DNA of 64,000 nt from Alistipes sp. ZOR0009 (GTDB lineage Bacteria; Bacteroidota; Bacteroidia; Bacteroidales; ZOR0009), in NCBI RefSeq assembly GCF_000798815.1, contig NZ_JTLD01000025.1, forward strand, positions 1 through 64,000, read 5' to 3'. The notes beneath the pieces were generated by a model. It was given only the letters and a program-made list of their open reading frames with translations, ran no database searches and had not been told where the DNA came from. Made by a program: the position numbers and the translations under genes. Shown one piece after another: positions 1 through 64,000 of this stretch (the stretch's first letter is position 1; each line of letters begins with the position of its first letter).

Positions 1-93
1 TGCTCCCGGAGGCGTTGGCGAAAGGCAATATCGAATGAAAATGTAGCCACCAGCCTTTCCTGTGCACGAGCAACCGGAGGAGGGGCATTTAGC

Positions 94-132
94 AGCATCA
101 GCGGCGCACCTTGTGGATGCGCCGCTGATGCT
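94..132 (-). terminator. Strong hairpin downstream of the alarmone synthetase gene
   Basis: A perfect 15-bp stem (arms 94-108 and 118-132, loop of 9) starts 14 bases beyond the relA-like stop codon. It is GC-rich and reads as a transcript-ending or stabilising structure, but no T-tract follows on the minus strand, so intrinsic termination is only inferred. Bases 1-93 hold no gene I can support. Confidence 0.5.
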
Positions 133-145
133 ATTCTGGTTGCCG

Positions 146-2341
146 TTACTCCGATGTGGCTACGCGGCTGGCTTTTATAACTCCCTTTATCCGGTTTATG
201 CGGTAGATAATCATGTCGAGCTGCTTGATATTCTCCACGTACACCTTTACCTTCCCCTCAAAAAGGCCACCACGGGTGTTGAACGATGCCGAACGCAGGT
301 TCACCTTCATCTCCTTGGAGAGCACCTCCGATATTCGGGTAAATAGCCCCATCGAATCCTCCCCAATAATGCGGATGGTGGTTTGGAACGAGTTGGTTTC
401 GCGCGTTTGCTGCCACTTAGCCTTGATGATGCGGTAGGGGTAGCGCTCGTGCATGCTTTTGGCATTGGGGCAGGTGTTGCGGTGTATCTTTATGCCATGG
501 GTGATGGTTACAAAGCCAAAGATGTCGTCGCCAAATATGGGGTTGCAGCAGGTTGCCAGCTTGTACTCCACGTTGGCTAGATTTTCGTCTATAACCAGGT
601 AGTCGCCGCTTTCGGGCTCCTTCGAGGTTTGGAACTGCTGTATCTCGTGGCTGGCACTCTTCTCTTCGGTTTGGCTATTTTCTATGTAGTCCTTAATTAC
701 GGCTACGTCGATTTTTCCGTTACCCAGCATGGCGTAAAAATCGGTAATCGACTTTATCTTATTCTTTTTGATGAACTGCGAGGCCATTTCGTCAGGAAAC
801 TCCAGCTTCCAGTTCTTCAACCTGCGCGAAAGGAGCTCTTTGCCGAGGTTTACCACCTTCAGCTCTTCCTCTTTAAGGCTTTGCTTAATCTTTCCTCTAG
901 CCTTAGAGGTGATAACAAACGATAGCCAATCCTTGGTTGGTTTCTGGTTTTTGGAGATGATGATCTCCACCTGGTCGCCGTTCTTGAGCTTATCCTTTAT
1001 GGAGGCAAGCTTGTTGTTGATGCGGCCGCCTACGCACGATACGCCCAGCTTGGAGTGCACCTCAAAGGCAAAGTCGAGTATCGACGATCCGGCAGGCATC
1101 TTCTTTAGATCGCCGTTGGGGGTAAATACGAATATTTCTTTTTGGTAGCTTTCGAGCTGCTTAAGGCTTTCCACCATTTCGTTTGGATCTTCGGCTTGCT
1201 CTAGCAGGGTACGTAGGTCGCTAAGCCAGTCGTCTATGCCGTGGCCTTGCTTAATTCCCTTGTACTTCCAGTGCGCGGCGATACCGAGCTCGGCCACGTC
1301 GTCCATGCGTTGGGTGCGGATTTGCACCTCTACCCATTTCCCTTCTGGCCCAATAACGGTGGCGTGTAGGCTCTCATACCCGTTCGATTTGGGTACCGAT
1401 ATCCAGTCGCGCATGCGCTCGGGGTTGGGGATATACTTTTCCGTAACGATGGAGTAAGCTCGCCAGCAGTCGGCTTTTTCCATGCTCAGCTCGCTATTCA
1501 GGATGATGCGTATGGCAAATAGATCAAACACCTCCTCAAAGGGAATGCCTTGTTTCTTCATCTTTCTCCATATGGAGAAGATGGACTTGGTGCGGCTCTT
1601 TACCTCAAACTGTAGTCCGTGCTGCTGTAGCCCGTCCAGTATTGGTTTGATGAACTTGCCTATGTAGGTATTACGCTCTTTGGCGGTTTCTTCTAGCTTG
1701 GTGACGATGTGCTTATAGTCGGCAGGGTCGGTATGTTTTAGCGAGAGATCCTCCATCTCCGATTTCACCGAGTAAAGACCTAGCCTATGGGCTAGGGGGG
1801 CGTACAAGTTGAGCGTCTCCTTGGCCTTCTTCAGCTGCTTTTCGGGCGTGAAGAAGTAGAGGTGGCGCATCACGTCGAGCCTATCGGCAAGCTTAATGAG
1901 GATAACGCGCGGATCGGCCGAGTAGGATATTACCAGCTGCCGGTAGTTTTCGGCCTCGGCGGCGTTGGCCTTCGGATCAATTTCAGAAATCTTATTGAGC
2001 CCCTTTACAATGTTGGCAATCTCCCCGTTGTACTCTTTCTGAACGGTTTCGTCGGTTAGCTGCCCGATTCTAAAGGTCTCGTGTAGCAGTACGGAAACGG
2101 CTGCAGTGCCGTTAAGCCCCATTTCTTCTACCACAATGCTGGCAACCGCCAAGGCATGAAAAATAAAGGGGTCGCCATTCTCGCGACGTTTTTCGCGGTG
2201 GGCATGCGCCGCAATGCGGAACGACCTCTTCAAAAAGGTTAGCTCTTCAGCCGAGCTGCTCTTCCTGCAGGCTTTGTATAGGCTTCTGAATCTGTCCAGA
2301 AGCTCTTTCCTTTCATCAATATCCCAATCCATCACTTCCAT
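146..2341 (-). CDS. relA: RelA/SpoT-family (p)ppGpp synthetase with degenerate HD domain
   Basis: Cytoplasmic stringent-response enzyme making (p)ppGpp from ATP and GTP/GDP. From the ATG at 2341 it is 731 residues, full length for a long RSH protein; a GTG nine bases upstream is possible. Order: HD-type hydrolase fold (about 35-190), synthetase (about 230-360, with the RTKS, RDWISVPKSNGYESLH and EVQIRT motifs intact), TGS (about 395-460), a Cys-containing region (ATCCNP) and a C-terminal ACT domain. The catalytic HD is replaced by His87-Glu88, the following ED pair is absent (LLHETFRIGQL), and the later NM of the LADRLHNM block is changed. I infer synthetase activity with weak or no hydrolase activity, hence a RelA-like rather than SpoT-like role. 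It is divergent from ligA. Confidence 0.9.
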   Translation of the reverse strand: MEVMDWDIDERKELLDRFRSLYKACRKSSSAEELTFLKRSFRIAAHAHREKRRENGDPFIFHALAVASIVVEEMGLNGTAAVSVLLHETFRIGQLTDETVQKEYNGEIANIVKGLNKISEIDPKANAAEAENYRQLVISYSADPRVILIKLADRLDVMRHLYFFTPEKQLKKAKETLNLYAPLAHRLGLYSVKSEMEDLSLKHTDPADYKHIVTKLEETAKERNTYIGKFIKPILDGLQQHGLQFEVKSRTKSIFSIWRKMKKQGIPFEEVFDLFAIRIILNSELSMEKADCWRAYSIVTEKYIPNPERMRDWISVPKSNGYESLHATVIGPEGKWVEVQIRTQRMDDVAELGIAAHWKYKGIKQGHGIDDWLSDLRTLLEQAEDPNEMVESLKQLESYQKEIFVFTPNGDLKKMPAGSSILDFAFEVHSKLGVSCVGGRINNKLASIKDKLKNGDQVEIIISKNQKPTKDWLSFVITSKARGKIKQSLKEEELKVVNLGKELLSRRLKNWKLEFPDEMASQFIKKNKIKSITDFYAMLGNGKIDVAVIKDYIENSQTEEKSASHEIQQFQTSKEPESGDYLVIDENLANVEYKLATCCNPIFGDDIFGFVTITHGIKIHRNTCPNAKSMHERYPYRIIKAKWQQTRETNSFQTTIRIIGEDSMGLFTRISEVLSKEMKVNLRSASFNTRGGLFEGKVKVYVENIKQLDMIIYRINRIKGVIKASRVATSE

Positions 2342-2385
2342 GCGACACACTTTTTCGTAAAAATATCAATTATTGAAAGAAATAA

Positions 2386-4455
<2,070 letters not shown>

Positions 4456-4458
4456 TAT

Positions 4459-4998
4459 ATGTTTGCTACATTAAAGAAAAAGTTAGAAAAACGAGCTTTA
4501 GAGTCTATTCGTTCCAAAGTTTCTGCAAGCCGAATACGACGATTTACGCCTCTCAATCAGGTAAAGAGCGTTGTGCTGCTTTATCGGGTTGATGGTGCTA
4601 CCATATCTACCGATTTATACAATTTTATAGGGCAGTTTGAGCGTCGGGGTGCTGCGGTTGACGTGGTGCTGGTTAGTAAGCGTACAGATGCTCAAGAAAA
4701 GTTAGACGATAAGGAAAATTTTTACTACATAGGTCATCAGGATATTAAGTGGTATGGGGTGCCCAAAAGCGATAAGATTTTGGAAGTACTTCAAAAAAAT
4801 CATGATTATTTCATAGATTTGACCATGATGGAGCGGGGCATTTGCACCTACCTAGCCAACGCATCAATGGCTAAGTTTAAGATAGGTGGAATTAACTACC
4901 CGAACTCTCCTTACGATTTAATAATCGACGTTAGTAGTGACGTTGATTTGGGCTTTTTTGAAGAACAGATGATGGTTTACCTTCAAAAGATTGGGTAG
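4459..4998 (+). CDS. Conserved Bacteroidota protein (DUF6913-like), function unknown
   Basis: A 179-residue soluble protein without signal peptide or membrane helix. It starts with a basic helical segment (LKKKLEKRALESIRSK) followed by an alpha/beta stretch (VKSVVLLYRVDGATIS) and ends with GGINYPNSPYDLIIDV and a DLGFFEEQMMVYL helix. I recognise it as the small protein commonly placed beside dapA or ligA in this phylum; the family name is from memory. The sequence shows no catalytic motif. It sits 3 bases after ligA and 17 before dapA, so it is probably co-transcribed, but that context does not establish a role. Confidence 0.8.
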   Translation: MFATLKKKLEKRALESIRSKVSASRIRRFTPLNQVKSVVLLYRVDGATISTDLYNFIGQFERRGAAVDVVLVSKRTDAQEKLDDKENFYYIGHQDIKWYGVPKSDKILEVLQKNHDYFIDLTMMERGICTYLANASMAKFKIGGINYPNSPYDLIIDVSSDVDLGFFEEQMMVYLQKIG

Positions 4999-5015
4999 AC
5001 GAAAAAATAATTGCT

Positions 5016-5891
5016 ATGAACTTAAGAGGTGTTGGGGTAGCGTTAGTTACGCCATTTAACGAAGATGGAAGTGTAGATTTTGAGTCGTTGACTCGCTTAG
5101 TAGATTACGTATCGGCCAACGATGTCGATTATTTAGTTGTTCATGGTACAACTGGAGAAACTCCAGTTTTAACAAAAGAAGAAAAACGGGCCGTAGTTAA
5201 GCATGTTTACGATAACAACAAGGCAAAATTACCGATCGTAGTTGGCTGTGGAGGAAACTGTACTGCCGATGTTATAGCCCTTTTAAATGATGAAATGTAT
5301 AAGCATGCCGATGCTATATTATCGGTAACGCCATACTATAACAAGCCTAATCAAACAGGGCTTTACGAGCATTACAAAGCTATTGCGTTGGCCTCTAAAA
5401 AGCCTGTAATTCTTTATAACGTGCCTGGTCGTACGGGGGTTAATTTAACTGCGGAAACGATAATTCGTTTGGCAAACGACTTTGAAAATATAGTGGCTAT
5501 TAAGGAGGCAAATACCGACTTCAACCAGCTAATTAAGGTGCTAAAAGGGCGTCCTGAAGGATTCCTAGTGCTTTCTGCTGATGATGCGCATGTTGTTCCT
5601 CAGATAGCAGTAGGAGCTGATGGCGTAATTTCTGTAGCAGCCAACTCCTATCCGAAAGATTTTTGCAGTATGGTTCATTTGGCGTTGAATGGAAAATTCG
5701 CTGAAGCGACTCCAATCGTCTATAAGTTGGCGGATGCAATAGACTTGCTTTTTGCGGAAGGTAATCCAACGGGAGTAAAGGCTGCGCTAAGTAAGTTGGG
5801 GATATGTAAGAACGTGCTAAGATTACCGCTGGTTCCAGCTTCGGATAAGCTTTATCAGCAAACCGAGCAGTTTGTTAATAGTAATATGTAG
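5016..5891 (+). CDS. dapA: 4-hydroxy-tetrahydrodipicolinate synthase DapA
   Basis: Condenses pyruvate with aspartate semialdehyde in the first committed step of lysine and diaminopimelate synthesis, feeding peptidoglycan. The 291-residue TIM barrel is typical. The GTTGE motif supplies the threonines near residues 44-45, LYNVPGRTG holds the active-site tyrosine near 133, and the Schiff-base lysine is in AIKEA near 162. The binding-pocket region YYNKPNQTGLY is also present. It is last in the ligA transcript, and a hairpin follows 31 bases after the stop. Confidence 0.97.
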   Translation: MNLRGVGVALVTPFNEDGSVDFESLTRLVDYVSANDVDYLVVHGTTGETPVLTKEEKRAVVKHVYDNNKAKLPIVVGCGGNCTADVIALLNDEMYKHADAILSVTPYYNKPNQTGLYEHYKAIALASKKPVILYNVPGRTGVNLTAETIIRLANDFENIVAIKEANTDFNQLIKVLKGRPEGFLVLSADDAHVVPQIAVGADGVISVAANSYPKDFCSMVHLALNGKFAEATPIVYKLADAIDLLFAEGNPTGVKAALSKLGICKNVLRLPLVPASDKLYQQTEQFVNSNM

Positions 5892-5921
5892 AAAAAACTG
5901 TTATATTAAATCAGATTTGTT

Positions 5922-5966
5922 GATCGCCAGGGAAGAGGGTATCCAATTCTTTGGCGATCTTTATAT
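5922..5966 (+). terminator. Putative terminator after dapA
   Basis: Arms GATCGCCA (5922-5929) and TGGCGATC (5952-5959) can pair over a 22-base loop, followed by TTTATATT. The loop is long for an intrinsic terminator, so confidence is moderate. The rest of 5892-6166 is AT-rich and I see no gene in it. Confidence 0.5.
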
Positions 5967-6107
5967 TATTCAGTAGATAAAACAAGGTTTCAGAACGATA
6001 TTCTTGCACGTAGATTAAAAGATATCTGTTCGAGTAATAATTTGAAATTATCTGCGTTTTTAGGTAAAAGAACTTCACTAAACACTTCTTTAATTGGCGG
6101 AATAGTG

Positions 6108-6115
6108 TAAGTTTG
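6108..6115 (+). promoter_or_regulatory. -7 box upstream of the pRiA4b-like gene
   Basis: TAAGTTTG matches TAnnTTTG exactly. No good TTTG is seen at the -33 position, so this is a half-supported promoter. It would give a leader of about 45 bases before the ATG at 6167. Confidence 0.4.
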
Positions 6116-6166
6116 TATAGAGGCAATTTCCTAAAGGGTTAGAGCCATTAACCAAATCTTATTACT

Positions 6167-6763
6167 ATGAGTAAAATTTATCAATTTAGGATTGAGCTGA
6201 ATGGCATAGAGCCTGCAATTTGGCGTAGCGTACAGCTTAATGATGATAATCAGCTGCTAGACCTTCACTATGCCGCGCAAATTGCCATGGGGTGGTACGA
6301 TTCTCACCTCTACGATTTTCATATGGATGGTAAGCACTACGGCGATCCAGAAGCTCTGGATGATACCAACATCATCGATGATAGTGAGGTAGATATTGTA
6401 GATATTTTCAAGAATGAAAAGGATTCTATTCTTTACACCTACGATTTTACCGATGATTGGAAGCATACCATCACGCTAGAAAAGATTATAGATGCAAAGA
6501 AGCCGTTGGAGCACATGCTTTGTGTTGGAGGCAAGCGTAATTGTCCACCTGAAGATTGTGGAGGAATTTCTGCGTATCTCGAAATTGTAGAGATTATGAA
6601 AACTCCAGAAGGCAAGGAGTACGAGGAGATGGTTGAATGGCTAGGCGAGAAGTATGATCCCGAGTTCTTCGATATGCAAATCATCAACGATTCGTTTAAG
6701 GAGACAGAAGAAATGTTCCAGAACGATATGGATATGGATTGGGACGTTAGTGAAAAGAACTAA
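6167..6763 (+). CDS. Plasmid pRiA4b ORF-3-like family protein
   Basis: A 198-residue acidic cytoplasmic protein. The first half carries the family hallmarks: YQFRIELNGIEPAIWR at the N terminus, an aromatic HLYDFHMDGKHYGDP block, then YTYDFTDDWKHTITLE and CVGGKRNCPPEDCGG. The conserved Cys/His-containing loop suggests metal or nucleic-acid binding, but the biochemical role of the family is not established to my knowledge. The C-terminal 50 residues are very acidic and Met-rich. The family was first noted on mobile plasmids, yet nothing around this copy looks mobile. It has its own promoter-like box and a hairpin downstream. Confidence 0.85.
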   Translation: MSKIYQFRIELNGIEPAIWRSVQLNDDNQLLDLHYAAQIAMGWYDSHLYDFHMDGKHYGDPEALDDTNIIDDSEVDIVDIFKNEKDSILYTYDFTDDWKHTITLEKIIDAKKPLEHMLCVGGKRNCPPEDCGGISAYLEIVEIMKTPEGKEYEEMVEWLGEKYDPEFFDMQIINDSFKETEEMFQNDMDMDWDVSEKN

Positions 6764-6772
6764 ATAGCAAAA

Positions 6773-6812
6773 ATCGCAGCTCTTGCATTGAAAAATGTGA
6801 GAGCTGCGTTTA
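6773..6812 (+). terminator. Hairpin terminator after the pRiA4b-like gene
   Basis: Nine-base-pair stem CGCAGCTCT (6775-6783) with AGAGCTGCG (6800-6808), loop of 16, followed only by TTTAAT. The stem is convincing and the T-tract is weak. Confidence 0.55.
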
Positions 6813-6824
6813 ATATAAGATCGT

Positions 6825-7562
6825 ATGAGAAAGGCTTTATTGGTTGCCGCATTTTCAGCTATATCAGCAGTTGCTTTGTCGCAGGATAAGGTGGAGGATA
6901 GGCTGTACTATTTGGATATTTCGGTGGGATACAACTTCGCTTTACCTCCGTTTACCAGTTCGGGGAATAGCGTAACCATGCTAAAACCTCATAATGGAGG
7001 TAGCATGTCCTTCTCCTTTGCTCGCAAAGTAGGAGACGATTGGGGTGTTCAAATTGAGGTGCTTTCTGCTGCTTTTAAGGTAAATAGTAGTGATCTTCAG
7101 AACTTCTTTACCGATTCGAAGCCATCTCAAGTCAATCTTAACGGGTATAACTCAACTTTTTTTGGAGTAGGAGCGGTTAAATTTTTTCCTTTCGGGAAGT
7201 TTAAGCTGGATCTAAAGGGAAGCGCAGGTATGAATATGACCGAATTTGCTAAGCAGGAGTATCTTTTACAAGTAAAGGCATTCAATCCAAGCAGTCCAAC
7301 GTTTGAAAATATAACTATCAATGCTAAGCGGGGATATGCTCCTGCTTTACTGCTAGGTACTCGTCTTCGCTACCCAATCGGAGAAACCATAGATCTTGGA
7401 ATAAAGGTCGAGTATGGTTTATCGAAAGTTTCGTTTGATATTGAAAAGACGGCAAGAGCACAAGATCAACCTAAGGCAGAGCCTACTTACTCTGATTTAG
7501 GGAGCCATTCTAAAACAATTTCCTATATAAATACAGGATTTACTTTAGGGCTTAGGTTCTAA
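6825..7562 (+). CDS. Outer membrane beta-barrel protein
   Basis: A 245-residue exported protein with a Sec signal peptide (MRKALLVAAFSAISAVALSQ, cleavage likely after SQ or AL-SQ). The mature part shows alternating hydrophobic/polar strands and glycine/aromatic turns (LDISVGYNFALPP, FFGVGAVKFFPFGKFKLDLKGSAGMN, LGIKVEYGLSKVSF), and ends in a strand closing on aromatic Phe (INTGFTLGLRF), the classic outer-membrane insertion signature. It resembles the OmpA/PorT-like eight- to ten-stranded barrels common in Bacteroidota. The cargo or function is not evident. It is convergent with folD across a shared terminator. Confidence 0.75.
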   Translation: MRKALLVAAFSAISAVALSQDKVEDRLYYLDISVGYNFALPPFTSSGNSVTMLKPHNGGSMSFSFARKVGDDWGVQIEVLSAAFKVNSSDLQNFFTDSKPSQVNLNGYNSTFFGVGAVKFFPFGKFKLDLKGSAGMNMTEFAKQEYLLQVKAFNPSSPTFENITINAKRGYAPALLLGTRLRYPIGETIDLGIKVEYGLSKVSFDIEKTARAQDQPKAEPTYSDLGSHSKTISYINTGFTLGLRF

Positions 7563-7564
7563 AT

Positions 7565-7598
7565 AAAAAAGGGGCTCGAATTTCGAACCCCTTTTTTA
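7565..7598. terminator. Bidirectional terminator between the barrel gene and folD
   Basis: GGGGCTCGAA and TTCGAACCCC pair with one mismatch (7571-7591) and are bordered by an A-run on the left and TTTTTT on the right, so the element can end transcripts arriving from either side. It overlaps the end of folD's transcript. Confidence 0.85.
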
Positions 7599-7599
7599 T

Positions 7600-8481
7600 T
7601 TATTGGTAAATTTCCTTTTTGCAAGCTTTTAACGTGTTGGTTAGCAACGCGACAATAGTCATTGCTCCGACACCTCCAGGAACAGGGGTGATGTAGCCGC
7701 ATTTAGGGGAAACTTCGTCGAATTTAACATCGCCAAGTAGCTTCCATCCAGACTTGGAGGTTTCTGACTTAACGCGAGTAATTCCAACGTCTATTACGAC
7801 AGCGCCCTCCTTTACCATCTCTTTGGTTACAAACTCAGGTGCTCCTAAGGCCGCAATTAAAATATCGGCTGACTTACAAACCTCGTTCAGATTTTTGGTC
7901 CGGCTGTGGCACATGGTTACGGTACAATCGCCTGGATATCCTTTTTGTGAAAGAAGATTGGCCATTGGCCTTCCGACGATGTTGCTTCTGCCAATTACTA
8001 CCGCATGTTTTCCTGCAGTTTCAATCTTATAGCGCTTAAGCAGCTCCATTATACCGTAAGGTGTAGCCGAGATGTAGGCTGGAAGTCCAATCATCATGCG
8101 TCCAACGTTGATTGGATGAAATCCGTCAACATCTTTCTTTGGATCTATTGCTTCGATAACCTTGTTTTCGTCTATATGCTTTGGAAGAGGTAGCTGAACA
8201 ATAAAACCATCTATTTCAGGATTTTCATTTAGCTGTTTAATGGTTGCTAGCAGCTCTGCCTCTGTTGCGCTTTCTTCGAAACGGAAGATGCTTGACTTGA
8301 AGCCAACCTCTGCACATCCCTTTTCTTTATGGCCAACATAGGTTTCGCTAGCACCATTATGTCCAACAATAATAGCAGCAAGGTGTGGCACCTTATGGCC
8401 ATTAGCCACCAATGCTTTTACCTCTTCTGCAATTTCAGCCTTAATTTCGGCAGCAATTTTTTTACCGTCAATTAGGTTCAT
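7600..8481 (-). CDS. folD: Bifunctional methylenetetrahydrofolate dehydrogenase/cyclohydrolase FolD
   Basis: Interconverts 5,10-methylene- and 10-formyl-tetrahydrofolate with NADP, supplying one-carbon units for purines and initiator tRNA. Length 293 is typical. Key blocks seen: the YVGHKEKGC segment with the catalytic Tyr/Lys pair, the [13 protein letters not shown] and [13 protein letters not shown] motifs, the Rossmann signature [14 protein letters not shown], and the C-terminal [11 protein letters not shown] motif. It lies 21 bases downstream of ffh on the same strand and is probably co-transcribed with it. Confidence 0.97.
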
Positions 8482-8502
8482 AGGTTAGTTTTTACTCGTA
8501 GG

Positions 8503-9840
8503 TTAGTGCTTTAATCCCTTCATGCCTTTCATCATGCCGCCCATAGCTCTCGGTCCACCAGCCATCATTTTCATCATCTTTCGGGTATCTTCGAACTGCT
8601 TAAGCAGACGATTTACCTCTTGAATGGTGGTTCCGCTACCATCGGCAATACGCTTGCGGCGGCTTCCGTTAATTACGGCAGGGTTTTCTCTTTCGAGTGG
8701 GGTCATCGATTTAATGATTGCTTCTATACCTTTGAAAGCATTATCATCGATGTCTATATTTTTCATTGCCTTTCCTAGACCAGGAATCATGCTTGCCAAG
8801 TCCTTCAGGTTACCCATCTTCTTGATTTGCGCAATTTGGGTAAGGAAGTCGTTGAAGTTGAACTGATCTTTGGCAATCTTTTTTTGAAGATTTCTAGCTT
8901 GTTCGGCGTCGTACTGTTCTTGAGCTTTTTCAACAAGGGTTACAATATCACCCATGCCTAAGATACGGTCGGCCATACGTGCAGGGTGGAATGGTTGCAG
9001 CGCATCCATCTTTTCACCCATGCTCATAAACTTAATCGGCTTGTTAACTACCGATCGGATAGATAGCGCAGCACCACCTCGGGTATCACCATCGAGCTTA
9101 GTTAGTACAACTCCATTAAAATCTAATCGATCGTTGAACTCTTTTGCAGTATTTACGGCATCTTGTCCAGTCATCGAGTCGACAACAAAAAGGATTTCGT
9201 TTGGACTAACAGCCTTTTTAATATTCTCTACTTCCTGCATCATCGCCTCGTCAACGGCCAAACGGCCTGCGGTATCGATGATTACGACGTTGTTGCCTTT
9301 ATCTTTTGCGTACTTAATGGCATTTTTAGCAATCTCTACAGGATTCTTGCTTCCCTCTTCGGTGTATACTTCAACGCCAATTTGTTCTCCCAGAATTTTA
9401 AGCTGCTGTATAGCAGCAGGACGGTAAACGTCTCCTGCAACAAGTAGCGGTTGGCGACCTTTCTTGCTTTTTATAAACGAGGCTAACTTCCCTGAGAAGG
9501 TAGTTTTACCAGATCCCTGAAGACCTGCAATAAGAATTACTGCAGGAGAGCCTTTAAGGTCGATATCCTCCATTTCTCCACCCATAAGAGCAACCAGCTC
9601 GTCGTGAACAATTTTGGTCATCATTTGACCTGGTTTCACGGCTGTTAGCACGTCTTGTCCTAGGGCTTTTTTCTTGATATCATCGGTAAAGTTTTTTGCC
9701 ACCTTGTAGCTCACGTCGGCATCAAGTAGAGCCTTACGAATATCTTTTACCGTTTCGGCAATGTTGATATCGGTGATTTTGCCCTCACCTTTCAGCAGCT
9801 TAAACGCTCTGTCTAACCTGTCGGATAAATTCTCGAACAT
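8503..9840 (-). CDS. ffh: Signal recognition particle protein Ffh (SRP54)
   Basis: GTPase that binds 4.5S RNA and hydrophobic nascent signal sequences and delivers ribosomes to FtsY at the inner membrane. At 445 residues it has the expected N domain, the G domain with P-loop GLQGSGKTT (106-114), DTAGRL and TKLDGDTRGG, and a Met-rich M domain ending in GGPRAMGGMMKGMKG, the usual flexible tail. It precedes folD; argS lies upstream across an 89-base gap holding an unusual 7-bp repeat. Confidence 0.98.
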   Translation of the reverse strand: MFENLSDRLDRAFKLLKGEGKITDINIAETVKDIRKALLDADVSYKVAKNFTDDIKKKALGQDVLTAVKPGQMMTKIVHDELVALMGGEMEDIDLKGSPAVILIAGLQGSGKTTFSGKLASFIKSKKGRQPLLVAGDVYRPAAIQQLKILGEQIGVEVYTEEGSKNPVEIAKNAIKYAKDKGNNVVIIDTAGRLAVDEAMMQEVENIKKAVSPNEILFVVDSMTGQDAVNTAKEFNDRLDFNGVVLTKLDGDTRGGAALSIRSVVNKPIKFMSMGEKMDALQPFHPARMADRILGMGDIVTLVEKAQEQYDAEQARNLQKKIAKDQFNFNDFLTQIAQIKKMGNLKDLASMIPGLGKAMKNIDIDDNAFKGIEAIIKSMTPLERENPAVINGSRRKRIADGSGTTIQEVNRLLKQFEDTRKMMKMMAGGPRAMGGMMKGMKGLKH

Positions 9841-9857
9841 ATATCTTTACTTTTTTA

Positions 9858-9926
9858 GATTGCGATTTGTGATTTGCGAGCTGCGACTCGTGAAGCATAT
9901 CTCACATCGCACATCGCCCATCGAAA
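9858..9926. repeat. Heptanucleotide-phased repeat with inverted halves
   Basis: Between argS and ffh the sequence runs in near-perfect 7-base register: GATTTGT, GATTTGC, GAGCTGC and GACTCGT (9864-9891), one intermediate unit, then ATCTCAC, ATCGCAC, ATCGCCC and ATCG (9899 onward). The right-hand units resemble the reverse complement of the left-hand ones, so the whole is a rough inverted repeat of tandem heptamers. It is not protein-coding and contains no obvious terminator. Confidence 0.6.
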
Positions 9927-9929
9927 AAA

Positions 9930-11720
9930 CTACATTTGTTCTGGTACGCTAATTCCTAATAGTCCAGTAGAACTCTTTATGATATCTGCAATCTGCATCG
10001 ATAGGGCTAAGCGCATCGAGCGAAGCTCTGCGTTTTCTTCCTTCAAGATTGGAGAATCGTGGTAGAACTGGTTGAACTCCTTTGCCAAATCGTAAACATA
10101 GTTGGCAATAATAGCAGGAGAAAGCTGTTCTGCAGCAACCTCAACGGTCTCGGTGTATAGGTCGATCATCTTAATTAGATCGATTTCTTTTTGAGAGAAT
10201 GGTAGGTTGGTATTTATTGCTTGAGGAATCTCCATTCCTGCGCTGTTTGCCTTTCGTAGTACCGATTTGATGCGGGCATGTGTATACTGAATAAACGGTC
10301 CTGTATTTCCGTTAAAGTCAATAGATTCCTTAGGATCGAATAGCATTGTCTTTTTAGGATCTACCTTAAGAATAAAGTATTTAAGAGCGCCTAGTCCAAC
10401 CATGCTGTTAACTTCATTTGCCTGCTCTTCAGTTAGCCCTTCTAGCTTGCCTAACTCTTCAGACATTTGTCGAGCAGTTGATACCATTTCGTTAACCAAA
10501 TCATCAGCATCAACAACAGTACCCTCGCGCGACTTCATTTTTCCTTCTGGCAGCTCAACCATTCCGTAAGATAGGTGGGTGATATTCTCTGCCCAGCTAA
10601 ATCCAAGCTTCTTTAGTACCAAACGGAGTACTTGGAAGTGGTAGTTTTGCTCATTTCCAACTACGTAAATATGTTCGTCGAGGGTGTACTCGTCAAAACG
10701 TTGGTGAGCGGTGCCCAAATCTTGGGTCATGTACACCGATGTTCCGTCAGAGCGAAGCAGCAGCTTTTGATCTAAACCTTCAGAAGTAAGATCGATCCAA
10801 ACAGAGCCATCCTCCTTCTTGAAGAATACGCCTTGCTCCAAACCTTTTGTAACCAACTCTTTTCCTAAAAGGTAGGTTTGAGATTCGTAGTAGGTACGGT
10901 CGAATGTGATGCCAAGATCCTTATAGGTCTTTTCGAAACCTTCGTAAACCCAGCCATTCATTTGGCTCCAAAGGCTAATGGTTGCCTCATCTTTAGCTTC
11001 CCACTTGCGGAGCATATCCTGAGCTTCAAGAATAATAGGAGCCTTTTTCTTAGCCTCTTCCTCTTCCATTCCGGTAGCAACCATCTCTTTTACCTCCTGT
11101 CGGAAAGCTTTGTCGAAGCGAACGTAGTATTCGCCAACCAGATGGTCACCCTTTTTACCCGATGACTGAGGTGTTTCTCCATTACCAAAACGCAACCAGG
11201 CAACCATCGATTTGCAGATGTGGATTCCACGATCGTTCACGAGGTTTACCATGTACACCTTTTTTCCGCTAGCTTTTAAGATTTTCGAAACCGCATTACC
11301 CAGTAGATTGTTGCGAACGTGTCCTAAATGTAGGGGCTTATTGGTATTTGGCGAAGAGTATTCGACCATAATGCTTTTGCCGCTGTTGGGTTCAGCAAAA
11401 CCGAAGTTTTTGGTGCCCAAGGCGATATTTAGGCGTGAAGCCCAAAATTCTGGCTTAAGGCTAATATTTAGGAATCCCTTAATTACGTTGTATGCTGATA
11501 CTTCCCGAACGTTAGCCAAAAGGTATTCGCCAATCTCTTGTCCGATAGCTTCGGGAGATTTTCTAGCGAGTTTTACAAAAGGGAATACAATTAGGGTGTA
11601 GTCGCCTTCGAAGTCCTTTTTTGTCTGTTGGATCTGAATCTGAGATGTTGTAACCTCTTTTCCATAAATTGCTTGTGCTCCTTCAAGACACCAATCCGAG
11701 ATGATTGATTCTACGTTCAT
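9930..11720 (-). CDS. argS: Arginyl-tRNA synthetase ArgS
   Basis: Charges tRNA-Arg. The 596 residues include the N-terminal additional domain that reads the tRNA D-loop, a class I Rossmann core with HLGH (131-134, within SPNTNKPLHLGHVRNN) as the HIGH signature, a degenerate KMSKS loop (GKMKSREG), and the C-terminal DALR anticodon-binding domain (NFNGNTGPFIQYTHARI leading into it). It heads a minus-strand series with ffh and folD. A -7-like box lies about 28 bases upstream of the start. Confidence 0.97.
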   Translation of the reverse strand: MNVESIISDWCLEGAQAIYGKEVTTSQIQIQQTKKDFEGDYTLIVFPFVKLARKSPEAIGQEIGEYLLANVREVSAYNVIKGFLNISLKPEFWASRLNIALGTKNFGFAEPNSGKSIMVEYSSPNTNKPLHLGHVRNNLLGNAVSKILKASGKKVYMVNLVNDRGIHICKSMVAWLRFGNGETPQSSGKKGDHLVGEYYVRFDKAFRQEVKEMVATGMEEEEAKKKAPIILEAQDMLRKWEAKDEATISLWSQMNGWVYEGFEKTYKDLGITFDRTYYESQTYLLGKELVTKGLEQGVFFKKEDGSVWIDLTSEGLDQKLLLRSDGTSVYMTQDLGTAHQRFDEYTLDEHIYVVGNEQNYHFQVLRLVLKKLGFSWAENITHLSYGMVELPEGKMKSREGTVVDADDLVNEMVSTARQMSEELGKLEGLTEEQANEVNSMVGLGALKYFILKVDPKKTMLFDPKESIDFNGNTGPFIQYTHARIKSVLRKANSAGMEIPQAINTNLPFSQKEIDLIKMIDLYTETVEVAAEQLSPAIIANYVYDLAKEFNQFYHDSPILKEENAELRSMRLALSMQIADIIKSSTGLLGISVPEQM

Positions 11721-11747
11721 CTAACTATGCATATTAAATATAGGATG

Positions 11748-11755
11748 CAAAGATA
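11748..11755 (-). promoter_or_regulatory. -7 box of argS
   Basis: On the minus strand this reads TATCTTTG, an exact TAnnTTTG match, about 28 bases before the argS ATG. The -33 region shows no clean TTTG at normal spacing. Confidence 0.45.
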
Positions 11756-11886
11756 AAAAGCCAAGCTAACAATTAAAATAAATAATGGAAAGATTACCTA
11801 ATTTATTAAGCTTATTGAAGGGCATATGCCATTATTTAACTTTAGAGGAGTACCCTTAATTAAATGCTTTTAAGGAAATATCACGC

Positions 11887-11917
11887 TTGAAAAGCGCCTT
11901 GTTTTGGGTTAACTTTG
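11887..11917 (+). promoter_or_regulatory. Promoter of the methyltransferase gene
   Basis: TTG at 11887-11889 and TAACTTTG at 11910-11917 are separated by 20 bases, a good Bacteroidota -33/-7 pair. Because it covers an upstream in-frame TTG, it fixes the likely start at the ATG at 11941. Confidence 0.65.
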
Positions 11918-11940
11918 TTATATATGCAAACACTACTGCT

Positions 11941-12681
11941 ATGGATAAGCTGATTAACTCGATTTTTGGCAGCTTACCTCGACAAGGTCCTGGTGAGCGT
12001 AACGCTACACTAAAGGCGCTAGAGGCAATTCCAACCGATCTTAAGGAGGGAACCATTTTAGATATTGGCGCTGGCACAGGTGCGCAAACCATGCTGCTGC
12101 TCGAGAATACAAATGCCAACGTTATTGCGCTGGATAGCAACAAGGAGTTTATCCAAACGCTTCTTACCAAAGCCCGTAACGAGGGTTTTGACAGCCGAAT
12201 AAGGGGAATTGAAGAGTCGATGCACTCCATCCATCTGCCAACTGCTAGTATTGATATAATTTGGTGCGAAGGTGCCATTTACCACATTACTCCAGAGCAG
12301 GGATTGATGAAGTGGAAGCGCCTGCTTAAGCCTCAAGGCTACTTTGCTTTTACCGATTTATGCTGGGTTAGGCCTAATCCTCCTAAACGGATTCTGAACT
12401 ACTGGAAATCCAACTATCCAAAAATGAAAAGTTTCGATGATATTGAAATGATAGTTGACCGTTGTGGATACGACTTGATTACCAGCTTTACCCTTTCGCA
12501 ATCTGCATGGACCGAAAACTACTACGACCATTTGGAGCAGAAGGTTAAGGCTGTAGAGGAGGAGGTTGAAGGAGTTAGCGCAAGCGAACTTTTTGAAGCC
12601 ATACGTGAGGAGATGCAGCTTTTTGAGGAGTATAGGGAGTACTACAACTACGGATTTTTTGTAGCCAAGTTAAGATCGTAA
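11941..12681 (+). CDS. Class I SAM-dependent methyltransferase
   Basis: A 246-residue cytoplasmic protein. SAM-binding motif I is LDIGAGTGAQ (residues 40-49), the acidic end of strand 2 is VIALDSN, and the motif IV region is IDIIWCEGAIYHI; LKPQGYFAFTDLCW follows as the usual post-motif strand. This resembles small-molecule methyltransferases (methyltransferase type 11) but nothing in the sequence identifies the acceptor. The C-terminal third is helical and acidic. It is a single-gene transcript with its own promoter and terminator, lying between divergent argS and convergent corA. Confidence 0.85.
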   Translation: MDKLINSIFGSLPRQGPGERNATLKALEAIPTDLKEGTILDIGAGTGAQTMLLLENTNANVIALDSNKEFIQTLLTKARNEGFDSRIRGIEESMHSIHLPTASIDIIWCEGAIYHITPEQGLMKWKRLLKPQGYFAFTDLCWVRPNPPKRILNYWKSNYPKMKSFDDIEMIVDRCGYDLITSFTLSQSAWTENYYDHLEQKVKAVEEEVEGVSASELFEAIREEMQLFEEYREYYNYGFFVAKLRS

Positions 12682-12760
12682 ATCTTTAGCGATGGCTGAA
12701 AATGGTATGGAAAACTCATGAATGTAACTAATATGTCCGTAAGGACAGGCCATTATGTTA

Positions 12761-12787
12761 GGGGCTAGCAGATTGCTAGCCCCTTTT
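12761..12787 (+). terminator. Terminator between the methyltransferase gene and corA
   Basis: A perfect ten-base-pair stem, GGGGCTAGCA (12761-12770) with TGCTAGCCCC (12774-12783), has a three-base loop and is followed by TTTT. It ends the methyltransferase transcript and may also slow the opposing corA transcript. Confidence 0.85.
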
Positions 12788-12788
12788 G

Positions 12789-13685
12789 CTATAGTATTCT
12801 TTTCTTTTTAAACCAAAGAATAAGGAAGATGGCAAATGCCGCCATAATGGTGATAACAAATGCGTATCCGTACTTCCATTGCAGCTCGGGCATATAGGCA
12901 AAGTTCATTCCGTAGAAACCTGCAATGAAGCTTAACGGCAAAAAGAAGGCGGAGTAGATGGTTAGCAGCTTCATAACGTCGTTGCTTTTTTGGGCAGCCA
13001 CGGAGAGGTAGGTGTTCATGATGTTGCTTGCATCTTCGAGGGCCTCTTCGTACTCCAAAATGAGCTTTATAACCGAATCTTTCACATCCTGCAGCGCAGT
13101 TTGGTTCTCTACCGGTATGCGGTACTGGTTTAGCACGTTTTGGGTAAGCAGCAGCAGCTTCTTGCTGATACGCGTTTCCGTTTTTTGGTAGTACAGATCT
13201 TCGAGCGAAATCTTTTTTAAATCTTTCAGAAAAATGATGCTTTCCATTTCGTCGATTAGGCTAGATTGCCAGCTGGCTGGCTCGGTGTAGGAATCGACTA
13301 TATGGCTAAAAATATGGATAATATGCTGGTGAAGCGTGACGGTTGGCTCTAAAGAATCCTTTATGTTGGTAAGAAACGGAAAATCTGGGCGATGAACCGT
13401 GATTAGCGTATCCTTTTTAATGAAAAAAGCCACCTTATCCGAGAGCTCCTGCACGGTAGTTACGTTTACCTCCTTTTTGGCCGAGTAGGCTCTTAGAATG
13501 ATGAAGGTAAACTCCTCGAACTGCTCAATTTTGGGAAGGTGACCCGGCTCTAGGCTATCGCTTACCAAAAAGAAATCGAGGTTATGCGCCTTGGTTATCT
13601 TTTCGATCTGCTCTGTAGAGGGAGATATCAGGTCTATCCACTTAAAAGTATCGAAATCGAGCTCGTGTACTTGGCTTTTGCTCAT
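12789..13685 (-). CDS. corA: CorA-family magnesium/divalent cation transporter
   Basis: Inner-membrane pentameric channel for Mg2+ (family members also carry Co2+ or Zn2+). The 298 residues comprise a large cytoplasmic alpha/beta funnel, a long stalk helix region, and two C-terminal transmembrane helices: the first (about 240-258, SAFFLPLSFIAGFYG) leads into the signature GMN loop (259-261), the second is AFVITIMAAFAIFLILWF, followed by a KKKR basic sphincter. All hallmarks are present. It is monocistronic and convergent with the methyltransferase gene. Confidence 0.93.
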   Translation of the reverse strand: MSKSQVHELDFDTFKWIDLISPSTEQIEKITKAHNLDFFLVSDSLEPGHLPKIEQFEEFTFIILRAYSAKKEVNVTTVQELSDKVAFFIKKDTLITVHRPDFPFLTNIKDSLEPTVTLHQHIIHIFSHIVDSYTEPASWQSSLIDEMESIIFLKDLKKISLEDLYYQKTETRISKKLLLLTQNVLNQYRIPVENQTALQDVKDSVIKLILEYEEALEDASNIMNTYLSVAAQKSNDVMKLLTIYSAFFLPLSFIAGFYGMNFAYMPELQWKYGYAFVITIMAAFAIFLILWFKKKRIL

Positions 13686-13766
13686 AGCGTTATTTCTAAG
13701 TTAAGGTACATCTAAAGTAGGTAAAAAAGATGATTTGCCAAACGTTACGCCCCAATTGTTATCCGT

Positions 13767-13804
13767 AAAAAAGCGCGAATCGGTTCTGCTACCAATTCGC
13801 GCTT
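13767..13804 (-). terminator. Terminator of the GIN-domain lipoprotein gene
   Basis: AAGCGCGAAT (13771-13780) pairs with ATTCGCGCTT (13795-13804), and inner CGG/CCA bases partly extend it. On the minus strand the stem is followed by a run of T, consistent with ending the gene that stops at 13826. Confidence 0.85.
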
Positions 13805-13825
13805 GTATTATTTAGGGCTACCATG

Positions 13826-14548
13826 CTACCGGTTGTAGTCAACAATCTGCGAGCCGCCCGAAAGCTTATGTATTATTGATGGAAATCCTATAAAGCGAAC
13901 CGTACTTTGTCCTGATGCCTCAACTTTAAGGTTGTTGGTGGTGTAAACCTCGGCAAGGCTTTGGCCCAGTAGAAAAAGGTCGGCATTATTGGCGTGTAGC
14001 TTAAATCCTAGGAATTGGCTATTCCCCGAAATTTCCTTTGTAAAAATGGTTCCAGCATCGCCGTACACCTCTATGTCGGAAGCGTCGGTGGCAATGGCTT
14101 CGAGCCTGTCGCTATCAATTTGTGCTTTAACGTAAGCCCCGCTCGTAACATCAATATTAAAAATGTTGGTGCTAAAACGGCTAGGCGAGTAAACCTCTGC
14201 GTTGTTCGATGCCAAAATGGAGTTAAGGTACGGAAGCTCGATGTACACCTGCTTAACCCTTACGCTTCCGGGGTTAATCCCTTTATCTAAGGTGACCCTT
14301 AGCTCCCCGTTGTACACATCGGTATAAACGTATCGCTGAATCTCATCCGGCACCTCCACAATAACACGCTCGCGTGGTCCCCACGAAATGTTTGCCTTAA
14401 ATCCATCTCTAATATCAACCCCATCAAAAGGCGGCGTTGGGCGGGTGGTGCTGGTTACATCTTCGGGGATAATATCGTTGTCTATAACGCAGGAGTGGAG
14501 CGATGCTACTAGCGTAAGTAGGAGTATTGTTCTTAGTATGTTCTTCAT
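13826..14548 (-). CDS. GIN-domain (DUF2807) lipoprotein
   Basis: A 240-residue envelope lipoprotein. The signal peptide ends at LHSC, so Cys20 is the likely lipidated residue. After a proline-rich linker (TSTTRPTPPFDGVD) the rest is a repetitive beta structure (NAEVYS, SGAYVKAQ, DASDIEVYG, GNSQFLGF, NNADLFL, GQSTVRF, GGSQIVDY), the pattern of the right-handed beta-helix GIN/adhesin-head fold. Its role is unknown; surface or periplasmic structure is plausible. It is transcribed alone. A second GIN lipoprotein lies at 46855-47487. Confidence 0.82.
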   Translation of the reverse strand: MKNILRTILLLTLVASLHSCVIDNDIIPEDVTSTTRPTPPFDGVDIRDGFKANISWGPRERVIVEVPDEIQRYVYTDVYNGELRVTLDKGINPGSVRVKQVYIELPYLNSILASNNAEVYSPSRFSTNIFNIDVTSGAYVKAQIDSDRLEAIATDASDIEVYGDAGTIFTKEISGNSQFLGFKLHANNADLFLLGQSLAEVYTTNNLKVEASGQSTVRFIGFPSIIHKLSGGSQIVDYNR

Positions 14549-14746
14549 ATGCGCTGGTTGAGTTAATTTGCTGGTTGTTTTACTACGTCTTTATGACGTT
14601 TGGATGGCCGTAAAGTTACAACGGCATCCGAAAATAGCTGTTTTTGCCAAAATAAAGCTCGATTTTAGGCTTAGGCCTTCCGTCGTACGGCCATTTGGTT
14701 AGCGAAGATGATACAAAAAGCTTGCCTAATGTTCCATCTTACTAAG

Positions 14747-14977
14747 TTTTTGTGGCAAAAAAATTGGTTGTTGTTTCACTTTATTTGGTTGGTGAAAGAG
14801 TAACCAAAGTTTTTGTTTCACCAACTTTGATCTTTGTTTTGCGGAAATAGGTTGGTGTAACAACGAAATTGGTTGGTGAAACAGCAGACTATTTTCCTGT
14901 AACAAAAGAATAGTCTTTTGTTACAAAAGATTAGGGAAATGCTCCATTTTATTAGGGAAATGGAACAAAAGAATAGC
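14747..14977. repeat. 21-bp-period array A, eleven units
   Basis: Eleven consecutive units of exactly 21 bases: 14747, 14768, 14789, 14810, 14831, 14852, 14873, 14894, 14915, 14936 and 14957. Columns 5-6 are TG in every unit; column 10 is C in nine of eleven and column 11 is A in ten of eleven, giving a dyad core TGnnnCA. The words TTGGTGAAAC and TTTCACCAA occur in opposite orientations in different units, so half-sites are flipped as well as repeated. Stop codons interrupt the frames, so this is not coding. The sequence is too diverged to be a recent slippage product. Confidence 0.75.
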
Positions 14978-14980
14978 CAA

Positions 14981-15010
14981 ATGGCGTATCGTCTTGTGCC
15001 GATACGCCAT
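14981..15010. terminator. Inverted repeat, probable end of the pst transcript
   Basis: Eleven-base-pair stem ATGGCGTATCG (14981-14991) with CGATACGCCAT (15000-15010), loop of eight. On the plus side it is followed by TTTT; on the minus side, the direction of pst transcription, the following bases are only moderately T-rich. It directly abuts array A. Confidence 0.55.
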
Positions 15011-15086
15011 TTTATGGCGGTTAACTATCATACTATTAGATAGTAAGTAGTTTTTGCCCTTGTTCAGTTTTTCGAGGGGGATTTTG

Positions 15087-15923
15087 CTAGCTGATGCTTC
15101 CGTCTATATACTCCTTGGTGAGGGGTTTTTGCGGGTTGTTAAAGATTTGCTCGGCGGTTCCGAACTCCACCAGCGTGCCCATGTACATAAATGCCACATA
15201 GTCGGCAATTCGTTTTGCCTGACGCAGGGTATGCGTAACCAAAACGATGGTATAGTCCTTCTTAAGCTCGAGGAATAGCTCCTCAATCTTTTTGGTCGAA
15301 ATGGGATCGAGGGCCGATGTAGCCTCATCCCCGAGTATTATTTCGGGCTCCACGGCTAGTCCACGGGCAAGGCAAAGCCGCTGCTGCTGACCGATGGATA
15401 GGCGAACGGCAGGCGATTTAAGCCGATCTTTAACCTCCTCCCACAGCCCAACAGCCGAGAGCTGGTTTTTTACCACCTGGTGGATTTCCTTCTTACCCTT
15501 CATCCCGTGGATGCGAGGGCCGTAGGCTATATTTTCGTAGATCGACATGGGAAGCGGGCAGGGGCGCTGCGCCAAAAGGCCCATCTTCTTTCTAATGCCG
15601 ATGATTTCGCGTTCGGTGGCCGCGTAGATATCCGTTCCGTTAAGGTAAAGCTCCCCCTCCACATGGATGTCGTCGTTTTCGTCGTGCATGCGGTTTAGGG
15701 TGCGCAGCAGGGTTGTCTTTCCGCATCCCGAGGGACCTATAATGCAGGTAATGCTGTTTTTTGGAATGGAGAGGTTTACATCTCGAACAATGTGCTTTTT
15801 TTGTATGTACACATTAAGGTTGTGGGCCGTAAGGTGTCCAAACTCGAGGGGCTCGCTAGGCTGCTGGGCCTGCTTGCTAGGCTCCTCTTTTGTAAAGCTT
15901 TTATGTAGGGTTTTTAGGTTCAT
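15087..15923 (-). CDS. pstB: Phosphate ABC transporter ATP-binding protein PstB
   Basis: Cytoplasmic ATPase that drives the PstCA phosphate channel. The 278 residues contain Walker A GPSGCGKTT (63-71), the ABC signature LSIGQQQR, and the H-loop LVTHT. The Walker B segment reads IILGDEATSALDP: the usual proline after the catalytic glutamate is alanine, an uncommon change. About 30 extra residues precede the ABC core. Its start overlaps the pstA stop by one base, implying translational coupling. In many bacteria phoU follows pstB; here the next minus-strand gene is an unrelated lipoprotein. Confidence 0.95.
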   Translation of the reverse strand: MNLKTLHKSFTKEEPSKQAQQPSEPLEFGHLTAHNLNVYIQKKHIVRDVNLSIPKNSITCIIGPSGCGKTTLLRTLNRMHDENDDIHVEGELYLNGTDIYAATEREIIGIRKKMGLLAQRPCPLPMSIYENIAYGPRIHGMKGKKEIHQVVKNQLSAVGLWEEVKDRLKSPAVRLSIGQQQRLCLARGLAVEPEIILGDEATSALDPISTKKIEELFLELKKDYTIVLVTHTLRQAKRIADYVAFMYMGTLVEFGTAEQIFNNPQKPLTKEYIDGSIS

Positions 15924-16762
15924 TACTGGCTGTTTTTAGAAAACTTACGGCTAAAAAAACGAGCCGTAAAGCTAAGTGCAAGAATAATGATGGTTAAGAT
16001 GAGTGCCGAGGCGTAGGCCCTGTTTTGTACCTCCTCTATGGGGCTTCCTAGCTGAAAGAAAATGGCTAGGGGAAGCGAGGCGGCCGGTTCCATTACGCCA
16101 TGCGGAACGTTATCGGTGTAGCCTGCGGTAAATAAAACGGTTGCCGCATCGCCAATTCCGCGGCCTATGGCTAGCAGTATGGCGGTGGATATTCCGGGGA
16201 GCAGCTGCCTAACTACCACCTTGATGGTTTCGTATCGGGTGGCGCCCAAAACCTTTGGTGCCTCAATTAAGTCGCGAGGCACCATAACGGCCACCTCATC
16301 TATCGACCGTATCATTATAGGGGTAATGAGAAAGGCCATTGTTATTATACCGCCCAGCAGTGATGCCTTAATGCCTAGGGCAATCATCAGCATAAAGCCG
16401 AATGCTCCGTAAACGATGGAGGGGATTCCGAAGAGAATATCCATTGTAAAGCGGGCTACCAAGGCAAATCTCGACTTCTTGGAGAGGTAGAAGTTGATGT
16501 ACATGGCTGCCGGAATGCTAATAAGCATACTTAGCAGAACAGCCCCCAGTATAAGGTACACCGATCCGGCAATGGCGTTTAGCACGCCGCCTTCCTTTCC
16601 GAGGTAAAAGCCTCCCGATGGTACCTGCGAGATCATCTCCCACGATAGGGAGGGAAGTCCCCGACGAATAATCACAAATAGGATGTAGAGCAGCATGGCC
16701 AAAATGGCAAGGCTGGCTAGCTGCATCGCTATCTTGGCTATTTTTTCTTCGATATGCTTCAT
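15923..16762 (-). CDS. pstA: Phosphate ABC transporter permease PstA
   Basis: Inner-membrane subunit of the high-affinity phosphate importer, pairing with PstC. The 279 residues include six predicted helices, the first at about 14-36 (LASLAILAMLLYILFVII), and the permease signature that docks on PstB, EAPKVLGATRYETIKVVVRQLLPGI (only its first part being the EAA-like loop). Charged residues typical of the phosphate pathway occur around these helices. It lies 22 bases after pstC and overlaps pstB by one base. Confidence 0.94.
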   Translation of the reverse strand: MKHIEEKIAKIAMQLASLAILAMLLYILFVIIRRGLPSLSWEMISQVPSGGFYLGKEGGVLNAIAGSVYLILGAVLLSMLISIPAAMYINFYLSKKSRFALVARFTMDILFGIPSIVYGAFGFMLMIALGIKASLLGGIITMAFLITPIMIRSIDEVAVMVPRDLIEAPKVLGATRYETIKVVVRQLLPGISTAILLAIGRGIGDAATVLFTAGYTDNVPHGVMEPAASLPLAIFFQLGSPIEEVQNRAYASALILTIIILALSFTARFFSRKFSKNSQ

Positions 16763-16784
16763 TTATCTCCTTGTTTAATCTTCA

Positions 16785-17678
16785 TTAATGGTATCGCTTT
16801 TCAATATGGTAGAGCACAATCCTCGATGCAATGTTGAAAAGCACAATGATGGCAAACAGCAGGAAAGCCGCAAACATCAGGGCCGATTCGTAGCCCGGTA
16901 TCGACATCATCTCGCCGTAGTTGTTGGCAATTAGGGCGGGTAGCGGGTAGCACGAGTCGAATAGCGAGCTGGGCGTAATGGCCATGTTGCCACAAACCAT
17001 CAGCACGGCCATCGTTTCTCCAAATGCACGCGAAATGGCCAGCACCGTGGCGGCAACCACCCCCGGCATCGACTTACGTAGCACCACCTTCTTAACCGTT
17101 TGCCACTTGGTTGCCCCCAACGACCACGAGGCCTCCCTCATCTCCTGGGGGATAGATTTAAAAACCTCGGTAAGGATGCTAATAATTAGCGGGACAATCA
17201 TAATGGCAAGAACAATTCCGCCAGCCAGCACGCTGTAGCCAGTAGAGAAGTCAACAAACTTAGGAGCCAGCTTTTCCGAAATGTAGGGAACAATGGTTAG
17301 CGTGCCCCATACCCCATAAATAACAGGAGGAATACCAGAGAGTAGGTCTACAACCGGAAAGAAAAACCTTTGTATGCGCTTGGACGCATATTCATTTAGG
17401 TAGATACTGGCTAGGATGGAGAGAGGCAATGCTAGTATGATGGCAATTGCGGTAATGTAAAGGGTGCTTATGATGTAAGCTCCAAAACCAAACTCCCCCT
17501 TAAAAGGACGCCAGCTGCTGGTTGTAATAAGAGACCAAAAGTTTTTCTCCTGTATGACAGGCAGCGCTTTCTGAAATATTACCCAACCGATAATGAAAAG
17601 TATCATTATGCATAAAAGGGTAATGCCCAGCATGTAGTACTGGGCAATGGTATCTTTAATATGTCGCTTTGTGTACAT
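16785..17678 (-). CDS. pstC: Phosphate ABC transporter permease PstC
   Basis: Partner of PstA in the membrane channel. The 297 residues have an N-terminal helix (YYMLGITLLCIMILFIIGWVIF), about six helices in all, and the coupling-helix motif REASWSLGATKWQTVKKVVL, plus ISRAFGETMAVLMVCG typical of PstC. It starts 3 bases after the pstS stop. Together with pstS, pstA and pstB the set is complete for transport. Confidence 0.94.
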   Translation of the reverse strand: MYTKRHIKDTIAQYYMLGITLLCIMILFIIGWVIFQKALPVIQEKNFWSLITTSSWRPFKGEFGFGAYIISTLYITAIAIILALPLSILASIYLNEYASKRIQRFFFPVVDLLSGIPPVIYGVWGTLTIVPYISEKLAPKFVDFSTGYSVLAGGIVLAIMIVPLIISILTEVFKSIPQEMREASWSLGATKWQTVKKVVLRKSMPGVVAATVLAISRAFGETMAVLMVCGNMAITPSSLFDSCYPLPALIANNYGEMMSIPGYESALMFAAFLLFAIIVLFNIASRIVLYHIEKRYH

Positions 17679-17681
17679 CTT

Positions 17682-18626
17682 TTACTTTAAAGCCTTTAGC
17701 TGTTTATCTATTTTGGCTTTGGGCAATCCAACATACCCGGTTGCTGTTACATACTTTTGGCCTTTTGTTAGCACCCACTTTATAAACTCTTTAGCGAGCT
17801 TGCTGTTGGGCTTCCCTTTGGTTACAAAAAAGAGCTCTCTGGCAGGTGGCGAAGGGTATTTGCCTTCCGATATGGCCTTTACCAATTCGCCCATTGTATT
17901 GTAGAAGTTTTCGTTGGCATCAATCTTTCCGTTGTTATTTACATCAACGGGGATTACTCGAATGCCTGCAAGCTGCCTTTTGGTTTTAAAGTCGTAGGCA
18001 TAGGCAATGTTGTTGTACCCAATACCTACCGGATCTTTCTTTACGGCTAGGGCTAATCCTGGATCGCCAAAAACGCCGCTACCAAGAAGATCTTCCTGCT
18101 TTTTTCCAAAAAACTTAGCCCATATTTCGGAGGCTCCGCATGCATCGGAGCGGGTGTACACGTGCAATGGTATATTTTTGTTGATGCCAAAAGCTTGGCC
18201 CCATGTTTTTGCGCTGCCAGTAATCCAAATGGCGCTACCAACGCTTGGCTTTAGCCCTTTGGCGAGGATTTCTTTGGCAATAGGATTAGATGCATTCATT
18301 ACAGCCACTACGGCATCTTTTGCAACCGCAATTGCATAGGCTCCCTTGGAGGTCTCTTCGGGGTAAACATCACGCGAAACCATTCCGATATCAACCATTC
18401 CGCTCAGGGCATCAGTCATTCCTTTTCCGGCACCTCCCGCTGAAATGTCGATACGAACTTTAGGGTTTTCCTTTTTAAACTCTCCTGCCCATTGAACGGC
18501 CAGTGGATAGAGGGCGAATGCACCAGATAAGGTAATATGCCCTTCAAGTGGTTTTTGTGCCACGCCACTACCAGCACTTCCCAATAGTAGGCAGGCTAGC
18601 GATACATTTAGTACAATTTTTCTCAT
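17682..18626 (-). CDS. pstS: Phosphate ABC transporter substrate-binding protein PstS
   Basis: Periplasmic phosphate-binding protein with a signal peptide (MRKIVLNVSLACLLLGSAGSGVAQ; the Cys at 12 is inside the hydrophobic core, so secretion rather than lipidation is favoured). The 314-residue chain has the family's binding blocks: LSGAFALYPLAVQW near the mature N terminus, SAGGAGKGMTDALSGMVDIGMVSR and TRSDACGASEIWAKF, whose Ser/Thr/Arg residues line the phosphate site in relatives. First gene of the pst operon. The intergenic region upstream is shared with the divergent Crp/Fnr gene. Confidence 0.93.
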   Translation of the reverse strand: MRKIVLNVSLACLLLGSAGSGVAQKPLEGHITLSGAFALYPLAVQWAGEFKKENPKVRIDISAGGAGKGMTDALSGMVDIGMVSRDVYPEETSKGAYAIAVAKDAVVAVMNASNPIAKEILAKGLKPSVGSAIWITGSAKTWGQAFGINKNIPLHVYTRSDACGASEIWAKFFGKKQEDLLGSGVFGDPGLALAVKKDPVGIGYNNIAYAYDFKTKRQLAGIRVIPVDVNNNGKIDANENFYNTMGELVKAISEGKYPSPPARELFFVTKGKPNSKLAKEFIKWVLTKGQKYVTATGYVGLPKAKIDKQLKALK

Positions 18627-18759
18627 TATTATATTAGTTGTCTTTCTTCGTGGTTGTTGCCTTTCGGCATTTAGGGAGCCATAATCCGATAATCGGCTTT
18701 TTACAGGCGGCGTATGTTAACGAAAAAATCGAATATTGGCTCTTGTTTGTAAAAATACG

Positions 18760-18828
18760 TTTAATATCTACTAGTTTGGTGTACATTTGTATGAAAGAAT
18801 TACTATTCTTGTATGAAATATTTCATAT
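18760..18828 (+). promoter_or_regulatory. Promoter and palindromic operator of the Crp/Fnr-Rrf2 pair
   Basis: TACATTTG (18782-18789) is an exact -7 box, with TTTA at 18760-18763 as a weak -33 element 18 bases upstream. A perfect 16-bp palindrome TATGAAATATTTCATA occupies 18812-18827, and the word TTGTATGAAA occurs twice, 22 bases apart (18787-18796 and 18809-18818), the first overlapping the -7 box. Positioned just downstream of the expected start of transcription, this is a good candidate operator, perhaps for autoregulation. Confidence 0.55.
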
Positions 18829-18847
18829 TAACGTAAAGCAATGAAAT

Positions 18848-19546
18848 ATGAGCGAAGATAGATATTCATTATTCAGCTGTAATCAGTGCACTTTTAGGCG
18901 GTTAAGCTGCCATTTTTTAGGGGAAGATGATTTTGAGCTAATTCGAAGGCATTCTACCCAACTTAAGTTTAAAAAGGGCGAAACCATATTTAAGCAGGGT
19001 GGAAATTCTACCCACATCATTTTTATGCATCGGGGGGTGGTTAAGTTTAACTTCCAAAACGACAACGGCAAAAACTTTATAATGACCGTGGTTTCGGGGC
19101 CCAAGCTATTGGGAGGGGCCAATCTCTTCTTTAAGGAGACCAATATCTTTTCTATAATCGCCGTAGAGGATTGCGATATCTGCCTTATTGATGGTAAGGA
19201 GTTTAGAAATGCCATAATGAAGCATAGCAGCTATATGATGGTACTTTTCGAGCGCTCGTTAGAAATGTTTCAGGCATCAATATTCAACTTTATCAGCTTA
19301 GCTCACAAGCAGGTTAACGGCCGTATTGCCGACATTCTTTTATATCTAAACGATAATGTTTACGCTAACTCCGAATTCGAATTTACCTTAAGCAGGAAGG
19401 AGATCGCAGAGTTTGCGGCCTGCTCGCACGAGAATGTAATTAATACCCTATCGAGATTTAATAAGGAGGGAATTGTTAGGCTCGAAGGGAAAAAGATATC
19501 TATTGTGGATAAGGCTAAGTTGACCGAAATAAGCAAAAAGGGGTAA
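18848..19546 (+). CDS. Crp/Fnr-family transcription regulator with N-terminal Cys cluster
   Basis: A 232-residue DNA-binding regulator: cyclic-nucleotide-binding-like beta barrel (about 25-140), dimerisation helix, and a C-terminal winged helix (SRKEIAEFAACSHENVINTLSRF, about 180-205). Cysteines 11, 14 and 21 (CNQC then C), together with Cys109/Cys112, recall the four-Cys [4Fe-4S] arrangement of FNR, though spacing differs from the E. coli protein. An oxygen- or redox-sensing role is therefore inferred, not shown. The Rrf2 gene starts one base after its stop, so they are surely co-expressed. Divergent from pstS. Confidence 0.88.
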   Translation: MSEDRYSLFSCNQCTFRRLSCHFLGEDDFELIRRHSTQLKFKKGETIFKQGGNSTHIIFMHRGVVKFNFQNDNGKNFIMTVVSGPKLLGGANLFFKETNIFSIIAVEDCDICLIDGKEFRNAIMKHSSYMMVLFERSLEMFQASIFNFISLAHKQVNGRIADILLYLNDNVYANSEFEFTLSRKEIAEFAACSHENVINTLSRFNKEGIVRLEGKKISIVDKAKLTEISKKG

Positions 19547-19547
19547 A

Positions 19548-19961
19548 ATGCTATCGAAAAAAACGAGATACGCCATCATGGCGCTTACCAAGCTGGCCAG
19601 GGAAAAGGCTTTGGGGCACGAGTTTACGTTTATTGCCGATGTTGCCGAGAGCGAAATGATTCCTAAACGATTTCTTGAGAATATTTTACAAGAACTCAAA
19701 AAATTAGGCTACGTAAATAGCCGCTTGGGGAAGTCGGGAGGTTATTGCCTTATTGTAGATGCCAACGATATTACGCTAAGCGATGTTTTTAGGGCATTCG
19801 AAGGCCCTATTGCTATGATGCCCTGCGTGTCGGAGAAGTCGTACCAGCCATGCGAATTTTGTAAGGACGAGCAAAGCTGTAAAATCCGTAAAACCTTTAA
19901 GGAGATACGCGATACGTCGTACGAAATTCTTAAGCGTACTACCATTGCCTCGTTGATGTAG
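19548..19961 (+). CDS. Rrf2-family transcription regulator with four cysteines
   Basis: A 137-residue winged-helix regulator: MLSKKTRYAIMALTKLA, the MIPKRFLENILQELKKLGYV recognition region, and LGKSGGYCL, the standard Rrf2 wing. Cys93, Cys102, Cys105 and Cys111 lie in the loop where IscR/NsrR-type members bind an Fe-S cluster, so a cluster is likely, although spacing is not that of IscR. Possible cues are oxygen, NO or iron-sulphur status. It is translationally coupled to the Crp/Fnr gene; targets cannot be deduced here. Confidence 0.9.
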   Translation: MLSKKTRYAIMALTKLAREKALGHEFTFIADVAESEMIPKRFLENILQELKKLGYVNSRLGKSGGYCLIVDANDITLSDVFRAFEGPIAMMPCVSEKSYQPCEFCKDEQSCKIRKTFKEIRDTSYEILKRTTIASLM

Positions 19962-20123
19962 CAAAAAAAATGCACCCGAACCGTCGCGGCAGGAGTGCAT
20001 ATCAATAACTCATATTATTCTGAAAAACTTACTTAATCCGTTTGAAGATAGACGAAGATTATTTATTGGCAAAGGTAGCAGGCCTATGTTTCTTGAAGAT
20101 TCATTACCCTTTAATTGATCGTT

Positions 20124-20172
20124 ATTTTAGGTAGGGCAAAGTTGCTTGATTGTTTTACTGCCTATCTAAAAT
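20124..20172. other. Long imperfect hairpin in intergenic DNA
   Basis: ATTTTAGGTAGGGCA (20124-20138) pairs with TGCCTATCTAAAAT (20159-20172) through a stem of about 13 pairs with one G.T wobble and one bulged G, around a 20-base loop. No T-tract follows on either side. Could be a structured RNA or a protein-binding site. Confidence 0.45.
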
Positions 20173-20428
20173 CTGAAATTTCTCGCTAAATCGTCCTCTT
20201 TTATTTAGCCGCTGATAGGCTAATCGAACTTGTTGTTAGCATTATTTTAATATATAGCTTGCCGACTCCTTATTCGTTGTTTGCACATGTGGCTGATATT
20301 GAATATGGTGAATTTTGTGTTTTTTAAGTTTAAGTTAATGTTACGTACTTTGCTATTCAAAGTGTTAACCTAATTGAATATTTACATCAGTTTAATTAAT
20401 TATTTGATAAAAGCGCTTTAAAGTTCAC

Positions 20429-20479
20429 TTCTTATTGAAGGCCTTCTTTTGTAGTGTCAATAAGAAACACAAAAAGAAG
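20429..20479 (+). promoter_or_regulatory. Interleaved complementary arms in the TonB-receptor leader
   Basis: Arm A, TTCTTATTGA (20429-20438), pairs with TCAATAAGAA (20457-20466). Arm B, CTTCTTTTGT (20443-20452), pairs with ACAAAAAGAAG (20469-20479) with one bulged A. The order A-B-A'-B' allows either a pseudoknot or two exclusive hairpins. B' ends eight bases before the ATG at 20487 and covers the A/G-rich stretch where a ribosome would load. Confidence 0.45.
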
Positions 20480-20486
20480 TCTTTAG

Positions 20487-23315
20487 ATGAGAACTTTGAA
20501 CTTAAGAATTACTCTATTATTTCTGATTAGCGTTGCGGGTTTTTCTTCATTTGCTCAGCAAGGAGGAAAAGGAATAATAAAAGGTATTGTAAAGGATAAG
20601 TCGAATGCGGAAACTTTAGTTGGAGCAACCATCTCCATAAAAGGGTTACCCGTTGGAACTTCAACCGGAATAAACGGAGACTACCAGCTGGCCGTTGTGC
20701 CAGGAACCTACACAATCGTTGTTAGCTTCATTTCCTACGAGAAGATAGAAATTGAAAAGGTAAAGGTTGCCGCCGGAAAAATCGTAGAGCTAAACGTTGA
20801 TCTCGAAGAATCATCCAAAAAGTTAGATGCGGTTGTGGTTAGCCGTCGCCGAAAAATGAATACCGAGATGTCGATGATTACCTCCATAAAATCTTCGCAG
20901 CTGGTTACAAGCGGCGTTTCAAGCCAGCAAATAGCAAAGACGCAAGATCGAGATGCATCCGAAGTTGTTAGACGTATTCCGGGTATTTCTATAATTGATG
21001 ATCGGTTCATTGTTGTTCGGGGATTATCTCAGCGTTACAATAATGTATGGATGAATGGGGCAGCAGTGCCTAGCTCCGAGGCCGATTCACGTGCTTTTTC
21101 TTTCGACATGATTCCCAGCTCGCAGCTCGATAATATTACCATTGTTAAATCTCCTGCGCCAGAGTATCCTGCCGATTTTTCAGGAGGTTTCGTCCAGATT
21201 AATACGAAGGATGTAGCCGAGAATGGAGGCTTAGAGATTAGCTATGGCCTTGGGTTAAACGATCAAACCCAATTTAAAGAGTTTAGGATGGCACCTAAAG
21301 GGAAACTTGATTTTCTTGGTTTTGATGATGGTACACGTAAACTCTCCTCAATTGTGCCTTATCGTATGAGTAATGAGCTGTCGTCTAATGGTGCTCAAAT
21401 CAATGCGGTATCAAAAAAAGGTTTCAATAATGATTGGGCTACATCAGACGACAAGTCTTTTTCTCGTCCCGATCAACGTTTTTCGGGGATGTGGAACAGA
21501 AAATTTTCGATAACAAGCAGTCGTAGCCTTGGAGTTAATGTTGCAGCCAACTATAGCAATAGCAGTAAAGCCATTCATAACATGGAGAATGCGCTTATAG
21601 GCTCGTACGATATTGTTAACGACCGTCCAAACTACTTTTTTAAGTATGTGGATAACCAGTTTAATGCGGAGTCGAAGTTTGGGGCAATGCTCAACCTTTC
21701 GTATGCTGCCAACGAAAAGAATTCAATTCAATTCCGTAATTTGATAAATCAGTCGGGCAAAAATAGGCTGACAGAAAGAGAAGGAGATCAGTTTAACAGC
21801 GGTTACCATCAAAAGAAGGAGGAGTATATCTACTCTAGCCGATTAACCTACAATGGTCAGCTGGCAGGTTCGCATAACTTCGACGAGAAGGGAAAGCTAA
21901 CGTGGAGTGCTGGCTACTCATACTCCAATAAAAACCAACCAGATCGACGTACCATCTCCTACGATAGGAATATAAATAGCAGCAACGATCCTTTTGAGAT
22001 GGATTTTAACGATACCAAGCGTCGCTTTACCGATCTAAGTGAGCATGTAATGTCGGGCGGGGTAAACTACGAGTACAAGTTGAGCGGATGGGATCTTATA
22101 AAGCCAACGTTAAAGGCTGGGGTATATGGCGAATATAAAAAACGCGATTACGATACTCGTTCGTTTTACTACATATTCAACGAAACGCCAGCAAATGCCT
22201 CTTTAAAGTACCAGCCTGCCTCAGACATTTTTACTTCCCAAAATTTAGGAACAAATGGGGTTTACATCTACGACGAAACACGTAATACCGATAATTATAA
22301 GGCAAGTAATACATTGGGGGCTGGATATGTAGGTATTAACCTTCCTATAAATAAGCTGAACTTATACGGTGGCGTAAGGTATGAGCAAAACCAAATGACC
22401 GTAACGAAGTACCTATCAATGGATCCAACAGATTTTTCAACCAAGGATTCTAAGTATAGCAGCACTGATTTCTTCCCATCGCTAAATGCATCGTACAACA
22501 TAAGCGATAAGCAGCTCCTACGTTTGGCTTACGGCGCAACGGTCAATCGTCCTGAATTTAGGGAGCTATCAACCTCCTCATACTACGATTTTGATATTTT
22601 CAGCTTTGTTATTGGTAACGATAAACTCAAGAACGCATATATTCAGAATGTTGACTTTAGGTATGAAGTATACCCTAAGTCAGGAGAAATGTTCTCGGTA
22701 GCCCTTTTCTACAAAAACTTTAAGAATCCTATCGAATCTACCTACTATGAAAATGCAGGAGGTTACACTTACTCGTTTACCAATGCAAAAAGCGCCAATA
22801 ACGTAGGGGTAGAGGTTGATGCTAAAAAGAACCTAGATGCCATTGGGCTAGCCAACTTCTCGCTTTCGCTAAACGCAGCTTACATCTACAGCCGTGTTCA
22901 ATTTGATGGTAACAACTCTTTAGAGCATAGTCGTCCAATGCAGGGACAATCCCCATATCTTATAAATACAGGCCTATTTTATCAGAACGAAAGGTATAAG
23001 TTAAATGTGGGTTTGCTGTATAACGTGATTGGTGAGCGTATTGTGGGTGTAGGTCGTAAAGTTAATGGGAATAGCAACATCTCGGTACCAGATATCTACG
23101 AGCAACCTCGTAACCTTGTCGATGTGACTTTTAATGTGAAGTTGAGCAGGTATATAACTCTGAATGGTGCCGCTAAGAATATTCTAAACGAGGATGTGCT
23201 GCTTCAGCAAACGGCAAAGTTTTCATCTGCAAAAGGCGAGCAAACTCGCAATCAGGTAAAGCAAAAATATACGCCAGGGAGAAGCTATTCGCTGGGTATA
23301 TCTGTAAAGTTTTAA
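20487..23315 (+). CDS. TonB-dependent outer membrane receptor with CarboxypepD_reg domain
   Basis: A 942-residue outer-membrane transporter energised by TonB. Signal peptide about 1-23 (ends SFAQQ), a carboxypeptidase-regulatory-like beta-sandwich (about 28-110, IIKGIVKDKSNAETLVGATISI), the plug (about 130-240, DRDASEVVRRIPGISIIDDRFIVVRG split over two motifs) and a 22-strand barrel ending SYSLGISVKF. It is of the plain receptor kind rather than a SusC, and no SusD follows. The next gene is a beta-helix lipoprotein 44 bases away, forming a two-gene transcript. Nearness to pst suggests but does not prove phosphate-related substrates. Confidence 0.9.
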   Translation: MRTLNLRITLLFLISVAGFSSFAQQGGKGIIKGIVKDKSNAETLVGATISIKGLPVGTSTGINGDYQLAVVPGTYTIVVSFISYEKIEIEKVKVAAGKIVELNVDLEESSKKLDAVVVSRRRKMNTEMSMITSIKSSQLVTSGVSSQQIAKTQDRDASEVVRRIPGISIIDDRFIVVRGLSQRYNNVWMNGAAVPSSEADSRAFSFDMIPSSQLDNITIVKSPAPEYPADFSGGFVQINTKDVAENGGLEISYGLGLNDQTQFKEFRMAPKGKLDFLGFDDGTRKLSSIVPYRMSNELSSNGAQINAVSKKGFNNDWATSDDKSFSRPDQRFSGMWNRKFSITSSRSLGVNVAANYSNSSKAIHNMENALIGSYDIVNDRPNYFFKYVDNQFNAESKFGAMLNLSYAANEKNSIQFRNLINQSGKNRLTEREGDQFNSGYHQKKEEYIYSSRLTYNGQLAGSHNFDEKGKLTWSAGYSYSNKNQPDRRTISYDRNINSSNDPFEMDFNDTKRRFTDLSEHVMSGGVNYEYKLSGWDLIKPTLKAGVYGEYKKRDYDTRSFYYIFNETPANASLKYQPASDIFTSQNLGTNGVYIYDETRNTDNYKASNTLGAGYVGINLPINKLNLYGGVRYEQNQMTVTKYLSMDPTDFSTKDSKYSSTDFFPSLNASYNISDKQLLRLAYGATVNRPEFRELSTSSYYDFDIFSFVIGNDKLKNAYIQNVDFRYEVYPKSGEMFSVALFYKNFKNPIESTYYENAGGYTYSFTNAKSANNVGVEVDAKKNLDAIGLANFSLSLNAAYIYSRVQFDGNNSLEHSRPMQGQSPYLINTGLFYQNERYKLNVGLLYNVIGERIVGVGRKVNGNSNISVPDIYEQPRNLVDVTFNVKLSRYITLNGAAKNILNEDVLLQQTAKFSSAKGEQTRNQVKQKYTPGRSYSLGISVKF

Positions 23316-23359
23316 ACGAATTTCAACTATAAAAAACCAAATTTTCAAAACTAAAAGCA

Positions 23360-24871
23360 ATGAAAAAGATGCTTACGAAAATGAAACTTTTAGCAGCTGC
23401 ATTTGCGCTAATATCAGTGATAAGTGGCTGTAATAAGAATGACGATCCTTCTCCTGTTGGCCCTGTAGTACCAGGCGATGCAAAAGTTTGGTCAGGAACA
23501 AGTATTGGCGATGGCTCTGCTGAGTTCGAGATAAAAGGAAAGTATGTAATAAAAAAAGGTGTTTATTCACTTAAGGGATGGGTTTACATCACCGATGGCT
23601 CGGAACTTTACATCGAACCAGGAACCATTATTAAGGGAGATAAAGCAACCAAAGCTGCTCTTATAGTTGAGCGTGGCGCTAAACTTTTTGCAGAAGGAAC
23701 TTCAACGCAGCCAATCGTATTTACATCAGCACAGGCTCCCGGAAGTCGTAAGCCTGGCGATTGGGGTGGATTAGTAATTTTAGGTAAGGCCAAAAATAAC
23801 ATGGGAGACATGAGTATTGAAGGTGGCTTGAGGAGTAAGCATGGTGGAACCAACGATAACGATAACTCAGGAATAATCCGTTACGTGCGTGTGGAATTTG
23901 CAGGATACCCATTTGCTACAGATCAAGAAATCAATGGCATTACGTTAGGTTCTGTTGGTAGCGGTACTACTTTCGATCACGTTCAGGTTTCCTATAGCAA
24001 CGACGATTCTTACGAATGGTTTGGTGGTTCGGTTAACGGTAAATACCTCGTTGCATACCATGGTTGGGATGATGACTTTGATACAGATAACGGATTTTCT
24101 GGTAAAATGCAGTTTTTATTGGGAGTTCGTAATCCTAAAATTGCAGACCAGTCTGTTTCTAACGGTTTTGAATCAGATAACAATGCGAGCGGATCGTCAG
24201 CCGAACCATTTACATCAGCCGTATTTAGTAACGTTACATTTATTGGACCAATTGGTCAAGATGGCAATTTTGTGAATACTACGGCATACATTGATGGAGG
24301 AGGTTTGAATCCAAATAATGGTTCACGCTTAGGACAGTATCAAGCAGCAATGCAGATTCGTCGCAATTCCCATCTAAATGTGTTTAACACCGTTGCGACC
24401 GGCTATCCTGTGGGCATCATGGTCGAAAATGATAAGGGAAGTGCCACGCAAGCGGCAGCAACTGCAGGTAACTTAACCGTACAAAATGTTGTTTTTGCAG
24501 GAATGAGCATTCTTGGTAGTGATAAGAACAAAACATGGAAGGATGCGCTTTCGACAGATGGAACAGCTATTGACGAGACAAAACCATCATTTTCTAATGG
24601 CTATTTTTCTCGTGCAAATGGAGGAAACAGCAACCTTACAAATATTGCTGATCTTAAGTTAAAGCAACCAAGTAGCGTTGCTAGCACTCCAAACTATGGA
24701 CCTTCGACAGGAAGTCCGCTTGTAGGAAAGAGCAATTTATTTACTCCTGCATTACTTCAAAATACGTTTTTTGATAAGGTAGACTACATTGGCGCATTTA
24801 AGAGCGATGCAGATGCCGACAACTGGATGAAAGGATGGACAAACTTTGATCCTCAGAATACGATCTACTAG
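23360..24871 (+). CDS. Surface lipoprotein with right-handed beta-helix, partner of the TonB receptor
   Basis: A 503-residue lipoprotein. The signal peptide ends ISGC (Cys24) followed by NKNDDPS, the Asp/acidic-rich tether typical of exported Bacteroidota surface lipoproteins. The body shows repeated beta-strand runs (YITDGSELYIEPGTIIKGD, LIVERGAKLFAEG, PIVFTSA, WGGLVILGKAK, IRYVRVEFAGYPF) indicating a beta-helix, with Asp/Asn-rich loops (HGWDDDFDTDNGF) that could bind calcium. Such proteins often sit after TonB receptors and may deliver substrate. Function is inferred from pairing. A terminator follows. Confidence 0.8.
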   Translation: MKKMLTKMKLLAAAFALISVISGCNKNDDPSPVGPVVPGDAKVWSGTSIGDGSAEFEIKGKYVIKKGVYSLKGWVYITDGSELYIEPGTIIKGDKATKAALIVERGAKLFAEGTSTQPIVFTSAQAPGSRKPGDWGGLVILGKAKNNMGDMSIEGGLRSKHGGTNDNDNSGIIRYVRVEFAGYPFATDQEINGITLGSVGSGTTFDHVQVSYSNDDSYEWFGGSVNGKYLVAYHGWDDDFDTDNGFSGKMQFLLGVRNPKIADQSVSNGFESDNNASGSSAEPFTSAVFSNVTFIGPIGQDGNFVNTTAYIDGGGLNPNNGSRLGQYQAAMQIRRNSHLNVFNTVATGYPVGIMVENDKGSATQAAATAGNLTVQNVVFAGMSILGSDKNKTWKDALSTDGTAIDETKPSFSNGYFSRANGGNSNLTNIADLKLKQPSSVASTPNYGPSTGSPLVGKSNLFTPALLQNTFFDKVDYIGAFKSDADADNWMKGWTNFDPQNTIY

Positions 24872-24913
24872 TTTTGTTTATAGGTATTCCTGATGTTTGT
24901 TCAGGAATAATCG

Positions 24914-24944
24914 GAGGTAGGATGGTGTTCATCCTACCTTTTTT
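24914..24944 (+). terminator. Terminator of the receptor/lipoprotein operon
   Basis: Nine-base-pair stem GGTAGGATG (24916-24924) with CATCCTACC (24930-24938), five-base loop, then TTTTTT. A textbook intrinsic terminator 45 bases after the stop. Confidence 0.92.
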
Positions 24945-25002
24945 CGCTTCTGGCTTGGTAGTAATTGTTTCGCATTTGTGCCTTATCCTCCTTCAAAAAA
25001 GC

Positions 25003-25010
25003 TATATTTG
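25003..25010 (+). promoter_or_regulatory. -7 box of the transglutaminase-fold gene
   Basis: TATATTTG is an exact TAnnTTTG match. TTTG at 24975-24978 is 24 bases upstream, longer than usual. If functional, transcription starts at or beside the ATG at 25016, giving a leaderless or nearly leaderless message. Confidence 0.45.
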
Positions 25011-25015
25011 ATAGT

Positions 25016-26137
25016 ATGAGGCAAGCGGCGATCATACTTGGTTTGGTGATTTGGACTATTTCGGGATTTTCTCAAAATTTCCGAAAGGTTGATAGGTTTG
25101 TTCATCAAATTTCGAAAAAGGATATCGTTAGTGTCGATACGTTACGAATGCTTATAGAGAATAATTTTAGCCGCGAGCCAGATCGGTTAAGGGCCATATA
25201 TGGATGGATTTGTAGCAACATCACCTACGATATAGATCGAATGGCCAATCCGCTAAGTTATAGTAGCGATTCTGCTGTTCGTGGGACTTTAAGCAAGCGT
25301 AAGGCAATTTGTTCTGGCTATGTTGATTTGTTTATTGCTATCAGCCGGGAGTTGGGTATAAAGGCACACTACATCTCTGGATATACCAAGCAGAATGGTG
25401 TGGTTGTAGATTTGGAGCATGCATGGGTTGCCGCTCGGCTCGCTAATGGGCAATGGAAATTATTTGATCCAACATGGGGCGCTAGCGAATGGGTTAATGG
25501 CGAACTTGTAAAACGGGTTTCGTACGACTACTTTATGGTAGAGCCAGTGGAATTTATAAAAACGCACATGCCCTTTGATCCGATGTGGCAGCTGCTCTAT
25601 CAGCCTATTAAAACCGACGAATTCTACGGACAAAAATTGTCTAAAGATGATGACTATCTTTTTAACTACAACGATACCATTCGCGATTATCAGGTACTCT
25701 CAGAATCAAGAATGTTTAGCAATTTGATGAGACGGATGGAGTGGGCTGGCATTAAAAATGAGGCTGCAAAGCGATATTTTTCGATGACGGAGAAGTATTA
25801 CCATCTGGCTTTACAGAGTGAAGAGCAAGCGCAACGAGATTTGTGGCTCTATGCGTTTGATCAGCAAACGAAAAATTATCGGACAAGTTTGGAAATGTAC
25901 GAGCAGCTGAAAGGGTTGCTCGGGGATTATAAACAGCGAGGAGTTTCTGTCGAACAGCTTATTTATAGTTCAACCGTTTTGATAAGGCACACCGATGATT
26001 GCTTAGCTGCTCTTAGTAAGCTTAGAACGGATAAGTATGCTGATGTTGAACTATTAGATGGGTTGAAAGATAAGGTTGAAAATATCTTTGATCTTGTTAA
26101 AAATCAAAATATGTCGGTAAGACGGTTAGGAAAGTAG
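25016..26137 (+). CDS. Exported transglutaminase-fold protein
   Basis: A 373-residue protein from the ATG at 25016, which gives a clean signal peptide (MRQAAIILGLVIWTISGFSQ); an upstream TTG start would add 17 unlikely residues. The transglutaminase-like core has Cys99 in KAICSGY, His135 in LEHAW and Asp151 in LFDPTWG, a complete catalytic triad, so a cysteine protease or amidase/cross-linking role is possible. The C-terminal 180 residues are mostly helical and carry no known motif. Substrates are unknown. Single gene, convergent with the M13 peptidase. Confidence 0.82.
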   Translation: MRQAAIILGLVIWTISGFSQNFRKVDRFVHQISKKDIVSVDTLRMLIENNFSREPDRLRAIYGWICSNITYDIDRMANPLSYSSDSAVRGTLSKRKAICSGYVDLFIAISRELGIKAHYISGYTKQNGVVVDLEHAWVAARLANGQWKLFDPTWGASEWVNGELVKRVSYDYFMVEPVEFIKTHMPFDPMWQLLYQPIKTDEFYGQKLSKDDDYLFNYNDTIRDYQVLSESRMFSNLMRRMEWAGIKNEAAKRYFSMTEKYYHLALQSEEQAQRDLWLYAFDQQTKNYRTSLEMYEQLKGLLGDYKQRGVSVEQLIYSSTVLIRHTDDCLAALSKLRTDKYADVELLDGLKDKVENIFDLVKNQNMSVRRLGK

Positions 26138-26147
26138 TTGAGTAAAT

Positions 26148-26183
26148 AAAAACGCACCCCCAATTGCTTGAAGGTGCGTTTCT
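26148..26183. terminator. Shared terminator between two convergent genes
   Basis: AAACGCACC (26150-26158) pairs with GGTGCGTTT (26173-26181), loop of 14, with A-rich sequence on the left and T-rich on the right; it can serve both directions. Confidence 0.75.
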
Positions 26184-26201
26184 GTTGCTGACCTATATTA
26201 C

Positions 26202-28241
26202 TTACCAAACTTTGGCTCTATCTGCAGGTGCAATATAAAGCGGATCGGATGGTTTAATATCAAAAGCTTTGTAAAGTGGATCAATGTTGAAAATTGCTTT
26301 GTTTACGCGTGAAATAGCAGGAGCGTGTACGTCTTCTTTTAGGCGTCGCATAAGCTCTTTATCGCGCATCTTTTGTCTCCAAACCTTAGCATAGCCAAGG
26401 AAGAAGCGTTGGTCGTAGGTAAATCCATCAATAGCGGCCGGTTTCTTGCCATTTAATGAAAGCATGTAGGCATCCCATGAGATGTTTAATCCGCCATTAT
26501 CGGCAATGTTTTCGCCTTGTGTAAGCTCTCCATCAACATGAAGGCTATCTAGGATTTTGAAGTTGTTGTATTGGTCTATAATAACCTTGGTACGTTCTGC
26601 AAATTTTTTGGTATCATCTTCGGTCCACCAGTTAACCATATTTCCGTTAGCGTCAAACTGCTTTCCTTGATCGTCAAATCCGTGGGTCATTTCGTGACCG
26701 ATAACCATACCTATTGCACCGTAATTTACAGCATCGTCTGCATCCATATTAAAGAATGGAGGTTGCAGGATGGCGGCAGGGAATACGATTTCGTTGTTTA
26801 ATGGGTTGTAGTAGGCGTTTACAGTTTGAGGGTACATTCCCCATTCGGTAATGTCTACCGGTTTTCCGTACTTATTAAGGTTTTCTCTAATTTGGAATTT
26901 GCTTGCTTGTAGCACATTTTCGAAGTAGGAATCACGATTTACCTCCATTGAGGAGTAGTCTTTCCATTTGTCGGGGTATCCTACTTTTACCATTACCTTG
27001 TTGAGCTTTTCAGCTGCCTTTGCTTTGGTTGCATCGCTCATCCACTCCAACTTTTGAATTCTAGCGCGATATGCTGTACGAAGGTTTTCAATAAGGGCTA
27101 TCATTCGTTGTTTTGCAGCAGGAGGGAAGTGCTTTTGAACGTATAGCTGTCCAATTGCTTCTCCTAGGTTGCCATCAACCTCGTTAGATACACGTTTCCA
27201 TCTAGGAGAAATAACTTTCTGTCCTGACAAGGTTTTACCGTAAAACTCGAAGTTAGCGTTAACGAAATCGCTGCTTAGCGACGAAGCTGTACTGCGAGTT
27301 GCTGTCCACACGAGGTATTGCTTCCACACGTTAACCGGAGTAACCTTAAGTAGGCTATCGGCTGCTTTGAAAAATTTTGGCTGCATTACAATAACCTGAT
27401 CGTTGGTAAGGTTAAGACCAAGGGTTGTAAAGTAGCTATTCCAAGGGAATGAAGGATATTTAGTTGCAAGATCCGAAGTGTTGACTGGGTTGTACAACGC
27501 TTGATTATCGCGGTTTTCTAGGCGCGTGTTAGAAGCCTCAGCAAGCTTGCTTTCGAGTGCGTAAATGTTTTTTGTAGCCTCTTCTGCAGCGCTCTGGGTG
27601 TAGCCAACTAAGGTTAGCATCTTTGTGATTAACTTTTTGTAGGCTGCCTGAAGTTCCTTGTTGTGAGGGGTATCCTTAACGTAGTAGTCTCTGTCTGGCA
27701 TTCCTAAACCAGACTCCGCCAGGTACATTTTGTAGATGCGGCTGTTCATAAAGTCTTGCTCAATGCCAGCGCCAAACAATGCGGGAATCCCGTAAAGATG
27801 CATTTGGGTAATGGCTTGCTGTACATCACCCATTGTTTGAATTTGATTGATTTGGTTGATGTACTTAAGAAGCGGAGCGGCTCCTAACTTTTCTATTCTG
27901 GTGCTATCCATTCCAGAAGCATAAAAGTCGCCAATTTTTTGTGCAGCACTACCCTTTGGAGCACCTGTAGTTGCGGAGGCTTCCTTAAGAATCTCCTGTA
28001 CATCCTTGATGGATTTTTCTCTGAGAATGTCGAAAACGCCATACGAAGTTTTGTCGTCGGGAATGTTGGTCTTTTTTAGCCATGTTCCTCCCGCAAATTC
28101 AACAAAATTTACGCCGGGTTTCACATCCTTATTCATGTCTGCAGCATCAAGTGCTTTCTTTTTAGCATCTGGATTCGTGCCACCAAAGGTAACGGTGGCA
28201 GGTGCCATTGCTAGTACCATGAGAAGATACCTGTTTTTCAT
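26202..28241 (-). CDS. M13-family zinc metalloendopeptidase (PepO/neprilysin type)
   Basis: An exported 679-residue peptidase cleaving short peptides. A signal peptide (MKNRYLLMVLAMAPATVTFGG) is followed by the N-terminal helical M13 domain (VNFVEFAGGTWL, motif of the family) and the catalytic domain with the zinc site VIGHEMTHGFDDQGKQFD (near 515) and the third ligand in ENIADNGGLNISWDAY. The C terminus is short, ending VW, near the CxxW-type end of the family although the Cys is lacking. Exported peptide degradation or nutrient scavenging is the usual role. Single gene. Confidence 0.93.
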   Translation of the reverse strand: MKNRYLLMVLAMAPATVTFGGTNPDAKKKALDAADMNKDVKPGVNFVEFAGGTWLKKTNIPDDKTSYGVFDILREKSIKDVQEILKEASATTGAPKGSAAQKIGDFYASGMDSTRIEKLGAAPLLKYINQINQIQTMGDVQQAITQMHLYGIPALFGAGIEQDFMNSRIYKMYLAESGLGMPDRDYYVKDTPHNKELQAAYKKLITKMLTLVGYTQSAAEEATKNIYALESKLAEASNTRLENRDNQALYNPVNTSDLATKYPSFPWNSYFTTLGLNLTNDQVIVMQPKFFKAADSLLKVTPVNVWKQYLVWTATRSTASSLSSDFVNANFEFYGKTLSGQKVISPRWKRVSNEVDGNLGEAIGQLYVQKHFPPAAKQRMIALIENLRTAYRARIQKLEWMSDATKAKAAEKLNKVMVKVGYPDKWKDYSSMEVNRDSYFENVLQASKFQIRENLNKYGKPVDITEWGMYPQTVNAYYNPLNNEIVFPAAILQPPFFNMDADDAVNYGAIGMVIGHEMTHGFDDQGKQFDANGNMVNWWTEDDTKKFAERTKVIIDQYNNFKILDSLHVDGELTQGENIADNGGLNISWDAYMLSLNGKKPAAIDGFTYDQRFFLGYAKVWRQKMRDKELMRRLKEDVHAPAISRVNKAIFNIDPLYKAFDIKPSDPLYIAPADRAKVW

Positions 28242-28284
28242 CCTTATGATTTAAGTTTTACTGGTGAATAATCAATTAAAATTA

Positions 28285-28292
28285 CAAAGGTA
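28285..28292 (-). promoter_or_regulatory. -7 box of the M13 peptidase gene
   Basis: Reads TACCTTTG on the minus strand, an exact TAnnTTTG match 43 bases upstream of the start. A TTG (28309-28311, minus strand) lies 16 bases farther, slightly close for the -33 element. Confidence 0.5.
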
Positions 28293-28374
28293 TTTAAAGA
28301 CGTCGAAGCAATTAAAAAGTTACACGCTTTGCTCTCTTTTTAAGCCCATTTTAATGTGAAATGCCACTTAAAGG

Positions 28375-28403
28375 AAAAAAGCCACCCCTAAGGGCAGCTT
28401 TTT
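28375..28403 (-). terminator. Terminator of the ornithine aminotransferase gene
   Basis: AAAAAGC (28376-28382) pairs with GCTTTTT (28396-28403 region), with a partly paired CCC/GGG inner stem. It lies 46 bases past the stop codon and on the minus strand gives a run of T. Confidence 0.7.
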
Positions 28404-28448
28404 AGTTGATTCAATAGATAGATTGTTTAGCAGTTTGTAGTTTCTTTT

Positions 28449-29684
28449 TTAGCTATTGCGGATATCTTCGAACGCTTGCTTTATTAGCCCGATTGCTTCG
28501 CGAAGCTGCTCTTCGTTAATAACCAATGGTGGTGCGAAACGGATTATATTTCCGTGGGTTGGTTTGGCTAAAACGCCTCTATCGCGCATGGCAAGGCAAA
28601 CGTCCCAAGCCGTTTTCCCGTTCATATTCTTGATAACGATGGCGTTCAGAAGGCCTTTTCCTCTTACCAATTCGATCATAGGCGAGTCGAATGAGCGCAT
28701 TTCTGAGCGGAATATTTCACCTAGTCGATTTGCATTTTCTGCCAACTTTTCGTCTTTTACCACCTGTAGCGCGGCTATAGCAACCTTACATGCAACAGGG
28801 TTGCCGCCGAAGGTAGAGCCATGTTCGCCTGGCTTGATGCAGAGCATGATGTCATCGTCTGCGAGAACGCAAGATACGGGCATAACGCCACCAGAAACAG
28901 CCTTTCCAAGAATAAGGATGTCTGGTCTAACCTCTTCGTGATCGCAGGCTAGCAGCTTGCCTGTGCGGGCGATACCTGTTTGCACCTCGTCGGCGATAAA
29001 TAGCACGTTATTCTTTTTGCAAAGCTCGTATGCTTGCTTTAGGTAGCCTTCATCTGGAACAAAAACGCCAGCCTCTCCCTGTATTGGCTCCAAAATAAAG
29101 CCAGCAACGGTTGGATCTTCGAGCTCTTTTGCTAAAGCGTTGATGTCGTTATACGGAATGCGAATAAATCCAGGGGTAAACGGTCCGTATCCTCCGTAGG
29201 ATTCTGGATCGTTAGACATGGAAACAATGGTTATAGTACGTCCGTGGAAGTTTCCATCACAAACTATGATTTTTGCCTGATTTTCGGCGATTCCCTTTTT
29301 CATGTAAGCCCACTTACGACAAAGCTTAAGAGCCGTTTCATCGGCTTCTGCTCCGGTATTCATCGGTAGAACCTTGTCGTAACCAAAGTAGCTAGTAATA
29401 TATTGCTCGAATTCGCCAAGTACATTGTTGAAAAATGCGCGCGATGTTAGAGTCAGCTTCATGGCTTGCTCTACCATGGCGTTTACAATTTTAGGATGGC
29501 AGTGTCCTTGATTTACAGCTGAGTATGCTGATAAAAAGTCAAAATATCTTTTACCATCAACATCCCACATGTAGATTCCTTCTCCGCGCTCAAGGACTAC
29601 GGGTAGTGGATGATAGTTGTGGGCGCCATACTTCTCTTCTCTTTCGATGTAATCGTGACTTGTTAGCTTAGTCTTGGTTTCCAT
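28449..29684 (-). CDS. rocD: Ornithine aminotransferase (PLP-dependent class III)
   Basis: Transfers the delta-amino group of ornithine to 2-oxoglutarate, giving glutamate semialdehyde for proline or glutamate. From the ATG at 29684 it has 411 residues (an upstream alternative start adds nine). Seen: [19 protein letters not shown] near the N terminus, a PLP-binding region with [21 protein letters not shown], and the Schiff-base lysine in LGKAVSGG (around 260). The [31 protein letters not shown] block is diagnostic of ornithine rather than acetylornithine aminotransferase, as I remember it. Monocistronic. Confidence 0.93.
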
Positions 29685-30027
29685 AATATGATGTGTTTGA
29701 TTTTTTCGCAATCTATAAATTTAAGCAATAAGTGATTCTGTTTCTTGTAATATTTTTTTTCTCTTTTTTATCTATATGTAAGCGATGTTTGGCTAATATA
29801 TTAAGGATGTGAACTAATATTGTTAATATGGCTTACAATTATTTACTTTTAATAAATGTAAAATAATGATGTTTTGTTTAACATTAATCGCTCTTCGATG
29901 TTTTCTTGTAAAAGAAAGTGAAAATGTATTGGCCTTTTATGTTGTAATTAATTAGCTAATGCTTAACTTTAACCTAATGTTAGGTAAGTAAACTTGTAGA
30001 GTAAATAAACATTACCTTAAAACGCTT
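29685..30027. other. AT-rich gene-free region upstream of the response regulator
   Basis: A 343-base stretch, markedly AT-rich. It contains the dyad ACCTAA-TG-TTAGGT (29972-29985), a ten-base palindrome ATTAGCTAAT around 29951-29960, and TAAACTTG, one base off a -7 box, before the ATG. No gene is visible. These sites may be operators of the downstream regulator. Confidence 0.6.
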
Positions 30028-30714
30028 ATGGACACAGGGCTCCACAAAATTCTGCTTGTAGACGACGAAAATGATATTTTAGAGTTTGTAAGCTACAATC
30101 TAAAAAAGGAAGGATACGAAGTGCATACCGCTACCAATGGTAGGGATGCCATTTCTGTTGCCATGGACGTTCGACCTCAGCTGATCATCCTAGATGTGAT
30201 GATGCCGGAGATGGACGGGATCGAGACCTGCGAGGAGATGCGTAAAATTCCAGAACTATCTACCGCCATTATTGCCTTTTTAACTGCCAGAGGGGAAGAT
30301 TATTCTCAAATTGCAGGGTTTGAGGCTGGGGCTGACGACTATATTGCCAAGCCAATAAAGCCAAAGGTGCTTGTTAGCCGTGTAAAGGCACTTCTTAGAC
30401 GGGCCGAACATACGGGAGCAAATACAACGGTTATTTCTGATGACGCTGCCATTATTATTGACAAGAATAGGTATGTGGTTATTAAGGAAGGGCAGGAACT
30501 GGAGCTTCCTAAGAAGGAGTTTGAGCTGCTTGCTTTGCTTTATTCTAAGCCTAAGAAGGTGTTTACCAGAGAGGAAATATTTAACGCCATTTGGGGCGAT
30601 AACGTAATTGTAGGGGATAGAACTATTGATGTGCATATCCGCAAGCTGCGAGAGAAAATTGGTGATGACTTTATTAAAACCATAAAAGGTGTTGGATATA
30701 AGTTTGTAGACTAG
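30028..30714 (+). CDS. OmpR/PhoB-type response regulator (orphan)
   Basis: A 228-residue two-component regulator. Receiver domain (1-120): acidic pocket Asp12-Asp13, phosphoacceptor Asp56 in LIILDVMMPEMDG, switch Thr in FLTARGE and Lys108 in YIAKPIKP. The C-terminal winged helix (about 135-228) has ELPKKEFELLALLYSKP, VFTREEIFNAIWG and VHIRKLREKIG. It resembles the PhoB-like regulators of the phylum. No sensor kinase lies on either side, so its partner is encoded elsewhere. The 30714 stop is followed by a terminator, so it is transcribed alone. Confidence 0.93.
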   Translation: MDTGLHKILLVDDENDILEFVSYNLKKEGYEVHTATNGRDAISVAMDVRPQLIILDVMMPEMDGIETCEEMRKIPELSTAIIAFLTARGEDYSQIAGFEAGADDYIAKPIKPKVLVSRVKALLRRAEHTGANTTVISDDAAIIIDKNRYVVIKEGQELELPKKEFELLALLYSKPKKVFTREEIFNAIWGDNVIVGDRTIDVHIRKLREKIGDDFIKTIKGVGYKFVD

Positions 30715-30727
30715 ATATTTATTGAAG

Positions 30728-30760
30728 AAGACCGTTGAGTATAGCTTTCGGTCTTTTTTT
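30728..30760 (+). terminator. Terminator of the response regulator gene
   Basis: AAGACCG (30728-30734) pairs with CGGTCTT (30749-30755) over a 14-base loop, followed by TTTTTTT. Confidence 0.8.
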
Positions 30761-30832
30761 ATATAAAAATAGGATCAATACAGGTGTTGACAGCAGCTTG
30801 GTGAAGTACGTTAGTTTTTAACTGATACTCTT

Positions 30833-31234
30833 ATGGTAGACAGTATTAAATATTTCGAGGTAGTGTTGTATGTAAAAGATCAGGCTATTAGCCGAAATTT
30901 TTACCAGAAATTGCTAAGGAGGCAACCCGAGTTAGATGTACCTGGAATGACTGAATTTTTGGTTACCAAAAACTGTAAGTTGGGGCTTATGCCCAATGAT
31001 GGTATTGCCAAAATACTGGCTGATAAAATGCCTCATCCCGATAGAGGAATAGGTATACCTCGTTGTGAACTCTACCTGTATGTTTCCGATTTAGAAAACG
31101 AATTTTATAATGCGCTCGATGGAGGTGCTTTACTTGTTAGCCCTATCGAAATTCGAAACTGGGGAGATAAGGTTGGTTACGTAGCAGATCCTGATGGGCA
31201 CATTATTGCTTTTGCCGAGAAAGCATCGCATTAA
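30833..31234 (+). CDS. VOC-superfamily (glyoxalase/bleomycin-resistance fold) protein
   Basis: A 133-residue single-domain protein with paired beta-alpha-beta units: IKYFEVVLYVKDQAISRNFYQKLL at the start and DPDGHIIAFAEK at the end, the typical VOC termini. A metal site is possible (His and Glu residues near the second unit) but is not confirmed from the sequence. Substrate unknown; such proteins range from lyases to antibiotic-binding proteins. It lies 32 bases before a GNAT gene on the same strand, possibly a transcript of two small detoxification-type genes. Confidence 0.82.
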   Translation: MVDSIKYFEVVLYVKDQAISRNFYQKLLRRQPELDVPGMTEFLVTKNCKLGLMPNDGIAKILADKMPHPDRGIGIPRCELYLYVSDLENEFYNALDGGALLVSPIEIRNWGDKVGYVADPDGHIIAFAEKASH

Positions 31235-31265
31235 GCCGACATCATTCATATAAAAATGCATATTT

Positions 31266-31808
31266 ATGATTTTAAAGGTTGATGGTAGAATTAAACTTGA
31301 ACTTGTTAGCTCAAAGCATGTGCAGCCAATATTTGATATTGCAAATGATAATAGAGAGCATTTGAGGCAGTGGCTTCCTTGGATTGATAGCATGCATGGG
31401 GTTAGTTTTATCAGAGACTTTATCAGCGTTTCAGAGCAACGGCATGCAATGGGAACTGATTATGCCTTTGTCATTTTATGTGACGAGATGGTAGTTGGGC
31501 GGATTGGAATATATAAGGTTGATACATACAATCATGTTGGGGAATTGGGCTATTGGATAGGGAAGGAGCATGAAGGAAATGGGATTATAACATCTTCATG
31601 CCGGAGGCTGCTGCAGTATGGCTTTGAAGTGCTAATGCTAAATCGAATAGAAATTAGGTGTGGTGTTGAGAATGTTCGAAGCCAAAGAGTTCCTGAAAGG
31701 TTGGGATTTACCAAAGAGGGAACGCTTCGTCAAGTGGAAAATATACGGGGCCACCTTATCGATCACTATTTATATTCGCTTTTACGAGACGAGTATAAAT
31801 CGACCTAA
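31266..31808 (+). CDS. GNAT-family N-acetyltransferase, RimL-like
   Basis: A 180-residue acetyl-CoA-dependent acetyltransferase. Motif A is seen as IGKEHEGNGIITSSCRRLLQYGF, a pyrophosphate-binding loop variant of Q/RxxGxG/A (HEGNGI), followed by MLNRIEIRCGVENVRSQRVPERLGFTKEGTLR, the ribosomal-protein acetyltransferase (RimJ/L) pattern. The substrate is undetermined: ribosomal protein, amine or antibiotic. It follows the VOC gene and ends just before the convergent DUF3667 gene with no terminator visible. Confidence 0.85.
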   Translation: MILKVDGRIKLELVSSKHVQPIFDIANDNREHLRQWLPWIDSMHGVSFIRDFISVSEQRHAMGTDYAFVILCDEMVVGRIGIYKVDTYNHVGELGYWIGKEHEGNGIITSSCRRLLQYGFEVLMLNRIEIRCGVENVRSQRVPERLGFTKEGTLRQVENIRGHLIDHYLYSLLRDEYKST

Positions 31809-31845
31809 TAATCTAGAGGTGCTACATACAACAAGTAAGATCAAG

Positions 31846-32598
31846 CTATAAAAGCCCCAATATTGGAAGTAGAATGAGAATGAGCCCGACTACACTCATG
31901 TAGCTGATTGTAAATATAAGGTAGGTTAGCAACGTTAAGCCCACCACTTTCCCTGTTTTTAATTTGTTGAATAGCTGGTGGTAGCTCCAGATGAGTAATC
32001 CCAGATCTATAATTAGCATCCCATTTAAAAATTTGTGCAGATCGTGCGTGTTGTTTAGCATTACCTGTATAGGAATCGTTGCTAGATGTACTAGCATACG
32101 TTGGCTTGCAAAAAAGGCATTAAAAACGATGTGCTCTACAAAGTTATACCCTTGTTTGCGAAAGCACAGGTAGGATCCAAGAGCAAGAAATGGTAGCGTT
32201 GTACATGTAACTAACGCGTAATGTCCAATAATCCAAGTGTTGACGGCGCTATTCTCTGCCGCTTCCTTCGCATCTTTAACTGTGCTTGAATCTATTATGT
32301 TTATTCCAAGCGCATGGTACAGTAAACCGTACAATGCCGCAAACGTAATTAGCAGCGAAATCGGATCAAAGTGGCCAACCCTTTTCCCTGCCAGATAGTC
32401 TCGTACGCTATGGCCTGGCTTTGTTAGCAGCTGCTTGGAGGTATATAAAATTCCCTTGTGAAAGTACTTGAATAGTAATCCATGAAGATTTTGCCGGAGA
32501 TATCCAGAGTTAAGTTTGTGCGTGTCGGCACTTTGTCCGCAGTTGTAGCAGTAGTTTCCCTCAAAGTGAGTTCCGCAGTTTTTACAAGTAATCTTCAT
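31846..32598 (-). CDS. DUF3667 membrane protein with N-terminal zinc ribbon
   Basis: A 250-residue protein. The N terminus is a zinc ribbon (CKNCG ... CYNCGQ), then about 60 soluble residues including GHSVRDYLAGKRVGHFDPISLLI, the hallmark of the family, followed by about four or five transmembrane helices (LLITFAALYGLLYHALGI, YALVTCTTLPFLALGSYL, and the C-terminal LTLLTYLIFTISYMSVVGLILILL). Bacteroidota-specific; function unknown. The zinc ribbon faces the cytoplasm if positively charged loops are inside. Convergent with the GNAT gene. Confidence 0.85.
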   Translation of the reverse strand: MKITCKNCGTHFEGNYCYNCGQSADTHKLNSGYLRQNLHGLLFKYFHKGILYTSKQLLTKPGHSVRDYLAGKRVGHFDPISLLITFAALYGLLYHALGINIIDSSTVKDAKEAAENSAVNTWIIGHYALVTCTTLPFLALGSYLCFRKQGYNFVEHIVFNAFFASQRMLVHLATIPIQVMLNNTHDLHKFLNGMLIIDLGLLIWSYHQLFNKLKTGKVVGLTLLTYLIFTISYMSVVGLILILLPILGLL

Positions 32599-32763
32599 AA
32601 GCTTGCAATTGGGTTAACCAGTAATTGCTACAAGTTACCTTGTTGATGATTAAAAATCAAGATCGGAGCAAAGAAATATTGGTTGATGTTTAGGGGTAAG
32701 CATATCTTGTTTTATGGGCTAAAATTCATGCGTATAATGTGATGTTGATGGTTGTCGACAAGC

Positions 32764-32800
32764 AAAAAAAGAGGACGGCTATTTTCGTAACCCTCCTCCT
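32764..32800 (-). terminator. Probable terminator downstream of the coiled-coil gene
   Basis: On the minus strand GAGGA and TCCTC arms with imperfect inner pairing precede TTTTTTT. It lies about 60 bases past the stop of the gene at 32858-33220. Confidence 0.55.
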
Positions 32801-32857
32801 TTAGTCCTTTTAAGGTATGCCGGAATACATCCCCGAATACCTAATGCAGAGCCTTCT

Positions 32858-33220
32858 CTAATTTTGTTTTGTTGATGGTTTTCCTGCAGCTTTGCGCTTG
32901 ATATCGCTTTTGCGGGTGCCACCAGCCATTGCATACTCGTCGCTATCCTTGCCAAACTTAGACGCAACGGCAATGAGAATCTTTTCGCTCAAGGAGTTTG
33001 CTTCATCCTCAAGATCGTTAATCTTGTGCAGCTTAACATCGAGATTTTTGAGCATAATATTATACTCTTCGAGCTCCTTGTCGTAGCTGCTGAGCTTGGT
33101 GGCAACTTCGGATACCGAAATTCCTCCACCTAGATCAAGATTCTCATCAATAGCCTTTAAACCCGACAGACGTTGGTCTAGCTTATCAAAAGCAGCAGAG
33201 CCTTTTTCTCGTCTTGCCAT
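32858..33220 (-). CDS. Small coiled-coil protein, unknown function
   Basis: A 120-residue, highly charged soluble protein: basic start MARREKGSAAFDKLDQRL, a central helix with regular hydrophobic spacing (VATKLSSYDKELEEYNIMLKNLDV, then LHKINDLEDEANSLSEKIL), and a lysine-rich C terminus (DIKRKAAGKPSTKQN). No signal peptide or enzyme motif. I do not recognise the family. It lies on the same strand as the DUF4407 pair about 500 bases upstream; with a terminator between, it is a separate transcript. Possible DNA- or partner-binding is only a guess from charge. Confidence 0.7.
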   Translation of the reverse strand: MARREKGSAAFDKLDQRLSGLKAIDENLDLGGGISVSEVATKLSSYDKELEEYNIMLKNLDVKLHKINDLEDEANSLSEKILIAVASKFGKDSDEYAMAGGTRKSDIKRKAAGKPSTKQN

Positions 33221-33717
33221 AGTCTTATGACTTTAGAGTTGTTAATAATTAAGTTAATTTTTAGCACTACCAGCCAATAGGTCATAATCAAATTGATTTA
33301 TGAGGATATGTGGTGGCAATGCTGTGCAAAAGTTACGATCAAAGGCGTTTTCATTTCAAGACCCGATATTTGTCTTATGAGTCCTTTGCTGCTATTGCCA
33401 TAGAGGATTTTTTGCGGCTACAGCAGGTTCTGCTGCCAATTTGCTATGTGCTTACGTTTTGAAAAACGATTGATTTTATGCTGTAAAACATAATGTGTCG
33501 GTGTCGTTTTTTGCTTTTTTAGGAATGGCGGGTTGTCCTTAAAAGAGGGATAGTATTATGCCATTAGGCAGGACGATTCCTGTCCGTTTTACCTTTAGAC
33601 TAAGGAACGGAATATGATTTAGTAAACTTTTCATTTTTCAAAATAAGGAAAGCCGAGATTTCTCGGCTTTCTAAGCAGGCTACTTAGTACAGCCCGCAAA
33701 ACTACGTATTCCGACGT
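33221..33717. other. Gene-free region between the coiled-coil gene and the DUF4407 gene
   Basis: A 497-base stretch with no supportable gene. It contains the terminator at 33650-33672 that ends the DUF4407 transcript, and a small dyad CAGGA-cgat-TCCTG. The remainder has no structure that I can recognise. Confidence 0.7.
33650..33672 (-). terminator. Terminator of the DUF4407 gene pair
   Basis: Perfect stem GAAAGCCGAGA (33650-33660) with TCTCGGCTTTC (33663-33673 region), two-base loop, T-rich beyond on the minus strand. Confidence 0.8.
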
Positions 33718-34668
33718 TTATTCGTTTAGCTTATCTATCATCTGCATTCTTATTTGCATCTGGTGCATAATGGTACGATCGTAGTCGTTCTTGTCGTCAC
33801 CAAACTTACAGTAGAGGACAAATAGCTCTATCGAGAAAAAGAAGGTGAAAATTAGCGCCCAAACCACAAATGCGATAGGACTCGACATTAGTATCTTAAA
33901 TAGAATGGAGAGCTCCTCTAGGAAGGGCTTGTTATTTTTTATCTCCGTTTCTACTGTTGCCCTAATTGTAAGAAGGCTATTTTCTTTGGCCAGCTTGTTT
34001 TCGCGAAGCGTTTTGATTTGGGAATCGAGCTGTGCGAGTATCTCTATCTTCGGATTCGGCATCGACTGGCTGGTCATTGTTCGGCCTACGGTTACCATTC
34101 GTCCGTTGGTATCTGCCTTGGTTTGGGTTTGGGTATTATAGGCAGTGATGGTTGGGTTTTTGGTAATTTCAGAGATGGTCTTCATTCGCTCGCGCTCCTT
34201 ACGGGCAATCGATGAATCGAGCTGCGCTACCTGATCGTTTATCTCCTTGGTTTTTATGGCCATCGCCTTATTTACCTTCTCTTGGTCGATGGTAATGCGT
34301 TCCCGCTCTATGTCGTCCTTAAACATCACCTGGTCAATAATCACCGAGCCAATAATTGCCATTACAATACCTATGATTATACGGAATCTCTTTACCGACT
34401 GGCTTTTGCCGATGGTTAATATGATTTGGCGTTCTATTTGAATTACCATCACAACCATTATTAAGGCTCCAATAACCGAGGTGAGTACGCTTCCATGCAG
34501 GTAGCGGCTGGTAAATTCATATCCAATGAAGCACCAAACCATGCTGATGATAAGCAGTGCAGATGCAAACTTCTTAACGGCTTTTGCGCTAGCCTCGCTC
34601 GAACTTTTTACAATGTTATAGTTGTATCCTGTGAGGTAGCAGCCTAACTTAATCCACCAATCTTTCAT
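33718..34668 (-). CDS. DUF4407 membrane protein
   Basis: A 316-residue integral membrane protein. N-terminal WWIKLGCYLTGYN motif, then three transmembrane helices in the first half (ALLIISMVWCFIGYEF, SVIGALIMVVMVIQI, IIGIVMAIIGSVIIDQVMF), a long charged coiled-coil region (about 135-250, ERERITIDQEKVNKAMAIKTKEIND, RMKTISE), and a fourth C-terminal helix (IAFVVWALIFTFFFSIELFVLYCKF). The order matches the DUF4407 family, whose function is unknown. It starts 9 bases after the upstream hypothetical gene, so both are likely co-transcribed and their products may interact. Confidence 0.85.
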   Translation of the reverse strand: MKDWWIKLGCYLTGYNYNIVKSSSEASAKAVKKFASALLIISMVWCFIGYEFTSRYLHGSVLTSVIGALIMVVMVIQIERQIILTIGKSQSVKRFRIIIGIVMAIIGSVIIDQVMFKDDIERERITIDQEKVNKAMAIKTKEINDQVAQLDSSIARKERERMKTISEITKNPTITAYNTQTQTKADTNGRMVTVGRTMTSQSMPNPKIEILAQLDSQIKTLRENKLAKENSLLTIRATVETEIKNNKPFLEELSILFKILMSSPIAFVVWALIFTFFFSIELFVLYCKFGDDKNDYDRTIMHQMQIRMQMIDKLNE

Positions 34669-34677
34669 TGCTCTGGT

Positions 34678-35217
34678 TTAAAGGGTGATGTTCATTACTT
34701 TTGTTTGGGTTATGGCCGCCAACCCACGCATAAAGCCACGCTGGTAGGAGAGGGTTATGCGCTCGCTCATCCCGGTGTTCGAGGCGGTGTCGTGCTGAAG
34801 CTGCTTCACCTTTTCGATATGCTCAATTACCAGGTTACGCTTTATCTTTAGCTCCTCCACCAAGTCGATTAACCCAGCCCTTGTACGCGACCCAATATGA
34901 AAGTCGATCTCCTTGATTTTATCATCGTAGTACATAAAGGAGCGCTGGATAAGAATTTGCAGGTCGTACTGAAAAAGTTTGATGTTGTCTGCCTTGTAGC
35001 TCTCGTCGGGGTTGGTGAGCGCATCGTTGTAGCCTTTGGTCTCGTAGTCTGCCTGTAAAAAGGCATAAATTGCATCAATACCTAGTACAGGTACGTCGGA
35101 TTGAATGGCATCCGCATCAATAGGCTGAGGAGCCATGCTGCGTTCGAGCATGGGACGGTCTGCCCCCTCAGGTTGGCTAGACTGCTCCTTTTTGCGGTTA
35201 AAGTTGAATAGACCCAT
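34678..35217 (-). CDS. Hypothetical protein paired with DUF4407
   Basis: A 179-residue soluble protein. A disordered basic and Pro/Gln-rich N terminus (NRKKEQSSQPEG, then MAPQPIDADAIQSDVP) precedes a helical core (IDAIYAFLQADYETKGYNDALTNPDESYK, LFQYDLQILIQRSFMYYDDKI, then LIDLVEELKIKRNLVIEHIEKVKQL). No recognised domain. First gene of the DUF4407 transcript. The helical core may dock onto the coiled-coil of its neighbour; this is inference from co-transcription only. Confidence 0.72.
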   Translation of the reverse strand: MGLFNFNRKKEQSSQPEGADRPMLERSMAPQPIDADAIQSDVPVLGIDAIYAFLQADYETKGYNDALTNPDESYKADNIKLFQYDLQILIQRSFMYYDDKIKEIDFHIGSRTRAGLIDLVEELKIKRNLVIEHIEKVKQLQHDTASNTGMSERITLSYQRGFMRGLAAITQTKVMNITL

Positions 35218-35691
35218 TGCTGGTAAGTTTTATAATTGTATGTATTAACTAATATAGATTGCAGTAAGCTGCCTTAATAAGACGTCTATCCCACAATAAT
35301 GTTGCAGTAAAAAGTGTGAAATAATTGAGAATATTTGATATTAGGCCTAGGCGATGTTAGGAGACTTCGCTTTTAGCGGGTTTTAGGATTGACTATGATT
35401 TGGCTTTTTTATAAAAGACTTGTAAGATTTCAAATATCAGGAAAATTTAGAACCGACATGTTCGGGTTTGCCCTTGGTGTCCAATTTTATCTTACTTCTA
35501 GCATGATATCTGCTCATACGGCTGATTAATATGTATTTAATTGGTGTTGTTGGGAGGTGTTGTATTTTTCTTTTGATTGCAAATGACAGGTTTTGTCTTC
35601 AATAAAATAATTAAAGATTAAATTACTCATTTATCTTCGAAAAAAACTCGCGTTGTCAATATCTAAATTGCTAACGCGAGTTTTTCAAGTT
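35218..35691. other. Gene-free region between the DUF4407 pair and the RND operon
   Basis: A 474-base AT-rich stretch; the DUF4407-pair promoter should lie at its left end, though I found no exact -7 box. The right end holds the RND terminator at 35642-35685. No gene or repeat is recognised elsewhere. Confidence 0.7.
35640..35685 (-). terminator. Terminator of the RND efflux operon
   Basis: Perfect 13-base-pair stem AAAAACTCGCGTT (35642-35654) with AACGCGAGTTTTT (35673-35685), loop of 18, just past the stop of the efflux pump gene; A/T runs on both sides allow bidirectional action. Confidence 0.88.
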
Positions 35692-38600
35692 CTATTTTTT
35701 GTACTTAGCAATCCGTTCTCGATTGTGGATAAATTTATATGTCCAAGAATAAATGATAGGTAAAATAAGCAATGTTAAGATAGTTGATGTAATCAGCCCT
35801 CCAATTACAACAATTGCAAGAGGTTTCTGACTTTCAGATCCAATTCCTGTTGAAATTGCAGCAGGTAGTAGGCCAATTGCTCCCATTAAGGCCGTCATTA
35901 CCACCGGACGGATGCGACTTCGAACTCCTTCTTTTACCGAATATGCTAGTCTATTACCAGCCGAAAGGTTATTTCGGAATACGCTGATAAGAATGACCCC
36001 ATTTTGGATGCATACCCCAAAAAGGGCAATGAATCCAATACCTGCGCTAATACTGAAGTTTAATCCTGTTACATGTAAGGCTAAAATTCCCCCAATTAAA
36101 GCAAAAGGAACATTGAGTAGGGTTAGTATTGCATCCTTTACATTGCCAAATGTCATAAATAGAAGCAGGAAGATGGCGAGAAGACACATTGGAACGACAT
36201 TGGCCAATGTTGAAGAGGCTCTTTGTTGATTTTCGAACTCGCCATTCCATGTCATTTCGTAGCCAGCAGGCAGGGTAATCGCTTTTGCAACTTTTTGTTG
36301 TGCTTCTTTTATGGTACTCCCTAGGTCTCTTTCTCTTACCGAGAACTTTACTGCGATATAACGTTTATTGTTATCTCTATAAATAAATGCAGGGCCCGTA
36401 AGGGTGTAGATTTTCGAAATCTCTTTTACGGGAACCATTGATCCATTCATTGTTGGAACCATCAGGTTTCCTATTTTTTCGTAAGTATCTCTATATGCTA
36501 AAGGATATCTAACTCTAATGTCAAATCTACGCTCTCCTTCATATAGTTGAGTGGCTGATTTGCCTCCAAGTGCAGTTTCTATTACGGAGTTGGCATCTTC
36601 TGTGTTTACTCCATACAGGGCCATTTTCTGTTGATCTAGCTCTACCCGAAATTCTGGTTGCCCTAAGTTTCGTAAGATGCCCAAATCATCGATTCCTCGA
36701 ATATCCTTTATTGCATCTTTTGCTTTACGGGCTAAAGTGTCTAGCACCTTAAAGTCTGGACCATAAAGTTTAATTGCCAGGGCTCCATTTACTCCTGCTA
36801 CAGCTTCTTCTACATTGTCTCTAATTGGTTGCGAGTAGTTAAATACAATTCCAGGAATGACCTTGAGCTTCTTGTCTATTTCCTGTATCAGCTGGTCTTC
36901 TGTAATGTTTCTTTTCCATTCTTCCTTGGCTTTTAGGTCTACTTGAATTTGAACATTGAAAAAACCTTTAGGATCAGTTCCGTCGTTTGTTCTGCCTATT
37001 TGGCTAAGGGTTTGCCGTACTTCAGGAAATTCGTCAAGCGTTTTTACCATCTTATCGCTAATTTGCTTAGCACTTTGTAAGCTTATACTCATGGGGAGCT
37101 CGGCCTCTACCCAAAGTGCTCCTTCATTAAGTGGCGGAATAAACTCTGTACCTAATAATTTGACTGATAAAAATGTGATAAATAGTAATCCTAAAGCAAC
37201 GAAAACTGATAGCCGAGCATTTCGAGAAACCCAGTTGAATGCTCTCATAATATGTTTCTCAAAGAAGCTGACTATTGGATTGTTCTTCTCGTTAACATTT
37301 TTCTTTAACAAGACGCTGCTTAGCGCAGGAACAAATGTGAGCGTTAAAATAAGAGCACCAAGAAGAGCGAACCCTAATGTCCATGCTAGGGGAGAAAACA
37401 TCTTTCCTTCTACCTTCTCAAATGCAAAAATGGGAACTAGGCAGGTTAGGATAATTATTTTACTAAAAAAGATAGCTTTCCCCATTTCGGTGCCAACATT
37501 TTTTATTAGGCCAAGTTTGGTTAGCCTATTGTAACGATCCATTCCAACCTCTTTAGCCAGCTTATCCAGAGCCACAAACATTCCCTCTACCATGACGACT
37601 GATCCATCGATAATAATTCCAAAATCGACGGCTCCCATTGACATTAAATTGGCAGACATACCTTTTGTCTTCATACAAATGAAGGCAAAAAGCAATGCAA
37701 GAGGAATAACTAAGCCAACCGTCAAGGTTGTACGCCAATCTGCCATAAAAAGGAATACAATGATGGTAACTAAAATTATTCCCTCAATTAAATTGTGGAT
37801 AACGGTATGCGTTGCATAGCTCATCAGGTTAGTTCTATCGTAAAATGGAACTAGCTCGACATTCTGTGATTTAAGTTTGGTATTTAGCTCTTTAACCTTA
37901 TCGTTAATACCTTTTAGAACCATAGAAGGATTCTCTCCTTTTCGCATAACAAGAATTCCTTCAACTACATCGTTTTCTTTGTCGCGCGTAACCCAGCCTA
38001 AACGGGGTAACCCAGTTTCTCGAACTTGTGCTACGTCCCTTACAAGAATGGGAACGTCGTTTTCTTTCTTAACAATGACGTTCTCGATATCGGGGATATT
38101 CTTCAGAATACCGATACCTCGCACAACATAGTATTGTCCATTTTTTTCAATTACATCTCCACCTACATTGATGTTGCTTTTCTGAACAGCTCGATAAACA
38201 TCTAATGCTGTAAGCCCATATTGAGATAGCAATTCAGGATAGGTGTCTATCTCAAAGCTTTTCTCTTCGCCTCCAAAACTGTTGACTTCTGCAACGCCAG
38301 GCACCTGCCTAAATTCTCGATCCAGAAGCCAATCTTGAATTGTGGTAAGTTCTCTGATATTTGCAGTTTGGCTTCGAAGCGTGTAACGGTAAATTTCTCC
38401 TGTTGGTCCGTAAGGCGGTTGTACTTCTGGCTTTACATCATTTGGGAGGTCTACATTTGCAAGTCTGCTCATTACCTGTTGCCGAGCAAACGCATCGTCG
38501 ATGCCATCGTCGAATATGATGCAGATGTATGTTAATCCAAACGTATTAATAGAACGAAGTGTCGCCTTTTTTTGTACCGAAGCAAGACCTGCCTCGAGTG

Positions 38601-38817
38601 GAATACTAACAAATTTTTCCATCTCTTCGGCACTGCGTCCTGGCCACTGAGCAATTATGATTATTTGCGTATTGGTAACATCTGGAAATGTTTCAATAGG
38701 AGTGTGTTGGTAGGTTATGAAGCCTATAATCGCCAGAATGCCTGTGATAAAGAAGACAAAGTAGCGGTGGTGCAACGAAAATATAATGATTCTTTTAATT
38801 AGTCCATTCATAAACAT
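35692..38817 (-). CDS. CusA/CzcA-type heavy-metal RND efflux pump
   Basis: Proton-driven inner-membrane exporter of divalent or monovalent heavy metals across the whole envelope. At 1041 residues it has the twelve-helix RND layout: FVFFITGILAIIGFITYQH near the N terminus, two large periplasmic porter loops, and the HME-type helix 4 motif GAVDFGIIIDGSVVMVEG. It is last in an operon with the adaptor and TolC subunits. The charged helix-4 residues D..D typical of proton relay are present. Metal specificity (Cu/Ag versus Zn/Co/Cd) cannot be decided. Confidence 0.94.
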   Translation of the reverse strand: MFMNGLIKRIIIFSLHHRYFVFFITGILAIIGFITYQHTPIETFPDVTNTQIIIIAQWPGRSAEEMEKFVSIPLEAGLASVQKKATLRSINTFGLTYICIIFDDGIDDAFARQQVMSRLANVDLPNDVKPEVQPPYGPTGEIYRYTLRSQTANIRELTTIQDWLLDREFRQVPGVAEVNSFGGEEKSFEIDTYPELLSQYGLTALDVYRAVQKSNINVGGDVIEKNGQYYVVRGIGILKNIPDIENVIVKKENDVPILVRDVAQVRETGLPRLGWVTRDKENDVVEGILVMRKGENPSMVLKGINDKVKELNTKLKSQNVELVPFYDRTNLMSYATHTVIHNLIEGIILVTIIVFLFMADWRTTLTVGLVIPLALLFAFICMKTKGMSANLMSMGAVDFGIIIDGSVVMVEGMFVALDKLAKEVGMDRYNRLTKLGLIKNVGTEMGKAIFFSKIIILTCLVPIFAFEKVEGKMFSPLAWTLGFALLGALILTLTFVPALSSVLLKKNVNEKNNPIVSFFEKHIMRAFNWVSRNARLSVFVALGLLFITFLSVKLLGTEFIPPLNEGALWVEAELPMSISLQSAKQISDKMVKTLDEFPEVRQTLSQIGRTNDGTDPKGFFNVQIQVDLKAKEEWKRNITEDQLIQEIDKKLKVIPGIVFNYSQPIRDNVEEAVAGVNGALAIKLYGPDFKVLDTLARKAKDAIKDIRGIDDLGILRNLGQPEFRVELDQQKMALYGVNTEDANSVIETALGGKSATQLYEGERRFDIRVRYPLAYRDTYEKIGNLMVPTMNGSMVPVKEISKIYTLTGPAFIYRDNNKRYIAVKFSVRERDLGSTIKEAQQKVAKAITLPAGYEMTWNGEFENQQRASSTLANVVPMCLLAIFLLLFMTFGNVKDAILTLLNVPFALIGGILALHVTGLNFSISAGIGFIALFGVCIQNGVILISVFRNNLSAGNRLAYSVKEGVRSRIRPVVMTALMGAIGLLPAAISTGIGSESQKPLAIVVIGGLITSTILTLLILPIIYSWTYKFIHNRERIAKYKK

Positions 38818-38857
38818 CTAGTTTAAAAGCTGTAAATCTTTCAATTGACATATATTG

Positions 38858-39964
38858 CTACTCAACTTTTTCTTTAATTTGGTTGTAAACAAGTAGCTGA
38901 TTTTGGCAAATAACTTGTTCTCCTGCTGCGAGCCCCTCGCTGATGTAGCATTTGTCTCCAACGCTTTTTGATATCTTAATAGGTCGGATTTCATAGTGGG
39001 ATCGATCTTTGAAAACGACGACAAAGGCTTCCCCGTTTTCGCTTAATACAGATGATGAATTAATCTCTAGGCCCATTTTGGACTCTTTTTTAGAAACGAA
39101 AACATCGGCATACATCCCCGGTTTCAGCAATAAGTTGGGGTTCGGAATAACAACTCGAACTTTCATAACCTTACTTACAGGGTCTAATACACTTGTTGCT
39201 TTATCTACCTTTCCTGTAAATATTTTATCTGGATAGCTTAATGTTCTGACTTTTGCATTAAATCCAATAGCAACATTGGCAATATCACGCTCAAATACGT
39301 TTGCCCAAATCCATACATTGTCAAGCGATGCTACCGTAAATAATTCGCTTCCATTATCATTACGGATAAAACTTCCCTCCGTAATGTTTTTATCGACGAT
39401 ATAGCCATTAAGAGGTGATTTGATTGTATAAAAACCTCCTTGTTTGGCGCTTCCTCCTCCGTTTATTGCCAGCATACCTTCCGCTTTGGAAACTAGTGCT
39501 TGCGCTTTTTGAAAATTATTTTTTGCTTCTAAGTACTCTCTTTCGCTCGAGAGTCCACTTTTATACATCGCTTCTACATTTTCGAAATTTCGTTTTGCGG
39601 TTGCACAATCTGCTTTTGCAGAAGAAAAATCGCTATATCCACCAGCAATATCTGCGCTTTTAATAGTTGCAATAGGTTGTCCTTTGGTTACTTTATCTCC
39701 GATAGAAACCTTTACCCTAATAACCTGCCCGCTATTAGCCGAGAAAACCTTAGCCATGTGATTTTCATCGCAACCAACCGTTCCTGTTAACCTTAAAGCG
39801 TCTTCTATTGGAACAAGACGGACAGTATCTAGCTTTATCATGCTCATCATGGTATCGCTGATAATATTTGGGTGGGATTCCTTTTTTTCTTCTCCATTTC
39901 TGCTAGTGCATGAAGCTGCAAATAGCACTACGAATGCTGTTATAGATAGAATTTGTGCTTTCAT
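38858..39964 (-). CDS. RND periplasmic adaptor (membrane fusion protein)
   Basis: A 368-residue lipoprotein (lipobox LFAASC, Cys19) bridging the RND pump and TolC. Order: lipid anchor and short linker, beta-barrel/lipoyl half-domains (VFSANSGQVIRVKVSIGDKVTKGQPIATI and the matching FYTIKSPLNGYIVDKNITEGSFI), a short alpha-hairpin (YSDFSSAKADCATAKRNFENVEAMYKSGL with AKNNFQKAQALVSKAEGML), and a C-terminal barrel and proximal domain. Two Cys and several His in the first third could aid metal handling. Nineteen bases follow the TolC gene. Confidence 0.92.
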   Translation of the reverse strand: MKAQILSITAFVVLFAASCTSRNGEEKKESHPNIISDTMMSMIKLDTVRLVPIEDALRLTGTVGCDENHMAKVFSANSGQVIRVKVSIGDKVTKGQPIATIKSADIAGGYSDFSSAKADCATAKRNFENVEAMYKSGLSSEREYLEAKNNFQKAQALVSKAEGMLAINGGGSAKQGGFYTIKSPLNGYIVDKNITEGSFIRNDNGSELFTVASLDNVWIWANVFERDIANVAIGFNAKVRTLSYPDKIFTGKVDKATSVLDPVSKVMKVRVVIPNPNLLLKPGMYADVFVSKKESKMGLEINSSSVLSENGEAFVVVFKDRSHYEIRPIKISKSVGDKCYISEGLAAGEQVICQNQLLVYNQIKEKVE

Positions 39965-39983
39965 TGTTGATCGTTTATATAAA

Positions 39984-41243
39984 TTATTTTACGAGTGAAT
40001 ATCCTACTTTGTAGTTAAGGTCTTCCTTGGCTATGAAATACTTCATCCACCTATCGTTCCATTGCAATAAGTTGTCTTTGTAGCTCTCGTATAAATCGAT
40101 AAACTCCAGCAGACCCATGTTTTGTTGAAGGTATTGTTGCAATGCTGCATTTAGAATCGTTTTGTAGCTTTCCATGTAAGATGGATCACTTTTTAGAACA
40201 GATTTATGGTAAAGGGATAGTAGCTCGTAGCTTGACAGTATTTCTTGGCTAACTTTATTATACTGCTCTAAATTTTGCGTTTGAGCCATGAGCTCAGCAG
40301 CTTTTGCAGAGCGAATATTTCCTTGGTTTCTATTAAATAACGGGAGCTCAAATGATGCGGTGAGTCCTATGTAATTTTTGGTAGGTCCCCCAATTCTATC
40401 ATAGTTTCCTCCGATAGTAATATCTGGGAAGGCTAGCGAACGTTGCAATCTTACATTTTGTTGGGCCAGAAGAAGGTTTGTTCGTGCCATCTTAAGATCT
40501 GGACGATTCGCGGTGGCGCTATCAATTATGGCTTGAAAAGATGGCAACTTTTCAGCTACCAATTCGCGTTGCCAATTTTGCCCTAATAGAGGCTTATAGT
40601 ATTTGCCGTGCGAGCATAGAAGGGTATTTATGTTTGCCTGAAGAGCTATTTGCTGATCTTCTGCAGCGAGTCTTTGATGCTCAAGGGATTCCTGTAAGGC
40701 AACCATTCGGAGGTAGTCTTTTTCGGCAACATTCCCTTTTCTTCTTTGCTCCTTATAGGCCTTAACAACCTTTTCTATAGATGCCTCTTCCATTTGGTAT
40801 AGGGGAAAGGATTGCTGTAAAAAGTAAAGTTGATAGAATAGTGTAGAAACTTGATATTTAAGAGTCCTCATTAATTCAAGGTAGGATAGCTGACTAAGAT
40901 TATAACCTAGCTTTGCGCTTTCAATCAAGTTTTTTCTTTTTCCTGCAATCGAAAACAGCTGCTGAACTTGTAGCGAATATTCGGCTGTATTTCCTGATTT
41001 TAAAAATCGATGCGTTTCACCAGAGTAGAATTCTCTATTAATTCCAACTGATGGATTTGCAAAAATCTGTGCTTGCTTCACCAACGCTTCACTTATATCC
41101 ATATTATAGCGTTGAGCTATTAGGCTGAGATTTTTGGATAAAAATTCAGCTTGTACTTGAGCTATAGTAATGCTCAATGTATCTTGTGCATTGGCTTTAT
41201 AGCACGCAAATGCACAAAACAGTATCAGTACGATACGTCTCAT
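39984..41243 (-). CDS. TolC-family outer membrane efflux protein (CzcC-like)
   Basis: A 419-residue outer-membrane factor of the tripartite pump. Signal peptide MRRIVLILFCAFACYKANAQ; then two helical repeat blocks with the typical FANPSVGINREFYS and LAFPDITIGGNYDR beta-strand entries and long coiled-coil stretches, ending in YKVGYSLVK. Trimerisation into a beta-barrel/alpha-tunnel is expected from the family. It heads the efflux genes proper; the small gene at 41312-41674 lies upstream on the same strand. Confidence 0.92.
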   Translation of the reverse strand: MRRIVLILFCAFACYKANAQDTLSITIAQVQAEFLSKNLSLIAQRYNMDISEALVKQAQIFANPSVGINREFYSGETHRFLKSGNTAEYSLQVQQLFSIAGKRKNLIESAKLGYNLSQLSYLELMRTLKYQVSTLFYQLYFLQQSFPLYQMEEASIEKVVKAYKEQRRKGNVAEKDYLRMVALQESLEHQRLAAEDQQIALQANINTLLCSHGKYYKPLLGQNWQRELVAEKLPSFQAIIDSATANRPDLKMARTNLLLAQQNVRLQRSLAFPDITIGGNYDRIGGPTKNYIGLTASFELPLFNRNQGNIRSAKAAELMAQTQNLEQYNKVSQEILSSYELLSLYHKSVLKSDPSYMESYKTILNAALQQYLQQNMGLLEFIDLYESYKDNLLQWNDRWMKYFIAKEDLNYKVGYSLVK

Positions 41244-41311
41244 AAACGTAGTTTAATAATAAGTAAAAAAAGATTTGTTAATCCTTAGATAAAAGGACTT
41301 GGAATTTCAAG

Positions 41312-41674
41312 TTAAGAAAAGGAAGGGGGAGGCGTTATGATATCGATGTAGCAGCCCGAAATGGCCAGCTGCTCATAGTTCGGGATGAGGGAAATATGAG
41401 CCAATAATATGTTTTCTTCGAGAGATGAATCTGTGTTAGAAAACTTTTTTAGAGAAATTAAGTGTTTGTGGGCAACTGATCGTTTGTTATTCTTTGTATG
41501 ATTTTTGATAATATTCAGTTGCGCTACGAAATGCGAAGTTACACATTCTACTTTTTTTTGATGTGTATGAATTCTAAATTCATCAGAAGGGAATATGGGC
41601 ATACATATGAAGCCTATAGTATAGAATACGATGGCAAGCATTAAACTTTGAAATATGTACTTTATCTTTCCCAT
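41312..41674 (-). CDS. Small exported Cys/His-rich protein heading the efflux operon
   Basis: A 120-residue protein with an N-terminal hydrophobic segment (MLAIVFYTIGFICMPIFP), an anchor or signal peptide, followed by a segment rich in His and Cys (RIHTHQKKVECVTSHF, then NHTKNNKRSVAHKH). I do not recognise a named family. Its position upstream of the RND operon, with a -7 box just ahead and its stop 68 bases before the TolC start, suggests a periplasmic metal-binding or sensing accessory. This is inference; a purely structural role is possible. Confidence 0.7.
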   Translation of the reverse strand: MGKIKYIFQSLMLAIVFYTIGFICMPIFPSDEFRIHTHQKKVECVTSHFVAQLNIIKNHTKNNKRSVAHKHLISLKKFSNTDSSLEENILLAHISLIPNYEQLAISGCYIDIITPPPSFS

Positions 41675-41959
41675 TTGGATACCCGTAGATATATTGCAAA
41701 GGTATTATCTATAGGCTTGCAGAGAATCTTGGGATACTCGTATTAATAAACTTTAGGACTGCTGGAGTAATGTTTAAGTTGTGTGAATGGTATATCTTGA
41801 GGATTGTCTCATTTGCCATTGAGATCCCCAATATTTCAGTCGTGTTAAGTGGTTTTTAAGTTTAAAGCATATTATATTCAGGTTCTAGATTGGATAATTT
41901 CAAAAAAAATCCCCTAAAACATTTCTGCTTAAGGGGATTTCAAATATTTTGTTTGCTTA
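41675..41959. other. Promoter region of the efflux operon
   Basis: CAAAGGTA at 41697-41704 reads TACCTTTG on the minus strand, an exact -7 box about 23 bases upstream of the small leader gene. The right part holds the terminator of the next minus-strand gene. Otherwise unremarkable. Confidence 0.55.
41903..41940 (-). terminator. Terminator of the DUF6588-like gene
   Basis: AAATCCCCT (41908-41916) pairs with AGGGGATTT (41932-41940); on the minus strand a run of eight T follows. Strong intrinsic terminator. Confidence 0.88.
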
Positions 41960-42988
41960 CTATCTAAAGGTAAAGCCCATACCAGCGGTGTACATCGATG
42001 TGTTGGCGTAGGTGTAGTCGGCAAAAAGCATAAATACAGCCAGCTTTACCCTGAATCCTGCGTTAGCCACAAAGCCTGTAGAGGTGTAGTCTAAGTTAAA
42101 AGGGTCTTGACTATTATTAATAGCAATACCGTTGTATTGGTAGGCACCTTTTAACTTGTAGTTGCTCGAATTACTATTGTAACCTAAACCTCCATATACA
42201 GTCAAAACAGGAATTGATTTAGATACCAGCAATCGTGCAGTATATGAAGTCGCATCTGTAGACAATTCTTGATTGTTATACTTTTTATCAGCATAGCTAT
42301 TGTCTTTCATATCCCAAGATAGATTGTACTTGGTCATACCAAAAAATGCTGACATGCTAAAAGGAAGCAGCTTAAATACGGGAATAAATTCCTTAAACTC
42401 ATTCCTTATGCCAAATCCCCACATGCCAAATTTACCGTCATCCTTAATGTTGATTTTTGGAACAAACCTAAAGGCAACGTCTGTATGAAAAGGTAAGCCT
42501 ATACCTATGTTGTAGTTTGCCATTGGGATTATCGGAAGATTTGCTCCTTGAGGTAGCTTCATTGACGATAGTACAATCTTAGTGTTAGGCTCAATAAGCT
42601 CAACGGTTGGTCCTTCAACATCTTTTCCAAGCACAGTTGGTGTAATAGGCGAATCTCCTTGCTTAATTCGAAGAACGGAGCTACCTTTTAATATCTCACC
42701 AGCATCGTATTGCTTCATGCTCGAAGAGATTGGAATAACTGTTGCCGAAAAAGTTATATCAAAACCACCCAGCTTGTGAGGTTTTGCAGAAGTATACCAA
42801 CCCGTATTAAGAGTTTTTCCAAACTCCTCTCCAAAAGGTTTCATGTAGGCGTAAGCCAAAGAGTTTACTTCTTTGGACGCTTGCTGATACAATTTTAAAA
42901 GTTCGGTGATGTCTGTTTGGGCTTTGCCTGAAATACTAACCATCAGCCCTAAGGCAACCAACCAACTCGCTTTCTTAAGTATTCTCAT
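41960..42988 (-). CDS. Outer membrane beta-barrel protein, DUF6588-like
   Basis: A 342-residue exported protein: signal peptide MRILKKASWLVALGLMVSISGKAQ, then a region of beta strands (GGFDITFSATVIPIS, YNIGIGLPFHTDVAFRFVPKI, KFGMWGFGIRNEF, LTVYGGLGYNS) and a C-terminal strand ending AGMGFTFR, the outer-membrane aromatic signature. The family assignment comes from my recognition of the PMKLPQG/GLPFHTD pattern and is not certain. Function unknown. Monocistronic with its own terminator. Confidence 0.75.
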   Translation of the reverse strand: MRILKKASWLVALGLMVSISGKAQTDITELLKLYQQASKEVNSLAYAYMKPFGEEFGKTLNTGWYTSAKPHKLGGFDITFSATVIPISSSMKQYDAGEILKGSSVLRIKQGDSPITPTVLGKDVEGPTVELIEPNTKIVLSSMKLPQGANLPIIPMANYNIGIGLPFHTDVAFRFVPKINIKDDGKFGMWGFGIRNEFKEFIPVFKLLPFSMSAFFGMTKYNLSWDMKDNSYADKKYNNQELSTDATSYTARLLVSKSIPVLTVYGGLGYNSNSSNYKLKGAYQYNGIAINNSQDPFNLDYTSTGFVANAGFRVKLAVFMLFADYTYANTSMYTAGMGFTFR

Positions 42989-43128
42989 AACTATTAATTT
43001 TTCCCACGACTAAGATAGAAATAATTATAAACATTTTAACATACAACGCATCGTTTGCACATTAATTCGGAATAATCTTTTTTAAACAAACGCCGAACTG
43101 CTATATTTACATCAAAGAATTGAAGAGC

Positions 43129-44403
43129 ATGAGCAGTAATATTCCATTAGCAGAACGTATGCGTCCCCGCGACTTAGATGGGTACGTAGGCCAGCGTCAT
43201 TTGGTTGGTCCAAAGGCAGTTTTGCGAAGGTTTATTGAGTCAAAGAATATTCCTTCTATGATATTTTGGGGACCTCCAGGGGTTGGTAAAACAACACTTG
43301 CCAACATTATTGCCAAGGAGGTGGACAGGCCTTTCTACATCCTTAGCGCGGTTAACTCGGGCGTGAAGGATGTTCGGGAGGTGATTGAGAAGGCAAAGTC
43401 GCAGCGCTTTTTCAATACGCCATCGCCTGTACTTTTTATAGATGAAATCCACCGCTTTAGCAAATCGCAGCAGGATTCGCTGCTGGGGGCCGTGGAGCAG
43501 GGGGTGGTAACCCTTATCGGTGCAACCACCGAGAATCCTTCGTTTGAGGTGATTTCTCCGCTACTTTCGCGCTGCCAAGTGTACACGCTTAAGCATCTCG
43601 ACGAAAAGGATTTGGTTGGTTTGGTCGATCAGGCAATTGCGCAGGACGTGGAGCTAAAGGAAAAGCAGATAGCGGTGGAGGAGTACGATGCCCTTATCCG
43701 CTTTAGTGGAGGCGACGCCCGCAAGCTGCTCAATATACTAGAGCTGCTGGCCTCTACAGCCGACGAGGTGGTTATAACCAATAAGATGGTGGTGGATAAG
43801 CTGCAGGAGGCAACCTCCATTTACGATAAGGACGGCGAGCAGCACTACGATATTATCTCTGCTTTTATTAAGTCGATACGAGGAAGCGATCCCAACGGGG
43901 CGCTTTACTGGCTTGCCCGTATGCTCGAAGGCGGAGAGGATCCCAAGTTCATCGCACGACGATTGGTTATATCGGCAGCCGAGGATGTTGGTTTAGCCAA
44001 TCCAAACGCGTTGCTCTTGGCCAATGCCACCTTCCAGTCTGTGCATGTAATTGGGATGCCAGAGGCGCGTATTGTGCTTTCGGAGGCAACGGTTTACCTT
44101 GCTACAAGCCCCAAAAGTAACGCTGCCTACACGGCCATAGACGAAGCGCTGGATTATGTTCGAAAAACAGGAAATTTACCTGTACCTTTGCACCTACGAA
44201 ATGCGCCTACCAAGCTCATGAAGAACCTTGGTTACGGGAAGGATTACCTTTACCCGCATGTTTATCCGGGTAACTTTGTTCAGCAGGGCTACCTGCCTCA
44301 GGAGGCCGGCAATACCAAGTTTTATGAGCCGCAGGCCAATGCCAAGGAGAAGGAAATACGCCAGCGCATGCACATTTACTGGGGAGATAAGTACAAATAT
44401 TAA
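43129..44403 (+). CDS. rarA: RarA/MgsA replication-associated recombination protein A
   Basis: AAA+ clamp-loader-like ATPase acting at stalled replication forks. From the ATG at 43129 it is 424 residues (a TTG nine bases upstream is the alternative). Walker A GPPGVGKTT, Walker B LFIDEIHRF, sensor 1 GATTENPSF and a Rad50-hook-free C-terminal tetramerisation domain (SLLLANATFQSVHVIGMPEARIVLSEATVYLA region) are all visible. It is 10 bases upstream of kdsA on the same strand, so the two are co-transcribed. A TATATTTA box (43102-43109) is near a -7 consensus. Confidence 0.94.
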   Translation: MSSNIPLAERMRPRDLDGYVGQRHLVGPKAVLRRFIESKNIPSMIFWGPPGVGKTTLANIIAKEVDRPFYILSAVNSGVKDVREVIEKAKSQRFFNTPSPVLFIDEIHRFSKSQQDSLLGAVEQGVVTLIGATTENPSFEVISPLLSRCQVYTLKHLDEKDLVGLVDQAIAQDVELKEKQIAVEEYDALIRFSGGDARKLLNILELLASTADEVVITNKMVVDKLQEATSIYDKDGEQHYDIISAFIKSIRGSDPNGALYWLARMLEGGEDPKFIARRLVISAAEDVGLANPNALLLANATFQSVHVIGMPEARIVLSEATVYLATSPKSNAAYTAIDEALDYVRKTGNLPVPLHLRNAPTKLMKNLGYGKDYLYPHVYPGNFVQQGYLPQEAGNTKFYEPQANAKEKEIRQRMHIYWGDKYKY

Positions 44404-44413
44404 ACAACATACA

Positions 44414-45232
44414 ATGCAACTGAAACTCGACAAGCTAAAACATCAGGAGAGTGGAAACTTTTTTCTACTTGCTGGACCTTGTGTAGTTGAAAGCGAAGAG
44501 CTGGCCATGGAGGTGGCAGAAAAGATGGTAGAAATTACCAATAAGCTGCAAATCCCTTACATATTTAAGGGGTCTTACCGTAAGGCTAACCGCTCTCGTT
44601 TAGACTCTTTTACAGGAATCGGTGATGTTAAGGCGCTCGAAATATTAAAGAAGATTAGCGACAGGTTTGACATCCCTGTTGTTACCGATATTCATGATAA
44701 GGAAGAGGCTGTTCTTGCTGCAAAATATGTAGATATTCTTCAGATACCAGCATTCCTTTGCCGTCAAACCGACTTGCTTATTGCTGCTGCTCAAACCGGC
44801 AAGTATGTAAACATCAAGAAGGGACAATTTTTGGCTCCAGAGGCGATGAAGTTTGCAGCCGATAAGATTAAGGAGTCGGGGAACAACAACGTGATGCTTA
44901 CCGAAAGAGGATCTACCTTTGGCTACTACGATTTGGTGGTAGACTATAGAGGTATAGCCGAAATGCAAAAAACAGGAGCCCCTGTTGTGCTGGATATTAC
45001 CCATTCGCTACAGCAGCCCAACCAATCGAGCGGCGTTACAGGTGGTAAGCCAGAGCTAATAGAAACGGTTGCTCGCGCTGGTATTGCTGTTGGGGTTGAT
45101 GGCATCTTTATTGAAACGCACCCTAACCCAGCCGTTGCGCTGTCGGACGGAGCCAACATGCTTCGCCTTGATCTGATGGAAAACCTACTAGAACATCTGG
45201 TAGCTATCCGTCAAACCATCAATAAGTTTTAG
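44414..45232 (+). CDS. kdsA: 3-deoxy-8-phosphooctulonate synthase KdsA
   Basis: Condenses phosphoenolpyruvate and arabinose-5-phosphate to Kdo-8-phosphate for lipopolysaccharide core. Starting at the ATG at 44414 gives 272 residues, family length; an in-frame extension into rarA is rejected. Diagnostic blocks: LLAGPCVVES (residues 18-27), YIFKGSYRKANRSR, the IPAFLCRQTDLL segment, GQFLAPEAM, and SDGANMLRLDLMENLL near the end. It is 10 bases after rarA. Its presence implies an LPS-bearing Gram-negative envelope. Confidence 0.96.
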   Translation: MQLKLDKLKHQESGNFFLLAGPCVVESEELAMEVAEKMVEITNKLQIPYIFKGSYRKANRSRLDSFTGIGDVKALEILKKISDRFDIPVVTDIHDKEEAVLAAKYVDILQIPAFLCRQTDLLIAAAQTGKYVNIKKGQFLAPEAMKFAADKIKESGNNNVMLTERGSTFGYYDLVVDYRGIAEMQKTGAPVVLDITHSLQQPNQSSGVTGGKPELIETVARAGIAVGVDGIFIETHPNPAVALSDGANMLRLDLMENLLEHLVAIRQTINKF

Positions 45233-45770
45233 CATATAGTAGATAAAAATAGCGTAGGCGAGCTTCTTGTTATTAGGAGGCTCGCCTATCTTTTTTGTAT
45301 CTCTTCTCTATATTGTAAGTTGATCCAGCTCTGCTTCTGAGGGCAAGTCTTGCCAAAGGTTTTACTTCTTCTATATCTATTTCCATTAAAGAAAATCTAA
45401 CGACTTTTCTGTTGCTTGTAGCAGCGGTTGTTGTCATGCCTGCTAAGTAAACGGAGAGGGCCCAACTGTCTGATAGAAATGTATTGTTAGTAGGTTGCTT
45501 GCCTGAAATGTTTTCAACCAATGTGGCTAGCTACCTTTTTATAAATAATAGTGTAAACTTTATTAACATTTAAAGGCTTTTTATTAAAATTGCAGTGTAA
45601 CCTTTGGCTTACATACGCGTCTTAAAGGCACTAACTTAAACCAATTTTGTAGCTATTACCATATTTAGGGCGTTAAGATTTCTGCATTTCATCGATGCTG
45701 TATGCCAATTTGGGCAGCGTGCAGAGATATGTGGCATGTTTTTAAAATGAATTTTACTAAAAATAGCATC
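45233..45770. other. Gene-free region between kdsA and the DUF6263-like gene
   Basis: A 538-base region containing the kdsA terminator (45253-45296) and AT-rich DNA. A near -7 sequence (TAACCTTTG, spacer one base too long) lies at 45597-45605. An 82-codon open frame on the minus strand (45273-45521) runs through the terminator and was not accepted. Confidence 0.6.
45253..45296 (+). terminator. Terminator of the rarA-kdsA transcript
   Basis: TAGGCGAGC (45255-45263) pairs with GCTCGCCTA (45280-45288), loop of 16, then TC and TTTTTTG. The tail belongs to the TTTTTTGTAT group seen also at 47536, 54841 and 58701. Confidence 0.88.
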
Positions 45771-46679
45771 ATGAAAAGAAAATTACTTGCGATTGTACTA
45801 CTGGCTGCAGCCACAGGCGCTTTTGCGCAAAAACCGCTACTACTTAACCTAAAGAAAGGAGAAACCTACCTTCAGAAAACTTCCGTCGATTTGAAGATGA
45901 ACCAGCAGTTTGGAGGAATGGATATGGAGGTGAGCATCACCAATGTCCAGGATCTCAACTTTAAGGTGGTGGATGTTAAAGATTCCCTTTTCTTCTTCGA
46001 AATTGCTTACACAAAGCTCAAGATGGCGGTTAACGCTCAAGGAATGAATATGGAGTATAGCTCTGATGTTAATAAGGATAAGGCTTCTGCCATACTAGCG
46101 AGTATGGTGTCTAAACCGTTTAGGGCAACCATTTCCAATAGAGGTATTGTTCATAAAATTGAGGCAGATAGCCTTATAAAGGCTGTTGTTAATGCTTCGG
46201 GAAATCCGAATGATCCTGAAACGGCAGCAATGAGCGCTCAAATTAAGAACTCCTTTGGCGAGGCTTCGTTAAAAGATAATATCGCCAGCTCGCTAGCCAT
46301 GTTTACTCCAGCGAAGGTTTCGAAGGGAAGTAAATGGGAAACCAAACGTCAGCTCTCTGGGCAAATGCCTTTAATTTCGGACATTAAGTTTGAGGTGATT
46401 GATGAGACACCTACAACCTATAGTATTAAGATGAATTCGGTTGTTTCCTCACCTCTGGATGCTCCTGCAATTAGCAATGCGGGGATGGAAATGAAGTATT
46501 CTGTAAACGGTAGCGTGGAAGGAACTATCATTTTGGATAAGTCTACAGGATGGATTATCAATAACACATCAGAGCAGGCGCTCAAAGGGGTTATGGATAT
46601 ACTACCAGGAGCACAAATGCCAAATGGAGCACAAATTCCCATTACCATAGTTGCTAATACTGTAATTAGCAACAAGTAA
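45771..46679 (+). CDS. Exported protein, DUF6263-like
   Basis: A 302-residue envelope protein from the ATG at 45771, chosen because it gives a clean signal peptide (MKRKLLAIVLLAAATGAFAQ). The mature part is beta-rich with even hydrophobic alternation (LLLNLKKGETYLQKTSVDLKMN, FKVVDVKDSLFFFEIAYTKL, FRATISNRGIVHKIEAD, SYSI-like YSIKMNSVV) and ends in PITIVANTV. I recall this pattern from the DUF6263 family, conserved but uncharacterised. Single gene; a 175-base gap precedes the next GIN lipoprotein. Confidence 0.72.
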   Translation: MKRKLLAIVLLAAATGAFAQKPLLLNLKKGETYLQKTSVDLKMNQQFGGMDMEVSITNVQDLNFKVVDVKDSLFFFEIAYTKLKMAVNAQGMNMEYSSDVNKDKASAILASMVSKPFRATISNRGIVHKIEADSLIKAVVNASGNPNDPETAAMSAQIKNSFGEASLKDNIASSLAMFTPAKVSKGSKWETKRQLSGQMPLISDIKFEVIDETPTTYSIKMNSVVSSPLDAPAISNAGMEMKYSVNGSVEGTIILDKSTGWIINNTSEQALKGVMDILPGAQMPNGAQIPITIVANTVISNK

Positions 46680-46854
46680 ATCGACCTACACGTTGCCTAC
46701 TCGTAATTCCTATAGGTATAAAAGGGATTTGAAAGGGGTGATTAATGTCGTACTATATAGTTGATAAGTAAATATTCATACGATAATCTTCCTGTTGGCA
46801 AGCAACGCTGCTGGCATGATGCGGATTATCGGTAACCTGTAAAATAAAAAGCTA

Positions 46855-47487
46855 ATGAAAACTGGTATTAAAAAATCGCTAGGGTTGGCAGCAGCTGCGC
46901 TAACGGTTATGCTTGCAGCCTCATGTACCATCTCTTCGGGTGATGGCGGTAAAAAGGTAAAGGCAGAGGGCGAAATGAAAGAAAAGTCTATTACTACGCA
47001 AGCATTTAAGGAGGTAACTGTTACTGGACAAGCAACCCTTAATGTTAGCTATGGTGATGTGCAGACAATTACCCTAAAGGCGCAAGAGAGTATTCTGGAT
47101 ATTATAGAGGTTAAATCGGACGGTAAGCTGCTTACCATTGGCGTAAAAGATGGCTATAGTATTTCGACAAACAAGGGAATTGTTGTAAACGTTGTTCTTC
47201 CAACACCTGTCGAAAAGTATACTGTGGCTGGAGCTGCAGAAGTAAACGTTACCGGAAAACCTCAGGAGAATCTAAACATAGAGGTGGCTGGTGCTGCCGA
47301 TTTTAATGGAGGTGCCTTAGAGGTTAAGAATGTTACCGTTGCCATTGCAGGTGCCGGAGATTGTAAGGTTTGGGCTACAGATAATCTTGCAGTTAGCATT
47401 GCTGGTGCTGGCGATGTGAAATATCGAGGAAACCCAGTACTAAAAAAGGATATTGCTGGGATTGGCTCGGTAAAAGCCATAGAGTAA
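46855..47487 (+). CDS. GIN-domain (DUF2807) lipoprotein
   Basis: A 210-residue envelope lipoprotein; lipobox LAASC, Cys24. After a charged linker (GGKKVKAEGEMKEKS) the protein is a beta-helix of about 20-residue turns whose repeated AGAA/AGAG motif is obvious: VAGAAEVNV, VAGAADFNG, IAGAGDCKV, IAGAGDVKY, IAGIGSVKA. Paralogous to 13826-14548 in fold but not in sequence. Function unknown, possibly an envelope structural or adhesin-like element. Ends with its own terminator. Confidence 0.82.
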   Translation: MKTGIKKSLGLAAAALTVMLAASCTISSGDGGKKVKAEGEMKEKSITTQAFKEVTVTGQATLNVSYGDVQTITLKAQESILDIIEVKSDGKLLTIGVKDGYSISTNKGIVVNVVLPTPVEKYTVAGAAEVNVTGKPQENLNIEVAGAADFNGGALEVKNVTVAIAGAGDCKVWATDNLAVSIAGAGDVKYRGNPVLKKDIAGIGSVKAIE

Positions 47488-47507
47488 AACTTTATGAATT
47501 AGGATAT

Positions 47508-47541
47508 AAAAGGATATCTACGTAGGTAGGTATCCTTTTTT
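47508..47541 (+). terminator. Terminator of the second GIN lipoprotein gene
   Basis: AAAAGGATA (47508-47516) pairs with TATCCTTTT (47531-47539) over a 14-base loop, followed by TTGTATGCT. Confidence 0.85.
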
Positions 47542-47664
47542 GTATGCTAGAGGCAGGATGACCTTTTGCAACTTGCTGTACGTCTATTTTTATGTAAGCA
47601 TTCCCTAAATGCGCTTGCTTTGAAAATGCTTTAGTACTACAGATATTCATCTTTTTTAGGCCGG

Positions 47665-48330
47665 TTACCTAATGAATCTTTCTATCAGTATTCTAAGTTG
47701 CTCTACAGATAGAGGTAGCATGGAGATATCTATAAGGCTATTTTCTAGTCGGTTTACGGAATGGAAGTGTAGTACATAGTAAGCCTCATTTCCGTTTCCG
47801 TGATTTTCTACGGTAAAGCCTAGGTACTCCTCCCAAACCACCTTTTGTCCATTTGCCTCAATGCCTAGCTTGTCCAACGTTAGAATAGGGGTGCCGTCCA
47901 CGGCCCTACGCTTGTACACAACCCATAAAAAGGGAGCCCCTCCAAGCGTTATGACAGCTAGCATAAGTCCGGCCATCTTTATGTCGTAGGTAAGCGAAAT
48001 GCTTCCATAAATGTAAAGTGCGAGTCCAATAGCTGCAGTAATGGCATAAAATCCACCAATAAGAAACCAGCTGTTTTGGCTTCTTTTTATTTCAATAGGG
48101 GAGGTTGATGTACTTGGTATTGGGTAGCGCTTTCCTTTAATAAAATTACCCCAAAGAAAGGGTGTGTTAGCATCCTGTCGAGCTAACCGTTTTCGCTCTT
48201 TAGCAACTTTCTCAGAGTCGAGCTGGTAGCTGCCGCAGGTAAACCTATCAAATTGTGCTTCATTGGTTAGAATGCAGTAGCGTCCACCGTTTTCTCTCCA
48301 CTGCTGGTTGATGCAATAGGTACATTTCAT
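47665..48330 (-). CDS. Membrane protein with N-terminal Cys cluster, unknown family
   Basis: A 221-residue protein. Four cysteines near the N terminus (MKCTYCINQ, RYCILTN and FTCGSY) could form a zinc site. After about 80 soluble, charged residues two hydrophobic helices follow (WFLIGGFYAITAAIGLALYIYGSI and MAGLMLAVITLGGAPFLWVVY), then a beta-rich cytoplasmic-looking domain (PILTLDKLGIEANGQKVVWEEYLGFTVE, YYVLHFHS). The last part recalls small PH-like domains of membrane proteins, though I cannot confirm it. Not assigned to a family. A lone minus-strand gene, 78 bases from the next. Confidence 0.68.
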   Translation of the reverse strand: MKCTYCINQQWRENGGRYCILTNEAQFDRFTCGSYQLDSEKVAKERKRLARQDANTPFLWGNFIKGKRYPIPSTSTSPIEIKRSQNSWFLIGGFYAITAAIGLALYIYGSISLTYDIKMAGLMLAVITLGGAPFLWVVYKRRAVDGTPILTLDKLGIEANGQKVVWEEYLGFTVENHGNGNEAYYVLHFHSVNRLENSLIDISMLPLSVEQLRILIERFIR

Positions 48331-48392
48331 TGTTTAAGCATATTTTTTATAAAAATACCCTTAATTTTAAGATGGCAAAAGGGAGAGAGAAT

Positions 48393-48423
48393 AAAAAAAA
48401 AGACCTTTCTAGGTAGAAAGGTC
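48393..48423 (-). terminator. Terminator overlapping the stop codon of the DUF4348-like gene
   Basis: GACCTTTCTA (48402-48411) pairs with TAGAAAGGTC (48414-48423), two-base loop; on the minus strand nine T follow. The stop codon at 48409-48411 lies inside the stem, so coding and termination signals overlap. Confidence 0.85.
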
Positions 48424-48882
48424 GCTCCAACGTACCAGCATCCACTGGTTATTCTGCAGCTCGAATTCGAGGATAATGTTAATGCCATTGTCCACTCCTT
48501 CGTAAATCATCTTTATCCGATTCTGCTCCTTCACCATTCGTTCGGTGTAGGCGTCAAGTTCGCGCGTTGCAAACGAGGGGTCGTACCTAAAGTTGGCGTA
48601 GTGCCAATCCTCTGCCTTGATCTTCTCGGTGTTGTACCGATCGTCGTCTACATTTTCCAGAATATCCTGCGGTAAGGGAAAATCGACTCTCGACTTTTGA
48701 AAAACAGAGTCTTCTCTAAACCTTTTTAAAAACTCGCTAAAGTTTTCAGGACCACTCTTCTTAAGGGCGGCCACCCCATCTACCGAAGCGCCATTACTTT
48801 CTCCGCTACTCTTAGAGCCGCAGCCCCAGGCAACTGAGATAGCAAGTGCTAATCCAATAGCATGAAATAAAATTCGTTTCAT
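48409..48882 (-). CDS. DUF4348-like lipoprotein
   Basis: A 157-residue envelope lipoprotein; the signal peptide ends VAWGC (Cys21) followed by a Ser/Gly-rich tether. Central motifs NFSEFLKRFREDSVFQKSRVDFPLP and a C-terminal beta segment with LQNNQWMLVRWSD match my memory of the DUF4348 family. Such proteins fold like the NTF2-type or similar small alpha+beta units, and their function is unknown. Single gene with an overlapping terminator. Confidence 0.75.
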   Translation of the reverse strand: MKRILFHAIGLALAISVAWGCGSKSSGESNGASVDGVAALKKSGPENFSEFLKRFREDSVFQKSRVDFPLPQDILENVDDDRYNTEKIKAEDWHYANFRYDPSFATRELDAYTERMVKEQNRIKMIYEGVDNGINIILEFELQNNQWMLVRWSDLST

Positions 48883-49280
48883 TATAAAATTAAAAGACAG
48901 CGACGCAGGCTATAAAGGTTTTCTGCAGCTAATGCCGTCAATTCAGCGATTATAGCGGGTAGTGTGCGGCTTAACTTATCATACCGCTGCCTCGATGCTC
49001 CTTGATTCTGACCTTCTATACTCTTGTTGCCAAGGTATGTGGACAATATCTTTTAGGATATAGAGGTTCGCTGGCGCTGATGGCTATATGCTTTTATCTA
49101 CCTGTTGTAATGGGCTGAAGGTTACCTTTATTAGCAGTAGCGTTGCTCTTTATTGTCGGGGAATAAAACCTCCTCGAATGGGTTAATGGCTTACTAAAAC
49201 CAATGAATAGGCCGAAATTAGGTAATTGTTGGTAGCAATCCGAACTAAAAAATGCAAAGATTAAAGCTAACAAGCCAAAA
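48883..49280. other. Gene-free region between the DUF4348-like gene and the metallo-beta-lactamase gene
   Basis: A 398-base stretch with no supportable gene, no recognised promoter and no clear terminator for the minus-strand beta-lactamase gene. I see no repeat in it. Confidence 0.65.
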
Positions 49281-50033
49281 TTACTGCTGCTGCTTTTTTG
49301 CTAGCTTAAGGGTGTGCTCGAGCTGCTCCATTCCTCCCCAGCTGCCATGTCCCGATATTACCAGCTTGGCCGAGGGGAACTTGGCCATCACCTTTTGGAT
49401 AGTTTTGGGGTAGGCCTTAAGGTCGCCATCGGCCGTATTGCCGAGGTTTGAGGAGCCAACGCCCTTTACCATACAACCTGCAAAGAGCACCCTTTCGCTG
49501 GGCATCCAAATCACAATGTTGTCGGTGGAGTGCGCTGCGCCAAGGTAGTAGCACATCACCCTCTTATTGCCCAGCTGCAGCTGTAGCGAATCTTTGAAGC
49601 CATGTACCGGGAATGGCTTTTGGTGCTTCTTTGCCAGCTCGATGGTCATTTGGTTGGCATACGAGGGAACCTTAATGCTCTTGAGGTAGCTTAGCCCTGC
49701 TAGACAGTCTTCGTGCCAATGGTTGGGGACAAAGCCAACCAGCTTTAGGTGCATAACCTTTTGTAGGTACTCCACCAGCATCACTGTTTGCGGTTGAGTC
49801 CATGGCGTATCAAACAGAAGCGCCTCGTTGCCGTTTACGTACACAACCCCGTTGGCGGGAATCAAGCCGCCGAACTCAGGAATGTTGAAGGTGGATACAT
49901 GCACGTATACGTTGTCCATAACCTTTACCAGCTGCAGATCATCTGCAATACGTATGGTATCGGTACTCTTTTGCGCCATGCTGATAACGCAGGATAGAAG
50001 TAGTACCTGTACCATAAAAAGCTTTTTTACCAT
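49281..50033 (-). CDS. Subclass B1 metallo-beta-lactamase
   Basis: A 250-residue exported zinc hydrolase. Signal peptide MVKKLFMVQVLLLSCVISMA; the mature enzyme has the alpha-beta/beta-alpha fold. The B1 zinc ligands are complete: site 1 His105, His107 and His168 (NHWHED, AAHSTDN), site 2 Asp109, Cys187 (FAGCMVK) and His229 (SGHGSWGG). Lys190, three residues after Cys187, and the NLGN segment correspond to the substrate-binding Lys224 and Asn233 of B1 enzymes. A carbapenem-hydrolysing enzyme of the BlaB/MUS/IND group is the best fit, but activity is unproved. No mobile element is near, suggesting a chromosomal resident gene. Confidence 0.9.
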   Translation of the reverse strand: MVKKLFMVQVLLLSCVISMAQKSTDTIRIADDLQLVKVMDNVYVHVSTFNIPEFGGLIPANGVVYVNGNEALLFDTPWTQPQTVMLVEYLQKVMHLKLVGFVPNHWHEDCLAGLSYLKSIKVPSYANQMTIELAKKHQKPFPVHGFKDSLQLQLGNKRVMCYYLGAAHSTDNIVIWMPSERVLFAGCMVKGVGSSNLGNTADGDLKAYPKTIQKVMAKFPSAKLVISGHGSWGGMEQLEHTLKLAKKQQQ

Positions 50034-50363
50034 GAGCTTGATTTTATCCTTTTTACAAAGTAAGCAAACGATCTAATAGGTTGTAGCCACACTTCTTGGC
50101 TTATTGGTACATTTTAATAGATAAAAACGTTGAAAGCTATCCGTAGGCTTAGAGTATGGCCGGTTGACGCTGTAACTAAAAAAACAGCTGAGAGTCGATA
50201 ATCAGCATCGTTCTCTCAGCTTGTAGTTAACCAAAACGTTTACTTTTTTTTCCCTTTTTATGCCTAGTGAAAGCAAAAAAGGAAATAGCAAAAAGCCATA
50301 TTTATAACAAAAAAAACTGATTTAAATGTAATAGCGCCATTCAATAACAGGGTATTGCAGCGC
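50034..50363. other. Gene-free region between the beta-lactamase gene and the orphan small gene
   Basis: A 330-base stretch with a minus-strand terminator at 50178-50221. ACAAAGTAAG near 50059 is one or two bases off a minus-strand -7 box for the beta-lactamase. No gene or repeat is visible. Confidence 0.65.
50178..50221 (-). terminator. Terminator of the orphan gene at 50364-50777
   Basis: AGCTGAGAG (50186-50194) pairs with CTCTCAGCT (50213-50221), loop of 18; on the minus strand TTTTTTT follows. Outer TAACTA/TAGTTA arms (50173-50178 and 50224-50229) extend the symmetry. Confidence 0.78.
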
Positions 50364-50777
50364 TTAGTTGGTTCTTACAAATATTGTATTTACATCTGAT
50401 ATGCTATCTATGTTGGCATCCCAGTTAATTGCATCTGGATGTGATCCATAAACACCTGTAGTATCCATGCTACCCGATTTATGGATGTTTATATGAAGGT
50501 TACTGCCATTTATCGAAAAAAGAAGGCTTGCGTTATCAGATGCGTAGGGAACTTGGTTTACATACTCTGGATTGATATCCATTGTAACAATACAGTTAAC
50601 TTCTCCGTTGAAGTTGGCATTCGAAACGTTTACATTCTGTATACCTGGATTGTTGTTACTGTTGTTTGGCCATGCTCCTCCCCATGAATCCCCAATTCCA
50701 TAAGTGAGCACGTAATCAAGTGATAAGCTTTCTCCATTTTTACTTACGATCCGAAATGTTGCTGTTGTAAAGCCCAT
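50364..50777 (-). CDS. Small beta-rich protein of unknown family
   Basis: A 137-residue protein with no signal peptide and no predicted membrane helix. It is Asn- and Ser-rich and entirely beta in pattern (ATFRIVSKNGESLSLDYVLTYG, IQNVNVSNANFNGEVNCIVTMD, SLLFSINGSNLHINIHKSG), resembling a lectin or small beta-sandwich. It has its own minus-strand terminator, which supports expression. I do not recognise a family, and no neighbour suggests a function. Confidence 0.6.
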   Translation of the reverse strand: MGFTTATFRIVSKNGESLSLDYVLTYGIGDSWGGAWPNNSNNNPGIQNVNVSNANFNGEVNCIVTMDINPEYVNQVPYASDNASLLFSINGSNLHINIHKSGSMDTTGVYGSHPDAINWDANIDSISDVNTIFVRTN

Positions 50778-51035
50778 TGCCCAAAGTTTAAATTGTTGAT
50801 TGTTTTACTATACATTGATAAATTTATGGTTAATTATACTCTTTGTCAATTTTTTAGAAGCATTGTTTTGTTAAAAACAATGGGTTAAAGACGTAGATAT
50901 ACACAATTACTATACTCTTTAACGCACAAGTGTAACTTAAGGGTGTTTTGTCTTAAACGATAGGCTGTAAGAGGAATATGAAGGTAGATTTTTAGGCACT
51001 GCTTCTTGCTCATCAATAAAGGATGGATAAGTACG

Positions 51036-51250
51036 AGGTTTTGCTATTGTAATAGGACCTTTTGCTTAAGCAAAAGGTCATTGTGTTCAAGTTTTATAAG
51101 GTTTTGCTTTAACAAAATGTCATTTCGCTTAAGCGTTATAAGGTTTTGCTTCAGCAAAACCTTATATCCTTTCAACAAAACGTCATTTCCTTTAAGCAAA
51201 ACCTTATATCCTTTAAGCGAAATGATATATCCTTTAAACAAAACCTCATG
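51036..51250. repeat. 21-bp-period array B, about nine units
   Basis: Cores of form TTHARC occur at 51066, 51086, 51108, 51129, 51150, 51171, 51192, 51213 and 51234, spacings 20, 22, 21, 21, 21, 21, 21, 21. Each core is flanked by half-sites such as GGTTTTGC on the left and GCAAAACC on the right, sometimes producing large dyads: a 24-base perfect palindrome centred at 51067-51068, a 14-base-pair inverted repeat (51137-51150 with 51153-51166) and CGCTTAAGCG at 51126-51135. Degenerate units extend at both edges. Both strands are open by virtue of the 21-base period, but coding is unlikely. Confidence 0.75.
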
Positions 51251-51396
51251 AAATGATTCTAAATAATAGGACACCTCTTTGCTGTAGAGTGTTTTATGGC
51301 AGTAGTTCTTTTGCACCTATCTAAGTATAAAATTTTGCTATAAGTATTAGGGTGATGTAATTGTGCGTTGGTAGTAACCATACATAATAGCAAGGG

Positions 51397-51426
51397 ATAG
51401 GTATAGCCCATCTTGCCTATGCCTAT
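51397..51426. other. Ten-pair inverted repeat in the non-coding region
   Basis: ATAGGTATAG (51397-51406) with CTATGCCTAT (51417-51426), ten-base loop, one G.T wobble. No T-tract follows. Unknown role. Confidence 0.4.
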
Positions 51427-51765
51427 TGATGCCTTAGCGTTGCTGTCGCAAAAGGTAGAAATGCTTTAGTGCGAGCAAAAACAGCTCTTTTCTGGTTGCT
51501 AATCCATAAATCAAATAGCTCTATTCCTTGCTCTCATATCGAATATGTAGGAGCTATTAGTGCTTTTTTGCATACCAGCAGGCTGGTTGTCTGAAAGGGG
51601 AGCCAGTACGGATTCCTATTTGTGTATTTGCCATGCATGCAGCGGTAAGTTCAAACGGATTACGGGGTTTTAGTACAACGCTTAAACTTTACTTAATCCA
51701 TCTGTTTTAAAATGTTTTAGGACTTGCACCTACCTCTATAGGATGGTAAATGGTTGAAATATGTA

Positions 51766-51773
51766 TAGATTTG
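51766..51773 (+). promoter_or_regulatory. -7 box upstream of the GH92 gene
   Basis: TAGATTTG matches the consensus TAnnTTTG. No TTTG lies at the right distance upstream. The leader would be about 100 bases and includes the hairpin at 51819-51836. Confidence 0.4.
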
Positions 51774-51818
51774 TGATTCTTAACATAACCACTTATGAGG
51801 CTTTTACACGAAAATAGC

Positions 51819-51836
51819 CTACCAGCAGGTAGGCCA
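51819..51836 (+). promoter_or_regulatory. Leader hairpin of the GH92 gene
   Basis: GCCTACC and GGTAGGC form a seven-pair stem with a four-base loop, about 40 bases before the ATG. Confidence 0.4.
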
Positions 51837-51878
51837 TTGGGTAAAGGCAGCATACGACAGATTTAATAATTTAATCGT

Positions 51879-54791
51879 ATGAAATTACGTTCTTTTCTAG
51901 TCGCTGTATTGCTTGCTGCCCCAGGTTGGGTTTTTAGCCAGCAGTTTTCTCCGGCTTCTTTTGTTAATCCCTTTATTGGAACAGGGGGGCACGGTCATAC
52001 CTATCCGGGTGCAATTGCTCCTTTTGGGATGGTTCAACTAAGTCCTGATACTCGGCTTACTGGTTGGGATGGCTGTTCGGGCTACCATTTCTCCGACTCG
52101 GTGGTCTACGGCTTTTCGCATACCCACCTAAGTGGTACCGGAGTCTCCGATTACTGCGATGTACTGTTGATGCCCACCGTTGGCAAGGCAGTTTTTAGCA
52201 ACACAGAGTACAGCTCTTCCTTCCGTAAGTCGTCCGAAAAGGCAGAACCTGGCTACTATACAGTTTTTTTAGATAAGCCTCAGGTAAAAGCCGAGCTTAC
52301 TGCACTGCCACGTGTAGGGGTTCATCGCTATACCTTCCCGGCGACCAAAAATGCCAATATCCTTCTCGATTTGGAGCATCGCGACGAGGTTACCGACTCG
52401 TGGATTGAGGTGGTTAGCAATACGGAGGTTCGTGGCTTTCGTAGATCGAAGGCTTGGGCTAATAACCAGGTTATCTACTTCGTAATTCGTTTCTCAAAGC
52501 CCTTTGATGCGGCTACCTTCGATCCAAAGTCGAAGGCTACAGGCAAGGCTGGCAAGTACCTAAAGTGCAACTTCGGCTTCCAAACCAAAAAAGGCGAACA
52601 GGTGGTGGCCAAGGTGGGCATATCGGCTGTTGACATGGATGGCGCAAAGGCCAACCTCGATGCCGAAATGAAGGGGCTTAGCTTTGATTCGGTGCGCAAG
52701 CAAACCTTTGCCAGCTGGAATCGCGAGCTGAGCAAAATAGAGGTTTCTGGAGGAACAAAGGATCAGCAAACCATATTCTACTCTGCGCTTTACCACTGCA
52801 TGTCGGTTCCAAACCTGTTTATGGATGTAGATGGAAGATACTTGGGTACCGATCATAAGATTCATAAGGCGGAAGGGTTTACGCCCTACACCATTTTCTC
52901 GTTGTGGGATACCTACAGAGCATACCACCCGCTGATGACCATAATCGAAACTCGCCGAACTAAAGATTTTATTAATACTTTCCTTTCGCACTATAAGAAT
53001 GGCGGTTTGCTTCCCGTTTGGGAGCTTGCCGGCAACGAAACGTTCTGCATGATTGGTTACCACTCTGTTCCCGTTATTGCTGATGCCTTTATTAAAGGGA
53101 TTAAGGGCTTTGACGAGAAGCTTGCTCTGGAGGCGATGCGTAATAGCGCCATGCAGGATCACTATGGGCTAAGCTGGTATCGTCAGCTGGGCTGTCTTCC
53201 TGGAGATAAGGAGTGGGAGGGCGTATCAAAGACCTTAGAGTATGCCTACGACGATTGGTGTATTGCCCAGATGGCAAAAAAAATGGGTAACACCGCCGTT
53301 TACAACGAGTATATTGCCCGCGCACAGTTCTACCAAAACCTTTTTGATCCTGAAACTGGGTTTATGCGCCCTCGCTTGAATGGTGGCTTTAAGACACCTT
53401 TCAATCCTACCGAGGTAGATTTTAATTTTACGGAGGCTAATAGCTGGCAGTACAGCTTCTACGTCCCACAGGATATTGCTGGATTGGTAAGGATGCATGG
53501 TGGTGCTGCTAAGTTTTCGAAGAAGCTGGATGAGCTTTTCTCAACCGAGCAAGATCTTAGCGGAAGACATCAATCTGACATTACCGGACTTATTGGGCAG
53601 TATGCGCATGGCAATGAGCCAAGCCACCACATGGCGTACCTCTACAACTTTGTGGGCGAACCTTGGAAGACGCAGCAGCGCGTGCGTCAGATTATGGACG
53701 AGATGTATACTACCAAGCCTGATGGCCTGATTGGTAACGAAGATTGCGGACAAATGAGCGCATGGATTGTCATGAGCGCGCTAGGATTCTATCCCGTGAC
53801 GCCAGGTACTACCGATTACATTATTGGGACTCCTTGGTTCTCGAAGGCTACCATCAACTTGGAGGATGGGAAAAAGTTTACCATTACAGCACCCCAGGTT
53901 GACTCGAAGAACTTCTACATAGCCAGTGCCACCTTAAACGGCAAGGCGTATACCAAGAGCTATATCGACCATTCCGATATCATGAAGGGCGGAAACCTTA
54001 GCTTTACCATGAGCGCAACGCCAAATAGGCAGTGGGGCGTAGGCAAAGGCAATGAGCCAGTAACGGCTATTGAGAGCTACAGCAGAACAATTATCCCGAA
54101 CATAAAGGCAAAGGCCAAAACCTTTGTTGATAGCACAACCATTACCCTGCATAGCACCGAGAAGGACGCAAAGATATACTATACGCTAAATGGTAGCGAT
54201 CCTCGTACAAATGGAATGCTATACGGACACCCAATTACCTTAGCCCGCAATACGCAGGTTAAGCTGGTGGCGGTTGTACCGGGTAAGGATACTAGCTTTG
54301 TTGTAGAAGGCAACTTCTATAAGGTTAGAAACGATCGTAAAATAACCATTGCTGCCAAGTATAGCGATCAGTATACCGCAGGAGGTCCATCAGGGTTGGT
54401 TGATGGAGTACGCGGAGAAAGCGATTTTCGTTTAGGTGGATGGCAGGGCTATCAGGGACAAGATTTTGTCGCTGTTGTAGACCTTCTTTCGGAGCAGCAG
54501 ATTAGCAAGCTTGCAGCAGGTCTGCTACAGGACACCCGCTCTTGGATCTTTATGCCACGCGATGTAGAGTTTTACGTGAGCAACGACAATGTGAACTTTA
54601 CGCAGGTGGCTAAGGTCGTTAATACTATTCCTGAAAACCAGGAAACAGCGCTTAAGGACTTTGCCGCTTCGGTAAACGTAAAAGCGCGCTACGTAAAGGT
54701 GGTTGCGCATAGCTACGGTATGCTACCTCAGTGGCATATTGGCGCGGGCTCGCCTGCCTACATCTTTATTGACGAAATTGTAATAGAGTAG
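51879..54791 (+). CDS. GH92 alpha-mannosidase with C-terminal CHB_HEX and F5/8 type C modules
   Basis: Exported exo-alpha-mannosidase that trims high-mannose N-glycans, calcium-dependent in the family. Signal peptide about 1-20 (MKLRSFLVAVLLAAPGWVFSQ). The GH92 catalytic part (about 24-740) opens with NPFIGTGGHGHTYPGAIAPFG, and includes the conserved GNEPSHHMAYLYNF and GNEDCGQMSAWIVMSALGFYPVTPGT blocks. A chitobiase C-terminal-type beta-sandwich (about 745-815, TLNGSDPRTNG) and a discoidin F5/8 carbohydrate-binding domain (about 820-970) follow. At 970 residues it is longer than a bare GH92. No SusCD or other glycosidase is nearby. Confidence 0.94.
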   Translation: MKLRSFLVAVLLAAPGWVFSQQFSPASFVNPFIGTGGHGHTYPGAIAPFGMVQLSPDTRLTGWDGCSGYHFSDSVVYGFSHTHLSGTGVSDYCDVLLMPTVGKAVFSNTEYSSSFRKSSEKAEPGYYTVFLDKPQVKAELTALPRVGVHRYTFPATKNANILLDLEHRDEVTDSWIEVVSNTEVRGFRRSKAWANNQVIYFVIRFSKPFDAATFDPKSKATGKAGKYLKCNFGFQTKKGEQVVAKVGISAVDMDGAKANLDAEMKGLSFDSVRKQTFASWNRELSKIEVSGGTKDQQTIFYSALYHCMSVPNLFMDVDGRYLGTDHKIHKAEGFTPYTIFSLWDTYRAYHPLMTIIETRRTKDFINTFLSHYKNGGLLPVWELAGNETFCMIGYHSVPVIADAFIKGIKGFDEKLALEAMRNSAMQDHYGLSWYRQLGCLPGDKEWEGVSKTLEYAYDDWCIAQMAKKMGNTAVYNEYIARAQFYQNLFDPETGFMRPRLNGGFKTPFNPTEVDFNFTEANSWQYSFYVPQDIAGLVRMHGGAAKFSKKLDELFSTEQDLSGRHQSDITGLIGQYAHGNEPSHHMAYLYNFVGEPWKTQQRVRQIMDEMYTTKPDGLIGNEDCGQMSAWIVMSALGFYPVTPGTTDYIIGTPWFSKATINLEDGKKFTITAPQVDSKNFYIASATLNGKAYTKSYIDHSDIMKGGNLSFTMSATPNRQWGVGKGNEPVTAIESYSRTIIPNIKAKAKTFVDSTTITLHSTEKDAKIYYTLNGSDPRTNGMLYGHPITLARNTQVKLVAVVPGKDTSFVVEGNFYKVRNDRKITIAAKYSDQYTAGGPSGLVDGVRGESDFRLGGWQGYQGQDFVAVVDLLSEQQISKLAAGLLQDTRSWIFMPRDVEFYVSNDNVNFTQVAKVVNTIPENQETALKDFAASVNVKARYVKVVAHSYGMLPQWHIGAGSPAYIFIDEIVIE

Positions 54792-54808
54792 CCAGTTCTA
54801 AAATAAGT

Positions 54809-54846
54809 AAAACCCACCCAAGCATTCGGCTCTGGGTGGGTTTTTT
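54809..54846 (+). terminator. Terminator of the GH92 gene
   Basis: AACCCACCCA (54811-54820) pairs with TGGGTGGGTT (54833-54842), loop of 12, followed by TTTT and GTATGCT. Confidence 0.9.
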
Positions 54847-54893
54847 GTATGCTTCAAAAGGAGCTTGCCTTTTGCTAAACGATCTTACTGCTT

Positions 54894-55880
54894 TTATAGC
54901 GTTATACGGTCTATCTCTTCAATCTCCTCCTTCGAGAAGGTTATATTTTCAAGCGACTTCAGGTTCTCAGCAATTTGCTCCACCCTGCTAGCCCCTATTA
55001 GTACGGAGGTAACCCTGTCGTCGTGCAGCTGCCAGCTGATGGCCATTTGAGCAATGGTTTGTCCTCGCTTAAGGGCAATCTCACGTAGCGCACGCACCTT
55101 CTCCATGGCAGGGGAAACCTCCTCTGTCTTTAGGTAGCCATGCGATTTTGCCGCGCGCGAGTCCTGTGGTATTCCATCAATATACTTATCGGTTAGCAAA
55201 CCTTGAGCCAGCGGCGAGAAGGTGATGGTTCCCATGCCGTGCTCCTTGTTGTAGCCTAAAATTTCCTGTTCGGGTTGGCGTAAAAGCAGCGAGTATTTCA
55301 GCTGATGAACAATAACTGGTACCCGTGCCTCGCTCAGGTAGCGCAGGATAACCTCAGCCGCTTCTGCAGGATACTTCGAGATGCCAATATAGAGCGCCTT
55401 TCCCTGCCGATAGATGGTTTCGAGTGCCGAAGCGGTCTCCTCCAACGGCGTGTTGGGATCGTATCGGTGGCTATAGAAGATATCGACATACTCGAGTCCC
55501 ATACGCTGCAAGCTTTCGTTACAGCTCTCGATAAGATATTTTCGTGAGCTGCCATCGCCGTAGGGGCCAGGCCACATTTCGTGTCCAGCCTTGGTGGAAA
55601 TGACCATCTCGTGACGTAAGTTCTGAAAATCTTTCCTTAGAATCCGGCCAAAAGTCTCCTCCGCAGCTCCAGCAGGAGGTCCGTAGTTGTTGGCAAGATC
55701 AAAATGGGTAATCCCCGCGTCAAAAGCGTATTGAACCATATTACGACATACACCAAAGTTGTCGGGTTCGCCAAAGTTATGCCATAGACCCAGCGAAAGT
55801 TCTGGAAGAACCAGCCCGCTGTTGCCCGTACGTCGGTAGCGCATGGCTTTGTAGCGATCTGGATTTGGTAAATAGCTCAT
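54894..55880 (-). CDS. Aldo/keto reductase (YghZ/GAP-reductase-like)
   Basis: A 328-residue NADPH-dependent TIM-barrel oxidoreductase. The active-site residues are visible: Asp in HFDLANNYG with the following catalytic Tyr, Lys in ISTKAGHEMW, and the YSHRYDPN motif in place of the His. Cofactor loop: FSPLAQGLLTDKY and GASRVEQIAENL. The long GPPAGAAEETFGRIL insertion after the catalytic Tyr is the YghZ-type signature (L-glyceraldehyde 3-phosphate reductase in E. coli), making a carbonyl-detoxifying role likely. Single minus-strand gene. Confidence 0.9.
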   Translation of the reverse strand: MSYLPNPDRYKAMRYRRTGNSGLVLPELSLGLWHNFGEPDNFGVCRNMVQYAFDAGITHFDLANNYGPPAGAAEETFGRILRKDFQNLRHEMVISTKAGHEMWPGPYGDGSSRKYLIESCNESLQRMGLEYVDIFYSHRYDPNTPLEETASALETIYRQGKALYIGISKYPAEAAEVILRYLSEARVPVIVHQLKYSLLLRQPEQEILGYNKEHGMGTITFSPLAQGLLTDKYIDGIPQDSRAAKSHGYLKTEEVSPAMEKVRALREIALKRGQTIAQMAISWQLHDDRVTSVLIGASRVEQIAENLKSLENITFSKEEIEEIDRITL

Positions 55881-56182
55881 GTGATTGTAATATTTAGTTA
55901 CCTCTTTAGATGCATAAGTAGCGAAAAAATTTCGGAAGCGCTGATAGTTTAAGATAATTTCTAATCCGATTAAGCGATACTCGTGCCTTCTGAAAGCATT
56001 CTGTTAGACCTTTTCTGTGATTTAACTTTTCTTTTATACTTAGTGAAATTGTGCTGAATAAAAGCCCCTTTTATATATGAAAAGCACGAATAGCATACTG
56101 GTATGGCCTTTTTGGTTGTATTGTTCTGTAACTTTTAAGAAGGGGGTGCGTCATACGTGCAAACAAAAGCAAACAGGCAATT
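55881..56182. other. Gene-free region between the aldo/keto reductase and the beta-barrel protein
   Basis: 302 bases, AT-rich. TAACTTTT (56129-56136), one base off a -7 box, may be part of the promoter of the plus-strand gene. No repeat or gene is visible. Confidence 0.55.
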
Positions 56183-58642
56183 ATGAAATCATCGTATTTA
56201 TTTAAATTTTTACTAACATTAGTTCTATTCATTGCTGTAGGACGTGTAAGTGCAGCTAATAGGGGAGTTATTTCGGGAAAGGTTATTGATAAGCTAAGTA
56301 ATCAGCCAATACCGTATGTGGCCGTAACATTGGGGGTGCTTCCAGATAGTACCGTAAAGAAAAGCGTGCTAACAGATGATCAAGGTAACTTTAAATTCGA
56401 AGAGATAGCCGAAGGAAAGTATGTTGTAAGCGCATACATGGTAGGATATGTACGTAAGCATTCCAAACCTATCATATGCAGGCAAACATCGGTTAAGGTA
56501 GACGATATTATACTAGAGAATACCATTATCAAGGAGGTTACCGTTGTAGGAAAAAGGCCGGAGATTGAGATGAAGGCAGACAGAACGGTTATGAATATTG
56601 AAAATACCGTTACAGCAGCTGCCGAGAATGCCTATGAGGTGCTACGTAAGGCTCCTGGGGTAAATATTGACAAGGATGACAAGATATCGCTTAAGGGTAA
56701 GGAGGGCGTACTGGTTACCATAAACGATAAGTCGACCTATCTTTCGGGCCAAGACTTAGCGAACTACCTGAAAACACTAAATGGAACAGAAATAGAAAAA
56801 GTTGAGCTTATAACAACTCCTCCTGCTCGTTATGAAGCAGCTGGTAACGTGGGAATCATCAATATTAAACTAAAAAAGAATAATAAGATTGGTATAAATG
56901 GCTCTACCAATGCAGGGATTCTTATAACCCGAAAAGTTGGAGGAAATGCAGGAATCAACTTAAATATGCGCCAAGGAAAGCTGAACACTTTTGCTTCGAT
57001 TAGCGGCAATAAAGGCTTTTACAAAAGCAAAAATATGGTTGATAAGAGGATAAATGGAGATACTGCTCAGATATATCAAAAAGTAAAATCGCTTGGCGAT
57101 TGGGGTAGCCTTAACTTTAGGGTAGGTGCAGACTATGATATCAACAAAAGACATACAATTGGCGTAATGGCTCGTTCTAACTTTTCGGAGGAGGATGGTG
57201 ACCAAACAACATTAACCAACCTGATCCTCAGAAATGGCGATTTGGGAAAGAGGCTAATCAGCAAAAATGAGGATGGCGAGCATAATAAAAACTTTTCCTA
57301 TAACCTAAACTATAAGTTTACCATTGATACCAGCGGAAGGTCATTAAATGTTGATGCAGATTACGTGCAGTATAGAAATAGGGGATACCAAAATGGCGAT
57401 ACCTACTACTATAATGGCGCTGGAGCTGAAATTTCTCATCCAGTATATATAAAAGACACAAAACCTTCTGACATTTATATAAAATCGTTCAGGGCTGATT
57501 ATGTACATCCTTTTTCTAAAATTGTAACCCTTGAAACAGGAGTAAAGGGAAGCTTGGTAAATAGCGATAACAATCTGAAGTCAGAGAAGATGGTCTTTCC
57601 TATGACTGACTACATAAATGATCTAGGCCGTTCTAACCACTTCAAGTACGAAGAAAGTATTTTGGCAGGATATGCCTCTATCGCCTACGAAAAGGCAGGA
57701 TGGAGCGTAAAAGGAGGTCTTAGAGCCGAACAAACATGGGGACGAGGAAATCAGGTTACTATCGGAACGATTAACAAGCGCAATAGCCTCGACTTTTTCC
57801 CTACATTCTATGTAATGAGAACCATTAACGAGAAGAATTCGCTTAGCTTTAGCTACAACCGACGTATCGATCGTCCAAGCTACAGCAAAATGAATCCGTT
57901 TGTATCGCGTATTGACGAATATACCTACCAAGAGGGTAATCCAAACCTTCGCGCTCAGTATACCGACAACATTGAAATCAACCACTCATGGGCAAATAGA
58001 ATATTTACAAGCATTAGCTACTCGCATACCAAGGATGTGCAAATGCAGGTTCTCGAAGAGGTTGATATTGTGAAGCCAGCCAACGGAGGAACCTCTGAAA
58101 ATGTGAAGGCAAGTAAGATAGTTGAGCGAAATATTAAGGATTTGAATGGATTTACATGCAATGTTAGCGCAAACTTTCAACCTTTTAAGTGGTACAGAAC
58201 CAACACCAATTTAACTGGAATGTACAACAGCTACAATAGGGGCGAAGGAAAATCGGGAAATAGCAAGCTTATGTACATGATATACTCGAGCAACAGCTTT
58301 ATACTTCCCAAATCGTATGTTTTTGAGGTGATGCTTAGATACAATAGTCCGATGGCCTACGGTATGATTGACCTGAAATCGCAAAGTTCTGTAAATATTG
58401 GGATACAAAAGAAGCTGCTTGCAGGTAAGATAACGCTAAAAGCTTCGGCCGACGATATCTTTAAGACAATGAACAGCCGTGCACGTGCAAATTACGATGG
58501 CATGAATCTGTACACCAAAAGCGAATGGACTAGCCAACGTATTAATCTATCCGTAGTTTACCGATTTGGTAGCAAGGATGTAAAGCAGGCTCGCCAACGA
58601 TCAACAAGCTCGGAGGAAGAGCAAAATAGAACCGGAAAGTAG
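56183..58642 (+). CDS. Outer membrane beta-barrel family protein (OMP_b-brl_3/TonB-like)
   Basis: An 819-residue exported protein. Signal peptide MKSSYLFKFLLTLVLFIAVGRVSA; then a CarboxypepD_reg-like domain (about 28-115, GVISGKVIDKLSNQPIPYVAVTL), a short plug-like domain (VTVVGKRPEIEMKADRTVMNIENT, APGVNIDKDDKISLKGKEGVLVTINDKSTYLSG) and a barrel of about 500 residues ending LSVVYRFG, followed by a charged tail that is Ser/Glu-rich. The family is related to TonB receptors but usually lacks a defined substrate. Single gene with terminator. Confidence 0.82.
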   Translation: MKSSYLFKFLLTLVLFIAVGRVSAANRGVISGKVIDKLSNQPIPYVAVTLGVLPDSTVKKSVLTDDQGNFKFEEIAEGKYVVSAYMVGYVRKHSKPIICRQTSVKVDDIILENTIIKEVTVVGKRPEIEMKADRTVMNIENTVTAAAENAYEVLRKAPGVNIDKDDKISLKGKEGVLVTINDKSTYLSGQDLANYLKTLNGTEIEKVELITTPPARYEAAGNVGIINIKLKKNNKIGINGSTNAGILITRKVGGNAGINLNMRQGKLNTFASISGNKGFYKSKNMVDKRINGDTAQIYQKVKSLGDWGSLNFRVGADYDINKRHTIGVMARSNFSEEDGDQTTLTNLILRNGDLGKRLISKNEDGEHNKNFSYNLNYKFTIDTSGRSLNVDADYVQYRNRGYQNGDTYYYNGAGAEISHPVYIKDTKPSDIYIKSFRADYVHPFSKIVTLETGVKGSLVNSDNNLKSEKMVFPMTDYINDLGRSNHFKYEESILAGYASIAYEKAGWSVKGGLRAEQTWGRGNQVTIGTINKRNSLDFFPTFYVMRTINEKNSLSFSYNRRIDRPSYSKMNPFVSRIDEYTYQEGNPNLRAQYTDNIEINHSWANRIFTSISYSHTKDVQMQVLEEVDIVKPANGGTSENVKASKIVERNIKDLNGFTCNVSANFQPFKWYRTNTNLTGMYNSYNRGEGKSGNSKLMYMIYSSNSFILPKSYVFEVMLRYNSPMAYGMIDLKSQSSVNIGIQKKLLAGKITLKASADDIFKTMNSRARANYDGMNLYTKSEWTSQRINLSVVYRFGSKDVKQARQRSTSSEEEQNRTGK

Positions 58643-58664
58643 TTTTTCATAGTTTACTGTTATG

Positions 58665-58706
58665 GAGGGCGGATTCAGATAGAGAGCTGAATTCGCCCTC
58701 TTTTTT
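58665..58706 (+). terminator. Terminator of the outer membrane protein gene
   Basis: GAGGGCGGATTCAG (58665-58678) pairs with CTGAATTCGCCCTC (58687-58700) with one mismatch, followed by TTTTTTGTATGCT. Confidence 0.9.
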
Positions 58707-58810
58707 GTATGCTTCTCTTATTAGACTAAAATGGAATAACGGTGATGCCATCCGCGAAAAATTATCCTTAAAATCGGGAGAGCCTCAAACAAAAGCATCT
58801 TTCTGGTGTT

Positions 58811-60451
58811 TTGGCAGGAGTTTCAATCCTAAAACGAACCATTTTGTACAGGTTTCAGTCAAAATTAGATTTAGACACCGAAGAGCGTAGGCTTCATTGT
58901 GATGCGTATAATCTGCTTTTAAAGGAATATCTGCAGGTTTTGCAGTCGGTTGTAGATCGTGAAAATGATTCGCAGGTTATTCGTCATCGCCAAAGAGGGA
59001 AGATGGTGGCTCGCGAGCGCATTTCGACCTTACTAGATGCCGATTCCTCATTTCTGGAGCTTTCTCCTCTTGCATCATATAACCAGTACGACAACCAATT
59101 TCCTTCGGCAGGAATTGTAACCGGCATCGGATACATTCATAAGCGGCTGGTGATGGTGATTGCCAACGATGCAACCGTTAAGGGGGGAACGTACATTAAG
59201 GAAACTATAAAAAAGCATTTACGAGCACAGGAGATTGCGCTTCAAAATGCTCTTCCATGCATATACTTAGTTGATAGCGGTGGTATATTTCTACCCGAGC
59301 AGGATAAGGTCTTTGCCGATAAGGATCATTTTGGCCGTTTTTTCTACAATCAGGCTCGCATGTCAGCACAAGGAATTCCTCAAATCAGCGTGGTGATGGG
59401 ATCGTGCACCGCTGGTGGCGCGTATGTGCCCGCAATGAGCGATGAGGTCATTATCGTGCGCAATCAGGGAACCATTTTTGTGGGAGGGCCGCCACTTGTA
59501 AAGGCTGCAACTGGCGAAGAGGTTACTCCCGAGGAGCTCGGAGGGGCGGTGGTTCATACTTCTATCTCGGGCGTGGCAGATCATATTGCTGAGGACGATA
59601 ACCACGCGCTTCAAATCTGTAGAAATATTGTTGAGACGTTTGCTTCCGCAGATATGCAGCCTAGTGATAGGGCTACACCTGTTGAACCCTTTTTCGATCA
59701 ACGCGAGCTGCTAAGTATTGCTCCAATAGATCTTCGCAAGCTGGTAGATCCGAGAGAAATTATAGCACGAATTGTAGATGGGAGCGAATTTCATGAGTTT
59801 AAGGAGGACTATGGAAAGACGCTGGTGGTTGGGTTTGCTCGTATTAACGGCTATAAGGTGGGAATACTGGCCAACTATGGGGTATTCTTTTCGGAGAGCG
59901 CCCTTAAAGGAGCTCATTTTGTGGAGCTGTGCGCATCCCGAAATATTCCGCTGATTTTTCTCCAAAATATAACTGGCTTTATCGTCGGTAAGCAGTATGA
60001 ACATGCCGGAATTGCGCGAGATGGTGCCAAGTTGATTAATGCGGTAGCTACTGCCAATGTTCCTAAGCTGACAGTTATAATCGGGGGGTCCTACGGCGCA
60101 GGAAACTATGCGATGGCGGGTCGTGCCTACGAACCAAACCTTTTGTTTACCTGGCCAAATGCTCGCATTTCGGTGATGGGAGGTGAGCAAGCTGCCAATG
60201 TGCTGCTAACCGTAAAGGAGCAGCAGCTGGTAAAGTCCGGTAAAACCTTGACAGATGCAGAAATTAAAAAGGTGAAGGACGAAATCTACGAAAAGTACGA
60301 GCACGAGGGTTCCCCATTATATAGTACCTCACGCTTATGGGACGATGGGATTATTAGCCCTACGGATACGCGTAAGGTTTTGAGCATTGGGCTTGAGATG
60401 GCGTATAACCGCCGATTTGAAGCAACCAAATTTGGAATATTTAGAATGTAA
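58811..60451 (+). CDS. Acyl-CoA carboxylase carboxyltransferase (methylcrotonyl-CoA carboxylase beta type)
   Basis: Transfers carboxyl from carboxybiotin to a branched acyl-CoA. The best-supported core, [23 protein letters not shown] through the C terminus, matches MccB closely: [41 protein letters not shown] and [27 protein letters not shown] are diagnostic. The length of 546 is normal. No ATG is available: the frame opens with TTG at 58811 (or TTG at 58844), so the exact start is uncertain. It begins an operon with a hydratase, biotin carboxylase and acyl-CoA dehydrogenase, as in leucine degradation. Confidence 0.9.
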
Positions 60452-60454
60452 GCT

Positions 60455-61255
60455 ATGGAACAAGGGAAGTACCTATATATAAAGGTAGATGTTGATGAAG
60501 ACACTACTACCATTCTATTTCGAAGGCCAGATGTTCGAAATGCCTTTAATTCTAAAATGATAAAAGAGATTACCTCTGCAGTTAAATTGGCAGATAGCCT
60601 TTTTCTTGTATTCCGAGGAGAAGGTAATGTCTTTTCAGCAGGAGCAGATGTAGACTATATGCGAAAAATTGCCCGAATGGGGTATGATGATAACCTAAAA
60701 GATGCCAAAATTTTGGCAAAGCTCTTTGAGGAGATCGCTAACTCCTCATGTATTACTATTTCGATGATACAAGGAGCGTCTATGGGTGGTGGAAATGGAA
60801 TTGTTGCTGCATCCGATTTCTCGATAGCGCTAAGAAATACGCTATTCTCCTTCAGCGAAGTTAAGCTGGGGCTTGTACCGGCAACCATCTCTCCGTACGT
60901 ACTTCAAAAGGTAGGAAGAGGTAAAGCGCTAGAACTATTTCTAACAGGTCGTCAATTTGATGCAGCAGAAGCGCACTCCATTGGGCTTGTTACAAAGGTA
61001 GCCGATCATAATAGTTTTGAGAATGATCTTATAACGCTAAAGGAGAAACTTCGTCAGAATTCGCCAGCAGCAATGCGTAGCGTAAAAAGGTTGCTGAGGA
61101 GCTTGGCAAGCAGCACTGAGGATATTTTAGAGATAACATCTTCTTTCATTGCTGATGCTCGCTCATCAATGGATGGACAGGAAGGCTTAGCTGCCTTTCT
61201 TGAAAAGCGAAGCCCTAGCTGGTTTAATGCAGAATCAAACGATAAAGGATGGTAA
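60455..61255 (+). CDS. Enoyl-CoA hydratase/isomerase (methylglutaconyl-CoA hydratase type)
   Basis: Hydrates methylglutaconyl-CoA to HMG-CoA in leucine breakdown, if the operon context is right. The 266-residue crotonase fold shows the oxyanion-hole motifs FSAGADVDY (near 65-73) and SMGGGNGIVAASDF, the family-specific EVKLGLVPATISPYVLQKVG, and a C-terminal helical trimerisation segment. The gap to the previous gene is 3 bases, and its stop overlaps the start of the next gene by seven bases, so translation is coupled. Confidence 0.9.
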   Translation: MEQGKYLYIKVDVDEDTTTILFRRPDVRNAFNSKMIKEITSAVKLADSLFLVFRGEGNVFSAGADVDYMRKIARMGYDDNLKDAKILAKLFEEIANSSCITISMIQGASMGGGNGIVAASDFSIALRNTLFSFSEVKLGLVPATISPYVLQKVGRGKALELFLTGRQFDAAEAHSIGLVTKVADHNSFENDLITLKEKLRQNSPAAMRSVKRLLRSLASSTEDILEITSSFIADARSSMDGQEGLAAFLEKRSPSWFNAESNDKGW

Positions 61256-63165
61256 TAAAAAAGTTGCTTATTGCCAATCGTGGCGAAATTGCGCTAAGGA
61301 TTATAGCAACCGCTAAACGAATGGGGATTCGTACGGTTGCAATTTACCATGCGGCAGATAATGCTTTACCTTTCGTCAATGCCGCAGATGAGGCTTTAAA
61401 TTTAGGTGAAGGTGCCCTATCAGATACCTACCTAAACGGTCCAGCAATTGTTCAGCTAGCAAAAACAGCAGGTGCAGATGCCATACACCCAGGATATGGT
61501 TTCTTGTCTGAAAATGCGGAGTTTGCCCATTTGTGCCGACAAAGCGGAATTACTTTTGTTGGTCCTTCTCCTGAAGTCATTGCGGTAATGGGAGATAAGA
61601 CTACATCCCGTTGCTATGCACAATCTCTAGGACTTCCTGTCGTGCAAGGTTATGAAGGAAATCCTTCCGAAATATTGGCGCAGGTTCAGAATGACGATTT
61701 TCCGTTACTTGTTAAACCATCATTAGGAGGTGGGGGAAAAGGAATGAAGGTGGCTAGGAATTTTGATGAGCTAAGAGATGCTCTCCAAACCGCCTCGCGA
61801 GAATCTTTACGCTATTTCAATTCTGATTCAGTTTTTGTAGAGCATCTAGTCTTATTTCCACGTCATATTGAGGTGCAGATTATTGCTGATGGAGCAGGAA
61901 ATGTCCTCCATCTGTTTGATAGGGAATGCACTTTGCAACGCCGATTTCAAAAAGTGGTAGAGGAGGCTCCCTCTCCCAGCTTAAATGAAAATCAGCGACG
62001 TGAAGCTTATGATATGTCCATTCGTTTAGCCAAAGAGTGTGGTTACATTAACGCAGGGACTGTTGAGTTTTTGTTGGATAGCAAGGGGAAACTCTACTTC
62101 TTAGAAATGAATACCCGTATACAGGTGGAGCATCCTGTTACGGAGGCAATCGTTGGGATTGACATTGTGGAGTTGCAGCTGTTGGTTGCCATGGGGAAGG
62201 AGCTGCCTTTAAAGCAATCTAATATAAAGGTAAACGGAGCGGCAATTGAGCTGCGATTAATTGCTGAAGATGCCGAGAAAGGTTTTTTGCCCTCGGTTGG
62301 ACGGATTGCGCAGCTGAGCATCCCCTCTTCTGCTCGTTTTGATAGATGCTACCAGAATGGAAATGAAATAACGCCCCACTTCGATTCCTTAATTGGTAAG
62401 ATTATAGTTCATGGGGCTACTCGCAAAGATGCCATGGAAAAGAGTTTGCGCGCTCTTGAACAGTCTGCTGTTCATGGAGTAAAAACAAATCTTTCTTTTT
62501 TACGGCAGCTGCTGCTATCTAAGCCATTTATAGAGAATCGCATATATGTTGATTTCATAGATCGCTCATTAGCAGATATGGTTGCAGGTATCAAGGATTT
62601 TAAACATTCTGTTCCTGATCATCTTCTTGTGGCGGCTTTTCTAAGTATTCGCCAATCTAGCTGGCAGCTTTTTTATCAAAATACGCTTTGTGTTGATGAT
62701 CGTTTGATTCGCTTTTATGCGCATTCCACAATGGAGGAGTATCAAATTGCAATAGGCAACACTGCTAAGAATGCGCGTGTAAAAAAAGGTAAGAATAAGC
62801 TTGCTGTTTCTATTGATGGAGCAGAGCATATGCTATTTTTCTCGGAAGAGAACGATGGCATTACCTTAACTTATAAGGGTATTGATTTCGGTATAAAAAC
62901 TAGGAAACTAAACGAAAGTGCCTATAGTCCAAATAAAATGCTTTCCGGTTACGAGAAGACAATAACCTCGCCTTTGAATGGTAAAATAGTGGAAGTAAAG
63001 GTTGAAAAAGGACAGAAAGTTCGTAAAGGAACGCTGCTTCTTGTTGTTGAGTCGATGAAAATGGAGAATAGCATTTTTGCACCTGCAGATGCAACAATTG
63101 CGGAGGTTTTAGTCAAGGTTTCTCAGCAGGTTCAGGGAGGTTCAACACTTCTCAATCTAGAGTAA
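61249..63165 (+). CDS. Acyl-CoA carboxylase biotin carboxylase/BCCP subunit (methylcrotonyl-CoA carboxylase alpha type)
   Basis: Loads CO2 onto biotin and carries it to the partner carboxyltransferase. The 638-residue protein has the biotin carboxylase domain (about 1-440: LLIANRGEIALRI, the ATP-grasp loop KPSLGGGGKGMKV, EMNTRIQVEHPVTE) and a C-terminal biotinyl domain with lysine in VVESMKMEN (near 606). Length fits MccA. It overlaps the hydratase gene by seven bases; the acyl-CoA dehydrogenase follows 54 bases later. Confidence 0.94.
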   Translation: MVIKKLLIANRGEIALRIIATAKRMGIRTVAIYHAADNALPFVNAADEALNLGEGALSDTYLNGPAIVQLAKTAGADAIHPGYGFLSENAEFAHLCRQSGITFVGPSPEVIAVMGDKTTSRCYAQSLGLPVVQGYEGNPSEILAQVQNDDFPLLVKPSLGGGGKGMKVARNFDELRDALQTASRESLRYFNSDSVFVEHLVLFPRHIEVQIIADGAGNVLHLFDRECTLQRRFQKVVEEAPSPSLNENQRREAYDMSIRLAKECGYINAGTVEFLLDSKGKLYFLEMNTRIQVEHPVTEAIVGIDIVELQLLVAMGKELPLKQSNIKVNGAAIELRLIAEDAEKGFLPSVGRIAQLSIPSSARFDRCYQNGNEITPHFDSLIGKIIVHGATRKDAMEKSLRALEQSAVHGVKTNLSFLRQLLLSKPFIENRIYVDFIDRSLADMVAGIKDFKHSVPDHLLVAAFLSIRQSSWQLFYQNTLCVDDRLIRFYAHSTMEEYQIAIGNTAKNARVKKGKNKLAVSIDGAEHMLFFSEENDGITLTYKGIDFGIKTRKLNESAYSPNKMLSGYEKTITSPLNGKIVEVKVEKGQKVRKGTLLLVVESMKMENSIFAPADATIAEVLVKVSQQVQGGSTLLNLE

Positions 63166-63219
63166 AAAAAAGTCGGTTACATTCGATTATTTGGTTGGAA
63201 ATAGAAACGTAATATAAGT

Positions 63220-64000
63220 ATGAAGGAGTATCTTAAAGAGCATCATTGCAGTATTAAGCAGCTTGTAAAGAAATTTGCAGAGACGGAGGTTCGTCCCTTG
63301 GCTAAAGAAATAGATAGGCAAGAAGAGTTCTCTACCCATCTAACCAAACGAATGGGAGAGTTAGGGCTGTTTGGCATTGCCATCCCTGAACAGTATGGAG
63401 GCAAAGGACTCGATTATATGAGCTTTATTGTAGCCGTAGAAGAGCTTGCAAAGGTCGATGGCTCACAGGCTTCAACGTTGGCAGCACACAATGCCCTCGG
63501 TATTATGCCTATATATAAGTATGGGACTGAAGCTCAAAAAATGAAGTATTTACCCCAGCTTTGCACCGGCAACCATACATGGGCATTTGGATTAACGGAG
63601 CGTAATGCCGGAAGCGATAGCCGTGCTACAGAGTCTAAAGCTGTATTGAAGGATGGGAAATGGCATATTAATGGAGCGAAAACGTTCATTTCTAATGCCG
63701 CATCTTCCGTCTCATTGGGTGTTTCTGCTCAGGTTATTACCAACGAAAGTAACGGTGTTAAAGAGCTATCTGTAATTCTTATCGAAAAAGGAACAGCAGG
63801 GTATACAACTGAGCCAATTAAAGGGAAGATGATGTGGCGAGGATCGGACACCGGTTCTTTAACTTTTGATAATGTAGCTGTTCCACAAGAGAATCTGTTA
63901 GGAGAGCTAGGTAAAGGTGCTAAAATAATGTTGGAAACGCTCGATGCAGGTCGACTTTCGATTGCTGCAATGGGGGTTGGCTTGGCTCAAGGTGCGTATG
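63220..64000 (+). CDS. Acyl-CoA dehydrogenase (isovaleryl-CoA type likely), truncated by window end
   Basis: Flavoenzyme dehydrogenating short branched acyl-CoAs. The visible 260 residues open with MKEYLKEHHCSIKQLVKKFAE and contain the signature GLTERNAGSDSRATESKA and DGKWHINGAKTFISNAA, then FDNVAVPQENLLGE. The catalytic glutamate is beyond the window, so subclass is unsettled; isovaleryl-CoA dehydrogenase fits the operon, in which its product would feed the carboxylase. The reading frame is open to base 64000. Confidence 0.88.
   Translation, partial: MKEYLKEHHCSIKQLVKKFAETEVRPLAKEIDRQEEFSTHLTKRMGELGLFGIAIPEQYGGKGLDYMSFIVAVEELAKVDGSQASTLAAHNALGIMPIYKYGTEAQKMKYLPQLCTGNHTWAFGLTERNAGSDSRATESKAVLKDGKWHINGAKTFISNAASSVSLGVSAQVITNESNGVKELSVILIEKGTAGYTTEPIKGKMMWRGSDTGSLTFDNVAVPQENLLGELGKGAKIMLETLDAGRLSIAAMGVGLAQGAY

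What the first reader, a model, noticed from the sequence alone, without database searches (positions are those of the whole stretch)
51036..51250. Second 21-bp array with palindromic cores in the 1.1-kb gene desert
Nine cores TTHARC lie 20-22 bases apart (seven spacings exactly 21) with half-sites GGTTTTGC and GCAAAACC in alternating orientations, generating several long dyads including a 24-base perfect palindrome. The combination of pitch, dyad symmetry and mixed half-sites suggests cooperative binding of a dimeric protein. It precedes the mannosidase gene by about 600 bases.
Basis: partly seen in the sequence, partly recalled or inferred. Interest (0 to 1): 0.78.

Follow-up and report, generated by a model that had tools for sequence, protein, structure and literature searches.

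The report
Genome-wide non-coding 21-base repeat arrays
The region is one of an estimated 130-290 non-coding repeat arrays per genome in this bacterial genus that nearly all repeat every 21 (or 41-42) bases while their letters differ from array to array, which makes it an unusual kind of bacterial "satellite" DNA rather than a switch for the neighbouring mannosidase gene.

Summary
Nine cores sit on an exact 21-bp grid (51066-51234), with mixed orientation, a 24-bp perfect palindrome at 51056-51079 and strong dyad symmetry. It is not a private feature of this locus. In about 1.27 Mb from three congeneric species I found 67 such arrays (61 after curation; an estimated 130-290 per genome). Almost all are intergenic, about 230 bp long, with repeat units of 21, 41 or 42 bp and mostly unrelated sequences. 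Other periods are nearly absent. No shared 21-bp motif exists, the homologous arrays carry stops in every frame, and 41-bp arrays break the frame, so neither one sequence-specific dimeric protein nor a heptad protein explains the class. Dyad mismatches show no G.U excess, so there is no sign of a conserved RNA. Homologous copies lie at unrelated loci, orthologous sites can lack the array, two copies differ by exactly one unit, and neighbouring units are more alike than distant ones: satellite-like behaviour. An IS256-family element abuts such arrays at 22 of 26 places. Best reading: a dispersed, non-coding, minisatellite-like array related in kind to BrickBuilt/PgRS of Porphyromonas. Why the step stays at 21 bp is unexplained.

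The parts
51036..51250 (.). 21-bp-step array (about ten units, mixed orientation; good register 51056-51246)
   Evidence: exact 21-bp grid, TRF 0% indels
51056..51079 (.). 24-bp perfect palindrome GACCTTTTGCTTAAGCAAAAGGTC
51060..51150 (.). left arm of the array-wide quasi-palindrome
   Evidence: I1, 71% complementary, 2 nt between the arms
51153..51243 (.). right arm of the array-wide quasi-palindrome
   Evidence: I1
51066..51239 (.). nine dyad cores at 51066 + 21n (TTHARC except 51087 TTCAAG)
51006..51251 (+). 81-aa open frame through the array, judged spurious
   Evidence: all six frames of the homologous arrays carry stops
51044..51316 (-). 90-aa open frame through the array, judged spurious
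   Evidence: low codon score 12; not conserved
14739..14995 (.). another array of the same class with a different sequence (cores like TTGTAACAA)
   Evidence: dyad 0.65 against 0.53, 0/100 permutations
51879..54791 (+). downstream gene, GH92 (alpha-mannosidase family), no demonstrated link
   Evidence: PF07971 3.9e-188, PF17678 6.2e-80
50364..50777 (-). upstream neighbour, hypothetical protein of 137 aa
   Evidence: no Pfam match

Best explanation
The region is one member of a genome-wide class of non-coding, satellite-like arrays built in 21-bp steps (21, 41-42 or 63 bp). Shown: many mostly unrelated arrays with the same step; intergenic location; presence or absence at orthologous sites; homologous copies at different loci; a one-unit length difference between copies; neighbouring units more alike than distant ones; an ordinary point-mutation spectrum; few indels; an IS256-family element lying at array edges. 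Inferred: an array spreads now and then as a whole, changes copy number by slippage or unequal exchange in whole units, and drifts in sequence. The unit length is inherited because turnover works in whole units, and a 1-bp change that becomes fixed in a 42-bp dimer gives the 41-bp arrays. The dyads and alternating orientation help slippage (hairpins) or come from fold-back copying. The array would then be tolerated or selfish DNA and an IS landing site, not an operator of the mannosidase gene.
For: Period spectrum: at the same threshold only 21, 41, 42 and 63 occur in number. 67 arrays in about 1.27 Mb, almost all intergenic. Sequences mostly unrelated in all-against-all BLAST; no shared motif. 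Window array related to C4:238 kb (76% over 121 bp) and to three G001 arrays (70-76%) at unrelated loci. Three G001 copies 90-95% identical inside with different flanks; L039 carries exactly one extra 21-bp unit. Array present against a 71- or 77-bp interval at two orthologous gene pairs, one in each direction. Near units more alike than far, p = 1e-5, still 10 of 12 arrays positive without edge dimers. ts/tv 1.38. Array types at 41-42 bp: self-reverse-complementary 24, 21-direct 33 (both 12), neither 14 of 59, as expected of higher-order units. IS256-family element at array edges in 22 of 26 places.
Against: If all arrays descend from one ancestor, similarity should be more widespread; most are unrelated, yet indels are rare (67 per 2311 substitutions; 37 of 61 arrays with none). 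That hints at selection on the step or at repeated fresh creation by a process with a 21-bp ruler. No strain-level copy-number data were available. Pooled identity hardly falls with distance, so turnover is weak or old.
Confidence: 0.5

Rival explanations
1. The step is under selection: a sequence-tolerant protein (nucleoid-type or filament-forming) binds arrays whose sites sit two helical turns apart on one face of the DNA, and arrays persist because it uses them to organise or insulate DNA.
For: 21 bp is two B-DNA turns; the step survives 16% substitution with about 0.03 indels per substitution; dyad symmetry significant in 28 of 62 arrays; the IS element sits at array edges, as if interiors were covered.
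Against: No common motif; half the arrays lack dyads; related Bacteroidales arrays use 22 and 23 bp, which are not whole turns; arrays absent at orthologous sites.
Confidence: 0.2
2. A generator with a molecular ruler of about 21 bp makes arrays de novo from local seeds, for example fold-back or template-switch copying at a small palindrome, giving alternating U/U' units; different seeds then explain unrelated sequences with one step.
For: Sharp step regardless of sequence; alternating orientation and two palindromes per 41-42 bp; steps of 20.5-23 bp elsewhere in Bacteroidales.
Against: No enzyme identified; resident Y1/RAYT transposase absent from this genome; dispersed homologous copies show spread of finished arrays; near-far gradient fits gradual turnover.
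Confidence: 0.2
3. The arrays are transcribed and act as hairpin RNA (terminator, stabiliser or small RNA).
For: Very stable predicted folds for this array, z -8.5 and -10.6; BrickBuilt arrays are partly transcribed (PMC4596501).
Against: Dyad mismatches show no wobble excess (G.U 180, A.C 161, other 645); no orientation bias to genes; no Rfam match in the window; half the arrays lack dyads.
Confidence: 0.07
4. The array encodes a heptad-repeat (7-codon) protein.
For: 21 = 7 codons; 81- and 90-aa frames are open here; some other arrays in the genus have an open frame.
Against: Homologous arrays have stops in all six frames; 41-bp arrays cannot keep a frame; 28 of 62 arrays have no open frame; codon score marginal.
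Confidence: 0.03

Closest known systems
BrickBuilt MITE / minisatellite of Porphyromonas gingivalis (Klein et al. 2015, PMC4596501)
   Same: Intergenic tandem arrays of a short unit (23 nt) without spacers in Bacteroidales, 19 places per genome, predicted long stem-loops, non-coding.
   Different: BrickBuilt copies share one sequence and have leader and tail with IS5-type terminal repeats; here units are 21/41-42 bp, sequences mostly differ from array to array, no common leader, tail or terminal repeat, and there are an estimated 130-290 arrays per genome.
PgRS / MITE464 of P. gingivalis (41-nt tandem repeats, described in PMC4596501)
   Same: A 41-nt repeat, the same unit as the 41-bp arrays here.
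   Different: One sequence family with terminal repeats; not described as part of a class of unrelated arrays with one step.
REP / BIME clusters with RAYT transposases
   Same: Intergenic palindromic units in alternating orientation; targets of insertion sequences (PMC1525189).
   Different: REPs share a genome-wide consensus and depend on a Y1 transposase (general knowledge); none is found in this genome and arrays share no consensus.
Operator or iteron arrays and cooperative direct-repeat binders (for example BldC, PMC5859096)
   Same: Regular pitch near two helical turns, dyads.
   Different: Those share a sequence motif for one protein; here no shared motif across arrays.

Membership tests
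BrickBuilt / PgRS MITE | tandem short units, intergenic, no spacers | tested here: met
BrickBuilt / PgRS MITE | leader and tail with IS5-type terminal inverted repeats shared between copies | tested here: not met
   All-against-all of arrays with 400-bp flanks shows no general shared flank; the IS end found at a few arrays belongs to an IS256-family element
REP/BIME with RAYT | resident Y1 (TnpA-REP) transposase | tested here: not met
   PF01797: 0 matches in G000, present in G001 and G002
REP/BIME with RAYT | one palindromic consensus repeated through the genome | tested here: not met
REP/BIME with RAYT | GTAG/CGTC tag at one end of the palindrome | not tested
   Not examined systematically
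CRISPR array | identical repeats separated by unique spacers | tested here: not met
   Units contiguous and similar throughout; no Rfam match in the window
CRISPR array | associated cas genes | not tested
   cas genes were not searched for
Operator array for one dimeric regulator | shared binding motif across arrays | tested here: not met
Operator array for one dimeric regulator | protein bound in vivo, effect on the neighbouring gene | not testable with these tools
   Needs EMSA or ChIP and deletion
Heptad-repeat coding sequence | conserved open frame | tested here: not met
Minisatellite / satellite-like tandem array | whole-unit length change and local homogenisation | tested here: met
   One-unit difference L038/L039; near-far gradient
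Minisatellite / satellite-like tandem array | copy-number polymorphism between strains (VNTR) | not testable with these tools
   One genome per species held

The most novel reading that the evidence does not exclude
The genus (and, more sparsely, other Bacteroidales with 20.5-23-bp steps) has an unknown molecular machine with a ruler of about two helical turns that creates or maintains well over a hundred sequence-unrelated phased arrays per genome, and these arrays do something that depends on the step and not on the letters, such as DNA organisation or directing insertion elements to safe sites.
Probability: 0.2. Interest if true: 0.88.

Novelty: new variant of a known kind. Interest (0 to 1): 0.62.

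Why it matters
A set of well over a hundred non-homologous arrays in one genome that all share a 21-bp step is hard to explain by descent alone. It makes a concrete question testable: does the step come from inheritance, from selection, or from a generator with a ruler? If it is a ruler or a step-reading protein, it would be a new way bacteria shape intergenic DNA. If it is only satellite-like turnover, it still suggests that the Porphyromonas minisatellites are the visible part of a Bacteroidales-wide class, and that an IS256-family element uses such arrays as landing sites. Annotation pipelines will also call spurious small ORFs in them.

Tried and rejected
Rfam: nothing in the window. Pfam on the two array ORFs: nothing. 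A degenerate pattern search for this array in 60 relatives: only one weak match outside the own genome, because the letters are not conserved; that showed the period, not the sequence, is what to search for. Orthologous region in G002: the GH92 relative is preceded by what look like SusC/SusD-type genes without an array, so it is not a positional comparison. Dyad-to-dyad distance spectrum: right peaks (21, 41, 42, 63) but low counts. G.U test for RNA: negative. Y1/RAYT transposase: absent from this genome. Shared motif by Gibbs-style alignment of 32 units: negative. Possibility that arrays are part of the IS256-family element: rejected because IS copies are about 100% identical while their arrays are unrelated and internally diverged, and most arrays have no IS end; gene conversion between IS copies could blur this argument. 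E. coli control, 200 kb: three periodic stretches at the threshold, judged coding. Pooled lag analysis looked flat because long arrays dominate; the paired test replaced it. Literature searches found BrickBuilt/PgRS but no description of an isoperiodic class.

Full report
The observation. The array is where it was said to be. Written in rows of 21, the sequence from 51056 to 51246 holds nine core positions at 51066 + 21n; eight read TTHARC and one (51087) reads TTCAAG. GGTTTTGC occurs three times and GCAAAACC twice, a 24-bp perfect palindrome lies at 51056-51079, and the whole array is a quasi-palindrome with 91-nt arms. Self-match at lag 21 is 0.73 against at most 0.49 in 500 Markov resamples. 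Dyad score is 0.74 against 0.56+-0.04 in versions of the same array with permuted columns (0 of 100). The downstream gene is a GH92 enzyme starting 629 bp away.

A class, not a single site. Scanning own and related DNA for any period from 12 to 63 bp showed that in this genus only 21, 42, 41 and 63 occur in number. At a match threshold of 0.58 the own genome (0.63 Mb) gave 13 stretches of period 21, 16 of 42, 3 of 41 and 10 of 63, with at most one each for all others. The two sister species show the same peaks, with a few other periods of low count. E. coli (200 kb) gave three periodic stretches, judged coding. In about 1.27 Mb there are 67 arrays, 61 after removing coding and duplicate calls. 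They have a median length of 234 bp or 11 units and GC from 0.28 to 0.61, and almost all are intergenic. The counts extrapolate to roughly 130-290 arrays per genome (inference from samples). The array at 14739-14995 in the same window is another one. They occur between tandem, divergent and convergent genes roughly in proportion to the available gaps.

What is common and what is not. The sequences are mostly unrelated in all-against-all BLAST, and an unsupervised alignment of 32 unit profiles finds no shared 21-bp motif (3.92 bits against 3.60-3.93 in shuffles). Of 59 arrays written as 41-42-bp consensus, 24 are significantly self-reverse-complementary, 33 have a 21-bp direct sub-repeat (12 have both) and 14 have neither. 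So the step, not the letters and not always the dyad, is the constant feature. Substitutions relative to the unit consensus are common (2311) and indels rare (67; 37 of 61 arrays have none). A simulation puts the true ratio near 0.03 and shows that detection bias is small at that level. From general knowledge neutral bacterial DNA has a ratio nearer 0.1, so the step is somewhat protected or the arrays are young.

Not coding, no sign of a conserved RNA. This array happens to be open in one frame on each strand. Its four homologous arrays carry stops in all six frames, 28 of 62 arrays have no open frame, and the 41-bp arrays cannot keep a frame. Mismatches within the dyads are random in type (G.U 180, A.C 161, other 645), so there is no sign of selection for an RNA fold, although the predicted folds are very stable.

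How it behaves. The window array has relatives at C4:238 kb in the same genome and at three places in a sister species, with different flanks. The three sister copies are 90-95% identical inside, their flanks differ, and one has exactly one extra 21-bp unit. At two gene pairs with clear orthologues one species has an array and the other only a 71- or 77-bp gap, once in each direction. Adjacent units are more alike than distant ones (p = 1e-5), still in 10 of 12 arrays without the edges, and the changes have an ordinary mutation spectrum (ts/tv 1.38). These are marks of tandem turnover and occasional spread of whole arrays.

An insertion element at the edge. A 1438-bp IS256-family element (PF00872) with 8-bp target duplications in the intact cases lies next to an array in 22 of 26 places in three species. 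The rate for random intergenic positions is about 10% (P about 1e-18). Usually its right end faces the array; in one full copy the left end does. The copies are practically identical while their arrays are unrelated and internally diverged, so the arrays most likely came first. The window array has no such end. Insertion sequences aiming at REP palindromes are known (PMC1525189), and an IS family sits in fixed orientation beside dif sites (PMC10132070, abstract).

Elsewhere. Other Bacteroidales carry sparser intergenic arrays with units of 21, 22, 23, 41-42, 44 or 46 bp, many with palindromic cores. Porphyromonas gingivalis is known for 22-, 23- and 41-nt arrays (BrickBuilt and PgRS, PMC4596501). 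I take these as the closest known kind. The features that define BrickBuilt as a MITE, leader, tail and terminal repeats, are not met here. RAYT/REP is excluded for this genome by the absence of a Y1 transposase.

Verdict. The most likely reading is a satellite-like, non-coding array, one of many, whose step is inherited and whose sequence drifts; its place before a mannosidase gene is incidental. A sequence-tolerant step-reading protein and a generator with a ruler are serious rivals, because the step is sharper and the indels rarer than drift alone would predict. Function at this locus is not shown.

Noticed in passing
L154:16582-18019, L145:16121-17558 and 24 further places in G000, G001 and G002: An IS256-family element (1438 bp, 8-bp target duplications in intact cases) abuts 21-bp arrays of unrelated sequence at 22 of 26 places, mostly in one orientation; relics keep the array-facing end.
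   Followed up: partly
window 14739-14995: Another array of the class in this window, between the gene for a PstB-like ATPase (named from the sequence by eye, not by a family search) and the next gene; different sequence (TTGTAACAA cores).
   Followed up: partly
L046:242-881: Longest array seen (640 bp, about 30 units, GC 0.59); a 209-aa open frame overlaps it and one frame would read N-E-A-S-A-L-N heptads. Could be a coding exception.
   Followed up: no
L126:7620 and 16990, L099:5959, L059:17124, L114:2123, L195:9645, L200, L209, L211, L212, L214: Arrays of 21-23 bp (or 41-46 bp), many with palindromic cores, in other Bacteroidales, suggesting a Bacteroidales-wide class with lineage-dependent step.
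   Followed up: partly
G001 and G002: Y1 (RAYT/IS200-type) transposases present in both sister species but absent from the window's own genome.
   Followed up: no
L043:11667-11931: Array with a well conserved palindrome (CATTTGCAACGTTGCAAATGG) alternating with 20-21 bp of more variable sequence, CRISPR-like in look but not in kind.
   Followed up: no
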